Below, one piece after another: positions 1-64,000 of a stretch of 64,000 bases of DNA (the stretch's first letter is position 1; the number at the start of each line of letters is the position of its first letter). The notes beneath the pieces are model-generated. The model made no database searches, was not told the origin of the DNA, and worked only from the letters and a program-made list of their open reading frames with translations. Both the position numbers and the translations under genes were made by a program. The stretch is from the NCBI GenBank assembly GCA_002840095.1, contig PGZL01000005.1, positions 124,001-188,000 of the forward strand, in the 5' to 3' direction. This stretch comes from Gammaproteobacteria bacterium HGW-Gammaproteobacteria-1 (lineage in GTDB: Bacteria > Pseudomonadota > Gammaproteobacteria > Thiohalomonadales > Thiohalomonadaceae).

Positions 1-87
1 ATCGGAGGCGAGCGGGCGCACGTCCGCCACGGCGGACCGGAACAGGTCGCTGTCGTCGTCGCTCAGGGGGGAGGGTTTCTTGCGCAT
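1..87 (-). CDS. Smr-domain protein, N-terminus only (SmrA/SmrB-like)
   Basis: Only the first 29 codons lie in the window; the gene runs off the left edge. The ATG is at 87 on the minus strand. The peptide begins [17 protein letters not shown] and ends with [10 protein letters not shown]. This is the usual opening of gammaproteobacterial SmrA/YdaL-type proteins, which carry a C-terminal Smr endonuclease domain acting on DNA or on stalled-ribosome mRNA. The Smr domain itself cannot be seen, so the call rests on the N-terminal pattern alone. It is divergent from surE; the 132-bp gap should hold both promoters. Confidence 0.55.
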
Positions 88-219
88 GGTTGCCGGCCGC
101 CGGGATGGGGCAAGTTTATCATCCACATCGAGGTATCGCGCGAGCCACGGAGATGCCGACGGGACGTGTGCTTGCGGTATAGTAGGCGGGTTCAATCCCA
201 CCCGGCCTCCAAGCAAAAC

Positions 220-972
220 ATGAAGATACTCATCAGCAACGATGACGGCTACCAGGCCCCCGGCATACGCTGCCTGGCGCAGCACCTGGGCGCCATCGGC
301 GAAATCACCGTGGTGGCGCCGGAGCGCGACCGCAGCGGGGCAAGCAACTCCCTGACCCTGGAAAACCCCATCCGTGCCGTGGTCATGGACGACGGCGTCA
401 TCCGCGTGGACGGCACCCCCACCGACTGCGTTCACCTGGCCATCACCGGCCTGCTGGACGACGAGCCGGACATGGTGGTCTCCGGCATCAACGCCGGGTC
501 CAATATGGGCGACGACGTCATCTATTCCGGCACGGTGGCCGCGGCCATGGAGGGGCGCTTCCTGGGCCTGCCGGCCATCGCCGTCTCCATGGCCAGCCAC
601 AAGCCGCAGCATTTCGACACCGCCGGCAGGGTGGCGGTGTGCCTGGTGCGCCAGTTGCTGGCCAATCCGCTGCCCAAGGACACCATCCTCAACGTCAACG
701 TGCCCGACGTGCCGTGGGAACAATTGCAGGGGTTCGAGGCCACCCGCCTGGGCCAGCGCCACAAGTCCGAGGCGGTGATCCGGGCCGAGGACCCCCGCGG
801 CAGGCCCATCTACTGGGTCGGCCCCGCCGGCGCCGAGCAGGATGCCGGGCCCGGCACCGATTTCCATGCGGTGCGCAACCAGCGGGTGTCGGTGACGCCC
901 ATCCAGGTGGACCTCACCCGGCACAACGCCATCGCCGGCGTGGCCGACTGGCTGCGGAGCTGCCCCCTGTGA
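220..972 (+). CDS. surE: 5'/3'-nucleotidase SurE
   Basis: A 250-residue cytosolic phosphatase of the SurE family, which removes phosphate from nucleoside monophosphates and short polyphosphates under stress. The metal-binding SNDDG motif lies at residues 5-9 and the conserved [10 protein letters not shown] loop is in the first half. I start at 220 ([10 protein letters not shown]), because the longer reading from 166 adds 18 residues unlike the family. A -10-like TATAGT at 178-183 fits a transcription start near 190. The stop codon overlaps the pcm start, and surE-pcm-nlpD-rpoS is the classical gammaproteobacterial stationary-phase cluster. Confidence 0.96.
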
Positions 973-1631
973 TGCGCGGGAGCGCTGGTATCGGCATGAC
1001 CTCGCAGCGCACCCGCGAGCGCATGGTGACGCGGCTGATGGAGCAGGGCATCCGCGACCTGCGGGTGCTGGAGGTGATGCGCAGCCTGCCGCGCCACCTG
1101 TTCGTGGACGAGGCCCTGGCCACCCGTGCCTACGAGGACACCGCCCTGCCCATAGGCAACGGCCAGACCATTTCCCAGCCCTACGCCGTCGCGCGCATGA
1201 CCGAAGCCCTGCTGGACGGCGGCCGGCTCGCCAAGGTGCTGGAGGTGGGTACCGGTTGCGGCTATCAGAGCGCGGTGCTGGCGGCGCTGGCGGGCGAGGT
1301 GTTCAGCGTCGAGCGCATCGGCGACCTGGTGCGCCGCACGCGGGAGCGGCTGCAGGGTTTGCAGGTGCGCAACGTGCGCATCCGCCACGGCGACGGCTAC
1401 GCCGGCTGGGCCGAGCACGGTCCCTATGACGGCATCCTCGCCGCCGCCGCGCCTACCCAGGTGCCGGCGGCGCTGCTGGAGCAGCTGGCCGAAGGCGGAC
1501 GCCTGATCGTGCCGGTGGGGGAGCGGGGCGGCCAGCAGCTGCTGCGCATCAGCCGTGTCGACGGCGAGATCAAACAGGAAGTCCTGGAGACGGTGAGCTT
1601 CGTGCCCATGGTGCACGGGGCCGGCCAGTGA
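972..1631 (+). CDS. pcm: protein-L-isoaspartate O-methyltransferase
   Basis: This enzyme repairs isoaspartyl damage in ageing proteins using S-adenosylmethionine. The SAM-binding motif [16 protein letters not shown] is clear, as is the upstream substrate-loop segment with GQTISQPY. The ATG at 972 overlaps the surE TGA, implying translational coupling. An internal ATG at 996 ([11 protein letters not shown]) gives a length nearer the ~208-residue family norm and is the alternative start. It is co-transcribed with surE and followed after 7 nt by the YqaA-like gene. Confidence 0.95.
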
Positions 1632-1638
1632 GGTTGTG

Positions 1639-2220
1639 ATGAAGCTGTTTTCCGCCCTGTACACGCGCGTGATGCGCTGGTCGGCCCACCCCCATGCCGC
1701 CCGCTATCTCGCCACGCTGAGTTTCGCCGAATCCTCGTTTTTCCCCATCCCGCCCGACGTGATGCTGGCGCCCATGGCGCTGGCGCGGCGGGAGCGGGCC
1801 TGGCACTACGCGCTGCTCACCACCCTGGCGTCCGTGGCCGGCGGCGTAGCGGGTTACCTCATCGGCTATTTCGCCTTCGAGCTGGTGGAGCCGCTGATCC
1901 GGCAGGCCGGCTACTGGGAGCGCTACGAGCACGTGCGCCTATGGTTCGACGCCTGGGGCTTCTGGGCCATCTTTCTCGCCGGCTTTTCGCCCATCCCCTA
2001 CAAGCTGTTCACCATTTCCGCCGGCGTCATCGCCATGAATTTTCCGTTGTTCGCCCTGGCCTCGCTCATCGGCCGCGGCGCCCGCTTTTTCATGGTCGCG
2101 GGGCTGATGGTATGGGGCGGGGAGCGCATGGAGCGCAACCTGCGCCAGTACATCGACCGCATCGGCTGGCTGGTGATCCTGGCCGCGGTGGCCGGGTATA
2201 TGATCGTCAGCAATGGCTGA
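1639..2220 (+). CDS. YqaA/DedA-family inner membrane protein
   Basis: A 193-residue polytopic membrane protein of the SNARE-associated/DedA superfamily, YqaA branch. Family features are the FAESSFFPIPPDVMLAPMAL segment near residues 30-49 and a GFSPIPYKLFTISAGV stretch near residue 115. There are several hydrophobic helices. DedA relatives take part in lipid-carrier or lipid flipping and membrane homeostasis; the role of the YqaA branch is not settled. A GTG three bases upstream (1636) is an alternative start. The gene lies between pcm and nlpD and overlaps nlpD by 8 nt. Confidence 0.85.
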   Translation: MKLFSALYTRVMRWSAHPHAARYLATLSFAESSFFPIPPDVMLAPMALARRERAWHYALLTTLASVAGGVAGYLIGYFAFELVEPLIRQAGYWERYEHVRLWFDAWGFWAIFLAGFSPIPYKLFTISAGVIAMNFPLFALASLIGRGARFFMVAGLMVWGGERMERNLRQYIDRIGWLVILAAVAGYMIVSNG

Positions 2221-2995
2221 TATGCGCCGCCGCACGCTGCCAGTAGTGTTACTGGCAATACTGCTGGTGCTCAACGGGTGCGGCGAGCTGGGGCCGCCGC
2301 CGCGCAAGAATTATGCGGTGTATCACACGGTCCGCCCGGGAGACACGCTGTACTCTATCGCCTGGCGCTACGGCTACGACTACCGGGAAGTGGCGGCGTG
2401 GAACCGCATCCGTTCACCCTACCGGATCTATGCCGGACAGCGTCTGCTGGTGGTTCCCACTTCACGCGGTGCGCTGGTGGAGGATCGCTCCACATCAGTT
2501 GCGCCACCTTCTTCCGCGGCCGTACCCGCGCCGCCGCCGCGCACCGCGCAATCCGCGACCAGCGGCAAATCCACACCGTCCCGTGCCGTTGAAAAACCGG
2601 CCCCGCGCCCGCATCAGAGTCCTATCCGATGGCAATGGCCCACGGCGGGCAGCATCAAGCGCGGCTTCGCCAATTCGGCCAGCAAAAAAGGTATCAATAT
2701 TGCGGGTCGAGTGGGGCAACCAGTGTATGCCGCCGCCGGAGGCGATGTGGTATACAGTGGCAGCGGCCTCGTTGGATATGGCAATTTGGTCATCATCAAA
2801 CACGATGACGTGTTTCTCAGCGCCTACGGCCACAACCGCAGGCTGCTGGTCAAGGAAGGCCAAAAGGTCAAACCCCGGCAGATGATTGCCGAGATGGGCG
2901 AGACCGCAAAAGATGGAGCCTTGCTGCACTTCGAAATTCGCCAGGAAGGCAAACCGGTCGATCCCGTGAGGTATCTGCCGAAACAAAACCGATAA
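2213..2995 (+). CDS. nlpD: murein hydrolase activator NlpD (LysM + M23 lipoprotein)
   Basis: A 260-residue outer-membrane lipoprotein that activates the amidase AmiC during cell separation. It has a hydrophobic signal ending in a lipobox-like LVLNGC (lipidated Cys about residue 23). A LysM domain follows ([18 protein letters not shown], about residues 37-82), then a Ser/Pro/Ala-rich linker and a C-terminal M23/LytM domain (about 140-258). As in other NlpD proteins the LytM catalytic ligands look degenerate, fitting an activator rather than an enzyme. In relatives a major rpoS promoter lies inside nlpD. Confidence 0.95.
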
Positions 2996-3006
2996 AGGAT
3001 GGGGCT

Positions 3007-4020
3007 ATGGGCAAACACAGCACCAATACGGATAGCGAGGAGAGCTTCGGCCTGGAGCAGGAAAAAGAGGAGCTGCTCGAAGCCGAAGTTGATATAAGCG
3101 ATGAACTGGTCGAGGAAGTCGGCGAGGAAGTTGCCGATGGCGTCGAGGAGGCGAATCCCCTCGACGATTACACGCCGATCGCGGCGCCGGAACTGGAACT
3201 CGACGCCACCCGGTTGTATCTGGGTGAAATCGGTTTTTCCCCCCTGCTGACCGCCGAGGAAGAGGTGTATTACGCCCGGCTGGCGCAAAAGGGCGTGGAG
3301 GCCGGGCGCAAGCGCATGATCGAAAGCAATCTGCGCCTGGTGGTGAAGATTGCACGCCGTTACCTGCACCGCGGCCTGCCATTGCTGGACCTCATCGAGG
3401 AAGGCAATCTCGGCCTTATCCGCGCGGTGGAAAAGTTCGATCCCGAACGCGGCTTCCGTTTCTCCACCTATGCCACCTGGTGGATCCGCCAGACCATCGA
3501 GCGGGCCATCATGAACCAGACCCGCACCATCCGCCTGCCCATCCACGTGGTCAAGGAAATCAACGTCTACCTGCGCGCCGCGCGCCATCTGACCCAGACC
3601 CTGGATCACGAACCCAGCCCGGAAGAAATCGCCGAGATGCTGGATAAGCCCATCGACGAAGTGAAGCGCATGCTCGGGCTCAACGAGCGCGTCACCTCGG
3701 TGGACGTCCCGGTGGGACGCGATGCCGATCGTTCGCTGCTCGACTCGATCCCGGATGAGAACAACCTGGATCCGGTGGAGCTGCTGCAGGACGACGACAT
3801 GAAGTCGAAGATCGAGCAGTGGCTGGGCGAGCTGACCGACAAGCAACGGGAAGTGGTCGAGCGCCGCTTCGGCCTCAGCGGTCATGAAGTCACCACACTG
3901 GAAGATGTCGGGCAGCAGATCGGCGTTACCCGCGAACGGGTGCGGCAGATTCAGATCGAGGCCTTGAAGCGTTTGCGCAAGATTATGGAGGCGCAGGGGT
4001 TTTCTTCGGATACCATCTGA
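3007..4020 (+). CDS. rpoS: RNA polymerase sigma factor RpoS (sigma-38)
   Basis: The general stress and stationary-phase sigma factor, 337 residues. The N-terminus is acidic. Region 1.2 ([20 protein letters not shown]) is followed by region 2 with the polymerase- and -10-binding core ([20 protein letters not shown], then [14 protein letters not shown]). Regions 3 and 4 follow, with the helix-turn-helix [20 protein letters not shown] near the end. The ATG at 3007 has a GGATGGGGC ribosome-binding region. The position after nlpD and the NPLDDYTP segment support RpoS over RpoD or RpoH. Confidence 0.97.
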
Positions 4021-4106
4021 TTTTGTTGTGCGCTGGGGCGCTGCTTTTTTGACAGGGATTCTGTGCCCTAGGCTGTGAGGTTTTGTGCGCTGCGCGCGCT
4101 GATTTA

Positions 4107-4345
4107 GACGGGGGATTCCGTCCCCCTACGCCGGGTTACTTTTCTTTGTTCGGCCAAAGAAAACTAACGAAAAGAAAGGCCGCCCGATTGCCGCGCCCTG
4201 CGGGTGCCCTGCGCTTCTCGCCCGAATCGGCGCTCGCCTACGCGCCGTCGTGGCGCGAAGGCGAGGACCCGCCCTCCCTGGCGGGTCCCCTTCGGGCTTC
4301 TCCCGATTCGGGCTGCGATGCTCGGCGCGGCAGACGGGGGTAAAC
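4107..4345 (+). repeat. ~230-bp dispersed repeat, copy A
   Basis: The copy starts at GACGGGGGATTC, runs through GTTACTTTTCTTTG and CTAACGAAAAGAAAGGCCGC, and continues to GCTCGGCGCGGCAGACGGGG. The reverse complement of 4525-4756 follows the same order of blocks with scattered substitutions, so the two are diverged copies in inverted orientation. I see no transposase. It may be a non-autonomous element; this is inferred. Confidence 0.75.
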
Positions 4346-4397
4346 CGAAAGTCAAAAGACAAACCCAAAATCAAAACCGCTCCGTTTCCCATAGGGG

Positions 4398-4456
4398 GCG
4401 CACCGCGCACCGTATCCTTCGGCTGGCATGGCATTGGTGCGCAGTGCGCACCCTAC
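4398..4456. repeat. inverted pair of GTGCGC REP-like hairpins
   Basis: The left hairpin is GGGCGCACCGCGCACC and the right one is GGTGCGCAGTGCGCACC followed by CTAC. Read on the minus strand, the right hairpin is GTAG followed by a perfect GGTGCGC/GCGCACC stem. The same element recurs at 50057-50077, 52889-52909 and 52959-52979. Confidence 0.7.
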
Positions 4457-4524
4457 ATTTTTTGTGTGCGCGCAGCGCACACCACCCAGCGCGATGCCGA
4501 CAGGCGAGCCGTCTTTGACGTTCA

Positions 4525-4756
4525 ACCCCTCTGTCTCGCCGAGCAACGCAGCCCGGGGCGGAATAGCCCGCAGGGGGCGCGCCATGGAGGGCGCGCATTT
4601 CTCCGTCGGCACAGGGACGTGCCGTCGGAGAAACCCGTCCCGGGCGAGTAGCGCAGGGGACCGCGATAGCGGCGAGACATCGGGGCGGCCTTTTCTTTCG
4701 TTAGTTTCTTTTGGCCGCGCAAAAGAAAGTAACACGTCGTACGGGGGCGGCCCGTC
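4525..4756 (-). repeat. ~230-bp dispersed repeat, copy B (inverted relative to copy A)
   Basis: On the minus strand it reads GACGGGCCGCCCCCGTACG, GTTACTTTCTTTTGC, CTAACGAAAGAAAAGGCCGC, and on to GCTGCGTTGCTCGGCGAGAC, collinear with copy A. Together with copy A it forms a very large potential stem enclosing about 180 bp. It ends about 20 bp from the stop codon of the Mth938-like gene. Confidence 0.75.
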
Positions 4757-4777
4757 AAAAACCAGCACACAACCCGC

Positions 4778-5209
4778 TCAGCTGCCAGCCTTCCCCTCCA
4801 ACAATATCGCCGCCACCACTTGCCTGCCTTCCCCCGCCAATACGTTATAGGTACGGCAGGCGGCGCCGGTGTCCATCACCTCGACGCCTATGCCCCGTCC
4901 GGTCAGGGGGGCAAGCAGGGCGGGAGCCGGGTAACGGAAGGTCTCACCGGTACCGACCAGCACCAGTTCCGGTTCCAGCTCGAGCAGCCCGGCGAAGTGT
5001 TCCGCGCGCAATTCGTCATAACGCTGCGGCGGCCAGTCGCGTTGCAGGTGACCGGGGGCGATGACGAAACTGCGGGTGAGCACCTCGCTGCGGGGGAGGG
5101 CGGGCGCCCCGTCGGGGGAGGTGTCTCCCGGCCCGATGACGGTGACCGTCCCGGCGGCATAGGCGCGGACGCTGTAACCGCCGCCGAAGGTGTCCTGGCT
5201 GAACTTCAT
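4778..5209 (-). CDS. Mth938-like domain protein (DUF498/NDUFAF3 family)
   Basis: A 143-residue single-domain protein of the Mth938/DUF498 family, whose eukaryotic member NDUFAF3 assists respiratory complex I assembly; the bacterial role is unproven. Family features are the SFVIAPGHLQRDWPP segment in the middle, LVLVGTGETFRYP about two thirds along, and the VEVMDTGAACRTYNVLAGEGR stretch near the end, split here as VEVMDTGAACRT and YNVLAGEGR. I start at the ATG at 5209 (MKFSQDTFGGGY); a TTG at 5215 is an alternative. It stands alone, divergent from alaC, with a hairpin-rich 200-bp gap between. Confidence 0.88.
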   Translation of the reverse strand: MKFSQDTFGGGYSVRAYAAGTVTVIGPGDTSPDGAPALPRSEVLTRSFVIAPGHLQRDWPPQRYDELRAEHFAGLLELEPELVLVGTGETFRYPAPALLAPLTGRGIGVEVMDTGAACRTYNVLAGEGRQVVAAILLEGKAGS

Positions 5210-5408
5210 GGGCAAAAATCCTGAGCAATAACGCGCAATTAGTGACGGCGATTCGTTGTTCGGCGCATCCCTGCGCCTCCCCCTGCGGGGCTGAAGCGAC
5301 GAATCGCTCCCGGCGATTCGTTGACAGTCGAAAAACGGGCCAGTAATGTTAGCAGCTTTACCCGGCCCGGGGTTTCCCCGGCGTCAACCTGCGTGCGGAA
5401 CCACTGCT

Positions 5409-6596
5409 TTGCAAGAAGACTTCCAGAGAATCAAGCGTTTACCGCCTTATGTCTTCGCCATAGTCACCGATCTGAAGCAGAAGGCCCGCGCACGCGGCGA
5501 GGATATCATCGACTTCGGTATGGGCAATCCCGACCAGCCCACCCCGAAGCACATCGTCGACAAGCTGGTGGAAGCCTCGCAGCGCGACGATACCCACCGC
5601 TATTCCGTCTCCAAGGGCATCCCGCGCCTGCGCAAGGCCATATGCACCTGGTACCAGAAGCGTTTCGCCGTCGAGCTGGATCCCGATAGCGAAGCCATCG
5701 TCACCATCGGTTCCAAGGAGGGCCTGGCCCACCTGGCCCTGGCCACCGTCGGCCCCGGCGACGCGGTGCTGGTGCCCAATCCTGCCTACCCCATCCACCC
5801 CTATGGTTTCGTCATCGCCGGCGCCGATATCCGCCACGTGCCCCTGCACGACGGCGTAGACTTCTTCGCCGAGCTGGAAAAGGCCATCAAGACCTCCTGG
5901 CCCAAGCCCAAGTTCCTGGTACTGAATTTTCCCGGCAATCCCACCACCCAGTGCGTGGAGCTGGAGTTCTTCGAGAAGGTGGTGGCCATCTGCCGCGAGC
6001 ACGAAATCTGGGTGATCCACGACCTGGCCTACGCCGACATCGCCTTCGACGGCTATGTGGCGCCGTCGATCATGCAGGTGCCCGGCGCCAAGGACGTGGC
6101 GGTGGAGTTCTTCACCCTGTCCAAGAGCTACAACATGCCCGGCTGGCGCGTCGGCTTCATGGTCGGCAACAAGACCCTGGTGGGCGCCCTGGCGCGCATG
6201 AAATCCTACCTGGATTACGGTATGTTCACGCCGATCCAGGTGGCGGCCATTGCCGCCCTGGAAGGCCCGCAGCAATGCGTGCGCGAGATCAGCGACATGT
6301 ACCAGAAACGCCGCGACGTGCTGTGCGAAGGGCTCAACGCCATCGGCTGGCCGGTGACCCCGCCCAAGGCCACCATGTTCGTCTGGGCGCCGATCCCCGA
6401 GCCGTACCGCCACCTGGGTTCGCTGGAGTTTTCCAAGCGCCTGCTGGAAGAGGCCAGGGTGGCGGTATCGCCCGGCATCGGTTTCGGCGACTTCGGCGAC
6501 GATCACGTACGCTTCGGTCTGATTGAAAATGAACACCGCACCCGTCAGGCGGTGCGCGGCATCCGTGAGATGTTCCGCAAGGATGGTCTGCTGTGA
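5409..6596 (+). CDS. alaC: alanine transaminase AlaC-like (PLP-dependent)
   Basis: A fold-type I aminotransferase that forms alanine from pyruvate and glutamate in its best-studied relative. The [19 protein letters not shown] block and the [11 protein letters not shown] segment are AlaC-typical, and the PLP lysine is in [13 protein letters not shown]. The start is uncertain. A TTG at 5409 gives a nine-residue lead before RLPPYVF, close to E. coli AlaC, while the ATG at 5346 adds 21 residues of doubtful worth. The stop overlaps the next gene in a GTGA, so the two aminotransferases are translationally coupled. Confidence 0.9.
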
Positions 6597-7861
6597 AGAA
6601 AATAGTCCCAATTCAAGGTGGCAGCGTGCCGTTGCTGCGTCCCGTCAACAAATCCTCCAAGCTGGCCAATGTCTGCTACGACATCCGCGGCCCGGTGATG
6701 GCGCGTTCACGCCAGATGGAGGAGGAGGGGCATCGCATCATCAAGTTGAACATCGGCAATCCGGCCTCGTTCGGTTTCGAGGCGCCCGAGGAGATCATCC
6801 AGGACGTCATCTACAACCTGCCGGCGGCCTCCGGTTACTCCGATTCCAAGGGCCTGTTCTCCGCGCGCAAGGCGATCATGCACTACACGCAGGAGAAGAA
6901 GATTGCCAACGTGCAAATGGAGGACATCTACGTCGGCAACGGCGTGTCGGAACTGATCGTGATGGCGATGCAGGCGCTGCTCAACGACGGCGACGAGGTA
7001 CTGGTGCCGGCGCCGGATTATCCGCTGTGGACCGCTGCCGTATCCCTCGGCGGTGGACGCGCCCGGCATTACATCTGCGACGAGCAGTCCGGCTGGCTGC
7101 CCGATCCGGACGACATCCGCGCCAAGATCACGCCCAATACCCGCGCCATCGTCATCATCAACCCGAACAATCCCACCGGTGCCGTCTACCCCGTGGACCT
7201 GTTGCAGGAACTGGTGGAGATTGCGCGCCAGCACCAGCTCATCGTCTACGCCGACGAAATCTACGACAAGGTGCTGTATGACGGCGTGAGCCACACCTCC
7301 ATCGCCTCCCTGGCCGACGACGTGCTGTTCGTCACCTTCAACGGCCTGTCCAAGAACTACCGCGCGGCGGGCTATCGTGCCGGCTGGCTGATCGTCTCCG
7401 GCGACAAGCGTCACGCCGGCGACTATATCGAAGGCCTGACCATGCTGGCGTCCATGCGGCTGTGTTCCAACGTGCCGGCGCAGCACGCCATCCAGACCGC
7501 GCTGGGTGGCTACCAGAGCATCAACGATCTGGTGGCGCCCGGCGGACGGCTGTTCCGTCAGCGCGAGTTCACCTGGGACGCGCTCAACGCCATACCCGGC
7601 GTGTCCTGCGTCAAGCCGCAGGGCGCGATGTATGCGTTCCCGCGCCTGGACCCCAAGATGTATCCCATCCGCGACGATCGTCAGTTCATTCTCGAACTGC
7701 TGGAAGACGAAAAGGTGTTGGTGGTGCAGGGTACCGGGTTCAACTGGCCGCAGCCGGATCACCTGCGCCTGGTGTTCCTGCCCAACCTGGACGAAATGAC
7801 CGAAGCGCTGACACGCATCGCGCGTTTCCTCGATCACTACCGCAAGCGTCACGGCAATTAA
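6593..7861 (+). CDS. alaA: second alanine-type aminotransferase (AlaA-like)
   Basis: A 422-residue fold-type I aminotransferase, closest in pattern to AlaA/YfbQ. Evidence is [18 protein letters not shown] near the start, then [25 protein letters not shown], and the PLP lysine in [16 protein letters not shown]. It starts with GTG inside the alaC stop. It differs clearly from the preceding enzyme, so this is not a recent duplication. The pair sits directly upstream of hom and thrC. Alanine synthesis is the likely role; a broader amino-group donor range is possible. Confidence 0.9.
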
Positions 7862-7893
7862 ACATTCAATTTACGCAGCAGGATAACGGACAC

Positions 7894-9204
7894 ATGAAAC
7901 CAGTCAACGTAGGGCTGTTGGGCCTGGGTACCGTCGGCGGCGGTACCGTCAACGTACTGAAACGCAATGCCGAGGAAATCGCCCGCCGCGCCGGTCGCGG
8001 CATCGTCATTACCCATGCCGCCGCGCGCGACATCAGCAAGGCGCGCATTTGCGACACCACCGGCATCACCCTGACCACCGATCCCTGCGAGGTGGTGGAC
8101 AACCCGGAAATCGACATCGTCGTCGAATTGATCGGCGGCGACGGCCTGGCCTGGGAAATGGTCAACCGCGCCATCGACAACGGCAAGCACGTGGTGACCG
8201 CCAACAAGGCGCTGATCGCCAAGTACGGCAACCAGATCTTCGCCAAGGCGCAGGACAAGGGCGTAATGGTCGCCTTCGAGGCGGCAGTGGCCGGCGGCAT
8301 CCCCATCATCAAGGCGATCCGTGAGGGCCTTGCCGCCAACCGCATCGAATGGCTGGCCGGCATCATCAACGGCACCGGCAATTTCATCCTCACCGAAATG
8401 CGCGACAAGGGCCGTGAATTCGCCGACGTGCTGGCAGAGGCACAGATGCTTGGTTATGCCGAGGCCGATCCCACCTTCGACGTGGAAGGTATCGACGCCG
8501 CGCACAAGCTGACCATTCTCGCCGCCATCGCCTTCGGCATACCGCTGCAGTTCGACAAGGTCTATACCGAAGGCATCACCCGCATCACCCGCGAGGACGT
8601 GGCCTATGCCGAACAGCTGGGCTATCGCATCAAGCATCTCGGCGTTGCCCGCCGCACCGACGGCGGCATCGAGCTGCGCGTGCATCCGACCCTGATCCCG
8701 GCGCGCCGCCTCATCGCCAATGTCGATGGCGTGATGAACTCCGTGCTGGTGAAGGGCGATGCCGTCGGCCCGACCCTGTATTATGGCGCCGGCGCCGGCG
8801 CCGAGCCGACCGCATCCGCCGTGGTGGCGGATCTGGTGGACGTGGTGCGTACCCTCACCTCCGATCCCACCAATCGTGTGCCGCATCTGGCGTTTCAGCC
8901 CAACGCGCTGCAAGACATTCCCATTCTGCCCATGGATCAGGTGGAGACCGCCTACTACCTGCGCCTGCAGGCGCAGGACAAGCCCGGCGTGCTGGCCGAT
9001 GTCACCCGTATCCTGGGCGACCTCGAAATCAGCATCGAGGCGGTGATCCAGAAGGAACCGTCGGAGCAGGACAGCACCGTGTCGGTGATCCTGCTGACCC
9101 GACGCGTGCGGGAGGAAAGAATGAACCAGGCCATCGCCCAGATTGAAGCACTGGCGGCGATCAGCGCGCCGGTGATGCGCATGCGCCTGGAGTCGCTCAA
9201 GTAA
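7894..9204 (+). CDS. hom: homoserine dehydrogenase
   Basis: It reduces aspartate semialdehyde to homoserine, the branch point to threonine and methionine. The protein is 436 residues. The Rossmann motif VGLLGLGTVGGGTVNVL is at the start, TANKALIAKYG around residue 105, and GIINGTGNFILTEM in the catalytic domain. The C-terminal ACT domain (YYLRLQAQDKPGVLADVT onward) is the usual site of threonine feedback. A single-function Hom (no aspartokinase domain) is normal here. The ATG at 7894 follows a GGATAACGG region and is preferred over the longer frame overlapping alaA. Confidence 0.97.
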   Translation: MKPVNVGLLGLGTVGGGTVNVLKRNAEEIARRAGRGIVITHAAARDISKARICDTTGITLTTDPCEVVDNPEIDIVVELIGGDGLAWEMVNRAIDNGKHVVTANKALIAKYGNQIFAKAQDKGVMVAFEAAVAGGIPIIKAIREGLAANRIEWLAGIINGTGNFILTEMRDKGREFADVLAEAQMLGYAEADPTFDVEGIDAAHKLTILAAIAFGIPLQFDKVYTEGITRITREDVAYAEQLGYRIKHLGVARRTDGGIELRVHPTLIPARRLIANVDGVMNSVLVKGDAVGPTLYYGAGAGAEPTASAVVADLVDVVRTLTSDPTNRVPHLAFQPNALQDIPILPMDQVETAYYLRLQAQDKPGVLADVTRILGDLEISIEAVIQKEPSEQDSTVSVILLTRRVREERMNQAIAQIEALAAISAPVMRMRLESLK

Positions 9205-9282
9205 CCGGGGTTGCCGCGGGACAGGCACAGTCGTGCCTCCCGACCGAACCGTGAATTTCATTTATTTTGCACAGAGGCCATC

Positions 9283-10362
9283 ATGACATTTCGTAGCCGC
9301 TACACCGGTCTCATCGACCGCTATCGCGACCGCCTGCCGGTCCATGACGACACCCGCATCATCAGCCTGGGCGAGGGCAACACGCCGCTGATCCGCCTGC
9401 ACAACATCCCGCGGCTGATCGGCAAGAACGTCGACATCTACGTCAAGTACGAAGGCCTCAACCCGACCGGCTCGTTCAAGGACCGCGGCATGACCATGGC
9501 GGTGACCAAGGCGGTGGAAGAGGGCTCCAAGGCCATCATCTGCGCCTCCACCGGCAATACTTCAGCCGCTGCCGCCGCCTATGCCGCGCGCGCCGGCATC
9601 ACCTGCTTCGTGCTGATCCCCGAAGGCAAGATTGCGCTGGGCAAGCTGGCCCAGGCGATGATCCACGGCGCTGTGGTCATCCAGATCAAGGGCAACTTCG
9701 ACGCCGGAATGCAACTGGTGAAGGAAGTGGCGGAACAGGCCCCGGTCACCATCGTCAACTCCATCAACCCCTACCGCCTGCAAGGCCAGAAGACCGCCGC
9801 CTTCGAGATCGTCGAGGAGCTGGGCACCGCGCCCGATTTCCACTGCATACCGGTGGGCAACGCCGGCAATATCACGGCGCACTGGATGGGCTACACCGAG
9901 TATCGCGATCACGGCATCGTCAACAACGTTCCCCGCATGGTCGGCTACCAGGCCGCCGGCGCCGCGCCGTTCATGCGCGGCCACATGGTGGACAACCCGG
10001 AGACTATCGCCACTGCCATCCGCATCGGCCACCCGCAGAGCTGGGACAAGGCCTGGGTGGTGCAGAAGGAGTCCAAGGGCTGGTTCGACGAGTGCAACGA
10101 CGAGGAAATCCTTGCCACCCAGAAGCTGCTGGCGGAGAAGGAAGGCGTGTTCTGCGAACCCGCTTCCGCCACCTCGCTGGCCGGCGCCCTGCGCGACATC
10201 AATATCGGCAAGATCCCCGAGGGCAGCAAGGTGGTGTGCACCCTGACCGGCCATGGACTCAAGGATCCGGATACCGCCATCAAGCAGAGCACTTCGCCCA
10301 TGCTCACAGTCGAGGCCAAGCTCGACGCGGTGAAGCAGGCGATCCTCGACAACATGACTTAA
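9283..10362 (+). CDS. thrC: threonine synthase
   Basis: It converts O-phosphohomoserine to threonine with PLP. The 359-residue length and the order of motifs match the short class of Thr[14 protein letters not shown] is near the start, the PLP lysine lies in [12 protein letters not shown], and [19 protein letters not shown] binds the phosphate. It lies 78 bp after hom in the same direction and likely in the same operon. The longer frame from 9211 adds 24 atypical residues. A GGCAC/GTGCC hairpin in the hom-thrC gap has no T-tract. Confidence 0.97.
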
Positions 10363-10464
10363 TGGCAGAGAAAAGAGGAAAGTTGCAAGTTACAAGTTTC
10401 ATGACCAAGGCGTGCTTGACGCGTCTGCTTCAGAACTTATAGCCTGCGGCTTTCCTCGCTTGCC

Positions 10465-11439
10465 ATGAGTCGTACCCTCACACTGCTGCTTCCCCATGAT
10501 CCGGCGGCCGTGCAGCAACGGCTGCCGGCGTTGGAAACCCTGCTGGCGCGCGGTGAACGCCGTTGCGATCAACCCGCTGACTGGCAGCGGCGCCTGCTGC
10601 AACTCTGTGGCGTGACAACGACTGCGCAACAGGACCTGCCGCTGGGACCGCTGTGCTGCCTGGGTGACGGCGGTACCGCCGCGGATGGCTACTGGCTGCG
10701 CGCCGAGCCGGTACATCTGGTAGCCGATCAGGACAAGGTCTATCTGGCCGCCCGCGGCAGCGAGCTGTCCCTGACGGCCGAAGAAGCGGCGGCTCTCACG
10801 GCGGAATTCAACGCGCTGTTCCATGAGGACGGCTGGCAACTGTGGGCGCCGGCCCCCGACCGCTGGTACCTGCGCCTGCCGCAGGCGCCGCAGCTGCGGA
10901 CCCATGCCCCGGACCATGCCCTGGGTTGCGACGTACGGCCGCTGTTGCCGCAGGGTGCGGACGGCATGCGCATGCAGGCCGCGCTCAACGAAATCCAGAT
11001 GCTGTTTCACGCCAGCGGCGTCAATGCGCGCCGGCTGGCCGAGGGACGCCCGGCCGTCAACAGCCTGTGGCTGTGGGGCGGCGGCCTGCTGCCGGTGCTG
11101 GCCCCGCTGCCGTGGGAACGGCTGCAGGGCGAGGACTGCCTGTTGCGCGGCATCGCCGCCCGCGCCGGTGTCGCCGGCACGGCACTGCCGGCCGGTGCCG
11201 AAGCCTGGCTGGGCGCAGGGGCGGCGGGCATGGTGCTGTTCGATGTGGAACTGCACCCGATGGGCGCATTGGAGCGGGACTGGTTTGCGCCCCTGCTGGC
11301 CGCCCTGCGCTGCGGCACGTTGATGCAGCTCGAAATTCATCTCACGGCGACGGCGTGCCGCTACCACGTCGACGGACGCGGCGCCCGGCGCTGGTGGCGC
11401 CGGCGCCGGCCGCTGGCGATGTACGCCGGCTCCGCCTGA
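10465..11439 (+). CDS. RpfE-type conserved protein
   Basis: A 324-residue protein resembling the Xanthomonas RpfE family (a cytosolic regulatory protein whose biochemistry is unclear). Features include MSRTLTLLLPHDP at the start, a LTAEEAAALTAEFNALFHEDG segment (split as LTAEEAAALTAE and FNALFHEDG), QAALNEIQMLFH mid-protein and NSLWLWGGGLLP. The context supports the call: in Xanthomonas rpfE adjoins recJ and lies near prfB and lysU, and here recJ, prfB and lysS follow. I cannot assign a reaction. The preceding gap holds a short AAGTTACAAGTTTC-like repeat fragment. Confidence 0.7.
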   Translation: MSRTLTLLLPHDPAAVQQRLPALETLLARGERRCDQPADWQRRLLQLCGVTTTAQQDLPLGPLCCLGDGGTAADGYWLRAEPVHLVADQDKVYLAARGSELSLTAEEAAALTAEFNALFHEDGWQLWAPAPDRWYLRLPQAPQLRTHAPDHALGCDVRPLLPQGADGMRMQAALNEIQMLFHASGVNARRLAEGRPAVNSLWLWGGGLLPVLAPLPWERLQGEDCLLRGIAARAGVAGTALPAGAEAWLGAGAAGMVLFDVELHPMGALERDWFAPLLAALRCGTLMQLEIHLTATACRYHVDGRGARRWWRRRRPLAMYAGSA

Positions 11440-11508
11440 TTTATCGTTCACCAGGTGGGCCCTGGCCTGCTTTATGTTTACTCAGTCCGCCGTTTGCCGC
11501 AGGTAGCC

Positions 11509-13263
11509 ATGCCCCAAAAACGCCGTCCCATCGTCCGCCGCCCCGTGCCCGAACATTACGCCCAACTGGCGCAGGATATGCCGGCCATTGCCGCGCGTGT
11601 TTGTGCCAGCCGCGGCATCACCCGGCGCGACGAATTGCAGCACACCCTGGATCGCCTGCCGCCCTTCGATCAGCTGCGCGGCATCGACGCCGCAACGGCG
11701 TTGCTGCAGGAGGCGGTGGAACAGGGACAGCGTATTCTGGTGGTCGGTGATTTCGATGCCGACGGCGCCACCAGCACCGCACTGGCGCTGCGTGCATTGC
11801 GCCTGATGGGCGCGCAGCAGGTGGATTTTCTGGTTCCCAACCGCTTCGAGTATGGCTATGGCCTGACGCCGGAGATCGTCGCCGTGGCCGCGCAGCGGAA
11901 CCCCGATCTCATCGTCACCGTCGACAACGGCATTTCCAGCCTGGATGGCGTGGCGGCGGCGCGCGCCCAGGGCATCAAAGTAGTGGTGACCGATCATCAC
12001 CTGCCGGCGGCGGAGCTGCCGGCGGCCGACGCCATCGTCAATCCCAACCAGCCCGGCGACACGTTCCCCACCAAGGCCCTGGCCGGCGTCGGCGTCATTT
12101 TTTACGTCATGCTGGCCTTGCGCAGCCGCCTGCGGCGGGACGGCTGGTTCGAGCGCAGCGGCTGCGCCGAACCCAACCTGGGGCAGCTGCTCGACCTGGT
12201 GGCTCTGGGCACGGTGGCAGACGTGGTGCCCCTGGATCAGGTCAACCGCACCCTGGTGGCGCAGGGCCTGGCGCGCCTGCGCAGCGGTCATGCCTCACCC
12301 GGCCTGCTGGCGTTGCTGGAGGTTTCCAACCGTCAGCCTGGCCGTCTGGTGGCGGCTGATCTCGGCTTTGCCGTCGGCCCCCGCCTCAATGCCGCCGGGC
12401 GCATGGACGACATGAGCATCGGCATCCGCTGCCTGCTGAGCGACAGCCTGGAGGAGGCGAGGCCGCTGGCGCAGACCCTGGATCAGCTCAATCAGGAGCG
12501 CCGCGGCGTCGAGGATGAAATGAAGGAGCAGGCGCTGGCGGAACTGCGGCGCATGCATCTGGAGGAAAGCACGGAATTGCCGCTGGGCCTGTGCCTTTAC
12601 GATCCCTCCTGGCACCAGGGCGTGGTGGGCATCCTCGCCTCGCGTATCAAGGATCGCCTGCACCGGCCGGTGATCGTCTTCACCGACAGCGGCCCCGGTG
12701 AAATCAAGGGTTCCGCCCGCTCGGTGCCGGGCCTGCACATACGCGACGCCCTGGACGCCGTGGCGGCGCATCATCCCGGCCTGCTGGCGAAGTTCGGCGG
12801 CCACGCCATGGCGGCCGGGCTGACCCTGAAGCAGGCGGATTTCGAGTCCTTCCGGCTGGCCTTCGATGCCGAGGTAAAGCGCCAACTGGGACCGCAGCCG
12901 CCGGTGCACGAGTTGTTGAGCGACGGCGAGCTGAGCGCGCAGGAGGCGGTGCTGGGGCTGGCCGAGACGCTGCGCTTTCTGGCGCCCTGGGGACAGGGTT
13001 TTCCCGAGCCGCTGTTCGACGGCGAATTCGACATCGTGCAGCAGCGCATCGTGGGTGAAAAGCACGTGAAGCTGTTGCTGCAATGGGCCGACAGCAAGAA
13101 CACGGTGGATGCCATCGCATTTCATGCCGATCTGCAGCAGTGGCAGGGCGCCGGCGGCAGGGTGCGGCTGGCCTACCGTCTCGACGTGAACGAATACCGC
13201 GAGCGTAAAACCGTACAGCTGATCGTGGAATACATGGAGATCCCGGAGGGAACGGCCGGCTGA
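11509..13263 (+). CDS. recJ: single-stranded-DNA-specific exonuclease RecJ
   Basis: A 5'-3' ssDNA exonuclease of the DHH phosphoesterase superfamily, used in recombination and mismatch repair. It is 584 residues long. Motif I is VVGDFDADGATSTAL, the DHH motif is in VVVTDHHLPAAELP, and the DHHA1-type segment contains KFGGHAMAAGLTL with the GGH signature. The C-terminal OB-like portion is present. I take the ATG at 11509 (MPQKRRPIVRRP) over the GTG 54 bases upstream, because RRPVPEHY is near the N-terminus in the family. Confidence 0.97.
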   Translation: MPQKRRPIVRRPVPEHYAQLAQDMPAIAARVCASRGITRRDELQHTLDRLPPFDQLRGIDAATALLQEAVEQGQRILVVGDFDADGATSTALALRALRLMGAQQVDFLVPNRFEYGYGLTPEIVAVAAQRNPDLIVTVDNGISSLDGVAAARAQGIKVVVTDHHLPAAELPAADAIVNPNQPGDTFPTKALAGVGVIFYVMLALRSRLRRDGWFERSGCAEPNLGQLLDLVALGTVADVVPLDQVNRTLVAQGLARLRSGHASPGLLALLEVSNRQPGRLVAADLGFAVGPRLNAAGRMDDMSIGIRCLLSDSLEEARPLAQTLDQLNQERRGVEDEMKEQALAELRRMHLEESTELPLGLCLYDPSWHQGVVGILASRIKDRLHRPVIVFTDSGPGEIKGSARSVPGLHIRDALDAVAAHHPGLLAKFGGHAMAAGLTLKQADFESFRLAFDAEVKRQLGPQPPVHELLSDGELSAQEAVLGLAETLRFLAPWGQGFPEPLFDGEFDIVQQRIVGEKHVKLLLQWADSKNTVDAIAFHADLQQWQGAGGRVRLAYRLDVNEYRERKTVQLIVEYMEIPEGTAG

Positions 13264-13286
13264 CAATCCGGCAGGTGCGGCAGCTA

Positions 13287-13316
13287 TTGACCGGCCGGCG
13301 CTGTGGGGGGTATGTT
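13287..13316 (+). promoter_or_regulatory. candidate sigma-70 promoter for the 13396 gene
   Basis: TTGACC at 13287-13292 and TATGTT at 13311-13316 are separated by 18 bp, downstream of recJ and about 80 bp upstream of the next ATG. This is a fair consensus match but unproven. Confidence 0.35.
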
Positions 13317-13395
13317 CGGGGCGCAACGCCATAATGACAACGGTCGACACAGACCGTGACCAACACCACAAAAACACCACAAAGGAAGGGAAAGC

Positions 13396-13707
13396 ATGCC
13401 GAACATCTTCAAGCTCGATATATCCCTCATCATCAGTTTCGCCGCCATTCTGGTGATGATCTTCTGTCTGATTCAGGTTTACTCGCTCAAGGCCAAGATT
13501 CCGGGAGGCGTCATAGGCAAACGCTGGAATTTCCTGGTCATGCTGGTGGTGCTGTTCAGTGTCGGTTATCTCGCGACACCGTTCTTCGGCACGCTGCCGG
13601 CGGAACTGATGCGCCTGATAGCGGCGCTGATCTTCTTCTTCGGCGCCATCTACGTGCTGATTACGGTGAAGCTCATTTACCAGATTATTCAGGAGTTGAC
13701 CGAATAA
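13396..13707 (+). CDS. small integral membrane protein, unknown
   Basis: I do not recognise this 103-residue protein. It is strongly hydrophobic, with three likely membrane helices at about residues 10-30, 44-62 and 71-95. A basic loop (SLKAKIPGGVIGKRW) between helices 1 and 2 suggests that loop is cytoplasmic. The start has a good ribosome binding region (AAGGAAGGGAAAGC before the ATG). The next gene begins one base after the stop, so the two are probably one transcription unit and may work together. Confidence 0.7.
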   Translation: MPNIFKLDISLIISFAAILVMIFCLIQVYSLKAKIPGGVIGKRWNFLVMLVVLFSVGYLATPFFGTLPAELMRLIAALIFFFGAIYVLITVKLIYQIIQELTE

Positions 13708-13708
13708 A

Positions 13709-14191
13709 ATGGACCACAGCGCGATCGTAGCCAAGACACACAAGGGCGAGGAGGAGATGCAGAGCCGCAAATGCGGCCTGGATCGGAATCTGCGCTATGT
13801 GCTGATACTCATCGACGGCAAGTCGTCGGTGCAGCAGCTGATCGAGGAAAAGGGTGCGGCACTGCCCGACGTGGAAGGCAGCCTGCGCACCCTGGCCGAG
13901 CAGGGCTTCATCACCGTGGGCGGCGTAAGCATGGGCGGCGACGACGAGGGTTGCGTGGTTGCCGCCGACCAGGACATCCCGGCGATCAAGGCGGCGCTGA
14001 TTGCCATCGCCAGGGAAGTGCTGGGCGCCGATGCCGGCAAGGTGGTCAGCAAACTGGAGGCCGCCCCGGACAGCCGCGAGGGATTGCAGGAAGTGGTGAG
14101 CAGCTGCAAAAAGGTGGTGCGCCTGCTCATCGACGAGAAAAAGGCCGAGGCGCTGATGGCGCGTTGCAGCACCATCCTCAAGGGAATGTGA
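13709..14191 (+). CDS. uncharacterised 160-aa soluble protein
   Basis: Function not recognised. The protein has no membrane segment. Its N-terminal half (YVLILIDGKSSVQQLIEEKG, then LRTLAEQGFITVGG) looks like a small winged-helix or PATAN-like module, with a 'how much longer in this state' type helix pattern. The C-terminal half is helical and ends in a basic KKVVRLLIDEKKAEAL helix. The stop-to-start distance from the preceding membrane protein is one base. The pair sits between recJ and prfB, where many relatives have no gene. Confidence 0.6.
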   Translation: MDHSAIVAKTHKGEEEMQSRKCGLDRNLRYVLILIDGKSSVQQLIEEKGAALPDVEGSLRTLAEQGFITVGGVSMGGDDEGCVVAADQDIPAIKAALIAIAREVLGADAGKVVSKLEAAPDSREGLQEVVSSCKKVVRLLIDEKKAEALMARCSTILKGM

Positions 14192-14323
14192 TGCTCCCAC
14201 CCCGTGCGTGGCCGGCCGGTCGCGCGCGGGGTGCCATGCAGGACACCGGATGTTGGCGTTACTGTTCACCCCGTAGCGCTGCCTGTAGTATCATTGCGGT
14301 TTTCGTCCTGTCATCCTGGAATC

Positions 14324-15422
14324 ATGCTGGAATTCAACGCACTTTCCCGTAGCATCAAAGAGATGCAGGGGCGCCTCGACGCCCTGAGGGGGTATCTTTG
14401 ACTTCGCTGCCAAAAGCGAACGTCTGACCGAAGTTGTCCGCGAACTGGAAGACCCGGAGGTCTGGAACGACCCCGAGCGCGCCCAGGCCCTGGGGCGCGA
14501 GCGCGCCCAGCTGGAAGAGATCGTCAATACCATCGAGGGCCTGGACAAGATTCTGGCCGACTCCGACGAGCTGCTGGAGATGGCGGGGGACGAGGGCGAC
14601 GACGACATGCTGGGCGAGGTGGCCGCCGATCTGGAGAAGGCGGACAAGCGTCTGGGTGAGCTCGAGTTCCGCCGCATGTTCTCCGGCCCGATGGATCCCA
14701 ACAACGCCTACCTGGATGTTCAGGCCGGGTCCGGCGGCACCGAGGCCCAGGACTGGGCCAGCATGCTGCTGCGCATGTACCTGCGCTGGGGCGAGCGGCG
14801 CGGCTTCAAGACCGAGCTGATGGAAGTATCCGAAGGCGAGGTAGCCGGCATCAAGAGCGCCACCATCCACTTCCAGGGCCCCTATGCCTACGGCTGGCTG
14901 CGCACGGAAACCGGCGTGCACCGCCTGGTGCGCAAATCGCCGTTCGATTCCGGCAACCGCCGCCATACGTCCTTCGCCTCGGTGTTCATCTCGCCGGAAG
15001 TGGACGAGAACATTGATATCGAGATCAATCCGGCCGACCTGCGCGTCGACGTTTACCGTGCCTCCGGTGCCGGCGGCCAGCACGTCAACCGTACCGAATC
15101 GGCCGTGCGCATCACCCATCTCCCCAGCGGCATCGTGGTGGCGTGCCAAAACCAGCGTTCGCAGCACCAGAACCGCGACACAGCCATGAACCAGCTGCGC
15201 GCCAAGCTGTACGAGATGGAAATGCAGAAGCGCAACGCGGAGAAGCAGGCACTGGAAGACAGCAAGTCGGATATCGGCTGGGGCAGCCAGATCCGTTCCT
15301 ACGTACTGGACCAGTCCCGCATCAAGGATCTGCGCACCAGCGTGGAAACCGGCAACACCCAGGCCGTGCTGGACGGCGACCTGGACGACTTCATTGAGGC
15401 CAGCCTGAAGAGTGGTCTCTAG
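14324..15422 (+). CDS. prfB: peptide chain release factor 2, programmed +1 frameshift
   Basis: RF2 releases peptides at UGA and UAA codons. The first 25 codons ([15 protein letters not shown]...) end at an in-frame TGA at 14399-14401. Translation must shift +1 at CTT and continue from GAC at 14400 to 15422, giving 365 residues, the normal length. The anticodon-mimic tripeptide SPF lies in [13 protein letters not shown], and the catalytic GGQ in [16 protein letters not shown] naive annotation would call a truncated gene. It is followed after a ~115-bp repeat by lysS, the common prfB-lysS order. Confidence 0.97.
14387..14402 (+). promoter_or_regulatory. RF2 autoregulatory frameshift site
   Basis: The sequence AGGGGGTATCTTTGAC has the Shine-Dalgarno-like AGGGGG three bases upstream of the slippery CTT and the UGA followed by C. 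This is the canonical bacterial arrangement: low RF2 lets the ribosome slip on CTT and make more RF2. Confidence 0.95.
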
Positions 15423-15427
15423 AGAAC

Positions 15428-15520
15428 ATGTAACCACGGGGTACACGGGGGACACAGGGCCAGTACCAGTGATGCACCTGCCCAAAACACCCCGTGTTCC
15501 CCGTGCTCCCCGTGGTTAAT
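15428..15520. repeat. intergenic repeat with inverted ACCACGGGG arms
   Basis: The left arm is AACCACGGGGTACACGGGGG and the right arm, read in reverse complement, is AACCACGGGGAGCACGGGG followed by AACACGGGG. Each arm is an imperfect tandem of a 9-10-bp ACACGGGG unit, and the arms can pair around a ~25-nt spacer. It lies between prfB and lysS. Confidence 0.75.
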
Positions 15521-15536
15521 AAAAGTTGAAGCGATC

Positions 15537-17033
15537 ATGAGCGAAGAACAGAAGACCCCAGACGAGAACAAGCTGATCGCCGAGCGGCGCGCCAAGTTGC
15601 AGGCCTTGCGCGAGCGGGGCAATCCTTTTCCCAACGATTTCCGCCGCAACGTGATGACCGGCGAGCTCCATGCCCGCTACGGTGAGTTGGATGAGGCTGC
15701 GCTGGAAGCGGAGCCGGTACGCGTCAGCGTCGCCGGCCGCATGATGCTCAAGCGGGTCATGGGCAAGGTGTCCTTCGCGCAGATGAAGGATATGGCCGGC
15801 CAGATCCAGCTGTTCGTGCAGCGCGACGCCATCGGCACCGACGCCTATGACGATTTCAAGCGTTGGGACATCGGCGACATCGTCGGCGCCGAAGGCGTGT
15901 TGTTCCGCACCAAGGCCGGTGAGCTGTCGGTGCGTGTGGACAGTATCCGCATGCTCACCAAGTCGCTGCGTCCGCTGCCGGAGAAATGGCAGGGCCTGAG
16001 CGATCAAGAGACGCGCTACCGCCAGCGCTACCTCGACCTGATTTCCAATGACGTCTCGCGCAACACCTTCCGCGTCCGCTCCAACATCATTCACCTGATC
16101 CGCGAGTTCATGGTGGCGCACGGTTTCCTCGAAGTGGAAACGCCGATGATGCACGTGATCCCGGGCGGCGCCAGTGCGCGCCCCTTCGTCACCCATCACA
16201 ACGCCCTCGATATGGACCTCTACCTGCGCATCGCGCCGGAGCTGTACCTGAAGCGCCTAGTGGTGGGCGGATTCGAACGGGTGTTCGAGATCAACCGCAA
16301 CTTCCGCAACGAAGGACTGTCGACGCGCCATAACCCCGAATTCACCATGATCGAGTTCTACCAGGCCTACGCCGATTACCGTGACCTGATGGACCTTACC
16401 GAGGAACTGTTGCATACGTTGGCGCGTGACGTCCTCGGCACCACCACCGTCACCTATCAGGGCCAGGAATTCGATTTCGGCTCGCCCTTCAAGCGCATGA
16501 CCATGAAGGAGTCGATCCTGGCCCACAATCCGCAGATCACGGCGGCACAGCTGGAGAGCCTGGAGGAGGCGAGCGCGATCGCCCGCAAGCTGGGTCAGGA
16601 AGTGAAGCCGAGCTTCGGTCTGGGCAAGGTGCAGACTCTGATCTTCGAGGAGACGGTGGAGCACAAACTCATGCAGCCCACCTTCATCACCGCCTATCCC
16701 ACGGAGATTTCACCCCTGGCGCGCCTCAACGACGACGACCCGACCGTGACCGACCGCTTCGAGTTCTTCATCGGCGGCCGTGAGATCGCCAACGGCTTCT
16801 CCGAGTTGAATGATTCGGAAGATCAGGCGGAACGTTTCCGCAAGCAGGTGGCGGAGAAGGATGCCGGCGACGACGAGGCCATGCACTTCGATGCCGACTA
16901 CATCGTGGCCCTGGAACACGGCCTGCCGCCGACGGCCGGCGAGGGCATCGGCATCGACCGCCTGGTGATGCTGTTCACGGACGCACCGTCGATCCGTGAC
17001 GTACTGTTGTTCCCGCACATGCGCCCGGCTTAA
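15537..17033 (+). CDS. lysS: lysyl-tRNA synthetase, class II
   Basis: It charges tRNA-Lys. The protein has 498 residues: an OB-fold anticodon-binding domain (about 60-150) and a class II catalytic core. Motif 2 is in [19 protein letters not shown] and motif 3 in [20 protein letters not shown]. The ATG at 15537 lies just after the upstream repeat. A bidirectional terminator follows, separating it from the convergent HDOD gene. Confidence 0.97.
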
Positions 17034-17039
17034 AGATAA

Positions 17040-17131
17040 AGTTTCGAGTTTCGGGTTTGAAGTTGCGAAAAAAACCGGCGTCCGCAAGGGCGTCGGTTTT
17101 TTTATGACTCGAAACTCGAAACTCGAAACTA
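17040..17131. repeat. GTTTCGAG-family intergenic repeat
   Basis: GTTTCGAGTTTCGGGTTTG at 17041-17059 faces GACTCGAAACTCGAAACTC at 17106-17124, forming inverted arms built of a GTTTCGA-like heptamer. The lysS terminator hairpin is nested between the arms. Other copies are at 21651, 22428, 50022 and 50940. Confidence 0.75.
17068..17103. terminator. bidirectional Rho-independent terminator
   Basis: A run of A residues, a stem CCGGCGTCC/GGGCGTCGG with two G-T wobbles and a GCAA loop (17075-17096), then T7. It can end both lysS (plus) and the HDOD gene (minus), which converge here. Confidence 0.85.
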
Positions 17132-17968
17132 GATGCTTAAAAGCTGCTGGGTTTCGCGTATGGCGTCACCGGTCCCGTCCATGTCGATGACGTTGACGTC
17201 CGGACTGAGGCCGAGCTTGGCGAAGGCGGGCACCTGGCTCAGATCCTGTTCCGCCAGGTGGTGGCCGCTCCCCAGATAACTCTGCAGGTTGGCAACGATG
17301 ACCACGTCGACGAAATCCGCCGCCGGCGAGTCGTACGTCATGTTCTCGTGCTGTTCAGCCGCAGCAATCAGCTCTTCCGGGAAGTTCCAGGAGCGCAGGA
17401 TGGCACCGCCGATACGCGGGTGCAGCTCGCTGATGACCCAGTCCAGCGCCTCTTCGTTCTGCAGCAGCTCGGGGTAGTCTTCGGCCTTGGTCAGGATCGG
17501 CATGGCGCCGATGTCGTGCACCAGGCCGGCCAACAGTGCCTGTTCCGGATTCAGCTTGGTGAACTGGCCCGCCAGGGCATGGCAGATGGCCGCCACTTCG
17601 GTACTGTGCTCCCACAGCTGGCGCAGGCGTTGATCGGTCACGTCGGAGGTGGCCTGGAACATCTGCTGCATTACCATGCTGGTGGCGAGATCGCGCACTA
17701 TGCGCATGCCGAGACGGCTGACCGCCGCGTCGACACTTTCAATCTGGCGGCCGGTACGCATCAGCGGGCTGTTGGCGACCTGGATCAGGCGGGCACTCAG
17801 CGCGGGGTCGCTGACGATGATCTTCACCAGGTCACTGATGGACGAATCGGGATCATCGACCACCTCACGCACCTTGAGCGCGACTTCGGGCAGGGTCGGC
17901 AGTACCAGTCGGTTGTGTTCCAGGTCGGCGAGCAGTTCGTCGTAAAACTGGCGGCTGATGTCGGTCAC
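17129..17968 (-). CDS. HDOD-domain signalling protein
   Basis: A 279-residue protein made mostly of one HDOD domain, a catalytically degenerate relative of HD phosphohydrolases found in bacterial signalling proteins. LPTLPEVALKVREVVDDPDS starts the domain, followed by SDPALSARLIQVANSP, and the remnant HD region is LLAGLVHDIGAMPIL. No output domain is attached. The start is a GTG at 17968 with AAGGAAG four bases upstream. Its target is unknown; HDOD proteins often act in motility or c-di-GMP-linked control. Confidence 0.9.
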   Translation of the reverse strand: MTDISRQFYDELLADLEHNRLVLPTLPEVALKVREVVDDPDSSISDLVKIIVSDPALSARLIQVANSPLMRTGRQIESVDAAVSRLGMRIVRDLATSMVMQQMFQATSDVTDQRLRQLWEHSTEVAAICHALAGQFTKLNPEQALLAGLVHDIGAMPILTKAEDYPELLQNEEALDWVISELHPRIGGAILRSWNFPEELIAAAEQHENMTYDSPAADFVDVVIVANLQSYLGSGHHLAEQDLSQVPAFAKLGLSPDVNVIDMDGTGDAIRETQQLLSI

Positions 17969-17990
17969 GGTTCTTCCTTTTTATTTGGAG

Positions 17991-19058
17991 TTAACTTCCG
18001 GTGTCCTGGGTTTCCACCGGAAACGCATAGGGCAGCGATTTGAAGGTCAGGCGGCCGCCGGCGGCGTCACCGATGCGGACTTCATCCTTGTTTTCCAGCA
18101 GCGATACCTGAGCCACGACCAGCAGGTCGACGCCGCCGCCCGGTGCCGGCTGGGCGTCCACCACCTTGCCGGCCCCCTGGCCGCTGTCCGAGTTGCTGCA
18201 ATGGAGTTCGGTGCCGGGCGCAGGCGCCGTGCCTTCCGCGGTGTGGGCCAGGTACATGCGCCGCTTCAGGGTACCCAGATACTGCATGCGGGCCACCACT
18301 TCCTGTCCGGTATAACAGCCTTTACGGAAACTGACGCCGTTGACCAGCTGCAGGTTGACCATTTGCGGTACAAAGGCTTCCACGGTGGCGGGGAAGAGAT
18401 TGGGCAGTCCGGCACGGATGTCGAGCAGGGCCCAGGCCGAGGCGCCGGCCGGCCGGGCGATGGTGGCGAGATGCTGCCACAGGGCCGTGATCGCCGCCGC
18501 ATCACCGTACACCTCGGCGCGGGGATGGGGTCCGGCGACGCGCACCACGGTCAGGCCGCTGCCATGCGCGACTTCATCGGCCGCCTGCGGCATGCGATCC
18601 AGCTCCTGCGCCAGGCGGGCAAAAACGTGGGGACCGGAGACGCCGATGCGCAGCAGATGGTCGCCGGCATCGGCCAGGGTCACCTTGGACATCAACACAT
18701 ACTTGCGCAGGCGCTCCAGCGCCGGCTGCACCAGCGGTGCCGGCATGCGCAGATAGTAGGCGCCGTCGCGCTGGAACAGGCGGAAGATGTTCAGCAGCCG
18801 TCCCTTGGGCGTGGGGTGGCCGCCGAGCTGGCTGCGCTCGGCACTGACCTGACGCACGTCATTGGTGAACTGTCCCTGCATGAAGGTGACGGCGTCCGGA
18901 CCTTCGACCCGGAGCAGACCGAAATGGGACAGGTCGACCAGAATATCGCCTTGCAGGGCTGCGGCACGCTCATCATCCGGGGCGCCGAAATGCTCGACCC
19001 GACCGTCCGCGAGAGTGGCGCCCGCCTGCTGGAGAAATGCCTGCCATTCGCTCAACAT
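17991..19058 (-). CDS. ygfZ: YgfZ/GcvT-family folate-binding protein
   Basis: A 355-residue tetrahydrofolate-binding protein that helps make or repair certain Fe-S clusters. The signature KGCYTGQEVVARMQYLG is present, with the conserved cysteine in KGCYTGQE. The start is decided by the ribosome binding site: the ATG at 19058 (MLSEWQAFLQQ) is preceded by GAGGAACAGCGC. The longer frame up to 19100 begins with TTG and lacks one. It is divergent from the sdh operon, whose Fe-S protein could be a client, though that link is only inferred from position. Confidence 0.92.
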   Translation of the reverse strand: MLSEWQAFLQQAGATLADGRVEHFGAPDDERAAALQGDILVDLSHFGLLRVEGPDAVTFMQGQFTNDVRQVSAERSQLGGHPTPKGRLLNIFRLFQRDGAYYLRMPAPLVQPALERLRKYVLMSKVTLADAGDHLLRIGVSGPHVFARLAQELDRMPQAADEVAHGSGLTVVRVAGPHPRAEVYGDAAAITALWQHLATIARPAGASAWALLDIRAGLPNLFPATVEAFVPQMVNLQLVNGVSFRKGCYTGQEVVARMQYLGTLKRRMYLAHTAEGTAPAPGTELHCSNSDSGQGAGKVVDAQPAPGGGVDLLVVAQVSLLENKDEVRIGDAAGGRLTFKSLPYAFPVETQDTGS

Positions 19059-19158
19059 GCGCTGTTCCTCAATAGAATGCTTGCGGCCCATCATAGCCAA
19101 ATAGGCCGGTCTTGGTAATACCGGAGTGAATCGGGAAACATCTGCCTGATTGGGGCTC

Positions 19159-19167
19159 TGATATACT
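19159..19167 (+). promoter_or_regulatory. candidate extended -10 element of the sdh operon
   Basis: TGATATACT (TG, one base, TATACT) lies only 11 bases upstream of the sdhC ATG, and no ribosome binding site precedes that ATG. If this is the active promoter, the sdhC mRNA would be almost leaderless. There is no clear -35. Confidence 0.35.
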
Positions 19168-19177
19168 TCAACCAGCC

Positions 19178-19555
19178 ATGACTATCCCCAACAAACGTCC
19201 GGTTTTCTTCCACCTGTTGCAATTGCAGCTGCCGGTGACCGCGCTGGTTTCCATCGCCCACCGCGTTTCCGGCATTCTGCTGTTTCTGGCCCTGCCTGCA
19301 TTAATCTGGCTGCTGGATCGCTCGCTGAGCGCCGCCGATGGTTTTGCCGTCGTGGCGCATCTGCTCGACGGCTGGCCGCTGCGGTTGGCGGCTCTGGTGT
19401 TGCTGTGGGCACTGGCCCATCACCTGCTGGCGGGGCTGCGGCTGCTGCTTATCGATGCGGAAATCGGCGTCGAGCGCCAGGCGGCGCGACGCACCGCCTG
19501 GGCGGTGGGCATCGGGGCGTTGCTGGCCCTGGCTGCCGGAGTGCTGTGGCTATGA
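19178..19555 (+). CDS. sdhC: succinate dehydrogenase cytochrome b556 subunit
   Basis: A membrane anchor of complex II, 125 residues with three membrane helices. RPVFFHLLQLQLPVTALVSI leads into AHRVSG, the quinone/heme region of SdhC, and the second half has the heme-ligand-bearing WALAHHLLAGLRLLLIDAE. The ATG overlaps nothing upstream and has no clear Shine-Dalgarno sequence. Its stop overlaps the sdhD ATG (ATGA). Confidence 0.95.
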   Translation: MTIPNKRPVFFHLLQLQLPVTALVSIAHRVSGILLFLALPALIWLLDRSLSAADGFAVVAHLLDGWPLRLAALVLLWALAHHLLAGLRLLLIDAEIGVERQAARRTAWAVGIGALLALAAGVLWL

Positions 19556-19890
19556 GTCATCAGGTTACCGGCCTGCGCGCCTGGCTGCTGCAACGGCTCA
19601 GCGCTCTCTATCTGTCCGCCTACCTGGTCTGGGCCCTGGCCTATTTTTCCCTGCATCCGGTCAGCGACCACGCCGCCTGGCGTGCGCTGTGGACGCAGCC
19701 GGCCATGGCCATTGCTGCGGCACTGCTGTTCATCGCCCTGCTGGTGCATGCCTGGGTCGGCATCCGTGACGTCATTCTCGACTACGTGCGGCCGCCGCTG
19801 CTGCGGCTGTCGCTGCTGGCCGTGCTGTGGGGCTGGCTGCTGGTGCTGGCGGTATGGCTGGCACGGATCCTGACGCGGGTGACCCCATGA
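19552..19890 (+). CDS. sdhD: succinate dehydrogenase membrane anchor subunit
   Basis: The second membrane anchor of complex II, 112 residues with three helices. RLSALYLSAYLVWALAYF and FIALLVHAWVGIRDVILDY match SdhD, the latter holding the likely heme-ligand histidine. The ATG at 19552 overlaps the sdhC stop, and its own stop overlaps the sdhA ATG, so sdhC, sdhD and sdhA are translationally coupled. Confidence 0.94.
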   Translation: MSHQVTGLRAWLLQRLSALYLSAYLVWALAYFSLHPVSDHAAWRALWTQPAMAIAAALLFIALLVHAWVGIRDVILDYVRPPLLRLSLLAVLWGWLLVLAVWLARILTRVTP

Positions 19891-21650
19891 CGCTGCCGCC
19901 GGCGCGCAAGTTCGACACCCTGGTCATCGGCGCCGGCGGCGGCGGGCTGCGTGCCGCACTGCAACTGGCGCAGGCCGACGCCAGCGTCGCCGTGGTGTCC
20001 AAGGTATTTCCCATCCGTTCCCATACCGTCGCCGCCCAGGGCGGCATCAACGCCGCCCTGGCCAACGTGCTGCCGGACAACTGGCATTGGCACATGTACG
20101 ACACCATCAAGGGCAGCGACTACCTGGGCGACCAGGATGCCATCGAGTACATGTGCCGCGCAGCCTCCAACATCGTCATCGAGCTGGAACACGCCGGCGT
20201 GCCCTTTTCCCGCCTGCCCGACGGCCGCATCTACCAGCGCCGCTTCGGCGGCCAGAGCCAGAACTTCGGCGGCGAACAGGCGGCGCGTGCCTGTGCCGCG
20301 GCGGATCGTACGGGACATGCGATCCTGCACACCCTGTATCAGCAGAACATCCGGGCCCGCACCCACTTCTTCGACGAGTATTTCGCGGTCGACCTGATCC
20401 GTGACGAGCAGGGCTACATACTCGGTGTCCTGGCGCTGGAGATTGAAACCGGGGAGCCGCTGCTCATCGAGGCGAAGACCACGCTGATCGCCACCGGGGG
20501 CGCGGGGCAGCTGTTCCGTACCAACACCAATGCGCGCATCAATACCGGTGACGGCATGGCCATGGCGCTGCGTGCCGGGATACCGTTGCAGGACATGGAG
20601 TTTTTCCAGTTCCATCCCACCGGCATCGCCGGCAAAGGCATGCTGATTAGCGAAGGTGTGCGCGGCGAGGGCGGCTTTCTCGTCAACAAGGACGGCGAAC
20701 GTTTCATGGAACGTTACGCACCCCACGCCAAGGATCTCGCCAGCCGCGACGTGGTGAGCCGTGCCATCTACACCGAAGTGGCCGAAGGGCGCGGCTGCGG
20801 CGCGCAGGGTGACCACGTATTTCTCAAACTGGATCATCTGGGCGAGGAGACGGTGGCGGCACGCCTGCCGGCCATCCGCGAACTGGCCCGTACCTTTCTC
20901 CATATCGACCCCGCCCATACGCCCATCCCGGTCTATCCCACGGCGCACTACACCATGGGCGGAATTCCGACCGATCGCCATGGCCGGGTGGTGGTGCCGG
21001 CGGGGCAGGGTGAAGAAGCCATTCCCGGCCTGTATGCCGTGGGCGAATGCGCCTGCGTGTCGGTGCACGGCGCCAACCGGCTGGGCGGCAATTCGCTGCT
21101 CGACATCGTGGTGTTCGGCCGTGCCGCCGGCAACGACATCATCGAGTATCTGCGCGAAAACCGCTTCCACCGCCCGCTCAATGTCGCCAGCGTGGAGCAG
21201 GCGCTGGGGCGCCTGGCCCGCTGGGAACGGCAAGGCGAGGGGGAAACCGTGGACGGACTGCGGCGCGAGCTGCAACAAATCATGGAACAGCACTGCGGCG
21301 TGTTCCGCAGCCAGGCCGTGCTTGAACAGGGACTGGACAAGGTGGTGCAGGTGCAGCAACGGCTGGCAAACGCCGTGCTGCGCGATCACAGCCGCGTGTT
21401 CAATACCGCGCGCATCGAGGCGCTGGAACTGGAAAACCTGGTGGAACTGGCGCTGGCCACCGTCACCTCGGCGCTGGGCCGTACGGAAAGCCGCGGCGCG
21501 CACAGCCGCGTCGACCATCCGCAACGCGACGACGAGCGCTGGTTGCGTCATACGCTATTCTTCCGTGAGGGACGCACCCTGGACTACAAGCCGGTGCGGA
21601 TGAAGCCGATGACGGTGGAATCCTTTGCGCCGAAGGAACGAACTTACTGA
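19887..21650 (+). CDS. sdhA: succinate dehydrogenase flavoprotein subunit
   Basis: The catalytic subunit of complex II, 587 residues. It oxidises succinate on covalently bound FAD and passes electrons to SdhB. The dinucleotide-binding motif is LVIGAGGGGLRAALQLA, and the FAD-linking histidine is in FPIRSHTVAAQGGINAAL. The active-site region includes HPTGIAGKGMLISEGVRGEG and the HYTMGGIPTD loop. The ATG at 19887 sits in the sdhD stop. Downstream, a GTTTCGAG repeat separates it from sdhB by 78 bp. Confidence 0.97.
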   Translation: MTLPPARKFDTLVIGAGGGGLRAALQLAQADASVAVVSKVFPIRSHTVAAQGGINAALANVLPDNWHWHMYDTIKGSDYLGDQDAIEYMCRAASNIVIELEHAGVPFSRLPDGRIYQRRFGGQSQNFGGEQAARACAAADRTGHAILHTLYQQNIRARTHFFDEYFAVDLIRDEQGYILGVLALEIETGEPLLIEAKTTLIATGGAGQLFRTNTNARINTGDGMAMALRAGIPLQDMEFFQFHPTGIAGKGMLISEGVRGEGGFLVNKDGERFMERYAPHAKDLASRDVVSRAIYTEVAEGRGCGAQGDHVFLKLDHLGEETVAARLPAIRELARTFLHIDPAHTPIPVYPTAHYTMGGIPTDRHGRVVVPAGQGEEAIPGLYAVGECACVSVHGANRLGGNSLLDIVVFGRAAGNDIIEYLRENRFHRPLNVASVEQALGRLARWERQGEGETVDGLRRELQQIMEQHCGVFRSQAVLEQGLDKVVQVQQRLANAVLRDHSRVFNTARIEALELENLVELALATVTSALGRTESRGAHSRVDHPQRDDERWLRHTLFFREGRTLDYKPVRMKPMTVESFAPKERTY

Positions 21651-21726
21651 CAGTTTCGAGTTGCGGGTTTGGAGTTTCGAAAGAAAACGACAGGCTCGTA
21701 CCGAAACTCGGAACTCGAAACTTAAA
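21651..21726. repeat. GTTTCGAG-family repeat inside the sdh operon (A/B gap)
   Basis: CAGTTTCGAGTTGCGGGTTT faces CGAAACTCGGAACTCGAAAC. The arms are inverted, with ~25 nt between. It fills the whole sdhA-sdhB gap. Confidence 0.8.
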
Positions 21727-21728
21727 CG

Positions 21729-22427
21729 ATGAAATTCCTGGTCCATCGTTACAATCCCGATACCGATGCCGCGCCCTACATGCAGCCTTTCGAGCTGCAC
21801 GATGTGCGGCCGGGGATGATGTTGCGCGACGCCTTGCTGGAGCTGAAGGCCTCCCAGGATGAAAGCCTGAGCTTTCGTCATTCCTGCGGCGAAGGGGTGT
21901 GCGGCTCGGATGGCCTCAACGTCAACGGCCGCAATGTGCTGGCCTGCATCACGCCCGTGGCCGAACTGCGCGAGCCGGTCACGGTGCGGCCGCTGCCGAA
22001 AATGCCGGTGATCCGCGACCTGGTGGTGGATCTGAGCCAGTTCTATCACCACTACCGCTCGGTCAAACCCTATCTCATCGCCTACGATCCGGAGCCGGAG
22101 GTGGAGCGCCTGCAAAGCCCGGAGCAGCGTGCCGAACTGGATGGGCTGTATGAATGCATACTGTGCGCCTGCTGCTCCACCGCCTGTCCCTCGTTCTGGT
22201 GGAATCCACAGCAGTTCCGCGGCCCCGCCGCCTTGCTGCAGGCCTGGCGCTTCATCGTCGACAGCCGCGATCAGGCCACGGCCCAGCGCCTGGACGAACT
22301 GGAAGGGCCTTATCGCCTGTTTCGCTGCCATACCATCATGAGCTGCACCGACGTGTGTCCCAAGGGGCTCAATCCCACGCGGGCCATCGGCCGCATCAAG
22401 CAACTGATGCTTACACATCAAGTGTGA
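21729..22427 (+). CDS. sdhB: succinate dehydrogenase iron-sulfur subunit
   Basis: Electron-transfer subunit with three Fe-S clusters, 232 residues. The 2Fe-2S ligands are in SFRHSCGEGVCGSDGLNVNG with a further cysteine in VLACITP. The 4Fe-4S ligands are in ECILCACCSTACPSFWW, and the 3Fe-4S region is FRCHTIMSCTDVCPKGLNP. The ATG follows directly on the intergenic repeat. Operon order is sdhCDAB, then sdhE and ygfX. Confidence 0.97.
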   Translation: MKFLVHRYNPDTDAAPYMQPFELHDVRPGMMLRDALLELKASQDESLSFRHSCGEGVCGSDGLNVNGRNVLACITPVAELREPVTVRPLPKMPVIRDLVVDLSQFYHHYRSVKPYLIAYDPEPEVERLQSPEQRAELDGLYECILCACCSTACPSFWWNPQQFRGPAALLQAWRFIVDSRDQATAQRLDELEGPYRLFRCHTIMSCTDVCPKGLNPTRAIGRIKQLMLTHQV

Positions 22428-22512
22428 GTTGCGAGTTTCTGGTTTCGAGTTTCGAAAAGAAAATGAGCCACGAAATGCATTCGGAACCCGAAACTCGAAA
22501 CTCGAAACTGCG
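22428..22512. repeat. GTTTCGAG-family repeat in the sdhB-sdhE gap, extending into sdhE
   Basis: GTTGCGAGTTTCTGGTTTCG faces AACCCGAAACTCGAAACTCG. The right arm lies inside the sdhE reading frame and encodes part of its N-terminus. Confidence 0.8.
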
Positions 22513-22741
22513 CCAGCTCCGCTGGCGTTGTCGGCGCGGGATGCTGGAACTGGATATATTGCTGGAAGGCTTTCTCCAGCACGGTTATGAAGCGCTGGAT
22601 GGGGGGCAGCGGGCGGATTTCGAGCGCCTGCTGGCGTTGCCTGATCAGGAATTGCTGGAATATCTGCTTGGTACCCGGACCTCCACGGAAGGGAGTCTTG
22701 CCCATGTCATCGCCTGCATCCGCAACACCTCTGTATTTTGA
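22463..22741 (+). CDS. sdhE: succinate dehydrogenase flavinylation factor SdhE
   Basis: A small all-helical protein (92 residues) that promotes covalent attachment of FAD to SdhA. The RGxxE signature is in WRCRRGMLELDILLEGF. The residues before it, SEPETRNSKL, are encoded by the right arm of the GTTTCGAG repeat, so the N-terminus is partly repeat-derived. An in-frame ATG at 22475 is an alternative start that still includes most of the repeat-coded residues. It overlaps ygfX by 38 bp, which implies coupling. Confidence 0.9.
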   Translation: MSHEMHSEPETRNSKLRQLRWRCRRGMLELDILLEGFLQHGYEALDGGQRADFERLLALPDQELLEYLLGTRTSTEGSLAHVIACIRNTSVF

Positions 22742-23129
22742 GCCCGTTCCCTCCCGCCTGTTGCTGCGCCTGCTGCTGACGGCCCATCTCGCTACCGCTC
22801 TGCTCCTGTGGTTGTTGCCGCTGCCGTGGTGGTGGCCGGCGGCGGCTTTGCCGTTGTTGCTGGCCGGCTATCGGCACGGCCGGCGGCGTATTCTCGCTCC
22901 GGTGCGCATCGCCCGCGAAAGCGACGGCAGCTGGTTGTGGCACCGGGAGGACGGGGCGGTGGTACCGGTGCGGCTGCTGCCGGACACGCTGTTGACTCCG
23001 AAGCTGGTCCTGCTCCACGTGCGGGAGGAGGGCAGCGGCCGGCATCACGTCCTGCCGGTGCTGGGCGACAGCCTGCCGCCGGAGCAGTTTCGCGCCCTGC
23101 GCGCGGCGCTGCGGCTGGAGCGCGTTTAG
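22704..23129 (+). CDS. ygfX: YgfX-family inner membrane protein
   Basis: A 141-residue protein with two adjacent membrane helices (about residues 18-55) and a soluble C-terminal domain (PVRIARESDGSWLW...). This pattern and the position directly after sdhE match YgfX/CptA. In E. coli YgfX was proposed to act as a toxin on MreB and FtsZ with YgfY (SdhE) as antitoxin, though that role is debated. Only two-helix topology and synteny support the name here. Confidence 0.8.
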   Translation: MSSPASATPLYFEPVPSRLLLRLLLTAHLATALLLWLLPLPWWWPAAALPLLLAGYRHGRRRILAPVRIARESDGSWLWHREDGAVVPVRLLPDTLLTPKLVLLHVREEGSGRHHVLPVLGDSLPPEQFRALRAALRLERV

Positions 23130-23147
23130 GGAACCAAAACCTGGTCG

Positions 23148-23330
23148 ACGCAGACGACTACATGGATGTAGTCGGTTGGAAATGTCTGGAACATATTTCC
23201 CAGATGCGGAGACGCAGAGGTTTATTCGAGATACTGCCGGCGTGCATACCGACGTGCTCTCCGCTCCCGCGTGCGCATCCTCCGGTTGGAAGCAATAGCA
23301 GTTCTCCGCGTCTCCGCGGCAGGTGTTCTA
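23148..23330. repeat. two repeat families in the ygfX-nadB gap
   Basis: At 23148-23205 is GACTACATGGATGTAGTCGG followed by TTGGAAATGTCTGGAACAT; a relative lies at 59521-59573. At 23205-23325, GCGGAGACGCAGAGG faces CTCCGCGTCTCCGCGG, inverted arms of a GACGCAGAG-type unit related to 54300-54398. There is no gene in this gap between convergent ygfX and nadB. Confidence 0.65.
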
Positions 23331-23331
23331 T

Positions 23332-24951
23332 TCAGCGCAGCGGCGAGTTGTCCGGTACCAGGATGGTGTCGTGCGGTTCACCCGGTGCGACGTCGGGGAA
23401 GTCCAGGGTGTAGTGCAGGCCTCGACTTTCCTTGCGGGCCATGGCCGAACGGATGATCAGATCGGCGACCTGGACCAGGTTGCGCAGCTCCAGCAGGTCG
23501 TTGGTGACACGGAAATTGCCGTAGTACTCGTGGATCTCCCCCCCCAGCAGATCGACCCGGCGCTTGGCCCGTTGCAGGCGCTTGTCGGTACGGACGATGC
23601 CGACGTAGTCCCACATGAAGCGGCGCAGTTCCTCCCAGTTATGGGACACCACCACTTCCTCGTCGGAATCGGTGACGCGGCTTTCATCCCAGGCCGGCAG
23701 TTCACCCACCGGCGGCAGCTCGGGCAGGCGGGCGACGATATCGGTGGCGGCGGCACGGCCGAACACCAGGCATTCGAGCAGGGAGTTGCTGGCCAGGCGG
23801 TTGGCGCCGTGCAACCCGGTGAAGGTGACCTCGCCGGCCGCATACAGGCCGTTGATATCCGTACGGCCGTCCAGGTCTACCATCACGCCGCCGCAGGTAT
23901 AGTGGGCGGCGGGAACCACCGGGATGGGTTCACGGGTGATGTCGATACCGAACTCCAGGCAGCGGGCATAGACGGTGGGGAAGTGGCCTTTGATGAAATC
24001 CGCGTCGCGGTGGCTGATGTCGAGATAGAGGCATTCCACGCCCAGGCGCTTGATCTCGTGGTCGATGGCGCGGGCGACGATGTCGCGTGGCGCCAGTTCC
24101 CCGCGCGGGTCGAAACGCGCCATGAAGCGGGTACCGTCCGGCAGCAGCAGCTTGCCGCCTTCGCCCCGCAGCGCCTCGGTAATCAGAAATGACTTGGCCT
24201 TGGGATGGTACAGGCAGGTGGGGTGGAACTGGTTGAATTCCAGGTTGGCCACGCGGCAGCCGGCGCGCCAGGCCATGGCGATGCCATCGCCGGTGGAGAT
24301 GTCCGGGTTGGAGGTATAGAGATAGACCTTGCTGGCGCCGCCCGTGGCCAGCACCACGGTCCGGGCACGGAATACCTCCACCTTGCCGCAGTGCCGGTCG
24401 AGCACGTAGGCGCCGAGAACGCGGTTACCGCCGTGTCCCAGCTTGGCGGTGGTGATCAGGTCGACGGCAATGTGGTTGTCGTGCAGGACGATGTTGTCGC
24501 GTGCGCGCGCATGGTCGATGAGCGAGGTTTCGATGGCGCGGCCGGTGGCGTCGGCGGCATGGATGACACGCCGATGGCTGTGGCCGCCTTCCTGGGTGAG
24601 GTGGTAGTCGTGGTGGTGGTCGTCCCGCTCCTCGCCGGTGAAGGCCACGCCGTGATCGATCAGCCACTGGATGGCCGCGCGGCTGTGCTCTACCGTGTAA
24701 CGTACGGCGTCGGGATGGCACAGCCCGGCGCCGGCATTGAGGGTGTCCTCGATGTGTGATTCCACCGAGTCATGGGCGTCCAGCACGGCGGCGACGCCGC
24801 CCTGGGCATAGAAGGTGGAGCCCTCGGCGCTGACGGACTTGGCCAGCACGGCAACATTCAGTGACGGAGGCAGGTTGAGGGCCAGGGTCAGGCCGGCGGC
24901 GCCACTGCCGATGATCAGGACATCATAGTGGTGCTGTGTTTGGGGTTGCAT
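23332..24951 (-). CDS. nadB: L-aspartate oxidase
   Basis: The first enzyme of de novo NAD synthesis; it oxidises aspartate to iminoaspartate with FAD. It is 539 residues and belongs to the succinate dehydrogenase/fumarate reductase flavoprotein family. The FAD motif is [18 protein letters not shown], followed by [12 protein letters not shown], and the substrate region contains [16 protein letters not shown]. The ATG at 24951 ([10 protein letters not shown]) is preferred over the 20-residue longer frame. It is divergent from rpoE, as in many gammaproteobacteria. Confidence 0.96.
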
Positions 24952-25258
24952 CGGTTTGCGCAAGCATAGCCTCGGGCCGGGAATGTGGCGGGTGCCGCTG
25001 GCCGTGGCCATGCGGCTTGTTTATCATGGCGACACTATACGAAGAGAGGACTGAATAAGTCCATCCTGAGGATAATGGCCCCGGACCGTAGTGGGGGATT
25101 GCCCGTTTCCCGGGTATTTTCAGAGGCCTGCCGGCGGCGGCGCGGCCGGCAAAAAAACGCAGTACTCTTGGCGAACTCCCGGCGGCAGCGGCAGTCTATA
25201 CCCGGTGTCCAGGTGGGACGCCGCCTTTATGTAGCGACGGATGAAAAGGTGGAGCCCC
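24952..25258. other. nadB-rpoE divergent intergenic region (307 bp)
   Basis: No gene seen. The region holds a good candidate sigma-E promoter for rpoE (25173-25200) and palindromic GC-rich stretches such as GCCTGCCGGCGGCGGCGCGG near 25130. The nadB promoter must lie at its left end, but I could not pick out a convincing pair of hexamers. Confidence 0.6.
25173..25200 (+). promoter_or_regulatory. candidate sigma-E autoregulatory promoter
   Basis: GAACT at 25173-25177 and TCTATA at 25195-25200 are separated by 17 bp, matching the GAACTT-N16/17-TCTRA pattern recognised by RpoE/AlgU. It lies about 58 bp upstream of the rpoE ATG, which fits the known autoregulation of this sigma factor. Confidence 0.65.
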
Positions 25259-25840
25259 ATGGGCGTGCAGCATGCTGATCAGGAACTCGTCGAGCGCGTC
25301 CAGCAGGGTGACAAGCGCGCGTTCGACCTCCTGGTCCTTAAATATCAGCACAAGATCGTCAAGCTGATTTCGCGCTACGTACGGGATCCGGATGAGTCGC
25401 TCGATGTTGCCCAGGAAACCTTCATCAAGGCCTACCGGGCCCTGGCCAACTTCCGCGGCGAAAGCGCCTTCTATACCTGGCTGTACCGTATCGCCATCAA
25501 TACCGCCAAGAATCACCTGGTGGCCCTGGGGCGACGTCCGCCGGACACCGATATCGATGCCGCCGACGCGGTCCAGCTGGACATGGAGTCGTCGGTCTCG
25601 CTGCGCGAAAACGATACCCCGGAACACATGGCCCTCAAGGACGAAATCGAGCGCACCATTTTCCGTGCCATCGAGGACTTGCCCGAGGACCTGCGCACGG
25701 CCATCACCCTGCGGGAACTGGAAGGACTCAGCTACGAAGAGATTGCCGAAGCGATGGGATGCCCCATCGGCACCGTGCGGTCGCGCATTTTTCGCGCACG
25801 CGAGGCCATCGATACGAAACTCAAGCCCCTGCTTGATTGA
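25259..25840 (+). CDS. rpoE: RNA polymerase sigma-E factor (RpoE/AlgU)
   Basis: An ECF sigma factor for the envelope stress response, 193 residues. Region 2 includes QETFIKAYRALANFRGESAF and YTWLYRIAINTAKNHLV; region 4 has LRELEGLSYEEIAEAMGCP and IGTVRSRIFRAREAID. The ATG at 25259 has GGAG four bases upstream, and the longer frame from 25241 is rejected. The anti-sigma and regulatory genes rseA, rseB and rseC follow, then mucD, the Pseudomonas-type algU-mucABCD order. Confidence 0.97.
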   Translation: MGVQHADQELVERVQQGDKRAFDLLVLKYQHKIVKLISRYVRDPDESLDVAQETFIKAYRALANFRGESAFYTWLYRIAINTAKNHLVALGRRPPDTDIDAADAVQLDMESSVSLRENDTPEHMALKDEIERTIFRAIEDLPEDLRTAITLRELEGLSYEEIAEAMGCPIGTVRSRIFRAREAIDTKLKPLLD

Positions 25841-25892
25841 CTAAGCATCATAAGACAGCAACCTGACACGGCCAAACCCGAGGCGGTACCAA

Positions 25893-26462
25893 ATGGAAGA
25901 CCATACGAGTGAACAGCTGTCGGCCCTGGTGGATGACGAACTGCACGGTCCCGCCCTGCGTCAGGCGCTGGAGCGCCTGCGCCGCGACGGGGATATGCAG
26001 GGGCGCTGGGGCCGGTATCATCTGATCAGCGACGCGCTGCATGCCAACCTTTCCGCCGCCGACGGCAGCAGTCTCCACCTGAGGGTGCGCCAGGCGCTGG
26101 AGTCGGAACCGACCCTGCTGGCACCGCGCCGCAAGGCACGCCTGCCGCTGCTGGCCAAGCAGGCCGCCGGCGTCGCCATCGCGGCCTCGGTGGCTGCGGT
26201 GGCCATCCTCGCCATACGACAGCCGGACATACAGCCGGGGGGCGATGCCTTCGCGCCGGCCAGCGTGGCGCAGATGGCGCGGCCGGCCCACGACATGGTG
26301 CAGCTGGCCAGTACCGGCAGCCCGGCCGTTGCCGTGGTGGGACAAAGCACCCGCGGCCGGCTCAACCCGTATCTGGTCAACCACAACGAGTACTCCGTTT
26401 CTTCCGGCATGCAGGGCGTGTTGCCCTACGTGCGTATCGTCAGCAACGAGAAGGCCAAGTGA
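25893..26462 (+). CDS. rseA: anti-sigma-E factor RseA/MucA
   Basis: A single-pass inner membrane protein, 189 residues, that holds RpoE inactive until cleaved by envelope proteases. The N-terminal sigma-binding domain opens with SEQLSALVDDELHGPALRQA and contains the RWGRYHLISDAL motif. The membrane helix is about residues 89-110 (AKQAAGVAIAASVAAVAILA). The C-terminal periplasmic part ends in a short RseB-interacting tail. Its stop overlaps the rseB GTG start. Confidence 0.93.
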   Translation: MEDHTSEQLSALVDDELHGPALRQALERLRRDGDMQGRWGRYHLISDALHANLSAADGSSLHLRVRQALESEPTLLAPRRKARLPLLAKQAAGVAIAASVAAVAILAIRQPDIQPGGDAFAPASVAQMARPAHDMVQLASTGSPAVAVVGQSTRGRLNPYLVNHNEYSVSSGMQGVLPYVRIVSNEKAK

Positions 26463-27442
26463 AGTATTCCCCGATTCGTTCCTTTCTGGGCGGAGCCCTG
26501 CTGGCCGCCCTGCTGCTGCCCGAAGCGATGGCCGGCGACACCTCCTCCCTCACGCCGCGCCAATGGCTGGAGCGTATGTCGCAGGCAGCCCATGAGCTGA
26601 ACTACGACGGCATATTCGTCTACTCCCATGACGGCCATATGCAGACCATGCGCATCGTGCATGGCCGCAGCGACGGCAACGAACGGGAGCGGCTGCTGGC
26701 CCTCAGCGGCCCGTCGCGCGAGGTTATCCGCGACAACGACAACGTCACCTGCATCCTGCCCGATGACAACGAAGTCGTCGTTGAGCGCACCGGGCCGGGG
26801 CGGCGCCTGCCGCTGGACCTGCCGGAGCGGCTGGAGTCCCTCGAGCGTTATTACAGCTTCACTGATGGCGGCAGCGAGCGCGTCGCCGGACACAGCGCCC
26901 GCAAGATAGTCATCACCCCCCTGGATCGTTACCGCTACGGCCACGCCCTGTGGCTGCACAACGACAAGGGGCTGCTGCTGCGCGCGGAACTCTACAACGA
27001 GGACGGCTTGGCCGTGGAGCAGCTGATGTTCACTACCCTGCAGTTCCACGACAGCCTGCCCGTCGCTCAGCTGGAGCCGGAAACCCAGGGCCGCGACGTC
27101 ATCTGGCAGCGGGACCGGGAGCGTGAGGACACGCCGGACGAAGCGGGGATGTGGACGGTGGGTGAGCTTCCCCCGGGCTTCGTGCTGGAAAATCACCGCC
27201 ATCACTTCATGCCCGGGGCCGGCAATTCGGTGGAGCATCTGCTGTTCAGCGATGGTCTCGCCTCGGTGTCGGTATTCATCGAGCCGGAGGCCGAAGGGCA
27301 GCCCGGCATGGCCGGCGGCTCCCGCCTGGGGGCGGTCAACGCCTATACCCGCTCCCTGGAAGGCCATTTCATCACGGTGATGGGCGAGGTACCGCCGGTG
27401 ACGGCGCGCCGCATAGCCGATTCCGTCAGCCTGCGTAACTGA
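26459..27442 (+). CDS. rseB: sigma-E regulatory protein RseB/MucB
   Basis: A periplasmic sensor (327 residues) that binds RseA and shields it from proteolysis. A signal peptide of about 25 residues ends at PEAMAG. The mature protein has the LolA-like fold segment AHELNYDGIFVYSHDGHMQT and a C-terminal domain with GELPPGFVLENHRHHF. It starts with GTG in the rseA stop codon, so translation is coupled. Confidence 0.93.
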   Translation: MKYSPIRSFLGGALLAALLLPEAMAGDTSSLTPRQWLERMSQAAHELNYDGIFVYSHDGHMQTMRIVHGRSDGNERERLLALSGPSREVIRDNDNVTCILPDDNEVVVERTGPGRRLPLDLPERLESLERYYSFTDGGSERVAGHSARKIVITPLDRYRYGHALWLHNDKGLLLRAELYNEDGLAVEQLMFTTLQFHDSLPVAQLEPETQGRDVIWQRDREREDTPDEAGMWTVGELPPGFVLENHRHHFMPGAGNSVEHLLFSDGLASVSVFIEPEAEGQPGMAGGSRLGAVNAYTRSLEGHFITVMGEVPPVTARRIADSVSLRN

Positions 27443-27446
27443 AACC

Positions 27447-27941
27447 ATGATCGAAGAGCGCGGACAGGTGGTTCGAACGGCCGGTGACTCCGCCTGGGTG
27501 CAGACCGAGCGGCGCAGCAGCTGCGGCAGCTGTTCCGCCCGCAAGGGCTGCGGCACCGGTGCCCTGGCCGGCGTCTTCAGTGCCCGCGCCCATGAAGTCG
27601 AGGTGCTCAACCCCATCGGCGCCCAGCCCGGCGATGAGGTCATCGTCGGCATCAGCGAATCCATGCTGGTGCGCGGCTCCGCCACGGTTTATCTGTTGCC
27701 GCTGCTCAGCCTGATGGCCGGCGCCCTGCTGGCCGAAGGGCTGGCGCCGCAGCTGGGCCTGGGCGGCAGCGATGCCGCCGCCATCGCGGGCGGCGTGGCG
27801 GGCCTGGCCGCCGGTTTTCTCTGGCTGCACCGGCGCAACCGCCGGCGGGGCCGCACTGCCGCCGGTATGGCGGTGATTCTGCGTCGGGTTCCGCCTTTGG
27901 CCACGGCGACCCTACTGTCCGGAAAACTCAAAGCGAATTAA
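27447..27941 (+). CDS. rseC: RseC/MucC-family positive regulator
   Basis: An inner membrane protein of 164 residues. The N-terminal cytoplasmic part carries a four-cysteine cluster in CGSCSARKGCGTG, typical of RseC. Two membrane helices follow at about residues 76-120. RseC modulates sigma-E in E. coli and takes part in SoxR reduction with the Rsx complex. Here it is embedded in the rpoE operon, 4 bp after rseB and 4 bp before mucD. Confidence 0.88.
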   Translation: MIEERGQVVRTAGDSAWVQTERRSSCGSCSARKGCGTGALAGVFSARAHEVEVLNPIGAQPGDEVIVGISESMLVRGSATVYLLPLLSLMAGALLAEGLAPQLGLGGSDAAAIAGGVAGLAAGFLWLHRRNRRRGRTAAGMAVILRRVPPLATATLLSGKLKAN

Positions 27942-27945
27942 TGCC

Positions 27946-29379
27946 ATGACTCGACAGACCGTACATCTCTCCTGGATTTTCCTCCTCCTGTTGCTGCTGA
28001 GCAGCGCCGCCATGGCGCGTGAGTTGCCCGATTTCACCGTGCTGGTGGAGAAATACGGCCCCGCGGTGGTCAACATCAGCACCAAACAGAAGGCCCAGGC
28101 CCACTCCCAGCTGCGCCTGCCGCCGGGCGTGCCCATGCCCGAATTCCCCGAGGAAGGCCCCTGGGGCGATCTGTTCCGCCATTTCTTCGGCAATCCGGGC
28201 GAGATGCCGGACCACCCGGATCGCGAGGAGGCCCGTTCCCTGGGCTCGGGCTTCGTCATCGACAGCGACGGCTATATCCTGACCAACAACCATGTGGTGG
28301 AGGGCGCCGACGAAATCCTGGTACGCCTGAGCGACCGGCGCGAGGTGGAGGCCAAGCTCATCGGTGCCGACAAGCGCAGCGACCTCGCCCTGCTCAAGGT
28401 GGAGGCCAGCGGTTTGCCGGTGGTCAAGTTCGGCCAGGGCGACCAGATCAAGGTGGGCGAATGGGTGATGGCCATCGGCTCACCCTTCGGCTTCGATCAC
28501 TCCGTTTCGGTCGGCGTGGTCAGCGCCCTGGGGCGCAGCCTGCCCAGCGAGAGCTACGTACCCTTCATCCAGACCGACGTGGCCATCAATCCGGGCAACT
28601 CCGGCGGCCCCCTGTTCAACCTGGACGGCGAGGTCATCGGTATCAACTCCCAGATTTACAGCCGCACCGGCGGCTTCATGGGCCTGTCTTTCGCCATTCC
28701 GGTGGACGTGGCGCTGGACGTGGTGGCCCAGATCAAGGACAAGGGCTATGTCTCGCGCGGCTGGCTGGGCGTGCTGATCCAGGACGTGACCCGCGAACTG
28801 GCCGAATCCTTCGGCATGAAGCGCCCGGCCGGCGCCCTGGTGGCCAAGGTGCTGAAGGAGGGCCCGGCGGCCAAGGCCGGCATCGAGGTCGGCGACATCA
28901 TCGTCGAATTCGGCGACAAGACTATCGATGCCTCCTCGGACCTGCCGCCGGTGGTGGGGCGCAGCCGTGTCGGCGCCGATACCAGGGTGACCGTAATCCG
29001 CAACGGCAAGAAACAGAGCCTTACCGTGCGGGTGGAGGAGCTGCCCAAGGAAGAGGAACTGACCCTGGCGGAAGGCAAACCGGCCAAGAGCAGCGACAAC
29101 GCCCTCAACGTCACCGTGGCCGATCTGACCCCGGAACAGCGCAAGGAGCTGGGGCTGGAGAAGCGGCAGGGCGTCATCGTGCAGCAGGTGGAGGAGGGGC
29201 CGGCCCAGGAGGCAGGCATCCGCCGCGGCGACGTGCTGCTCAAGCTGAACAACGTGGACGTGGACAATGTGGCCCACTTCAAGCGCCTGGTGGGCGAGCT
29301 GCCCGCCGGGAAATCCGTACCGATACTGATACAGCGGCGCAGCGGCCCCATCTTCCTCGCCCTGCGGCTGCCCAAGTGA
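27946..29379 (+). CDS. mucD: periplasmic serine endoprotease DegP/MucD
   Basis: An HtrA-family protease and chaperone for misfolded envelope proteins, 477 residues. A signal peptide is followed by the trypsin-like domain with the catalytic triad His116 (TNNHVVEG), Asp146 (SDLALLKV) and Ser219 (NPGNSGGP). Two PDZ domains follow (about 285-375 and 400-470), the first opening with SRGWLGVLIQDVT. As the last gene of the sigma-E operon it feeds back by clearing the inducing misfolded proteins. Confidence 0.95.
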   Translation: MTRQTVHLSWIFLLLLLLSSAAMARELPDFTVLVEKYGPAVVNISTKQKAQAHSQLRLPPGVPMPEFPEEGPWGDLFRHFFGNPGEMPDHPDREEARSLGSGFVIDSDGYILTNNHVVEGADEILVRLSDRREVEAKLIGADKRSDLALLKVEASGLPVVKFGQGDQIKVGEWVMAIGSPFGFDHSVSVGVVSALGRSLPSESYVPFIQTDVAINPGNSGGPLFNLDGEVIGINSQIYSRTGGFMGLSFAIPVDVALDVVAQIKDKGYVSRGWLGVLIQDVTRELAESFGMKRPAGALVAKVLKEGPAAKAGIEVGDIIVEFGDKTIDASSDLPPVVGRSRVGADTRVTVIRNGKKQSLTVRVEELPKEEELTLAEGKPAKSSDNALNVTVADLTPEQRKELGLEKRQGVIVQQVEEGPAQEAGIRRGDVLLKLNNVDVDNVAHFKRLVGELPAGKSVPILIQRRSGPIFLALRLPK

Positions 29380-29618
29380 CGCCGGAGCTGACGGTCTATT
29401 TGCGCGAGGGCTGTTCGCTGTGCGAAGACATGGTGGCGGCCCTGGCCCCGTTGCAGGCCGAACTGGCCTTCGGGCTGCGTGTCGTCGACGTGGACTCGGA
29501 CCCGCAGCTGGTCGACGCCTACGGTGATCGGGTGCCCGTGCTGGCCGCGCCGGGCGGGGAGCTGTGCCATTACTTCCTGGACCACGAGATGGTCCGCCGC
29601 TATTTCGCAGCCCCCTGA
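29376..29618 (+). CDS. glutaredoxin-like thiol protein
   Basis: An 80-residue thioredoxin-fold protein of the glutaredoxin/DUF836 type. LTVYLREGCSLCEDMVAAL near the N-terminus carries a CxxC pair, and RVPVLAAPGGEL contains the cis-proline expected in the fold. The start is a GTG overlapping the mucD stop. No partner is known. Such small proteins often follow mucD in gammaproteobacteria, suggesting a link with periplasmic or general thiol balance, but this is not shown. Confidence 0.85.
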   Translation: MTPELTVYLREGCSLCEDMVAALAPLQAELAFGLRVVDVDSDPQLVDAYGDRVPVLAAPGGELCHYFLDHEMVRRYFAAP

Positions 29619-29643
29619 TTTTCTGTACAATTTCGCGCACTGC

Positions 29644-29673
29644 GGCGCCCGATGGGCGCCTCTTCGTTTTTTG
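29644..29673 (+). terminator. Rho-independent terminator of the rpoE-mucD operon
   Basis: A perfect GGCGCCC/GGGCGCC stem with a GAT loop, followed by TCTTCGTTTTTT. It ends the sigma-E operon before lepA. Confidence 0.85.
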
Positions 29674-29709
29674 GCTTACATTTGATGCGCAAGCGGCGGA
29701 ACCTCTCTA

Positions 29710-31515
<1,806 letters not shown>

Positions 31516-31517
31516 TC

Positions 31518-32327
31518 ATGGATTTTCCCGCAATACTGGTGCTCGCCACCGCGGTTACCGGCGTGGTCTGGGCGCTGGATGTGTTGCTATGGGCGCCCAA
31601 GCGCCGCGCACGGGCGGTCGCTGCCGGCGCGTCGGAAGCGGTCCTGGCGGAGGAAGCGGACAAAGCGCCCTATCTGGTCGACCTGTCGCGTTCGTTCTTT
31701 CCCGTGATCCTGATCGTGTTGCTGATCCGCTCCTTCGTGGTGGAGCCGTTCCGCATTCCGTCCGGTTCGATGATGCCGACGCTGCTGGTGGGCGATTTCA
31801 TACTGGTCAACAAGTTTTCCTACGGCCTGCGTCTGCCGGTGCTCAACACCCGCATCCTGGAATTGGGCTCGCCCCAGCGCGGCGAGATCGTCGTGTTCCG
31901 CTACCCGGAGGATCCGCACGTCGACTATATCAAGCGTGTCGTCGGCGTCCCCGGCGATACCGTTGCCTATCGCAGCAAGGTGCTCTATATAAATGGCGAG
32001 CCGATGCCGCAGGAGTATGTCGGCAGCTATGTGGGCGCCGGTTCGGGCGCGGTCATGACCGGCGCTGCGGTGCGGGAAGAGAAGCTCGACGACAAGGCTC
32101 ACCGGATATTGCTGCTGCCGGAAGGATACGAGCGGGGTTTCGAATACACCGTGGGTGAGGGCCAATACTTCGTCATGGGCGACAACCGCGACAACAGTCG
32201 GGACAGCCGCTTCTGGGGCACCGTGCCGGAGCAGAATCTGGTCGGCAGGGCGTTCTTCATCTGGATGAACTGGGATTCCGGAGCGGGGCGTGTGGATTGG
32301 GGCCGCATAGGCAGCGGCATCAAATAG
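31518..32327 (+). CDS. lepB: signal peptidase I (main copy)
   Basis: It cleaves signal peptides from exported proteins at the inner membrane. The protein has 269 residues with two N-terminal membrane helices (about 5-25 and 60-75). The catalytic Ser84 is in IPSGSMMPTLLVGD and Lys139 in DYIKRVVGVPGD; the MGDNRDNSRDSRFWG box is present. It begins two bases after lepA. A second, shorter paralogue lies at 55958-56650. Confidence 0.96.
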   Translation: MDFPAILVLATAVTGVVWALDVLLWAPKRRARAVAAGASEAVLAEEADKAPYLVDLSRSFFPVILIVLLIRSFVVEPFRIPSGSMMPTLLVGDFILVNKFSYGLRLPVLNTRILELGSPQRGEIVVFRYPEDPHVDYIKRVVGVPGDTVAYRSKVLYINGEPMPQEYVGSYVGAGSGAVMTGAAVREEKLDDKAHRILLLPEGYERGFEYTVGEGQYFVMGDNRDNSRDSRFWGTVPEQNLVGRAFFIWMNWDSGAGRVDWGRIGSGIK

Positions 32328-32339
32328 GGAGTGCGCGAC

Positions 32340-32726
32340 TTGAAAACGATGCAAGCTACTAAGTCACGGCAGCTGGGCATGACCCTGATCAGCTGGATGG
32401 TGCTGCTGGTCATCATCGGCGTCATCGCCATGGGCGTCATTCGATTGTTTCCGATCTACCTTGAGCACATGAGCGTCACCTCGTCCATGAACTCTCTGCA
32501 ATCGGACCAGGCCCTGCGCGGCGCCAGCCAGCCGGAAGTACGCAATGCACTGATGCGGCGGATGGACGTCAACGACGTCGACCGGGTCAAGAGCGAACAT
32601 ATCACCATCCAGCGTGACGGCAACGTCTATCGCGTCAATGTCGCCTATGAAGTGGTTGTGCCGTTCATACACAACGTCAGCTTTCTGGTGACGTTCGACG
32701 ACACCGTGGAGGTCGGCACACGTTGA
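32340..32726 (+). CDS. DUF4845 small membrane protein
   Basis: A 128-residue protein with one membrane helix near the start ([19 protein letters not shown]) and a periplasmic domain ending in [20 protein letters not shown]4845 proteins occur between lepB and rnc in many gamma- and betaproteobacteria; the function is unknown. The start is decided by the ribosome binding site: TTG at 32340 lies 8 nt after AGGGAG. GTG at 32331 overlaps that site, and ATG at 32349 is further off. The stop overlaps the rnc TTG. Confidence 0.85.
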
Positions 32727-33400
32727 GGCCGCCGCTGGACACGCTATGCCGCCACCTCGGCTATCAGTTTGCCGATGCGCAGCTGCTGGAAACAGCGCTT
32801 ACGCATCGCAGTGTAGGCAGCCACAATAACGAACGGCTGGAGTTCCTGGGCGATGCGATCCTCAGCTTCGTCATTTCCGCCGAACTGTACCGCCGCTTCG
32901 ATGACGTCAACGAAGGCACGTTGAGCCGTCTGCGCGCATCGCTGGTGAAGGGCGATACCCTGGCGCTGATCGCGCGCGATCTCGATCTGGGCGACTATCT
33001 CAACCTGGGGTCGGGCGAATTGAAGAGCGGCGGGTATCGCCGCGACTCCATTCTGGCTGACGCGGTGGAGGCGATCCTCGGTGCAGTCTACCTGGACGGC
33101 GGTATCGACCGCGCCCGGCAGCTGATCCTGGAACTGTACGACGAACGCTTCGACGCCGTGCAACCGGCCGCCGATCTCAAGGATCCCAAAACCCGCCTGC
33201 AGGAGTTTCTGCAGGGACGCCGTCTGCCCTTGCCGACCTATACCGTGACCTCGATGGAAGGCGAGGCGCATGACCAGACCTTTACGGTGACTTGTGCCGT
33301 GGAGGGTCTGGACCAACCCACTGTTGCCTCAGCCGCCAGCCGCAGAAAGGCGGAGCAGGCGGCGGCCGAACTTGCCTTGCGAGCGCTCGAAAATGGCTGA
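32723..33400 (+). CDS. rnc: ribonuclease III
   Basis: It cuts double-stranded RNA in rRNA and mRNA processing. The protein has 225 residues: an endonuclease domain with the signature [20 protein letters not shown] and a C-terminal dsRNA-binding domain (about 154-222). It starts with TTG overlapping the preceding stop, and its end overlaps era by 8 bp. This overlap is usual for the rnc-era pair. Confidence 0.96.
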
Positions 33401-34295
33401 AACCGAAAACTACCGTTGCGGCTATGTGGCGCTGGTCGGCCGTCCCAATGTGGGCAAGTCGACGCTGATGAATCATCTCATCGGCCAGAAGATCAGCATC
33501 ACCTCCAGCAAGCCGCAGACCACCCGGCACCGCATTCTAGGCATCAAGACCGAGCCCACCTATCAGGCGGTGTTTGTGGATACGCCCGGCCTGCACCAGA
33601 ACGCCAAAAAGGCGGTCAATCGCTACATGAACCGCACCGCCAAGAGCGCGCTGACCGATGTGGATTTGATTATCTTCGTGGTCGAGGCGGCGCGTTGGAC
33701 CGATGACGACGAAAACGTGCTGCGTCAGCTGCGCGCGGCAGGCAAACCGGTGGTGCTGGCCGTGAACAAGATTGATCACATCAAGGACAAGGCCGAACTG
33801 TTGCCTCTGTTGCAGGGGCTGGCGCGCAAGATGGACTTCGCCGCGATGGTTCCGGTATCGGCATTGCGCCGCTCCAATCTGGAGGAGCTGGAAACTGTGG
33901 TGGCGCGTCATCTGCCGGAAAGCGAGCCGTTTTTCGCCGAGGACCAGATCACCGATCGCAGCGAACGCTTTCTCGCTGCCGAGATCGTACGCGAGAAGCT
34001 GATGCGCACCCTGGGGCAGGAGCTGCCCTACGAGCTGACCGTCGAGATCGAGCAATTCAAGAACGAAGACAACATGCTCAACATCGCCGCCGTGATCTGG
34101 ATCGAGCGCGACAGCCAGAAGCCGATTGTCATCGGCAAGGGCGGCAGTGTGCTGAAAAAGGTCGGCCAGTCAGCACGCACCGACATGGAGAAGCTGTTCG
34201 ACAGCAAGGTGTTCCTGCAACTTTGGGTCAAGGTGAAGGAGGGCTGGTCGGACGACGATCGCGCCCTGTCCAGCCTGGGCTACACGGACGAATAA
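33393..34295 (+). CDS. era: GTPase Era
   Basis: An essential GTPase for 16S rRNA 3'-end maturation and 30S assembly, 300 residues. G1 is [19 protein letters not shown]3 [14 protein letters not shown] and G4 [13 protein letters not shown]. The C-terminal KH domain includes [20 protein letters not shown]. The ATG at 33393 ([14 protein letters not shown]) lies within the rnc end; the frame upstream belongs to rnc shadow sequence. A ~190-bp repeat separates it from recO. Confidence 0.97.
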
Positions 34296-34312
34296 ACTGA
34301 AAAAAAGCAGTT

Positions 34313-34472
34313 GAGTCCGCCAATGAACGCGAATGGACGCAAATATGAAGACTTTCACTGCCATCTCCACCTTGCTTGTGGCTTTCTTCGCGTACTTGGC
34401 GTCTTGGCGAGATTCAATTGATGTGTTCAGGTTCATCTTAATTCGCGTCCATTCGCGTTTATTTGCGGACTG
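34313..34472. repeat. repeat with inverted AACGCGAATGGACGC arms (era-recO gap)
   Basis: The left arm CAATGAACGCGAATGGACGC and the right arm, in reverse complement GCAAATAAACGCGAATGGAC, share a 15-base core AACGCGAATGGACGC and can pair around a ~95-nt middle. The middle holds a separate CTTCGCGTACTTGGCGTC motif. The right arm ends about 20 bp before the recO ATG. Confidence 0.8.
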
Positions 34473-34491
34473 AGGTTTTTCGGGCAAAACC

Positions 34492-35250
34492 ATGCGGACC
34501 GAGCTGCGCCCTGCCTACATTCTGCATCGCCAGCCCTACCGCGAAACCAGCCTGCTGCTGGAGGCGTTTTCGGTCGAGGAGGGGCGCGTCGGTCTGGTGG
34601 CGCGGGGCGCGCGCAGCGGCAAGGGCGCGGGGCGCGGACTCCTGCAGCCCTTTGTTCCCGTGCTGCTGTCCTGGTCCGGACGGGGTGAACTGGCCACACT
34701 GACGGGAGTGGAGGGACGCGGCGGGCTGCCGCCGCTTGCCGGCCGCACCCTGATCAGCGCGTTCTACCTCAATGAGCTGTTGCTGCGTCTGCTGCAACGC
34801 CACGATCCTCACGACGAGCTGTTCCACGCCTATGAACTGGCCCTGCAGCGGCTGGCGTCGGTACCGGAGCAGCCGGAATGGACGCTGCGCCTGTTCGAGA
34901 AGGCACTGTTGCAGGAGTTGGGATACGGCCTGCTGCTGGACCATGAGGTACACAGCGGCGCGGCCATACAACCGCATATGCGCTATTGCTACCATGTGCA
35001 GCAGGGGCCGCTATCCGATGACGGAGCGGCCGCCCCGGCCGGACCACGGCTGCACGGGCGCACCCTCCTGGCGCTGGATGCCGAGGAGGGAGCCGATGAG
35101 CAGGTACTGGCCGAGGCCAAAACCCTGATGCGGGTAATCCTGGCGCAATATCTGGGAACACGGCCGTTGCGCAGCCGTGAGCTTTTTCGCCAAACCTTTG
35201 CGGGCGGGACCACGGTTCCGCCGGCACGTGACGAGGAACAAGACCTGTGA
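34492..35250 (+). CDS. recO: DNA repair protein RecO
   Basis: It loads RecA onto gapped DNA with RecR. The protein is 252 residues with an N-terminal OB fold: [19 protein letters not shown] and [20 protein letters not shown] are RecO-typical. The helical C-terminal part ends in [12 protein letters not shown] cysteine cluster seen in some RecO proteins is absent. The preceding gap is a repeat; the stop overlaps the pdxJ GTG. Confidence 0.93.
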
Positions 35251-36014
35251 ATCCGCTGCACGAAATCCTGCTGGGCGTAAACATCGACCATGTCGCCACC
35301 CTGCGCCAGCAGCGTGGCACCCGTTACCCCGATCCCGTCCAGGCGGCCATCGAGGCGGAACAGGCCGGCGCCGACAGCATCACCCTGCATCTGCGCGAGG
35401 ATCGGCGCCATATTCAGGACCGCGACGTGGAAATGCTGAGCGGCATTCTGCAGACGCGCATGAATCTGGAGATGGCAGTCACCGACGAAATGCTGGCCAT
35501 CGCCGAGCGCATCAAGCCGGTGGACTGCTGCCTGGTGCCGGAGCGACGCGAGGAACTGACCACCGAAGGCGGCCTCGACGTGGCGGGTCAGAAGGAGCGG
35601 ATCCGCGAGGCCTGCCAGCGCATGGCCGACGCCGGGGTGCGCGTATCGCTGTTCATCGACGCCGACGGGCGCCAGGTGGAGGCCGCCGCCGCCTGCGGCG
35701 CGCCGTGCATCGAGATTCACACCGGACACTATGCCGATCTCACGGATCGCGACGCCGTCGCCGCGGAGCTGCTGCGTATCGAACGCGCCGTGGCCATCGG
35801 CCGGCAGGCGGGCCTGCGCGTCAACGCCGGCCACGGTCTGCACTATCACAATGTCGCACCCATCGCGCAGATGATCGATATTCACGAACTCAATATCGGC
35901 CACGCCATCGTCGCCCGCGCCCTGTTCAGCGGTTTCCAGAACGCCGTGGCCGAGATGAAGCGGCTGATGGTGGAGGCGCGGCAACAAAGCCTGCACGGCG
36001 GTCGGCCCGGATGA
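35247..36014 (+). CDS. pdxJ: pyridoxine 5'-phosphate synthase
   Basis: It makes pyridoxine phosphate from 1-deoxyxylulose 5-phosphate and aminoacetone phosphate. It is a TIM barrel of 255 residues: [20 protein letters not shown] at the start, [13 protein letters not shown], and [14 protein letters not shown] near the end. GTG start overlapping recO. The adjacent acpS start overlaps its stop, the common recO-pdxJ-acpS arrangement. Confidence 0.97.
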
Positions 36015-36397
36015 TCTACGGCATCGGCACGGACATCGTCGCCGTGGCACGCATGGCCCGTGCCCTGGAGCGTCACGGCGAGCGTTTTGCCGGCCGCATC
36101 CTGGCGGCGACCGAACTCGCCGATTACCGCAACGCCGTTCATCCCGCCCGCTTTCTCGCCAAGCGCTTCGCCGCCAAGGAGGCCGCGGCCAAGGCGCTGG
36201 GGACCGGATTCAGCAACGGCTTGTCGCTGCATCATATCTGCGTGATACACGATGCCGCAGGCAAACCGATGCTGCGGTTCACGGAACGCGCCGCCGCTAT
36301 GGTCGATGCCTGCGGCATCGGCGCAAGCTTTCTCACCCTCGCCGACGAGCATGACTATGCCGTGGCGTATGTCATCCTGTTGCGCCGCGACGCGTAA
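36011..36397 (+). CDS. acpS: holo-[acyl-carrier-protein] synthase
   Basis: It transfers 4'-phosphopantetheine to acyl carrier protein. The protein is 128 residues. The Mg-binding aspartate lies in [15 protein letters not shown] and the second signature is [17 protein letters not shown]. The ATG at 36011 overlaps the pdxJ stop; the long frame upstream is a shadow of pdxJ. Confidence 0.96.
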
Positions 36398-36419
36398 CCA
36401 TGCCCACAAGGAACCCAGC

Positions 36420-36830
36420 ATGCTGGAATACATATTTTTCGACAGCTCGCTGCGCGGGAAATTTGTCGAATACCTGCGCGCCCGCGAAGTAGAGGCGGAG
36501 CTCAGCGATAACGACGGCTTCCTGGTCAGCATTGCGGACGACCTGGACGACGAACTTTCCGACGGCATCGATGCTTATTACGAAGTATTGCTGCAGGAAA
36601 ATGCGGCCCTGCTGGAAGGGACCGAGGACGGCCTGGAAAAGAGTGCTGCCGGCGTACGGGTGCAGCTGGCCGATGGCACGCCCTGCATGGTGCGGCTCGA
36701 CCCGGATTTGATGGCCCGCCTGCTGGGCTGCCTCGGGCTGGAAGAGTTGCGCGACATGGTGCAGGCCATAGCCGAACAGGTGGAGGACCCGGACGACCGC
36801 CCCCTGTGTCACACCGCCAAGCAACGGTAA
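36420..36830 (+). CDS. conserved hypothetical acidic protein
   Basis: I do not recognise a named family. The 136-residue protein is acidic and soluble. It opens MLEYIFFDSSLRGKFVEYLR, has an acidic patch IADDLDDELSDGIDAYYEVL, and ends in a helical region with LEELRDMVQAIAEQVEDPDD. The spacing of 22 bp after acpS and 12 bp before the next gene suggests co-transcription with one or both. The start follows a GGAACCC stretch and is preferred to the longer frame shadowing acpS. Confidence 0.7.
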   Translation: MLEYIFFDSSLRGKFVEYLRAREVEAELSDNDGFLVSIADDLDDELSDGIDAYYEVLLQENAALLEGTEDGLEKSAAGVRVQLADGTPCMVRLDPDLMARLLGCLGLEELRDMVQAIAEQVEDPDDRPLCHTAKQR

Positions 36831-36842
36831 CCGGAGCATCCC

Positions 36843-37973
36843 ATGTCCCATCGCTTGACCGTCATCGGCAGCGGCTTCGCGGCCATCACCGCGCTGCGCG
36901 AGCTGCGTGCGCGCAACCCGCAGGCGGAGATCACCCTGATCGCGCCCCGGCCCGAGTTCGTCTTTCTTCCCAGCCTGATCTGGATCCCCTCGGGACAGCG
37001 CCGGCCGGAGCAGCTGGTGGTGCCGCTGCACAATTTTCTGCGCCGCCTGCGCATCGAATTCCACGCCGGTGAAGTCACCGGCCTGCGTGACGGCGGCCGT
37101 ACCGTGATCACCGCCGGCGGCGAAGTCGGCAATGACGGACTGGTCATTGCCAGCGGTGGGCGCTTCATCAAGAAGCTGCCCGGCATCGAACAGGCCATCA
37201 CGCCGTGCGAAGGCGTCGCAGCGGCCACCGCCATACGTGATCGTCTTGCCGCCATGACCGGCGGCACCATCGCCGTCGGTTTCGGCGGCAATCCCAACGA
37301 GCCGTCGGCCATGCGCGGCGGGCCGATGTTCGAGTTTCTGTTCGGCATCGACACCCTGCTGCGGCAGCAAGGGAGGCGTGATCAATTCAAGCTGGTGTTC
37401 TTCAACCCGGCCGCCGAGCCCGGCAAGCGCCTCGGCGCCAAGGCGGTCGGCGGGCTGCTGCGTGAAATGCAGCGCCGCGGCATCGACACCCATCTGGGCC
37501 ACAAGCTCAAGGGCTTCAGCGCCGGCAGTGTGCAGACCGAGGGCGGCGAGTTTGCCGCCGACCTGATCCTGTTCATGCCCGGCATGACAGGCAACGCCTG
37601 GTTCGACGACAGCGAGCTGCCGCGCTCGCCCGGCGGCCTGGTGCAGGCCGACGAATTCTGCCGCGTGCCTGGTTTCCAGCATGTCTATGTCGCGGGCGAT
37701 TCCGGCAGTTTCCCCGGCCCGGACTGGATGCCCAAGCAGGCGCACATGGCCGATCTGCAGGCCAGGGCGGCGGCGGCGAATCTGAACGCAGAACTACGCG
37801 GCGGGCAGGCAGCGACCCGCTTCAAGGTGGAACTGATGTGCGTGGTCGACAGCCTCAACAAGGGCATGCTGGTGTGGCGCACGCCGACACGCAGCGTGGT
37901 ATTGCCATCCTGCCGTGTCTGGCACTGGGCCAAGCGCCTGTTCGAGCACTGGTACCTGCGTCGGCTGCGCTGA
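36843..37973 (+). CDS. sulfide:quinone-oxidoreductase-like flavoprotein
   Basis: A 376-residue FAD protein of the SQR/FCSD-like disulfide reductase superfamily. The N-terminal Rossmann motif is LTVIGSGFAAITALREL, FVFLPSLIWIPSGQR is the family's second block, and the FAD aspartate is in HVYVAGDSGSFPGPDW. Cysteines are at 122, 273, 333 and 357. The central cysteine that follows the GFGG stretch in true SQRs is missing (GGNPNEPSAMRGG instead), so sulfide oxidation by the standard mechanism is doubtful. The C-terminal WAKRLFEHWYLRRLR helix could bind the membrane. Confidence 0.75.
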   Translation: MSHRLTVIGSGFAAITALRELRARNPQAEITLIAPRPEFVFLPSLIWIPSGQRRPEQLVVPLHNFLRRLRIEFHAGEVTGLRDGGRTVITAGGEVGNDGLVIASGGRFIKKLPGIEQAITPCEGVAAATAIRDRLAAMTGGTIAVGFGGNPNEPSAMRGGPMFEFLFGIDTLLRQQGRRDQFKLVFFNPAAEPGKRLGAKAVGGLLREMQRRGIDTHLGHKLKGFSAGSVQTEGGEFAADLILFMPGMTGNAWFDDSELPRSPGGLVQADEFCRVPGFQHVYVAGDSGSFPGPDWMPKQAHMADLQARAAAANLNAELRGGQAATRFKVELMCVVDSLNKGMLVWRTPTRSVVLPSCRVWHWAKRLFEHWYLRRLR

Positions 37974-38064
37974 ATATTTCCGCACGTATTCCGCGGTTAC
38001 TGTGGCTGGACATCCCTCGGTTCGTGCCGATACTTAACATCAGGCACTGAATCTGGAGAGCGGC

Positions 38065-39504
38065 ATGGACAGGCGCGACGTGGTGATCATCGGCGGCGGC
38101 GCCGGCGGGCTGGTGGTAGCCAGTATCGCCAGCCAGCTGGGGCTGGCCACCACTTTGGTGGAGGCCGAGCCCCAGCTCGGCGGTGACTGCCTGCATTACG
38201 GCTGCGTACCCAGCAAGGCGCTGATCCAGGCGGCCCGGATGGCCGCCCAGGTGCGCGAGGCAGGGCGCTTCGGACTGGATGCGCACCTGGGGCCGGTGCA
38301 ATTGGACGCCGTCATGAATCATGTCGCCGGCGTCATTGCCGAACTGCAGCAGCATGACGATCCGGAACGTTTCCGCGCCTATGGCTGCGAGGTGCTGAAC
38401 GGAAGGGCGCGTTTCACCGGCCCCGATCAAATCCGGGTGGGGGAACGCACGCTGTCGGCACGGCGTTTCGTCCTGGCCACCGGTTCTTCCGCCTTCGTGC
38501 CGCCCATACCCGGACTGGCGGACGCCGGCTTTCTTACCAACCGCGAGATATTTTCCCTGCGCCGGCTGCCGGCGCGCCTGGCCGTGCTCGGCGGCGGACC
38601 CATCGGCGTCGAGTTGGCCCAGGCCTTCGCCCGTCTGGGCAGCCGCGTGACGGTCATACAACGCGGGCCGCGCATCCTGCCGCGTGAGGATGAGGATTTG
38701 GTGCTGGCCTTGCAGCAGGTGATGCAGGACGACGGCGTCGAGTTCTGCTTCAACGCCGAGGTGGAACAGGTTTCCCGGCAGGACGGCGCGCGTCTGCTGC
38801 ACTGCCGCAGCGGCGACGCCATGCAGCAGATCGCCGCCGATGAAATTCTGGTCGCCGTCGGCCGCACGCCCAACGTCCAGGATCTGGGGCTGGAGGAAGC
38901 CGGCGTCGCATTCGACCGGCGTGGCGTCACCGTCGACCGCCACCTGCGCAGCAGCAACCGGCGCATCTATGCCTGCGGTGACGTCTGCGGCCCCTACCAG
39001 TTCACCCACATGGCCGAGTACCAGGCCGGCGTCGTCATCGCCAACGCGCTGTTCCGCCTGCCACAGAAGGTCGATTACGGCGTGGTGCCCTGGGTGACCT
39101 ACAGCGATCCGGAGCTGGCGCGCGTGGGCCTCAGCGAGGCCGAGGCGCGGGAGCAGGGCGTTGCAGTGGACGTGCTGCGTTTCGACTTCGCCGCCAATGA
39201 TCGCGCCGTGATTGAACGTGCGCCGCAAGGCTGCGTCAAACTCCTGGTGCGGCGCGGATCGCGCTGGCGCGGCGGCGGCCGTATCGTCGGTGCCGCGATC
39301 CTCGGCAGCCATGGCGGCGAACTGCTGCACGAAATAGCCTTGGCCATGCGCAGCGGCGCCCGCATCGGCAGCGTCGCCGCAACCATACACGCGTATCCGA
39401 CGCGGGCGCAGATCCTGCGCCGTGCCGCCAACCGCCGCTATGCCGGAACGCTGTTCAGCCCCCTCAGCCGCATGCTGGCGGGCCTGATCAACCGAACCTA
39501 CTGA
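38065..39504 (+). CDS. dihydrolipoamide-dehydrogenase/mercuric-reductase-like enzyme
   Basis: A class I pyridine nucleotide-disulfide oxidoreductase, 479 residues. The FAD motif is VVIIGGGAGGLVVASIAS, and the redox-active disulfide is in GGDCLHYGCVPSKALI. The NAD(P) motif is LAVLGGGPIGVELAQAF, and the C-terminal dimer motif HAYPTRAQ resembles the HAYPT form of mercuric reductase-like proteins rather than the HPTxxE of Lpd. There is no mercury-binding N-terminal domain or C-terminal Cys pair. The next gene is arsS, so a thiol-redox role in that pathway is possible. Confidence 0.85.
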   Translation: MDRRDVVIIGGGAGGLVVASIASQLGLATTLVEAEPQLGGDCLHYGCVPSKALIQAARMAAQVREAGRFGLDAHLGPVQLDAVMNHVAGVIAELQQHDDPERFRAYGCEVLNGRARFTGPDQIRVGERTLSARRFVLATGSSAFVPPIPGLADAGFLTNREIFSLRRLPARLAVLGGGPIGVELAQAFARLGSRVTVIQRGPRILPREDEDLVLALQQVMQDDGVEFCFNAEVEQVSRQDGARLLHCRSGDAMQQIAADEILVAVGRTPNVQDLGLEEAGVAFDRRGVTVDRHLRSSNRRIYACGDVCGPYQFTHMAEYQAGVVIANALFRLPQKVDYGVVPWVTYSDPELARVGLSEAEAREQGVAVDVLRFDFAANDRAVIERAPQGCVKLLVRRGSRWRGGGRIVGAAILGSHGGELLHEIALAMRSGARIGSVAATIHAYPTRAQILRRAANRRYAGTLFSPLSRMLAGLINRTY

Positions 39505-39516
39505 CGGGAGTCTTGC

Positions 39517-40482
39517 ATGCTTGCCACCTTGCCGTTGCTGGAACAGGTTCCTTTCCCTGCGATCACGCGCGGAACCCTCGATACGCTGCAAGTCAATCTG
39601 GGTTATCGCTGCAACCAGCAATGCCTGCATTGCCACGTCAATGCAGGGCCCCAGCGCAAGGAAGTGATGGACGATGCCACCGTGGATGCGGTGCTGGCCT
39701 ATCTGGCGCTGGGCCGGGTGCGCACCCTCGATCTGACCGGCGGCGCGCCGGAACTGCATTCCCGCTTTCGCGAACTGGTGGGTGCGGCACGCGCTCACGG
39801 CCTGCGTGTCATCGATCGCTGCAATCTCACCGTGCTGGAAGAGACGGGACAGGAGTCCACCGCCGAATTCCTCGCCGCCCAGCGCGTGGAGATCACCGCC
39901 TCGCTGCCCTGTTACCTGGAGCAGAACGTCGACGCCCAGCGCGGCAACGGTGTCTTTGAAAAAAGCATCCGGGGCTTGCAGCGGCTGAATGAACTGGGCT
40001 ACGGGCATGATGCCGACAAGCCGCTCAACCTGGTCTATAACCCGCAGGGGCCGTCCCTGCCACCGCCGCAGCAGGGACTGGAGGCGGACTATCGCGCCCA
40101 CCTGCTGGGGCATTTCGGCATCGTGTTCACCGGCCTCTATACCCTCGCCAACATGCCCATCAAGCGCTTCGGCAGCACGCTGTTGTCGCGCGGGCAGTTC
40201 AACGAATACATGGCGCTCCTGCAAGCCGCCCACCAGGCCGACAACCTGGGACAGGTGATGTGCCGCAATCTCGTCAGCGTCGACTGGCGCGGCGTGCTGT
40301 ACGACTGCGATTTCAATCAAATGCTCGACCTGCCGCTGGCGCGGCCTGACGGCGTCGCCCGTCCGCTGACCATCGCCGAACTGGCGCAGCACGAACTGGC
40401 CGGCCATCCCATCGTGGTGCGCGGCCATTGCTACGGCTGCACCGCGGGACAGGGTTCCAGCTGCGGTGGTGCGCTGGCATGA
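39517..40482 (+). CDS. arsS: arsenosugar-type radical SAM protein ArsS
   Basis: A 321-residue radical SAM enzyme. The 4Fe-4S ligands lie in YRCNQQCLHCHVNAGPQRK, and LDLTGGAPELHSRFREL follows. The C-terminal CYGCTAGQGSSCGG is the hallmark of ArsS and holds further Fe-S cysteines. ArsS is proposed to form the 5'-deoxy-5'-dimethylarsinoyl-adenosine precursor of arsenosugars from dimethylarsenite and SAM. The selenocysteine seen in some members is not present. The glycosyltransferase genes that overlap downstream fit the pathway. No arsenite methyltransferase (ArsM) is seen in the window. Confidence 0.88.
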   Translation: MLATLPLLEQVPFPAITRGTLDTLQVNLGYRCNQQCLHCHVNAGPQRKEVMDDATVDAVLAYLALGRVRTLDLTGGAPELHSRFRELVGAARAHGLRVIDRCNLTVLEETGQESTAEFLAAQRVEITASLPCYLEQNVDAQRGNGVFEKSIRGLQRLNELGYGHDADKPLNLVYNPQGPSLPPPQQGLEADYRAHLLGHFGIVFTGLYTLANMPIKRFGSTLLSRGQFNEYMALLQAAHQADNLGQVMCRNLVSVDWRGVLYDCDFNQMLDLPLARPDGVARPLTIAELAQHELAGHPIVVRGHCYGCTAGQGSSCGGALA

Positions 40483-41174
40483 AACGACTGTCGGTCATCG
40501 TGCCGATGCTGAACGAGGCCGCGGGCATCGTGGCGACGCTGGAACGCTTGCAGCCCCTGCGCGCGCTGGGCCACGAAGTGATCGTGGTCGACGGCGGCAG
40601 CGGCGACGGCAGTCGCTCCCTCGCCGCGCCCCTGGCCGATCGGATCGAGATCGCCCCGGCAGGGCGGGGGCCCCAGATGAATGCCGGCGCCGCCGTGGCG
40701 GACGGCGACACCTTGCTGTTTCTCCATGCGGACACGGAGCTGCCCGAACGCGCCGAGCTGCTCATCGCCCAGGCCCTGGCGCCGGGCAACCGGGTGTGGG
40801 GCCGTTTCGACGTGCGCCTGTCCGGGGCGCAGCGCAGCCTGCGCATGGTGGAACGGCTGATGAACCTGCGCTCCTGCCTTACCGGCATCGCCACCGGCGA
40901 TCAGGCCATGTTCATGTCGCGCCTTGCCTTCGAACAGGCGGGGCGCTTTCCCGACATTCCCCTGATGGAAGACATCGCCCTGAGCCGCTCCCTCAAGCAG
41001 TTGTCGCCGCCGGTATGCGTGCGCGCACGGGTGCTGACCTCGAGCCGGCGCTGGGAGCGGCAGGGCATCCTGCGCACCATCCTGCTCATGTGGCGCCTGC
41101 GCCTGGGATATTTTCTCGGGGTCGATCCCGCCGTGCTCGCCATGCGCTACCGGCAGGCGGCACATTCCCGATGA
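40479..41174 (+). CDS. arsenosugar-type glycosyltransferase, GT2 fold (TIGR04283-like)
   Basis: A 231-residue glycosyltransferase with a GT-A fold. LSVIVPMLNEAAGIVATLER opens the protein, EVIVVDGGSGDGS follows, and the metal-binding acidic motif is in LFLHADTELP. PLMEDIALSRSLKQL is typical of TIGR04283 proteins. The ATG overlaps the arsS stop and the gene overlaps the next one (ATGA), so arsS and both transferases form a tight unit. The acceptor is inferred from context only. Confidence 0.86.
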   Translation: MKRLSVIVPMLNEAAGIVATLERLQPLRALGHEVIVVDGGSGDGSRSLAAPLADRIEIAPAGRGPQMNAGAAVADGDTLLFLHADTELPERAELLIAQALAPGNRVWGRFDVRLSGAQRSLRMVERLMNLRSCLTGIATGDQAMFMSRLAFEQAGRFPDIPLMEDIALSRSLKQLSPPVCVRARVLTSSRRWERQGILRTILLMWRLRLGYFLGVDPAVLAMRYRQAAHSR

Positions 41175-41803
41175 CCGACATACGCCTGCTGGTGTTCGCC
41201 CGCGCGCCGGAGGAAGGCAGCATCAAGACCCGCCTGATTCCGGCGCTGGGAAAGGCCGGCGCCGCCGCGCTGTACCGGCACCTGCTGGAAAACCAGCTGC
41301 GGCAGGTGGCCGGCGATCTGCACATCGAATTGTGGTGTACGCCGGACACCGGGCATCCTCACTTCGCCGCCGTGGCCGCGCGGCACGGCCTCACCCTGCA
41401 TGCCCAGCGGGGCGAAACCCTGGGGGAGCGCATGCATCACGCCCTGGCCGATGCCCTGCAACGCAGCGACGGCGCCCTGCTGATCGGCAGCGATCTGCCC
41501 ACAATGGATCATGCGGTGCTGCAGGATGCGCGGGACGCCCTGCAACACAATGATGTGGTACTGGTGCCCGCCGAGGACGGCGGCTACGGCCTCATCGGCC
41601 TGCGCCAGGCCGACAGCCTGTTGTTTGAGGACATTCCCTGGGGCACTGCACAGGTGCTGGAAGCCACCCGCGCGCGGCTGCGCCGGCGCAACGTGCGCTG
41701 GGCGGAGCTGCCGCCGGTGTGGGACGTGGATCGACCGGAGGATTTGCTGCGCCTGCGCCGCCTGCCCGGATGGGACGCGGTGCTCGACGGGCTGGTAAAG
41801 TAG
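41171..41803 (+). CDS. arsenosugar-type glycosyltransferase, DUF2064 (TIGR04282-like)
   Basis: A 210-residue nucleotidyl/glycosyltransferase-like protein of the DUF2064 family. LLVFARAPEEGSIKTRLIPA at the start, GALLIGSDLPTMDHAVLQDA and VLVPAEDGGYGLIGLR are diagnostic. It regularly accompanies the GT2 partner and ArsS. The donor and acceptor are unknown. It starts in the stop of the preceding gene. Confidence 0.86.
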   Translation: MTDIRLLVFARAPEEGSIKTRLIPALGKAGAAALYRHLLENQLRQVAGDLHIELWCTPDTGHPHFAAVAARHGLTLHAQRGETLGERMHHALADALQRSDGALLIGSDLPTMDHAVLQDARDALQHNDVVLVPAEDGGYGLIGLRQADSLLFEDIPWGTAQVLEATRARLRRRNVRWAELPPVWDVDRPEDLLRLRRLPGWDAVLDGLVK

Positions 41804-41836
41804 GGGCTGTTGCCAAACCGTTGAATCTTTTCCGCC

Positions 41837-43033
41837 ATGAACTTCGCCCCTTTTGCCATCACCACCCTGCCGCGCATCGTATTCGGCGCCGGCCGCATCG
41901 CCGAACTGCCGCAACTGATCGCCGAATACGGCCGCCGGGTCCTGCTTGTCACCGGACGGCATTCCCTGCTCAACTCGCCCCATGGCCCCGCGCTGTTGCA
42001 GGCCCTGATGCAGGCCGGGATCAGCCACGAGAGTTTCATCGTCGCGGGCGAACCGTCGCCGGAGATGGTCGATGCCGCGGTGGCGCGATACCGCGCCGCC
42101 GGACTGGATGTGGTCGTCGGCATCGGCGGCGGCAGCGTGCTCGATGCCGCCAAGGCCATCGCCGGCCTGCTGCCGACGGGCAACTCGGTGCTGGATCATC
42201 TGGAAGACGTGGGCCGCGGCCTGCCTTACACCGGTCCCGCGCTGCCTCTCATCGCCGTACCCACCACCGCCGGCACCGGCAGTGAGGCCACCAAAAACGC
42301 CGTGCTCAGCCGTCACGGCCGCGACGGCTTCAAGAAATCATTCCGCCACGACTGCCTGGTGCCCAGGATCGCCCTGGTGGATCCGCAGCTGCTGGCCGCC
42401 TGTCCGCCGCACCTCATCGCCGCGCAGGGCCTGGACGCCTTCACCCAGCTGCTGGAGTCCTACGTCTCGCTGCGCGCCAATCCCTTCACCGATGCCCTGG
42501 CCTGGAGCGGCCTCGAGGCTATTGCCGGGGGCTTCTGGGCGGCGTGGGAGGGCGGCGATACGCCGGCCGCAGCGGCCGGGCGCTCGGCCATGGCCTATGC
42601 CGCACTGCTGTCCGGCATCACCCTGGCCCAGGTCGGCCTGGGCTCGGTGCATGGCCTGGCGCAGCCGCTCGGCTCGCTGTTCCCGGTACCCCACGGCGTG
42701 GCCTGCGGCACCATGCTGGCCGCGGCCACCGCCACCAATCTGCAGGCCTTGCGTGAGCGCGCGCCCGAATCCGCCGCGCTGGCGAAGTATGCCCGCGTCG
42801 GCCGGCTGCTGGGAGGCGGGACGGCACTGGATGACGAGCGGGCGGCGCAGGCGCTGGTAAGCACACTCGCCGCCTGGATAGAAAAACTGAATCTCCCGCG
42901 CCTCGGTGATTTCGGCATCAGTGCCGAAGACATCCCCGCCATCGTCGCCGCCTCGCGCAACAACAGCATGAAGAGCAATCCGGTACTGCTGAACGATGGG
43001 GAGATCGCCGCCATGGTGCGGCAAAGGCTGTAA
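41837..43033 (+). CDS. iron-containing alcohol dehydrogenase
   Basis: A 398-residue group III dehydrogenase. The N-terminal nucleotide-binding part has RIVFGAGRIAELPQLIAEYG and VVVGIGGGSVLDAAKAIAGL. VPTTAGTGSEATKNAVLS follows. The metal ligands lie in GLGSVHGLAQPLGSLFPVPHG with two histidines and upstream GLDAFTQLLES. Substrate unknown; its position 33 bp after the arsenosugar-type transferases suggests a role in the same pathway, for example reducing a glyceraldehyde-like moiety, but this is inferred. Confidence 0.85.
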   Translation: MNFAPFAITTLPRIVFGAGRIAELPQLIAEYGRRVLLVTGRHSLLNSPHGPALLQALMQAGISHESFIVAGEPSPEMVDAAVARYRAAGLDVVVGIGGGSVLDAAKAIAGLLPTGNSVLDHLEDVGRGLPYTGPALPLIAVPTTAGTGSEATKNAVLSRHGRDGFKKSFRHDCLVPRIALVDPQLLAACPPHLIAAQGLDAFTQLLESYVSLRANPFTDALAWSGLEAIAGGFWAAWEGGDTPAAAAGRSAMAYAALLSGITLAQVGLGSVHGLAQPLGSLFPVPHGVACGTMLAAATATNLQALRERAPESAALAKYARVGRLLGGGTALDDERAAQALVSTLAAWIEKLNLPRLGDFGISAEDIPAIVAASRNNSMKSNPVLLNDGEIAAMVRQRL

Positions 43034-43064
43034 CAGCGCTCTGGTCAGAGCAGGATCAAAATTA

Positions 43065-43093
43065 GGATGGGCGGAGCGAAGCGAAACCCATCC
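43065..43093. repeat. REP-like hairpin, GATGGG stem
   Basis: GGATGGG and CCCATCC pair around CGGAGCGAAGCGAAA. It lies between the convergent dehydrogenase and zinc-ribbon genes and belongs to the same family as the hairpins at 51646-52058. Confidence 0.75.
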
Positions 43094-43097
43094 AGCC

Positions 43098-43667
43098 TCA
43101 TCCTTCGCGCAGATAGAAATACTGCCAGTCGAAGCCGCTGACTTCGCGCAGCAATTTCATCAATTCCTCGGAGGGTACCGCCTCGCCTTCGAACACGCCC
43201 CAGATGCGCAGAAAGAAGCGGCCGAAACCGGCACACTGGCGCCAGCGCAACTGTGGGATTTGATATTCCTTGCCGCACAGCGGGCACCGCCAGGGCTGCG
43301 CTTGATCATCATTCCACTGCGCGACGATATCCTGCCAGCCATTGATGCGGAAGCCGCAGCCGGGACAGCGCGGAGTCTTGACGTTGCTGCCCGCCAGAAA
43401 GCGCGGCCGATCGTAAGAGCCGTCGAGTTTGATGTGGCAATACTCGTCACCGGTTGCACCCGGCTCACCCAGGGATACCACCGGAGAACAGCCGAGAAAG
43501 GTCAGTAGTTGGAGAAAGCGATCGCCGGGCCGGTAGTGCTGTTGCCCCTCCAGCATCAGCGGCGTACCGATGAAACCGGCCTGCTCCAGGCGATAGAGCA
43601 GATCGCGCTTGTTCGGCAGGTGGTGCTGCGGATCGGCGGGGCACAGGATCAGCTGGTTGACGGTCAT
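43098..43667 (-). CDS. uncharacterised zinc-ribbon protein
   Basis: A 189-residue soluble protein without a recognised family name. A central two-CxxC zinc ribbon is formed by TPRCPGCGFRIN and PWRCPLCGKEYQ, about 20 residues apart. The N-terminus (MTVNQLILCPADPQHHLP) holds a further cysteine, and the C-terminus ends GFDWQYFYLREG. The ATG at 43667 is chosen over an upstream one seven codons earlier because MTVNQLI begins the folded part. It has no close partner: the next gene upstream is the chemoreceptor. Confidence 0.7.
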   Translation of the reverse strand: MTVNQLILCPADPQHHLPNKRDLLYRLEQAGFIGTPLMLEGQQHYRPGDRFLQLLTFLGCSPVVSLGEPGATGDEYCHIKLDGSYDRPRFLAGSNVKTPRCPGCGFRINGWQDIVAQWNDDQAQPWRCPLCGKEYQIPQLRWRQCAGFGRFFLRIWGVFEGEAVPSEELMKLLREVSGFDWQYFYLREG

Positions 43668-43759
43668 CGGTGGTATTCCGCACGGCATTGGGCCATGCCG
43701 GCGATTATACCGGAAGGAGAGCCGCCCCCACCGCCGGCAGGCGGCGAGGGCGGTGGAGA

Positions 43760-45460
43760 CTAATGACCGGCGCCCGCCAGCACGCGGTGTTCCAGGGTAT
43801 CCAGCAGGCCGACGATTTGCTGCGACAGGGTATCGATGCGCGGATACAGCGCCTTGGCCTCGGCCAGCTTGCCTTCCTGCTTGAAGCGGACGATGTCGCG
43901 GATCGCGCCGTGCAGTTCGGCATGGGGTTTCTCGATGACCCGGAACTCCTCCAGGCTGCCGTATTTCTGCCGGCCTTCACCTTCGTACCACTTGCCCAGC
44001 AGGCAGTCGCGGTGCGACACCGCCTGGCTCTGGGTCAGTGCAGCCTTGCCGGCGAGGAAGTCGCCGACACGGGTTTTCCAGGCCATATGGGCCTGGCGTG
44101 CGGCATCGAAGTCGAAGCCCTTGGTGGACGCGCTCTGGAAGCGGCCGACCGAGCGGCGCAGTCCTTCCGCCAGGCGCACCAGCTCACGGCCGTATTCGGC
44201 GGTCTGATGCGCCGCTTCGGCAGTACCCTCCGAGGCCGTGTTAACCGTGGTCAGGTTGTGGCTCATGGATTCGGCCACCGTGCTCTGTTCTTCCGTGGCG
44301 ACGGCGATCTGCGCGGTCATGTCGCGGATTTCGGTGACGGCGCCGGTGATGGCGCCGATGGCGGCCTGCGCCTGTTCGGCCGATTCCACGTTCTGGCCCA
44401 TTTCGCGCCGGCTGGCCTGCATGATTGCCGCCACCTCGCGCGCGCCGCCTTGCAGCTGCTCGATGATGGTCTGGATTTCGCGGGTGGAATCCTGGGTACG
44501 CTGCGCCAGCACGCGCACCTCGTCGGCAACGACGGCGAAACCGCGGCCGTGCTCGCCGGCACGGGCCGCCTCGATGGCGGCGTTGAGCGCCAGCAGGTTG
44601 GTCTGCCCGGCGATGCTGCCGATGACGTCGAGCACCACGCCGACGTTGTTGCTTTCCTTTTCCAGCCGCGCCATCACTGCCGCCGACTTCTCGATGGTGG
44701 CGGCCAGGCCGCGGCTGGAGGCCAGATTGGCCTGCATCATGGACTGGCCCGCCGCGGCCGATTCGTCCGCCTGCTGGGCGGAGCGGGCGGCACGGTGGGC
44801 ATTGGCGGCCACCTCCTGAATCGACATGGCCATCTCATGCATGGCGGTCGCGATCTGATCGATTTCCCGCTGCTGCACGTGAATGTGATCGGAGCTTTCA
44901 TCGATGACCGCGGCAAGCTGGCGGGTTTCGGCCTCCATCTTGGCGCTCACATGCACCACTTCGTCGACCACGGCCTGCATCTTGTCGGCGAAGCTGTTGT
45001 AGCTGGTGGCCACCTGCGCCGCCTCGTTATTGCCGGAGGCGGGGATACGGATGGAAAGATCGCCGTCGCCGTTGCTGACCTGCTGCAAGGCGTCGACCAC
45101 GATGCTGACCGGCTTGCACACGGCACGGTTGACCAGCGAAATGATCATCAGGGTGAACAGTCCGGCCGCCCCCAGCACCACCAGCAGCGACCTGCCGGCG
45201 GCGTCGATCCCGTTGCGCAGCTGGGCATGCGACTCCTGTGCCAGGGTGCGCAGGCGATCGGCCTGCGCCGGGGCGGTTTCCGGCGCCACCTGTTCGATGT
45301 GCGCCAACTGCTTCTGCAACAATTCCGTTTGCTGGCCGGCCAGATGCTCCTTCAACCGGTCGGCGACATCGGCACCGGCCAGCAATACCAACAGCGCAAC
45401 CAGGACGGCGCTGCCCATCTGTACGTAATATTTCTGTCGTATGGTCAGATTCACCAGCAT
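43760..45460 (-). CDS. methyl-accepting chemotaxis protein with C-terminal CZB domain (copy 1)
   Basis: A 566-residue chemoreceptor. Two membrane helices (about 14-31 and 89-111) flank a short helical periplasmic region of ~57 residues. A HAMP-like linker follows, then the signalling domain with the hairpin tip [20 protein letters not shown]. The C-terminal CZB zinc domain (about 450-560) shows the ligand pattern [14 protein letters not shown] and [14 protein letters not shown] receptors sense zinc or hypochlorite in relatives. It begins 31 bp after a 39-aa microprotein gene, and is a close paralogue of the receptor at 45928. Confidence 0.93.
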
Positions 45461-45491
45461 GAGGGGGCTACTCCGAAAATAGGGACGAGGT

Positions 45492-45611
45492 TCAGGCGTT
45501 GCACCGGCCTATATGGAAAAAGGCGAGCAGGCCGGCAACGCTGGACGAGAGCAAAAGAACAAGTACAAAGGACGACACGGGTGACAACTCAAGAGCGAAC
45601 AGCATGTTCAT
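45492..45611 (-). CDS. 39-aa single-helix membrane microprotein (copy 1)
   Basis: Too short for usual gene callers. It begins [11 protein letters not shown], has a hydrophobic helix over about residues 12-32, and ends FFHIGRC plus two residues, with Cys37. GGAGG lies six bases before the ATG. A homologue of identical length precedes the second receptor (47671-47790). About 27 of 39 residues match, including MNMLF, ELSP and IGRC, and several differing codons are synonymous (the Ser10 and Pro11 codons, for example), which argues for selection on the protein. The gap to the receptor is 31 bp. Function unknown; it could partner the receptor's membrane part. Confidence 0.75.
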
Positions 45612-45787
45612 GACATTCCTCCATGTAGTTGATGGACGGGCAAGGCTACCTGACATTTATTGCAGTATTTCAGTGACGTGACGCTCGGGGGCAGACGCCG
45701 CGGGGCCATGCTCGCCGAATTGATTGTTGTTGGTTGATTCAGCTACCCGTGCCGAAACTGCCTGCACGGCATGACATGGCGCCAGTA

Positions 45788-45803
45788 TTTGACATATGTC
45801 AAA
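45788..45803. promoter_or_regulatory. FNR/FixK-like palindromic box
   Basis: TTTGACATATGTCAAA is a perfect palindrome and matches the TTGA-N6-TCAA core of Crp/Fnr-family sites (FNR, ANR, DNR, FixK). It lies about 177 bp upstream of the copy 1 microprotein ATG. The TTGACA also resembles a -35 hexamer on either strand, so the regulator assignment is tentative. Confidence 0.5.
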
Positions 45804-45890
45804 AAGCACACAAAATGTACGTGATAAGGAGTGGTCTTATAAAGAAAGACCATTATTGTGTCAAGGCAGGGAGAACGACGCAGGGGAGGG

Positions 45891-45920
45891 TGCCGCCACC
45901 GCCCGCAGGCGGTGACGGCA
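45891..45920 (-). terminator. candidate terminator hairpin after receptor copy 2
   Basis: TGCCGCCACCGCC and GGCGGTGACGGCA pair with one mismatch around a CGCA loop. There is no T-tract, so it may act as an mRNA-stabilising stem or a Rho-assisted end. A related CACCGCC/GGCGGTG stem (about 43729-43756) follows receptor copy 1. Confidence 0.45.
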
Positions 45921-45927
45921 TGGGGAA

Positions 45928-47640
45928 CTAGGAGGATGCACCGGCCAGCACGCGCTGCTCCAGGTTGTTCAGCAGACCGACGATTTGCTGCGACAGCGTA
46001 TCGATGCGCGGATACAGTTCTTTGGCCTCGGCCACCTTGCCTTCCTGCTTGAGGCGGACGATGTCGCGGATCGCGCCGTGCAGCTCGGCATGGGGCTTCT
46101 CGATGGTACGGAACTCCTCCAGGCTGTCGTACTTCTGCCGGCCTTCGCCTTCATACCACTTGCCCAGCAAGCAGTCGTGATGGGATACCGCCTGGCTCTG
46201 GGTCAGGGCCGCCTTGCCGGCGAGGAAGTCGCCGACACGGGTTTTCCAGGCCATATGGGCCTGGCGCGCGGCATCGAAGTCGAAGCCCTTGGTGGATGCA
46301 CTCTGGAAGCGGCCTACCGAGCGGCGCAGTCCCTCCGTCAGGCGCACCAGCTCCCGGCCATATTCGGATGTCTGCTGCGCTGCCTCGGCGGTACGTTCCG
46401 ATGCGGCGTTTACCGTCGTCAGGTTCTCACTCATGGACTCGGCCACGGTGCTCTGCTCTTCCGTCGCCACGGCGATCTGCGCAGTCATGTCGCGGATCTC
46501 GGTCACCGCGCCGGTGATGGCGCCGATGGCGGCGTGCGCCTGTTCGGCGGACTCCACGTTCTGGCTCATTTCCTGGCGGCTGGCCTGCATGATCGCCGCC
46601 ACCTCGTGCGCACCGCTCTGCAGCTGCTCGATGATGGCCTGGATTTCACGGGTGGAATCCTGGGTGCGTTGGGCGAGTATGCGCACCTCGTCGGCGACGA
46701 CGGCGAAACCGCGGCCGTGCTCGCCGGCGCGGGCCGCCTCGATGGCGGCATTGAGCGCCAGCAGGTTGGTCTGTCCGGCGATGCTGCCGATGACGTCGAG
46801 CACCACGCCGACGTTGTTGCTTTCCTTTTCCAGCCGCGCCATCACCGCCGCCGACTTCTCGATGGTGGCGGCCAGGCCACGGCTGGAGGCCATATTGTGC
46901 TGCATGATGACCTGGCCGGCGGCGGCGGATTCATCCGCCTTCTGCGCCGCTGCCGCCGCACGGTGAGCATTGGCGGCCACCTCCTGCACAGACATGGCCA
47001 TTTCGTGCATGGCGGTCGCGATCTGATCGATCTCACGCTGCTGGACACTGATATGGGCCGAGCTTTCATCGATGACCGCGGCGAGCTGGCAGGTTTCCGC
47101 CTCCATCCTGGCACTCACATGCACCACCTCGTCGACCACGGTCTGCATCTTGTCGGCGAAGGTGTTGTAGCTCGCCGCCGCCTGCGCGGCCTCGTGGGTG
47201 CCGGTCAGCGGTATGCGTATGGACAGATCGCCGTCGCCGCTGCTGACCCGTTGCAGGGCATCCACCACGGTGTGGACCGGCCTGCATACGGCGCGGCTGA
47301 CCAGAGAAATAATCATCACGGTAAACACCCCGGCGGCCACCAATACCACCAGCAGGGTGGCGACGGCGGCGTCGACGCGGCTGTTCAAGGCCCGCTGGGA
47401 CTCCGCCGCCAGTGACATGGCCTGTTGCTTGAGTTCCGGCGCCTGCTGTGCGAGAAGATCCGGCGCCTTGCGCGACAGTTGCTCGATTTGACGCAACAAC
47501 AGCGTCTGCTGCTGGCCTGCCAGATTCACTTTCAAACTATCGGCAACATCGGCACCGGCCAATGCGACGAGGAGGGCAACCAGCAGGGCGCCGCCCATCT
47601 GGACGTAGTACTTCTGCTTGATGTTCATTTTCATCAACAT
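45928..47640 (-). CDS. methyl-accepting chemotaxis protein with C-terminal CZB domain (copy 2)
   Basis: A 570-residue receptor, tandem paralogue of copy 1. The layout is the same: two membrane helices, a short periplasmic stretch rich in Gln and Leu, HAMP, a signalling domain with [20 protein letters not shown] and a CZB domain with [14 protein letters not shown] and [11 protein letters not shown]. The signalling and CZB parts are nearly identical to copy 1, whereas the periplasmic stretch has diverged. This suggests different inputs feeding the same output. GGGAGG lies seven bases before the ATG at 47640. It starts 30 bp after the copy 2 microprotein. Confidence 0.93.
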
Positions 47641-47670
47641 GGCGAATCCTCCCTGGATGGACAGGCTGCA

Positions 47671-47790
47671 TCAGGCAGCGCAACGGCCAATGCGAAAAAA
47701 TGCATAGAAACCGGCGGCGCTGGACAGCAGCAGCAGCACGGTTACCAGGGATACCAACGGCGACAACTCAATGGTGAACAGCATGTTCAT
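47671..47790 (-). CDS. 39-aa single-helix membrane microprotein (copy 2)
   Basis: Homologue of the protein at 45492-45611, same length. It begins MNMLFTIELSP, has a hydrophobic helix over about residues 12-32, and ends FFRIGRC plus AA. The conserved Cys37 and basic residues at the C-terminal end suggest N-out, C-in topology by the positive-inside rule. AAGGAGG lies six bases before the ATG, an excellent ribosome binding site. The receptor follows after 30 bp. No known family comes to mind. Confidence 0.75.
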   Translation of the reverse strand: MNMLFTIELSPLVSLVTVLLLLSSAAGFYAFFRIGRCAA

Positions 47791-47826
47791 GGCACTCCTC
47801 CTTGTTTTACCTACCTTGGTTTTGCT

Positions 47827-48045
47827 TCAGTATTCCTTGTTGGCAATCAATTCGGCGGAAAGCGGACGGCAGCCCGCCCGGGACAGCGCAGTCGGGCGCA
47901 AAGCCGGGCTCGCGGCAGGTTCCGACATGGACGTCACGGGTTGAATATGAGGTTCCCGGCTTTGGGATGCCTTAGGGAAGGCGGTCCGGGCGTTGCGGAA
48001 AGACTGCGGGGACGACGATGACAGCGGCCGCGTTCCTTGCGACAT
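47827..48045 (-). CDS. possible 72-aa disordered small protein
   Basis: An open frame starting at an ATG with GGAG nine bases upstream, ending 36 bp before the copy 2 microprotein. The product is rich in Ser, Pro, Ala and Arg and shows no domain (starts MSQGTRPLSSSSPQSF). Copy 1 has no counterpart, which argues against a conserved role. It may instead be leader sequence. The remaining 48046-48219 stretch is AT-richer (AATAATTGTATTTACTACTG near 48162) and probably holds the promoter of this cassette. Confidence 0.3.
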   Translation of the reverse strand: MSQGTRPLSSSSPQSFRNARTAFPKASQSREPHIQPVTSMSEPAASPALRPTALSRAGCRPLSAELIANKEY

Positions 48046-48219
48046 GGCGTGGCTCTCCTAAAGTGTGTCCTGCACGGTGCTTCGTCTCAAGTCGCCTCCC
48101 CGTGGGGGCGGCGATTGCGCATGGGTGGATGCGCAGCGATGGTCGCTCCAGCGACGCCTTTAATAATTGTATTTACTACTGTACCAACCGACACCGCCTG
48201 CCGGTCCCGGCCGGAGCCA

Positions 48220-50019
48220 TCACGGCTTTGCCAGCCACGCGTCACACCGCTGCTGTTGGCGCAAATCCTCGATGTCTGCCTTAGTAAGATAGCAGGTGTC
48301 TGCGGGGGCTGCCTGCAACACGGTATCAAAGCCCATCAGCTCGTCGCGGCGGAAGGCGTGTACATGTACCGGGGTGCCTGCCGCATACCCGGCGACACGC
48401 TTCTCCAGGCTGGCGTTGCCCACGCGCAGGCCGTCGACGGCGATGACCACGTCGCCCGCGGCGAGGCCGGCCCGCTGCGCGGCGCCGCCGTCGAACACGT
48501 TGAGCAGCCTGGCGCCGACGGGGTCGTCACCGCTGCGCACGCCGAGCACGGTACGCGGCGTGCCGTTGTTGCCGCCCGGCTTGCCGCCCTTGTCGGCGGC
48601 GCCGTCGGCAGGACGCAAATTGAGCACGATGCCGCAGGCGGCAAGCAGCTCCGCCAGCGGCAGGTCGTCGGTGCTGCGCAGCGCCTGAGAGAAAAAGTCC
48701 GACAGGTCGATGCCGGCCACCTCGCCGATCAACCGTTCCAACCCTTCATCGGTCACGCCCTGTACGCCATGGCGCTGCCACAAGGTGCGCATCACGTCGT
48801 CCAGCGACGCCGTACCGGCGGTGCGCAGGGTAAGGTCCAGAGCCAGGGCGATGAGGCAGCCCTTGGTGTAGTAACTCACGACTGAATTGGGCGCGTTGTC
48901 GTCCTGTTTGTAGAACTTGGTCCAGGCATCGAAGCTGGAGTCGGCCACCGGCTGCTTGAGGCGGCCGCTGCCGCGCAGCACGCGGGTGATGGTCTGGCCG
49001 AGCAGTTCCAGATAGCTGTCGCGGCTGATGAGGCCGCAGCGCACCAGGGCGAGGTCGTCGTAGTAGGAGGTGACGCCCTCGAAGAACCACAGCAGCGGCG
49101 TGTGCACCTCGCGGCTCAGGTCGTAGGGCTGAAATACCGCCGGCTTGATGCGCTTGATGTTCCAGGTGTGGAAGTATTCGTGGCTGCACAGGCCCAGGAA
49201 GCTGCGGTAGCCTTCGCTGACCTCATCCTCGTCCGCGCGCGGCAGGTCGTCGCGGCTGCACAGCAGGCTGGTGGAGCTGCGGTGCTCCAGTCCGCCGTAG
49301 CCGTCGCCGGTAATCATTACCTGAAACAGATAACGGTCCATGGGCGCCGGTTCGCCGAACAGGCGGATGTGGTACTCGCACACGGTCTTGAGATCGCGCG
49401 CCAGGCGTTCCCTGTCGGCACGATGGCGACCGGTGAGCGTCATGGCGTGGGGGACGCCGCAGGCGTCGAATTCGATGAGATCGAAACAGCCCATTTCCAC
49501 CGGGTGATCGATGAGCGCGTCGTAATCGGCGGCGCGGTAGCCGCCGAAGCGCCAGAGCCCGGTTCCCGCCACGGGCAGGGTGGTGGCCACGCGCCACTCC
49601 TCGTACTCCGCACCTTCGGGCGGCAGGATCTCCACGTGGCACGGTTGATCGTCCTGACCGTGCACGCGCAGGAACACGCTGCTGCCGTTGAAGTAACCAT
49701 GGGTGGTGTCGAGGTGTGCGCTGCGCACCGAAAGATCCCAGGCATAGACCTCGTAGCGTATCTCCAGCGGCCCGCTGCAGGGCGCGCACTGCCAGGTCTG
49801 CTTGTCCAGTTTGGTGGTCGCCAGCTCCTGGCCGCCGCACCGCGCCTTGAGCCGGACGATGTTCTTGGCGAAATCGCGAATCATGTAGCTGCCGGGGATC
49901 CACGCCGGCAGCGACAGCACCTGGCCGTCGGCGGCGGGACGGGCGACGGTCAGGGTCACTTCGAAGAGATGGGCCTCGGGCGAGGAGGGGACGATGCGGT
50001 AGTGGATGGCGTGGGTCAT
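48220..50019 (-). CDS. M61-family metallopeptidase with PDZ domain
   Basis: A 599-residue glycyl-aminopeptidase-like enzyme. The N-terminal beta domain (LPAWIPGSYMIRDFAKNIVR) is followed by the gluzincin catalytic domain with HEYFH in CSHEYFHTWNIKRIKP. A C-terminal PDZ domain includes LLNVFDGGAAQRAGLAAGDV. No signal peptide is obvious, so it is probably cytosolic. The ATG at 50019 is used; the frame continues upstream through a repeat and opposite another gene, and is not coding there. Confidence 0.92.
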   Translation of the reverse strand: MTHAIHYRIVPSSPEAHLFEVTLTVARPAADGQVLSLPAWIPGSYMIRDFAKNIVRLKARCGGQELATTKLDKQTWQCAPCSGPLEIRYEVYAWDLSVRSAHLDTTHGYFNGSSVFLRVHGQDDQPCHVEILPPEGAEYEEWRVATTLPVAGTGLWRFGGYRAADYDALIDHPVEMGCFDLIEFDACGVPHAMTLTGRHRADRERLARDLKTVCEYHIRLFGEPAPMDRYLFQVMITGDGYGGLEHRSSTSLLCSRDDLPRADEDEVSEGYRSFLGLCSHEYFHTWNIKRIKPAVFQPYDLSREVHTPLLWFFEGVTSYYDDLALVRCGLISRDSYLELLGQTITRVLRGSGRLKQPVADSSFDAWTKFYKQDDNAPNSVVSYYTKGCLIALALDLTLRTAGTASLDDVMRTLWQRHGVQGVTDEGLERLIGEVAGIDLSDFFSQALRSTDDLPLAELLAACGIVLNLRPADGAADKGGKPGGNNGTPRTVLGVRSGDDPVGARLLNVFDGGAAQRAGLAAGDVVIAVDGLRVGNASLEKRVAGYAAGTPVHVHAFRRDELMGFDTVLQAAPADTCYLTKADIEDLRQQQRCDAWLAKP

Positions 50020-50021
50020 GA

Positions 50022-50123
50022 ATGTTTCGAGTTTCGAGTTTCGGGTTTCGGGTTTCGTAGGGTGCGCACCGCGCACCAGACCCACGATGGGGTAGGCATG
50101 GCGCGCAATGCGCACCCGATAGA
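50022..50123. repeat. GTTTCGAG repeat followed by GTAG-GGTGCGC REP hairpin
   Basis: GTTTCGAGTTTCGAGTTTCG at 50025-50044 is a run of the heptamer repeat. It is joined directly to GTAG plus GGTGCGCACCGCGCACC (50057-50077) and a partial inverse copy GCGCGCAATGCGCACC near 50101. Two repeat classes are therefore nested upstream of the M61 gene. Confidence 0.7.
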
Positions 50124-50939
50124 TCATTCGGCGGTATCGACGCGGATATGCATGCGCATGCGCTGCACGTCGCGCTGCCCGGTGGAATGGACGATGCCGC
50201 GGCTGCTGCTGCGGTTTTCCTCCACCACGCCGCCCAGCTCGATCCATTCCCCGATACGGCCGCTGACGGTGGTGATCAGGCTGGAGGTGTCGATGGCGCC
50301 GCCGCTGTTTGCCGGGCGGGCGCGGAACGGGCGGATATCCACGGTGACGTGCTCGCCGCTGAGACGCGGGCGCACCTCGAAACCGCTGGAGACATCCTTG
50401 TACTCGATGGTGTCCTGTACCACCACGCCGCCGCCCGACTGGGTCACGCTGCGTTGCGGCACCGGTATTTCCTGGCCGGACTGGATGACGGCCCACTGGC
50501 CTTCCAGCACGCGCAGGCGCTGATCGCCGCTGTCGTCGCCACGCCGCCCGGTGCTGTAGATGCGCACCTGCGGCGTGCCGCCCTCGCCGATGACGACCTT
50601 GCCGCTGTCGCCGCCGATCTCGCCGCGGGCCTCGATCCCCCGGCGCTCGCTCTCACTGACATCACCGCGCCGCACGGTAATGATCAGGTTGCGCAAGGCC
50701 GTATCCAGCTCGTGCACCAGCTGTTCGATTTCCTTCAGGTTCTCCGGCGTGCTGCGCACGATCAGGGTGTAGCCGGTGCCGCTGATGCCGCCGCGCGGGT
50801 CCAGCATCGGACGCAGGATGGAGATCATTTCCGCCGCGTTGCGGTTCTGCAGCTGAAAGGTCTTCAGCTCCGTCTGCGCCGGGGCGGCGGCGGAAAAAAG
50901 CAGGGCGAGTAGCAGGGCGACGATGCGCAAGTGGTTCAT
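50124..50939 (-). CDS. secretin-type (NolW-like) periplasmic protein
   Basis: A 271-residue exported protein with a signal peptide ending near AAAPAQ. ELKTFQLQNRNAAEMISILRP followed by GYTLIVRSTPENLKEIEQLV is the N1/NolW-type secretin repeat. A beta-rich part resembling the secretin C-terminal region follows (YKDVSSGFEVRPRLSGEHVT, RIGEWIELGGVVEE). No other type II, III or IV pilus genes are nearby, so this is an orphan secretin-like protein, possibly an adaptor. The start at 50939 is used because the longer frame is repeat-coded. Confidence 0.75.
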   Translation of the reverse strand: MNHLRIVALLLALLFSAAAPAQTELKTFQLQNRNAAEMISILRPMLDPRGGISGTGYTLIVRSTPENLKEIEQLVHELDTALRNLIITVRRGDVSESERRGIEARGEIGGDSGKVVIGEGGTPQVRIYSTGRRGDDSGDQRLRVLEGQWAVIQSGQEIPVPQRSVTQSGGGVVVQDTIEYKDVSSGFEVRPRLSGEHVTVDIRPFRARPANSGGAIDTSSLITTVSGRIGEWIELGGVVEENRSSSRGIVHSTGQRDVQRMRMHIRVDTAE

Positions 50940-51016
50940 GCTTTTAAGTTTCGAGTTCCGAGTTTCGGGTGGGGTTTGGGTTTCTTTCGAAACTAGAAAC
51001 TCCAAACCCGAAACTT
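50940..51016. repeat. GTTTCGAG-family repeat upstream of the secretin-like gene
   Basis: AGTTTCGAGTTCCGAGTTTC faces CGAAACTAGAAACTCCAAAC with further heptamer units. Read on the minus strand in the frame of the next gene it encodes ETRNSKL, the same peptide as in the sdhE repeat. Confidence 0.75.
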
Positions 51017-51023
51017 GTTGGTT

Positions 51024-51536
51024 TTAGAGATGCAACCGGCGCAGCTGCGAATCCTGCTGGCTGCGCTCCCACACTTCGTTGAAGAAACCCACCATGTCGC
51101 GCGCGGTGAGGCGGTCGCTGAAGTTGGCCATGCCTTCGTAGCGGTCCGCCAGCTGGCGGCTGACGTAGCCGGTTTCGTCGGCGACGAAGAAGGCGCGGTT
51201 GATGTCGGCGTATTCGGCGATGGGCTTGCGGATTTCGATCTTGCTGCTCAGCCGCTGGGCCAGGTTGATCAGGCGGTGGCCGCGGCGCAGGGCCCCGGAG
51301 GAGTCCTGCACCAGAATATGGACGCGGGCGTATTGGCCGGTGCGCACCAGATTGAGGGCCGCTTCCTCGAATTCGGGGTTGTCGTACAGGGCATGGTCCA
51401 GGTCGCGGGTGAAGATGTGCAGGCTGCGCGCCGCCTGCTGTGCCATGGCGACGACTGCGGCGCGGTGGTCGCTCGAGGTCTCCAGCGACAGCAGTTCGTT
51501 GGTTTCGCCGAGTTTGTGGCCGTGAATGTCCAGCAT
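51024..51536 (-). CDS. conserved hypothetical protein, possibly phospholipase-D-like fold
   Basis: A 170-residue soluble protein. The pattern SLHIFTRDLDHALYDNPEF followed by VHILVQDSSGALRRGHRLIN and LSSKIEIRKP recalls one half of a PLD/HKD fold, but the catalytic HxK motif is not present, so no activity can be claimed. The C-terminal FSDRLTARDMVGFFNEVWERS is helical. It is followed in the same direction by the secretin-like gene and preceded by the repeat block and a GNAT gene. The ATG at 51536 is used. Confidence 0.65.
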   Translation of the reverse strand: MLDIHGHKLGETNELLSLETSSDHRAAVVAMAQQAARSLHIFTRDLDHALYDNPEFEEAALNLVRTGQYARVHILVQDSSGALRRGHRLINLAQRLSSKIEIRKPIAEYADINRAFFVADETGYVSRQLADRYEGMANFSDRLTARDMVGFFNEVWERSQQDSQLRRLHL

Positions 51537-51639
51537 GGTTCCCTCCGCGACGGGTGTTCCTGGTCATCATAGCCCATAGCCGGTGCCCAGCAGAACAGGG
51601 GCATGCATGCAGGACGTATGGCGCGCGGGTGGAGCCGGG

Positions 51640-52060
51640 GAAAACGATGGGTTTCGCGTTGCTCTACCCATCCTGCATGTACAGGGCGGGGGCGCAGGTA
51701 AGCGAGGGACGCGACACCCGAGCCGCCCCGCCACCACGCAGGATGGGTAGAGCGCAGCGAAACCCATCGCAGCAGCCAGGAGCAGGCCTGATGGGTTTCG
51801 CGTTGCTCTACCCATCCTACATCTACATGTATGGGGCAGGGGCGTACTTAATGAGGGAGCGACACCTGGGCCGCCCCGCCGCCTCGTAGGATGGGTAGAG
51901 CGGAGCAAAACCCATCGCAGCCGCCAGGAGCAGGCCTGATGGGTTTCGCGTTGCTCTACCCATCCTACATATGTGCGGCAGGGGCGTACTTAATGAGGGA
52001 GCGACACCTGGGCCGCCCCGCCGCTTCGTAGGATGGGTAGAGCGCAGCGAAACCCATCGC
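51640..52060. repeat. three tandem ~145-bp units carrying GATGGGT REP hairpins
   Basis: Units align at TAAGCGAGGGA (about 51699), TTAATGAGGGAGCGACAC (about 51848) and the same sequence again about 51990, spacing ~150 and ~142 bp. Each carries GTAG-preceded GATGGGT/ACCCATC hairpins in alternating orientation (51646-51672, 51742-51768, 51790-51816, 51890-51916, 51938-51964, 52032-52058), with an AGAGCGCAGCGAA-type loop. It occupies most of the 549-bp gap 51537-52085, in which I see no gene. Confidence 0.85.
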
Positions 52061-52085
52061 AGCGGCCAGGGGAAGGCCGCGGGTT

Positions 52086-52544
52086 TCACGCCTCCCGTGC
52101 CGCCGACGACTCCGACAGGACCAGCCGCATGTGGCGGTGGGGAATACCGGCGTCCATGAATTCGTCGCCGCAGGACTCGAAACCGAAGCGTTCGTAAAAG
52201 CGCAGGGCATGGGTCTGGGCGGCCAGCTCGACCATCGGGAAACCCGCATCGCGGGCCGCGGCCAGGACATGGCGCATCAGTGCCGTACCGACGCCTTGGC
52301 GGCGCCAGAACTCCAGCACTGCCATGCGGCCGATGTGACCGTCGGGCAGCAGGCGGGCGGTGCCGATGGGATGGCCGGCGTCGTCCTCGGCCAGGAAATG
52401 CCGCGACACGGCGTCGTCCGCGTCCCACTCCAGTTCGGCCGGCACGCCCTGTTCCTGCATGAACACCACCCGGCGCACGTGCGTCAGCGCCAGGCGGTCG
52501 TCGTCCCAGTCGGCATCGCGGATGGTATAGCGGGGATGGTTCAT
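52086..52544 (-). CDS. GNAT-family N-acetyltransferase (ElaA-like)
   Basis: A 152-residue acetyltransferase. RRVVFMQEQGVPAELEWDAD near the start and the acetyl-CoA-binding VLEFWRRQGVGTALMRHVL are family motifs, with LRFYERFGFESCG at the end of the fold. The substrate is unknown. The ATG at 52544 is chosen because the protein core begins there; the upstream frame is repeat DNA. Confidence 0.88.
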   Translation of the reverse strand: MNHPRYTIRDADWDDDRLALTHVRRVVFMQEQGVPAELEWDADDAVSRHFLAEDDAGHPIGTARLLPDGHIGRMAVLEFWRRQGVGTALMRHVLAAARDAGFPMVELAAQTHALRFYERFGFESCGDEFMDAGIPHRHMRLVLSESSAAREA

Positions 52545-53119
52545 AGGCGCCAAGCATGGACCAGCGGGGCGGGATTGGCCAGTGATGGGACGTGGGAGCG
52601 GCTCCCACGCTTCAAGGGGGGAACTCGATTCATCGGGCGACAGCGGCGGCGGACAGGCCTTCATCGCCCGGTGAACCGGCCCTTGGGCGGGAGCGTATCG
52701 TATTGGCGATGGGTGGCTCCGCCCGGCGGTGTATCGCGGATACGATCCGCTCCTACGATGGGGGTAACGCGCCGCGCAGCGCATCCACCATCAGCCGTGA
52801 ATCGGAGGGATTGTAGGAGCCGAGTCCTCTCGGCGAACAGGATTAGGGGTGCACCGCGCGCCGTATCGGTGGATACCACGGCGATTGGTGCGCAATGCGC
52901 ACCCTACCGGGATAATCAGAAGTTGCCCGACACACCGGGCACCACAACACCAGGAGATGTAGGGTGCGCACCGCGCACCAATGCCGTGGCACGCATCGAA
53001 TCGGTGCACAGTGGCAGGGTGGATATGGCTAACGGCATCCTGCCTTCCGGCAAACAGCGGTGACACAGGCGCCGGTCAGCCCCCCCTCCGGCCTCCCCCG
53101 AAGCGGGGGAGGTGCGAAC
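52545..53119. repeat. 575-bp gap filled with REP-like palindromes
   Basis: No gene seen. The elements are a GTGGGAGCGGCTCCCAC hairpin (about 52590), GCGGATACGATCCGCTCCTAC (about 52736, a GTAG hairpin on the minus strand), GTAGGAGCCGAGTCCTCTCG (about 52814), GGTGCGCAATGCGCACCCTAC (52889-52909), GTAGGGTGCGCACCGCGCAC (52959-52978) and a CCTCCCCC/GGGGGAGG hairpin (about 53093-53112) that may end the roxA transcript. Confidence 0.75.
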
Positions 53120-54292
53120 CTAATCCTCCGGGAAATACAGCGCGCCCAGGTTGTACAGATCGGTGAGCAGCTCCAGCAGGTCCTTGTCGTCCAGGTAGGG
53201 CGCCAGTTCCTTGAAGCGGAACACGCGCTGGCCGGCCAGCAGGCGGGCCACCTTGGGGCCGTCGCCGTACATTTCGTATTCCTCGCCGGCCACGTACAGC
53301 CGGGTGATGCCGGCGGCGTCGGTGTAGTGGGCGTAGCGGGTGTATTCGCTGCGCCACAGTTCGCCGTGGCGGCGGAACTCGTCCTTGAACTTCTTCGGTC
53401 GTAGCTCCTCTTCCGGCTCGGGCACGTAGTGGCCGGGGCGCACGTCGGTGATGTAGCTGCCGAACCAGCGATCGATGCGCTCGTCGTCCATGGGAATGGA
53501 GCGGATCAGCTCGCGGAACTCCTCGCGCGCGTCGAGGGCGATCTCGCCCGGAGCGTCCTGCGCCTTGAGGTCGGGGTCGCGGTAGAAGACGTCGGTGTCG
53601 AACTGCGCCAGCGCATCGCCCACATAACCCGACAGGATGGCGCCGAGGGTGGGGGCACGATAGCCGACGGACACGGTGATGCAGTCGTCCAGCGCCACGC
53701 CGTAATGGGCCACGCCCGGCGGCAGGTACAGCATGTCGCCCGGCTCCAGCACCCATTCCTCTTCCGTCTCGAAGTTCTTCATGATCTTGAGCGGCAGGTC
53801 GGGCAGCAGGTCGTCGTCAGTCGGTTCCTGGCGGTTGATCTGCCAGCGGCGGTGGCCGGCGCCCTGAATGAGGAACACGTCGTAGTTGTCGGCGTGCGGC
53901 CCCACGGTGCCGTGCTCCGGCGCATAGCTCACCATCACGTCGTCCAGGCGCCAGTTGGGCAGGAAGGAAAAGCGGTCCTGCAGCAGGGCGAACTCCGGCA
54001 CGTGCTTGTTGATCTCCTGCACCAGCACCGTCCAGTGGGTGGCAGGCAGATTGGTGAAGCGCTCCTCGGCGAACGGGCCATGCTCCACCTGCCAGGGCGT
54101 CGCGCCGCCCTGTTCCATGATCAGGCGCGACTCCACGTCCTCCTCGCAGGCGAGGCCGGCGATCTCCTCCGGCGTCACCGGGCACTGGTAGCCGGGAAAG
54201 GCCTGGCGGATGAGCAGGGGCTCCTTCTGCCAGTACTTCTCCAGGAACTCTTCTACGGAGAGGCCGCCGAGCAGGGTTTTGATGTCGTTCAT
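53120..54292 (-). CDS. roxA: ribosomal oxygenase RoxA/YcfD (cupin, JmjC-type)
   Basis: A 390-residue 2-oxoglutarate/Fe(II) oxygenase that hydroxylates an arginine of ribosomal protein L16 in E. coli. The metal ligands are the HxD in TVGPHADNYDVFLIQGAG and the distal histidine in LPPGVAHYGVAL. The N-terminus LEKYWQKEPLLIRQAFPGY is typical, and the C-terminal winged-helix region is present. ATG at 54292. Followed, in its own direction, by a hairpin without T-tract. Confidence 0.9.
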   Translation of the reverse strand: MNDIKTLLGGLSVEEFLEKYWQKEPLLIRQAFPGYQCPVTPEEIAGLACEEDVESRLIMEQGGATPWQVEHGPFAEERFTNLPATHWTVLVQEINKHVPEFALLQDRFSFLPNWRLDDVMVSYAPEHGTVGPHADNYDVFLIQGAGHRRWQINRQEPTDDDLLPDLPLKIMKNFETEEEWVLEPGDMLYLPPGVAHYGVALDDCITVSVGYRAPTLGAILSGYVGDALAQFDTDVFYRDPDLKAQDAPGEIALDAREEFRELIRSIPMDDERIDRWFGSYITDVRPGHYVPEPEEELRPKKFKDEFRRHGELWRSEYTRYAHYTDAAGITRLYVAGEEYEMYGDGPKVARLLAGQRVFRFKELAPYLDDKDLLELLTDLYNLGALYFPED

Positions 54293-54299
54293 TCGGGAA

Positions 54300-54398
54300 A
54301 ACCTCAACGCAGAGGCGCAGAGGCGCGGAGGTCGCAGAGAAAACACGAATGAAAACTCTCGGTGTTCTCTGCGTCTCCGCGTCTCTGCGTTGGGTGTT
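54300..54398. repeat. repeat with inverted CGCAGAG arms (purB-roxA gap)
   Basis: AACGCAGAGGCGCAGAGGCG at 54305-54324 faces TCTGCGTCTCCGCGTCTCTG near 54369, imperfect tandems of a (GA)CGCAGAGG unit in inverted orientation around a ~20-nt spacer. It fills the gap between the co-directional purB and roxA genes. Confidence 0.8.
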
Positions 54399-54403
54399 GG
54401 AAG

Positions 54404-55954
<1,551 letters not shown>

Positions 55955-55957
55955 AGC

Positions 55958-56650
55958 TCAAGGCAGGGGATGCCAGAAACGGCCGCCGCGGGGCAGGTAG
56001 TAGTGTTCCGGGTCGAGGGAGGCGACCACCGTGTCGGAACGGCCGATCAGCAGGGCGCGCGGCACAAAGCCGAAGAAACGCGAGTCGGCGCTGTTGTCGC
56101 GGTTGTCGCCCAGCATCAGGTAATGGCCGGCCGGCACCCGCACCGGTCCGAATGAACGATAGCGATAGCCGTCATTGCGGCCGATGGCGATGGGGTGGCT
56201 CCTGCCGTCGATGGTCTCGGTCAGAAGTTGCCGGCCCGCGTCCGGCTGCCATCCCAGTTGCCCCAGTTCGGCGTCGGAAAGCGGTTCATAGCCGGCCGCC
56301 CGGCCGTTGATGAGGAGGCGATTGTCGCGTAGCTCCACGACGTCGCCGGGCAGGCCGACAAGACGCTTCACCAGGCGGGTGCCATTCCGCGGGGAGGCAA
56401 AGACCACGACATCATTACGCCGCGGCTCACCCAGCCGGGCCAGGGTGATATCGGTGAGCGGCAGCTTGGCGTCGTAGGCGAGGCGGTCCACCAGGATACG
56501 GTCGCCTTCCAGGATGGTGGGGTTCATGGAGCCGGTGGGAACGACGTTCCAGTCGGCGATGCCGGTGCGGAAGAAGAGCAGACAGATGGCGAAGAGGACG
56601 AAGGAACGCCACTCCCGCCAAAGGTGACGCAGCGATTTTTGCTCAGGCAT
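55958..56650 (-). CDS. second signal peptidase I (short paralogue)
   Basis: A 230-residue S26A peptidase. One N-terminal membrane helix (about 16-30) replaces the two of the main LepB. The catalytic Ser41 is in VVPTGSMNPTILEGDRI and Lys95 in RLVKRLVGLPGD; MLGDNRDNSADSRFFG is present. It lies next to purB with no obvious secretion partner. Paralogues of this kind sometimes process specific substrates, but nothing here names one. Confidence 0.9.
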   Translation of the reverse strand: MPEQKSLRHLWREWRSFVLFAICLLFFRTGIADWNVVPTGSMNPTILEGDRILVDRLAYDAKLPLTDITLARLGEPRRNDVVVFASPRNGTRLVKRLVGLPGDVVELRDNRLLINGRAAGYEPLSDAELGQLGWQPDAGRQLLTETIDGRSHPIAIGRNDGYRYRSFGPVRVPAGHYLMLGDNRDNSADSRFFGFVPRALLIGRSDTVVASLDPEHYYLPRGGRFWHPLP

Positions 56651-56927
56651 GGTCCATTGCTCCGGGGTGAGGGTTCCCGCTTATCGACCGAGGGGGAGGG
56701 GGTAAGTTCCGGCAGAAAGGAGGCAGCGATACCCTCCCATCGCGAATACGATTCGCTCCTACCAAACGGCACCACCCGTGGGAGCCCGGTTCACCGGGCA
56801 ATAGCGGCCTGTCCGACGTCCCCCATCCCCATGTGCGATACACCCCGATATTGGAGTATGCTTTAGCCCATTCGCGCCCCGTCCGCGCAGCAGTTTTTAC
56901 TTTAAATATCGAACACAGGTCATTGAG
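56651..56927. other. lepB-paralogue/acnB divergent gap with a REP hairpin
   Basis: 277 bp without a gene. ATCGCGAATACGATTCGCTC followed by CTAC at about 56740-56763 is a GTAG-type hairpin on the minus strand (stem GCGAAT/ATTCGC). The 56850-56927 end is AT-richer and should hold the acnB promoter; TATGCT near 56857 is a possible -10. Confidence 0.5.
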
Positions 56928-59486
56928 ATGCTTAAAGAATATAGAGAACACGTCGAGCAGCGCGCCACCGAGGGCCTGCCCCCGCTGCCCCTGGATGCCA
57001 AGCAGGTCGCCGCCCTGGTGGAGCTGCTGAAGAACCCGCCGAAAGGTGAAGAACAATTCCTGGCCGATCTGCTGACCCACCGTGTCCCGCCCGGCGTGGA
57101 CGATGCCGCCTACGTCAAGGCCGGCTTCCTCACCGCCCTGGCCATGGGCGAGGCCAAGTCCCCGGTCATCGATCGCAAGCACGCCACCGAACTGCTCGGC
57201 ACCATGCTGGGCGGCTACAACGTCCGCGCCCTCATCGAGCTGCTGGACGACGAGGACATGGCGCCCATCGCCGCCCAGGGCCTCAGCAAGACCCTGCTGG
57301 TGTTCGATGCCTACCACGACGTCATCCACAAGGCCAAAACCAACAACTGGGCCAAGCAGGTGGTCGACGCCTGGGCCGAGGCCGCGTGGTTCACCGGCAA
57401 GCCCAAGCTGGCCGAGTCCATCACCCTGACCGTGTTCAAGGTCCCCGGCGAGACCAACACCGACGACTTCTCCCCGGCCTCCGAGGCCTGGAGCCGTCCG
57501 GACATCCCGCTGCACGCCAAGGCGATGCTGGTCTCCAAGATGCCAGACGGCCTGGCCACCATCGAGAAACTGAAGAAGGAGGGCCGCCCGCTGGCCTTCG
57601 TCGGCGACGTGGTCGGCACCGGCTCCTCGCGCAAGTCCGCCATCAACTCCGTGCTGTGGCACATGGGCGAGGACATCCCCTACGTGCCCAACAAGCGCCA
57701 GGGCGGCGTGATCCTGGGCGGCAAGATCGCCCCCATCTTCTTCAACACCGCCGAGGACTCCGGCGCGCTGCCCATCGAGTGCGACGTCTCCAAGCTGAAC
57801 ACCGGCGACGTCATCACCATCGAGCCCTACGAGGGCAAGATCGTGAACCAGAAGGGCGAGGTGGTCTCCACCTTTGAGCTCAAACCCACCACCATCGCCG
57901 ACGAAGTGCGGGCCGGCGGCCGCATCCCGCTGATCATCGGCCGCTCGCTCACCGACAAGACCCGCGAGGCCCTCGGCCTCAAGCCCTCGGAGCTGTTCAA
58001 GCGCCCGGTCGCCCCCAAGGACACCGGCAAGGGCTACACCCTGGCGCAGAAGATGGTCGGCAAGGCCTGCGGCGTCGCCGGCATCCGCCCCGGCACCTAC
58101 TGCGAGCCGCGCATGACCACCGTCGGCTCCCAGGACACCACCGGCGCCATGACCCGCGACGAGCTGAAGGAACTGGCCTGCCTCGGCTTCTCCGCCGACC
58201 TGGTGATGCAGTCCTTCTGCCACACCGCCGCCTACCCCAAGCCGGTGGACATCAAGCTGCACCACACCCTGCCCGAGTTCTTCACCACCCGCGCCGGCGT
58301 CAGCCTGCGCCCGGGCGACGGCGTGATCCATTCCTGGCTCAACCGCATGCTGATGCCCGACACCGTCGGCACCGGCGGCGACTCCCACACCCGCTTCCCC
58401 ATCGGCATTTCCTTCCCGGCCGGCTCCGGCCTGGTCGCCTTCGCCGCGGCCCTGGGCGTGATGCCGCTGGACATGCCCGAGTCGGTGCTGGTGCGCTTCA
58501 AGGGCCAGATGCAGCCCGGCGTCACCCTGCGTGACCTGGTCAACGCCATTCCTTTTGTTGCGATCCAGCAGGGGCTGATGACGGTGGCGAAGGAAGGCAA
58601 GAAGAACGTCTTCAACGGCCGCATCCTCGAGATCGAAGGTCTGCCGGACCTGAAGGTGGAACAGGCGTTCGAACTCTCTGATGCCAGCGCCGAGCGCTCC
58701 GCCGCCGCCTGTACCGTGCGCCTCAACAAGGAACCGATCATCGAATACCTGCAGAGCAACATCACCCTGCTCAAGTGGATGATCGCCAACGGCTACGAAG
58801 ACAAGCGCACCCTGAGCCGCCGCATCGAGGCGATGGAGGCATGGATCGCCAACCCGCAGCTGCTGGAGCCGGACGCCGACGCCGAATACGCCGCCGTCAT
58901 CGAGATCGACCTGAACGACATCAAGGAGCCCATCGTCGCCTGTCCCAACGACCCGGACGACGTCAAGCTGCTGTCCGCCGTCGCCGGCACCAGGATCGAC
59001 GAGGTGTTCATCGGCAGCTGCATGACCAACATCGGCCACTACCGCGCCGCCGGCAAGGTGCTGGAGAAGGTCGCCAACGTACCGACCAAACTCTGGATCG
59101 CCCCGCCGACCCGCATGGACCAGCGCCAGCTGACGGAGGAGGGGTATTACTCAATCTTCGGCAAGGCCGGCGCCCGCACCGAAATGCCGGGCTGCTCGCT
59201 GTGCATGGGTAACCAGGCACGCGTGGCGGACAACGCCACGGTGATCTCCACCTCGACCCGCAACTTCCCCAATCGTTTGGGGAAAGGGGCGAATGTGTAT
59301 CTGTCGTCGGCGGAACTGGCGGCGGTCGCGGCGATGCTGGGCAAGATCCCGACCGTGGCCGAGTATATGGAGGCGGTGAAGGGGTTGGAGCCGATGGCGG
59401 GGGACATCTACCGCTACCTGAACTTCAACCAGATCGCCGAGTATGAGGACGTGGCGAAGAAGGTCATTCCGATCAGGGCGGCTTAA
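56928..59486 (+). CDS. acnB: aconitate hydratase B
   Basis: The main TCA-cycle aconitase in many proteobacteria, interconverting citrate and isocitrate; apo-AcnB also binds mRNA in relatives. The protein is 852 residues. It starts with the AcnB-specific HEAT-like domain ([20 protein letters not shown]), followed by the swivel domain. The Fe-S cysteines are in [17 protein letters not shown] and [17 protein letters not shown] near the C-terminus. It is a single-gene unit. Confidence 0.97.
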
Positions 59487-59817
59487 CCACATGAAAAATT
59501 CCCCCTCTCCCCCAGGGAGACGACTACAGGGATGTAGTCGGTTGGACACGCCGGGAGCATGTGGCCCAGGGCTAGGGTGAGGGGTGATATAACGCCTGGT
59601 GCCAAATCCCAGGGCAGGGGTGAGGGGATAAATAGACGTAGGCCCGATAAAGCGTAGCGGCATCGGGCAATGCTTCAACCGGGTAAGGAGCCAAAAACCG
59701 CTTGTTCCCAAAGGACAACCTACCGCTATAATCGACCCATCAGCCATAAACAACTCATTGCCGAATTGAGCGGGATGGCCTCATACAGGGTCGAGTTGAA
59801 GAGATCGGGAGGACTTC
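59487..59817. repeat. 331-bp gap with two repeat elements
   Basis: No gene seen. GACTACAGGGATGTAGTCGG (about 59522-59541), followed by TTGGACACGCCGGGAGCATG, is a second copy of the element at 23148. At 59638-59668, GTAG is followed by GCCCGAT-AAAGCGTAGCGGC-ATCGGGC, which resembles enterobacterial REP sequences. This gap marks the border between housekeeping genes and the accessory island. Confidence 0.65.
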
Positions 59818-59997
59818 ATGCAACACGCCAAACAGGACGCACTGGAGACCATCGAAAAGCTGCCCGATGACGCCGACATGGACGAAATCATGTACCGGCT
59901 CTATGTGCTGGACAAAATCCGCAAGGGTCAGGAGGCGGTAGAGCAGGGCCGCACCACCAGCAGCGAGGCGCTGAAGCGAGAGATCGAGTCGTGGTGA
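59818..59997 (+). CDS. antitoxin of a ParE/RelE-type module
   Basis: A 59-residue acidic helical protein, too short for many callers. LETIEKLPDDADMDEIMYRL and the C-terminal ALKREIESW are the pattern of the small antitoxins that precede ParE/RelE-type toxins. GGGAGGA lies about eight bases before the ATG. Its stop overlaps the start of the broken toxin gene. The antitoxin frame is intact. Confidence 0.8.
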   Translation: MQHAKQDALETIEKLPDDADMDEIMYRLYVLDKIRKGQEAVEQGRTTSSEALKREIESW

Positions 59998-60265
59998 TCT
60001 GGTCGGACCCGGCCAAGGCTACTTCATCGCCCACGACTCCACACACTATGCCAAGAAGGTCACCCAGGATATCGTGGCCAAGAGCGATGTGCTCAACGAG
60101 TTTCCGCGCATGGGCCGGGTGGTGCCTGAGATCAACAACGAGGCCATCCGTGAGCTGTCGCTTTACTCCTACCGCATACTCTACGAGATCCGGGACCATG
60201 GGGTTTTTGTACTGGCGGTAATCCACAGGCGACGCGAGCTGCGGCCGGAGATGGTCGAACGGTAG
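59991..60265 (+). pseudogene. ParE/RelE-type toxin, frameshifted
   Basis: The frame opens MVIWSDPAKA and is then lost; the continuing toxin sequence YFIAHDSTHYAKKVTQDIVA resumes one frame over and runs to RRRELRPEMVER at 60265. In intact ParE proteins about seven residues lie between these parts, so a net deletion of about 22 bp near 60020 would explain both the gap and the shift. The remaining sequence is well preserved, so the loss looks recent. An in-frame ATG at 60074 could only make a C-terminal fragment. Confidence 0.8.
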
Positions 60266-60330
60266 GCCGGTTGCGACTAAAGGACATGGCATCACTGTAA
60301 TCGGCGTAAGCAGGTATTTCGGAGCCAACC

Positions 60331-60480
60331 ATGCCGCATATGATCGAGATGGAAAACGACGTCCTCCACGAAACCGCTTTGTTAGCTGAGGCAGCCCTGG
60401 CCGAAGATTGGCTCAAGCCGGAAGAGGATGAGGCATGGAAGCATTTGCAGCCCATGGCCGGAGCGCAAGGAAAACAGTAA
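60331..60480 (+). CDS. orphan small antitoxin-like protein (49 aa)
   Basis: An acidic 49-residue protein; MENDVLHETALLAEAALAED leads into WLKPEEDEAWKHLQ. This ending is typical of the short antitoxins paired with MazF/PemK-type toxins. No such toxin follows; instead the mntA-like ATG overlaps its stop. It could be a remnant or may have been recruited by the next pair. CGGAGCC precedes the ATG. Confidence 0.65.
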   Translation: MPHMIEMENDVLHETALLAEAALAEDWLKPEEDEAWKHLQPMAGAQGKQ

Positions 60481-60779
60481 TGCGCCTTACCGATCGACAA
60501 ATCCAAACCATCCATGACACCGCCGAACAGATGTTCGGCCCGGATACCCGCGTATATCTCTTCGGCTCCCGTGTCGACGACAGCCAACGCGGGGGCGACA
60601 TCGATCTGCTGGTGGAAGTGGGTCACGTGATGGAAAACCGTGCCTCGGCAGCGGCACGTTTCGCGGCGAAGCTACAAATCAAGATGGGCGACCGCCGCAT
60701 CGATGTTCTTGTGGTCGATCCGCAAACCACGCGCCAGCCGATCCATTCAGTCGCACGCGAGACAGGAGTGGTGCTGTGA
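60480..60779 (+). CDS. MntA-type nucleotidyltransferase antitoxin
   Basis: A 99-residue minimal nucleotidyltransferase. The catalytic GS...DxD motif is VYLFGSRVDDSQRGGDIDLL (GS at 29-30, GGDID at 38-42), and RRIDVLVVDPQ supplies the third acidic residue. MntA proteins neutralise HEPN toxins by adding AMP to a tyrosine. The ATG overlaps the preceding TAA and its stop overlaps the GTG of the HEPN gene, so the pair is translationally coupled. Confidence 0.88.
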   Translation: MRLTDRQIQTIHDTAEQMFGPDTRVYLFGSRVDDSQRGGDIDLLVEVGHVMENRASAAARFAAKLQIKMGDRRIDVLVVDPQTTRQPIHSVARETGVVL

Positions 60780-61255
60780 AGCTGGCCGCTTCTGAGCGGC
60801 TGCGCTTTCTGCTCGCTACCGTCGAGAAAGAGAAGGAGCATCTGCTGCTGACCACCTCGCGTCTTTTCGCGCAGAAGATTGATGCCGCCTGGATATCATC
60901 CCTGGAGGCCAACCCCGACTTGGCCGAGCGGTTGGATGCCTTCGTGGCCCGATTCAACCGGTTACAGGACACCATCGGCGACAAGCTCATTCCCGAGTTG
61001 ATGCGCAATATGCAGGAGACCCCCGGCGCGGCGCTGGACAACCTCGGGAGGATGGAAAAGCTTGGCCTGCTTGCTTCCGTGGAGGAGTGGATCGAAGCGC
61101 GAAACCTGCGGAACCGGCTGGTGCATGAGTACATGCATGAGCCAGGTGAATTTGCGGAGGCATTGAAACGGGCAGGCGCGTTGGTACCGCTACTGACAGC
61201 CACCGACGAGGCGTTGAGGCGCTACGTCGATATGCATCTAGTGATTAAGGAATAA
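60776..61255 (+). CDS. HEPN-domain toxin (HepT-type)
   Basis: A 159-residue helical protein. The HEPN ribonuclease motif Rx4HxY is RNRLVHEY at residues 112-119, with the tyrosine that MntA-type partners AMPylate. The length is somewhat above that of the classical HepT, giving an extended N-terminal helix region. It starts with GTG in the mntA stop. Together they look like a complete type VII toxin-antitoxin pair. Such pairs are common in defence islands. Confidence 0.88.
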   Translation: MKLAASERLRFLLATVEKEKEHLLLTTSRLFAQKIDAAWISSLEANPDLAERLDAFVARFNRLQDTIGDKLIPELMRNMQETPGAALDNLGRMEKLGLLASVEEWIEARNLRNRLVHEYMHEPGEFAEALKRAGALVPLLTATDEALRRYVDMHLVIKE

Positions 61256-61268
61256 AGCGGCAACAACC

Positions 61269-61582
61269 ATGCATCCCTTGGTCGCAATCCATAAAGACGA
61301 AATCGTCGAGCTGTGCCGACATCACCGCATTCAGCAGCTGGAAATATTCGGCTCGGCGGCGCGGGGCGATGACTTCGACCCGGAGCATAGCGACGTTGAC
61401 TTTCTCGTCGAATTTGCGCCGGACAGTGATTATCCTGCGTTGGCGGAGTATTTCGACTTCAACGAGGCGCTGGCGAAGTTGCTCGGACGGCCGGTTGATT
61501 TGGTGATGGGGGGGGGGCGGTGCGGAATCCGTATGTTTTGGCGGGGATCAATAAGTCGAGGGGACCGATCTATGTTGTCTGA
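61269..61582 (+). pseudogene. second MNT-type nucleotidyltransferase, frame broken at a G10 tract
   Basis: The frame encodes an antitoxin-like nucleotidyltransferase with IFGSAARGDDFDPEHSDVDF. After GRPVDLVM it enters ten consecutive G residues (61508-61517). In the current frame the tail is unrelated and runs to 61664. With G11 (or G8) the frame continues AVRNPYVLAGINKSRGPIYV and stops at 61582, exactly like family members. This is either slipped-strand phase variation, a pseudogene or a sequencing error. Its usual HEPN (DUF86) partner is missing; a methyltransferase follows. Confidence 0.75.
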
Positions 61583-61678
61583 TTGTGTCTTGAATAGACG
61601 GTCGCATACGCCGCATATCCGTGGTCTGTCCCCGGTTATCCGTACGGTTGTTCGTTCTGTGTGAGATAAATAAGAAAG

Positions 61679-62731
61679 ATGATCGGAATTGATATTTTTG
61701 CGGGGGCGGGTGGGCTGTCGGTAGGCGCGGGGCTCGCCGGCATTGATGTCAGAATTGCGGTGGAATCTGATCCGCACGCTGCCGCCACGTTTGCACATAA
61801 TCACACGGAAACAAAAGTTATCTGTAAGGACATTCGAAAGGTTAAAGAGCTCTCTTTTGGAAATCGAAATCACGAGCCAGTGATTGTTTTTGGCGGGCCT
61901 CCTTGCCAAGGGTTTTCGACGTCAAATCAAAAAACAAGGAATTCTGAAAATCCGAACAACTGGTTGTTTAGAGAGTTTATTAGAATCGTGCGGCTTGTGC
62001 GGCCTGAATGGGTTGTGTTTGAAAACGTTCGCGGCATCCTTGAAACCGAGGGTGGTTTTTTTGTTAGCAAATTAGCTGAAGAGTTTCAGCGACTAGGCTA
62101 TACATCATCATATTTTGTATTGAATGCCGCTGATTATGGGGTGCCGCAAAAGAGAAACCGATTCTTCTTTGTAGCAAACCTTAACGGGATTAGCGTCCAG
62201 CCGCCCGAACCGACCATTAAGAGTCATGTAACGGTAAAACAAGCCTTGTCGGATTTGCCCGAACTTGCTAATGGGGCGTTAGTCAACACCCTTCCCTATA
62301 AGCATAACAATCCATCGCGATATGCGCGCCAATTACGTGGTGAGCAAATTGTGTCATCAAATCACTATGTCACAAAAAATGCACCACATATCGTCGATAG
62401 ATTCCGTTATGTTCCGCAAGGAGGGAATTGGGCCGATATCCCTGATCAATTAATGAGAAATTATAAAGATCGGAGTCGATGCCATACAGGCATTTATCAT
62501 CGGTTAGCTGACAACTCGCCATCAGTTGTGATAGGTAACTACCGGAAAAATATGCTGATACATCCAATCTGTGACCGCGGCTTATCAGTGCGAGAAGCAG
62601 CCAGACTTCAATCATTCCCTGATTGGTTTGAATTCCAAGGAAGCATAGGATTTCAACAACAGCAGGTTGGTAACGCGGTCCCCCCCTTTTTGGCAAAAGC
62701 GGTATTTGAACAAATCATAAACGCAGGGTAG
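61679..62731 (+). CDS. DNA (cytosine-5) methyltransferase
   Basis: A 350-residue C5-methyltransferase. Motif I is IDIFAGAGGLSVGAGLAG, the catalytic cysteine is Cys76 in FGGPPCQGFSTSN, and motif VI is VVFENVRGIL. Motif VIII is GVPQKRNRFFFVANL and motif X contains QQQQVGNAVPPFLAK. The target-recognition region is short. The codon use is much AT-richer than in the rest of the window, pointing to transfer. No restriction endonuclease is recognisable before the edge; the HD protein follows after 2 bp. Confidence 0.93.
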   Translation: MIGIDIFAGAGGLSVGAGLAGIDVRIAVESDPHAAATFAHNHTETKVICKDIRKVKELSFGNRNHEPVIVFGGPPCQGFSTSNQKTRNSENPNNWLFREFIRIVRLVRPEWVVFENVRGILETEGGFFVSKLAEEFQRLGYTSSYFVLNAADYGVPQKRNRFFFVANLNGISVQPPEPTIKSHVTVKQALSDLPELANGALVNTLPYKHNNPSRYARQLRGEQIVSSNHYVTKNAPHIVDRFRYVPQGGNWADIPDQLMRNYKDRSRCHTGIYHRLADNSPSVVIGNYRKNMLIHPICDRGLSVREAARLQSFPDWFEFQGSIGFQQQQVGNAVPPFLAKAVFEQIINAG

Positions 62732-62733
62732 CG

Positions 62734-63777
62734 ATGACTGTTAATTCTAACGAACTTCAGCCATTAGAACGATGGCTGCAAAATAAAGCCAATCAGCGTG
62801 TCCTTTTTCCACAAAAGGACGGCCAAGATTATTTCGATAGATATTGGGCGCTAAAAAAATATCTTGAGCAGAATTATTTCAAGCTGATTGGCTCATCGTT
62901 GTCAGCAAGTGAGGGAGTAGTATTTACTTCGCATGGTCCGGATCACTTCGAAAAAGTCATTGAATTTGCCGGATACCTTATCGGGTTATCCGATTCTGAC
63001 GAAAGAGATGAATTGCCACTCAGACCATATGAGGTCTACCTGCTTCTCTGTGCGATATTGATGCATGACGCGGGGAATTTATATGGCCGATCAGGGCATG
63101 AAAAACTCGCGTTCAAGATACTGGCGGATGCAACTCCGAATGCCGATCGCTTTGAGTTGAAGACGATTGCGCAAATTGCAGAGGCGCACGGAGGTCATAC
63201 AAACAAAGGAGACAAGGACACAATTGGAGAAATAGCCAGCGACGAAACGGCATATTTGAGCAAGTCGTTCAGGCCAAAATTACTCGCCGCCTTGGTGCGC
63301 TTTGCTGATGAGATTTGTGAAGATCGAACCCGTGCTGCAAAAATATTGTTAGAGGGTGACGCGCTTGGTGAGTCATCGGCATTTCACAAATATGCGGATT
63401 CGATACAAAGTGTCAGCGTAGATATAGCTGATCGCTCTGTGGTTATTTCATTTTGCTTCTCGAAAGATGATGCCTTGGTGCAATATAGAAAATCCGGCGC
63501 AGATGTATTTCTGTTAGATGAAATTATTGCGCGGCTAGGAAAAATGAATGCGGAGCGAATCTACTGCAATAGGTATTATGGTGAAGTAGTAACAATTAGG
63601 CGTATTCGCGCCACAATTGATGTGGTTGATGACAATATGGATGTTGTTTTGCGTCTGTCGGTTCTCATTCATGACGTTGGTTATCCAACCAATTTGCCAG
63701 CAGTTGAGGCGTCGAGTGACAATGAAAACTTTACTGGCGCCACTTTGGCGCACCGATTGTCGGACGTGGGGGCGTGA
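62734..63777 (+). CDS. HD-domain (metal-dependent phosphohydrolase-like) protein
   Basis: A 347-residue protein with an HD superfamily signature: histidines in FTSHGPDHFEKV (67 and 71), HD at 111-112 in ILMHDAGNLYG, AHGGH at 151-155 and Asp192 in RFADEICEDR. The N-terminal ~60 residues and the C-terminal ~130 residues are not recognised. Similar HD proteins accompany ATPases in bacterial conflict systems, where they may act on nucleotides or cyclic nucleotides. It sits 2 bp after the methyltransferase and 2 bp before the ATPase. AT-rich like its neighbours. Confidence 0.8.
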   Translation: MTVNSNELQPLERWLQNKANQRVLFPQKDGQDYFDRYWALKKYLEQNYFKLIGSSLSASEGVVFTSHGPDHFEKVIEFAGYLIGLSDSDERDELPLRPYEVYLLLCAILMHDAGNLYGRSGHEKLAFKILADATPNADRFELKTIAQIAEAHGGHTNKGDKDTIGEIASDETAYLSKSFRPKLLAALVRFADEICEDRTRAAKILLEGDALGESSAFHKYADSIQSVSVDIADRSVVISFCFSKDDALVQYRKSGADVFLLDEIIARLGKMNAERIYCNRYYGEVVTIRRIRATIDVVDDNMDVVLRLSVLIHDVGYPTNLPAVEASSDNENFTGATLAHRLSDVGA

Positions 63778-63779
63778 GC

Positions 63780-64000
63780 ATGGAAAATCCTTTTGCGGTC
63801 AAAAGTCCTGAATCGTTATCCGACAAGCAAATCTCAGAACTGTTTGTTGACGTATTTACTGACTTTTCTAAGATAAAAGACTCCGGGCATACATTTATAC
63901 ATGGCGCCAGAGGAACAGGGAAGAGCATGATGCTCCGTTTTTTGGAGCCTTCTGTTCAGCTCATCGCAGGAAAAGTTCGATGCATATCCGATTTAAACTT
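63780..64000 (+). CDS. ORC/CDC6-like P-loop ATPase, N-terminus only
   Basis: Only 73 codons are inside the window. MENPFAVKSPESLSDKQISE leads to a Walker A motif in IHGARGTGKSMMLRFLEP. This N-terminal pattern resembles ORC/CDC6-type and STAND-like ATPases of defence loci. A GTG at 63774 is an alternative start overlapping the HD-gene stop. The coupling with the HD gene suggests one complex or pathway. Confidence 0.75.
   Translation, partial: MENPFAVKSPESLSDKQISELFVDVFTDFSKIKDSGHTFIHGARGTGKSMMLRFLEPSVQLIAGKVRCISDLN

Follow-up and report, generated by a model that had tools for sequence, protein, structure and literature searches.

A Conserved 39-Residue Microprotein Encoded Directly Upstream of One Lineage of CZB Chemoreceptors as a Candidate Membrane Partner

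Cassette Organization and Gene Calls

The window (the whole analysed stretch of 64,000 nucleotides of contig PGZL01000005.1, belonging to the genome called G000 below) carries on its minus strand two copies of a cassette in which a short open reading frame (ORF) directly precedes a chemoreceptor gene. Its features, from the 5' end of the minus strand, are:

47797 to 47801, minus strand: ribosome-binding site GGAGG of microprotein copy 2 (read directly)
47671 to 47790, minus strand: microprotein copy 2, 39 aa, with a single predicted helix and Cys37 (ORF read, conservation, AlphaFold2)
45928 to 47640, minus strand: CZB chemoreceptor 2, 570 aa, with TM1, a short loop, TM2 with a Cys at the HAMP junction, HAMP, MCPsignal and CZB (Pfam and comparison)
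45618 to 45622, minus strand: ribosome-binding site GGAGG of microprotein copy 1 (read directly)
45492 to 45611, minus strand: microprotein copy 1, 39 aa (ORF read, conservation)
43760 to 45460, minus strand: CZB chemoreceptor 1, 566 aa, architecture as in receptor 2 (Pfam and comparison)

Both microprotein ORFs measure exactly 120 nt including the stop codon and code for 39 residues each, the copy 2 product being MNMLFTIELSPLVSLVTVLLLLSSAAGFYAFFRIGRCAA. GGAGG lies six bases 5' of each ATG and also precedes the third short ORF, found in genome G001 (see below). The ORF is separated from the receptor ATG by 31 bp in the copy 1/receptor 1 cassette and by 30 bp in the copy 2/receptor 2 cassette. 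This layout and the gap-free alignment of the two products, with 27 of 39 residues identical, had been reported in the preliminary description and were both confirmed. The start of receptor 2 has a good ribosome-binding site of its own (GGGAGGA); those of receptor 1 (GGAG at about -13) and of the G001 receptor are weaker. A scan for promoters and terminators gave chance-level signals only, and the receptor and microprotein of each cassette would probably be translated from one message.

The two receptors are 83% identical and both score above the Pfam cut-offs for HAMP, MCPsignal and CZB. Membrane-bound receptors with a C-terminal CZB domain form a described cluster (PMC8262984) with the same three domains, from which the window lineage differs by its short, diverging periplasmic loop. 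The 3His/1Cys CZB motif named in PMC13370339 is assigned to H462, C490, H517 and H521 of receptor 2 and is kept in all three receptors compared here.

A Third Copy and Evidence for Coding

The sister species G001 codes for a 39-residue homolog, MNMLFAIEFSPVLSVVLSVLLLSSAIGLYAYVRIGRSEV, 24 bp upstream of the orthologous receptor and with the same M61 peptidase gene adjoining. Across the three microproteins 19 of 39 residues are invariant, among others N2, E8, S10, P11, G27 and I34-G35-R36. Identity to copy 2 amounts to 69% for copy 1 and 62% for the G001 protein, about level with that of the receptor TM helices.

Synonymous codon changes between the window copies had been noticed from the letters alone, and Nei-Gojobori counting on the three pairs, which are not independent, bears this out (Fisher tests on rounded counts). 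Copy 1 versus copy 2 gives pS 0.66, pN 0.19 and dN/dS 0.14 (p 2.5e-6), with synonymous divergence near saturation. The second pair gives pS 0.51, pN 0.25 and dN/dS 0.36 (p 0.008), and the third pS 0.52, pN 0.22 and dN/dS 0.29 (p 0.003), so that synonymous differences are in excess in 3/3 pairs. The frame is free of indels in all three sequences, and the flanking non-coding DNA aligns with gaps and has mostly diverged. The ORF pair is more than a chance occurrence, since a third copy of the same length precedes an orthologous receptor and the differences concentrate at synonymous sites. Judged from these patterns, the microprotein is very likely translated.

The microproteins match no known family: nothing was found in Pfam at E<=1 (copies 1 and 2), in NCBIfam at E<=1, in Rfam at gathering scores or among PDB sequences. 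A PHROGs match with E 0.37 was taken as chance.

Distribution of the Microprotein and of the Adjoining Receptor

The genome sets searched (relatives, family, order, class and phylum) are overlapping draws. With the microprotein HMM, 2/20 genomes of the order match at E<=0.001 (G000 and G001), and strong matches (E<1e-20) number two in G000, one in G001 and none in any other of the 20 order and 369 class genomes. G000 is the single hit among 398 phylum genomes at E<=1e-6. Three of 95 relatives match at E<=0.1; the third, G009, was discarded as its match lies inside a 707-aa frame. Four of the family's 20 genomes match at E<=1, those of G005 and G013 being rejected (the G013 match is a YgaP-like_TM protein). 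In the class, 112/369 genomes have some match at E<=0.5, and besides G000 and G001 five fall below E 0.001 (G278, G379, G274, G176, G286). Inspection of 28 loci with such matches (L127-L154) yielded no full-length match and no chemoreceptor match within <=1.5 kb on each side; one of them, L129, is a 26-residue frame within a 423-residue frame. No convincing homolog was found beyond G000 and G001 in the class and phylum genomes, plasmids and phages searched.

The profile of the receptor N-terminal part matches 12/20 order genomes at E<=1e-6, and over residues 1-174 only G000 and G001, some CZB domain being present in 19/20. At least 192/369 class genomes match at E<=0.001, and one of 379 class genomes, G001, at E<=1e-20. 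Among the matches listed, full-length ones belong to G000 and G001 only; the partial ones listed start at residue 31 or later (369 class genomes) or at residue 23 or later (20 order genomes) and cover mostly TM2 and HAMP. A contig search retrieved 36 loci, all matching from residue 67 or later. This search needs exact words of 7-8 residues and may omit relatives near the window, which makes absence elsewhere less than certain. Viral scans for the receptor N-terminal part returned nothing. The microprotein and the full-length receptor N-terminal part occur in the same 2/20 order genomes, which supports a tight pairing.

A census of the regions upstream of chemoreceptor genes was deduplicated; its numbers are approximate, since a rule picked the receptor starts and some of the ORFs are incomplete (among the 18 of G000, L075 and L082 represent C-terminal pieces). 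It comprises 122 distinct starts, 21 of them with a CZB-like motif, and this ORF is found at three only (copy 1, copy 2 and G001). Another three of the 122 are preceded by other, unlike hydrophobic short ORFs, namely L045 (-149), L050 (-143) and L111 (-109), the first two coding for a shared 60-aa-type protein. Among the chemoreceptor ORFs examined in G000 (18) and G001 (14), for which Pfam MCPsignal matches number 20 and 14, respectively, only those of the three cassettes have, within 150 bp upstream, a short ORF that is hydrophobic and preceded by a ribosome-binding site. The expectation that such a microprotein accompanies CZB receptors generally was not borne out: it stands before 3/21 CZB-type starts, has no convincing homolog elsewhere, and the general claim does not hold in the genomes sampled. 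The microprotein gene is real and conserved; among the genomes sampled it is confined to one genus, and it goes with a single chemoreceptor lineage.

Locus Comparison

The corresponding locus of G002 and G003 comprises genes for M61, a pentapeptide protein, a 196-aa protein and Fe-ADH, and that of G004 genes for M61, the 196-aa protein and Fe-ADH. The flanking M61 and 196-aa genes are on one contig in all three genomes, and neither the receptor nor the microprotein gives a match at E<=0.01 in these locus pieces. In an unrooted tree of three locus genes G000 groups with G003 (FastTree 0.988, IQ-TREE bootstrap 85), and G004, on a long branch, with G001 (FastTree 0.946, IQ-TREE bootstrap 77). On the locus trees the carrier genomes (G000 and G001) are intermingled with non-carriers, which implies at least two joint gains or losses of microprotein and receptor, provided that the topology is right and that no transfer of the locus took place.

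The Receptor Membrane Part and Paralogue History

The loop between the two receptor helices has about 50 residues, with length changes relative to G001. Identity to G001 is 0.70 in TM1, 0.33 in the loop and 0.65 in TM2 for receptor 1, and 0.61, 0.48 and 0.65 for receptor 2, whose TM2 was set at 83-102 in this comparison although the helix likely lies later, at about 100-119. Six of 11 reciprocal pairs, a number that includes those of the window, served as controls; their loops are 0.80-0.85 and their helices 0.65-0.91 identical. Pairs L212 and L215 (helices mid-protein; loops 5/11 and 34/61), L072 (periplasmic part unclear) and L075 (fragment) were dropped. The contrast is not unique to the window receptors, because L215, one of the dropped pairs, likewise has a low loop identity (0.56), and these receptors evolve faster overall (0.79-0.82 in the rest of the protein versus 0.87-0.95 in controls). 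The loop probably does not represent a conserved ligand domain, since it diverges, the helices are better kept and control loops are roughly as conserved as helices. A structure model of the receptor (pLDDT 51) was too poor to be used.

Third-position identity between receptors 1 and 2, taken per alignment interval, is 0.44-0.66 ahead of column 153 and 0.61-0.92 from there on; the microprotein has 0.51. Informative sites fall into three classes (copies alike/copy 1 like G001/copy 2 like G001), which number 178/73/59 for the C-terminal part, 58/40/57 for receptor residues 1-120 and 15/15/17 for the microprotein. This is most simply read as an ancient duplication after which the signalling part was homogenised, the microprotein and membrane part having stayed distinct as a block.

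Helix, Topology and Likeness to RND Pumps

AlphaFold2 predicts one helix spanning residues 3-38 (mean pLDDT 82, two sequences), and the maximum 19-residue hydropathy is 2.2-2.3. In size the protein falls among small single-pass regulators (39 aa, below about 65 aa, with one predicted membrane helix). The invariant residues tend to one helix face, their periodicity being strongest at 105-110 degrees per residue; with 100 degrees the signal is weak (shuffle p 0.052, above 0.05). From E8 and the C-terminal Arg residues, an N-out/C-in orientation is most likely.

Several of the weak HMM matches lie in long frames of about 1000 residues. Six loci (L128, L130, L131, L133, L144, L151) align in the first helix of such frames with 8-13 of 27 residues identical, and share G[LI]YAFxxxGR ends that resemble the microprotein; the four tested (L128, L131, L144, L151) score as ACR_tran, i.e., RND pumps. 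The likeness to this first helix (GLYA[FY]xxxGR[AS]E) is weak, and the microprotein differs in being a free 39-residue ORF with no pump and with other flanking charges: in the aligned pump frames charged residues stand ahead of the helix, and the microprotein has none there. In RND pumps this first helix starts in the cytoplasm and ends in the periplasm, opposite to the topology proposed here. Whether due to descent or convergence, this likeness makes the topology less certain, and with it any cysteine switch; it lowers our confidence in both that switch and a partnership with the receptor. The conservation pattern may also be partly generic for such helices.

The Cysteine Pair

Cys37 had been put forward as a conserved residue with a possible redox or metal role. 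It is present in both window copies, and strict conservation fails as G001 has Ser. The residue at the TM2/HAMP junction is Cys in both window receptors (RAVC) and Ser in the G001 receptor (RAVS); among 28 receptors or frames with the junction pattern, Cys occurs in two (both from the window) and Ser in one (G001). This parallel replacement keeps room for a role of the cysteine, on the strength of one event. The paired change of Cys to Ser in microprotein and receptor is suggestive and may be coincidence.

Both cysteines are predicted at the cytoplasmic face of the membrane, in a receptor that would have no periplasmic binding domain.

Interpretation of the Microprotein

The preliminary description proposed a single-pass partner tuning the receptor. 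The conserved product, the synonymous excess, the single predicted helix and the tight pairing with this receptor speak for that proposal; translation, topology, binding and effect on output are what we infer. We lean slightly towards a dedicated 39-residue single-pass membrane partner of the chemoreceptor. The microprotein would insert with the N-terminus on the outer side and the Arg-bearing C-terminus facing the cytoplasm, and a helix face made of the conserved S10/S14, L20/L21, S23/S24, G27, A30 and I34 would pack on receptor TM1/TM2 near the HAMP junction. There it would set or convey the signalling state of a receptor that seems to have no conserved periplasmic binding domain and whose zinc-binding CZB domain sits at its cytoplasmic end. 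This partnership is supported by synonymous excess, linkage, joint presence and absence, and helices that are better kept than the loop. The restriction to three of the chemoreceptor ORFs examined in G000 and G001, the paralogue site counts and, weakly, the clustering on one helix face speak for it as well. Against it, the data set consists of three sequences from two genomes, receptor 2 has a good ribosome-binding site of its own, and co-inheritance in an operon need not mean binding.

An unlikely alternative is that of an independent small membrane protein which shares operon and inheritance with the receptor and has another target. Small membrane proteins have many targets (PMC10576120), contact with the receptor is postulated, and the helix resembles that of a pump. 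Such independence fits poorly with a gene present with this receptor type only, gained or lost jointly at least twice on the locus trees, and kept as a separate copy by each receptor paralogue. It is likewise unlikely that the ORF is a translational leader, a short hydrophobic frame bringing ribosome and message to the membrane and feeding the receptor start 24-31 bp downstream, its peptide not being needed as a partner. GGAGG before all three short ORFs, the short gap and the weaker sites of receptor 1 and the G001 receptor would suit a leader, but the amino acid constraint runs along a peptide that is not free to vary (19/39 invariant, dN/dS 0.14-0.36), receptor 2 has its own GGGAGGA, and 3/122 receptor starts only have the ORF. 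An untranslated ORF conserved by descent or RNA-level constraint, for which the small number of sequences and the near-saturated copy 1/copy 2 divergence could be invoked, is very improbable given the synonymous excess in every pair, the lack of indels, the diverged flanks and the lack of an Rfam match.

An extension of the partner proposal makes the microprotein an obligate subunit whose Cys37 would form, with the receptor junction Cys, a switch, thiol- or metal-based, that is coupled to the zinc/redox CZB domain; this we consider quite improbable.

Relation to Known Systems

MgrB represses PhoQ via contacts along the PhoQ TM helices (PMC10576120), and the best reading, by analogy, is that the microprotein would work in this manner. 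The PhoQ regulators MgrB, SafA and UgtS are membrane proteins of 34-65 aa, comparable in size to the 39-aa microprotein; what differs is the proposed target, a chemoreceptor, and the gene position directly 5' of the receptor, with which it is duplicated. MgrB has two periplasmic cysteines (PMC8534201), whereas the microprotein has one, predicted to be cytoplasmic. Family searches in Pfam and NCBIfam at E<=1 detected no homology to the MgrB family.

Zinc and oxidants elicit responses from CZB receptors (PMC13370339, PMC8262984). TlpD and McpA use the CZB domain as input (PMC13370339, PMC6715182), as the window receptors would; unlike these, which are membrane-bound and preceded by a small membrane gene, TlpD and McpA are soluble (PMC8262984). 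The parts of PMC8262984 on membrane-bound CZB receptors that were covered describe no microprotein, and the small-protein passages of PMC8534201 concern kinases. A full-text literature search, which took in few subscription papers and parts of the sources found, turned up no chemoreceptor on which a small membrane protein acts.

If the partner proposal is true, chemotaxis receptors too can have small membrane subunits, inherited as a unit with the receptor. The cassette would then offer a system of two genes in which to test how transmembrane contacts determine the state of a receptor.

Receptor paralogues and features surrounding the cassettes

Comparison of the two CZB chemoreceptor paralogues (window 43760-47640) reveals that their HAMP-to-CZB part is homogenised while residues 1-120 are not, which suggests gene conversion between the two genes. 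Two CZB chemoreceptor genes found elsewhere in the same genome, G000, are apparently in pieces lying in different frames (G000:C66:352349-352806 and G000:C29:102477-103006); they appear to be broken genes or assembly errors.

Additional features at the cassette locus and at related loci from other genomes (L numbers)
45790-45801, window: perfect palindrome TGACATATGTCA between the cassettes
45832-45852, window: inverted repeat TGGTCTT...AAGACCA between the cassettes
47827-48045, minus strand, window: short ORF upstream of the microprotein (72 residues, starting MSQGTRP...), AGGAG before ATG
about 1650-1784, minus strand, L004: short ORF upstream of the microprotein (about 44 residues, starting MSHGPRP...), AGGAG before ATG
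L237, L238, L071 4305-4880: pentapeptide-repeat gene between the M61 gene and the 196-aa gene (G001-G003)

The pentapeptide-repeat gene is carried by the sister species G001 and the relatives G002 and G003; none was seen at the corresponding place of the window, and in the relative G004 the M61 gene directly adjoins the 196-aa gene. The short ORF found 5' of the microprotein is present in both species, the likeness residing mainly at its start. The palindrome and the inverted repeat separating the cassettes are possibly a regulator site or a hairpin.

Hydrophobic segments in other genomes

In the RND pump frames at L128, L130, L131, L133, L144 and L151 (near 1501-1575), the first helix weakly resembles that of the microprotein, a likeness that may stem from either descent or convergence. 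A 60-aa-type hydrophobic protein that is unrelated to the microprotein is encoded 143-149 bp 5' of a chemoreceptor at L045 and L050, and is common to two genomes of one genus.
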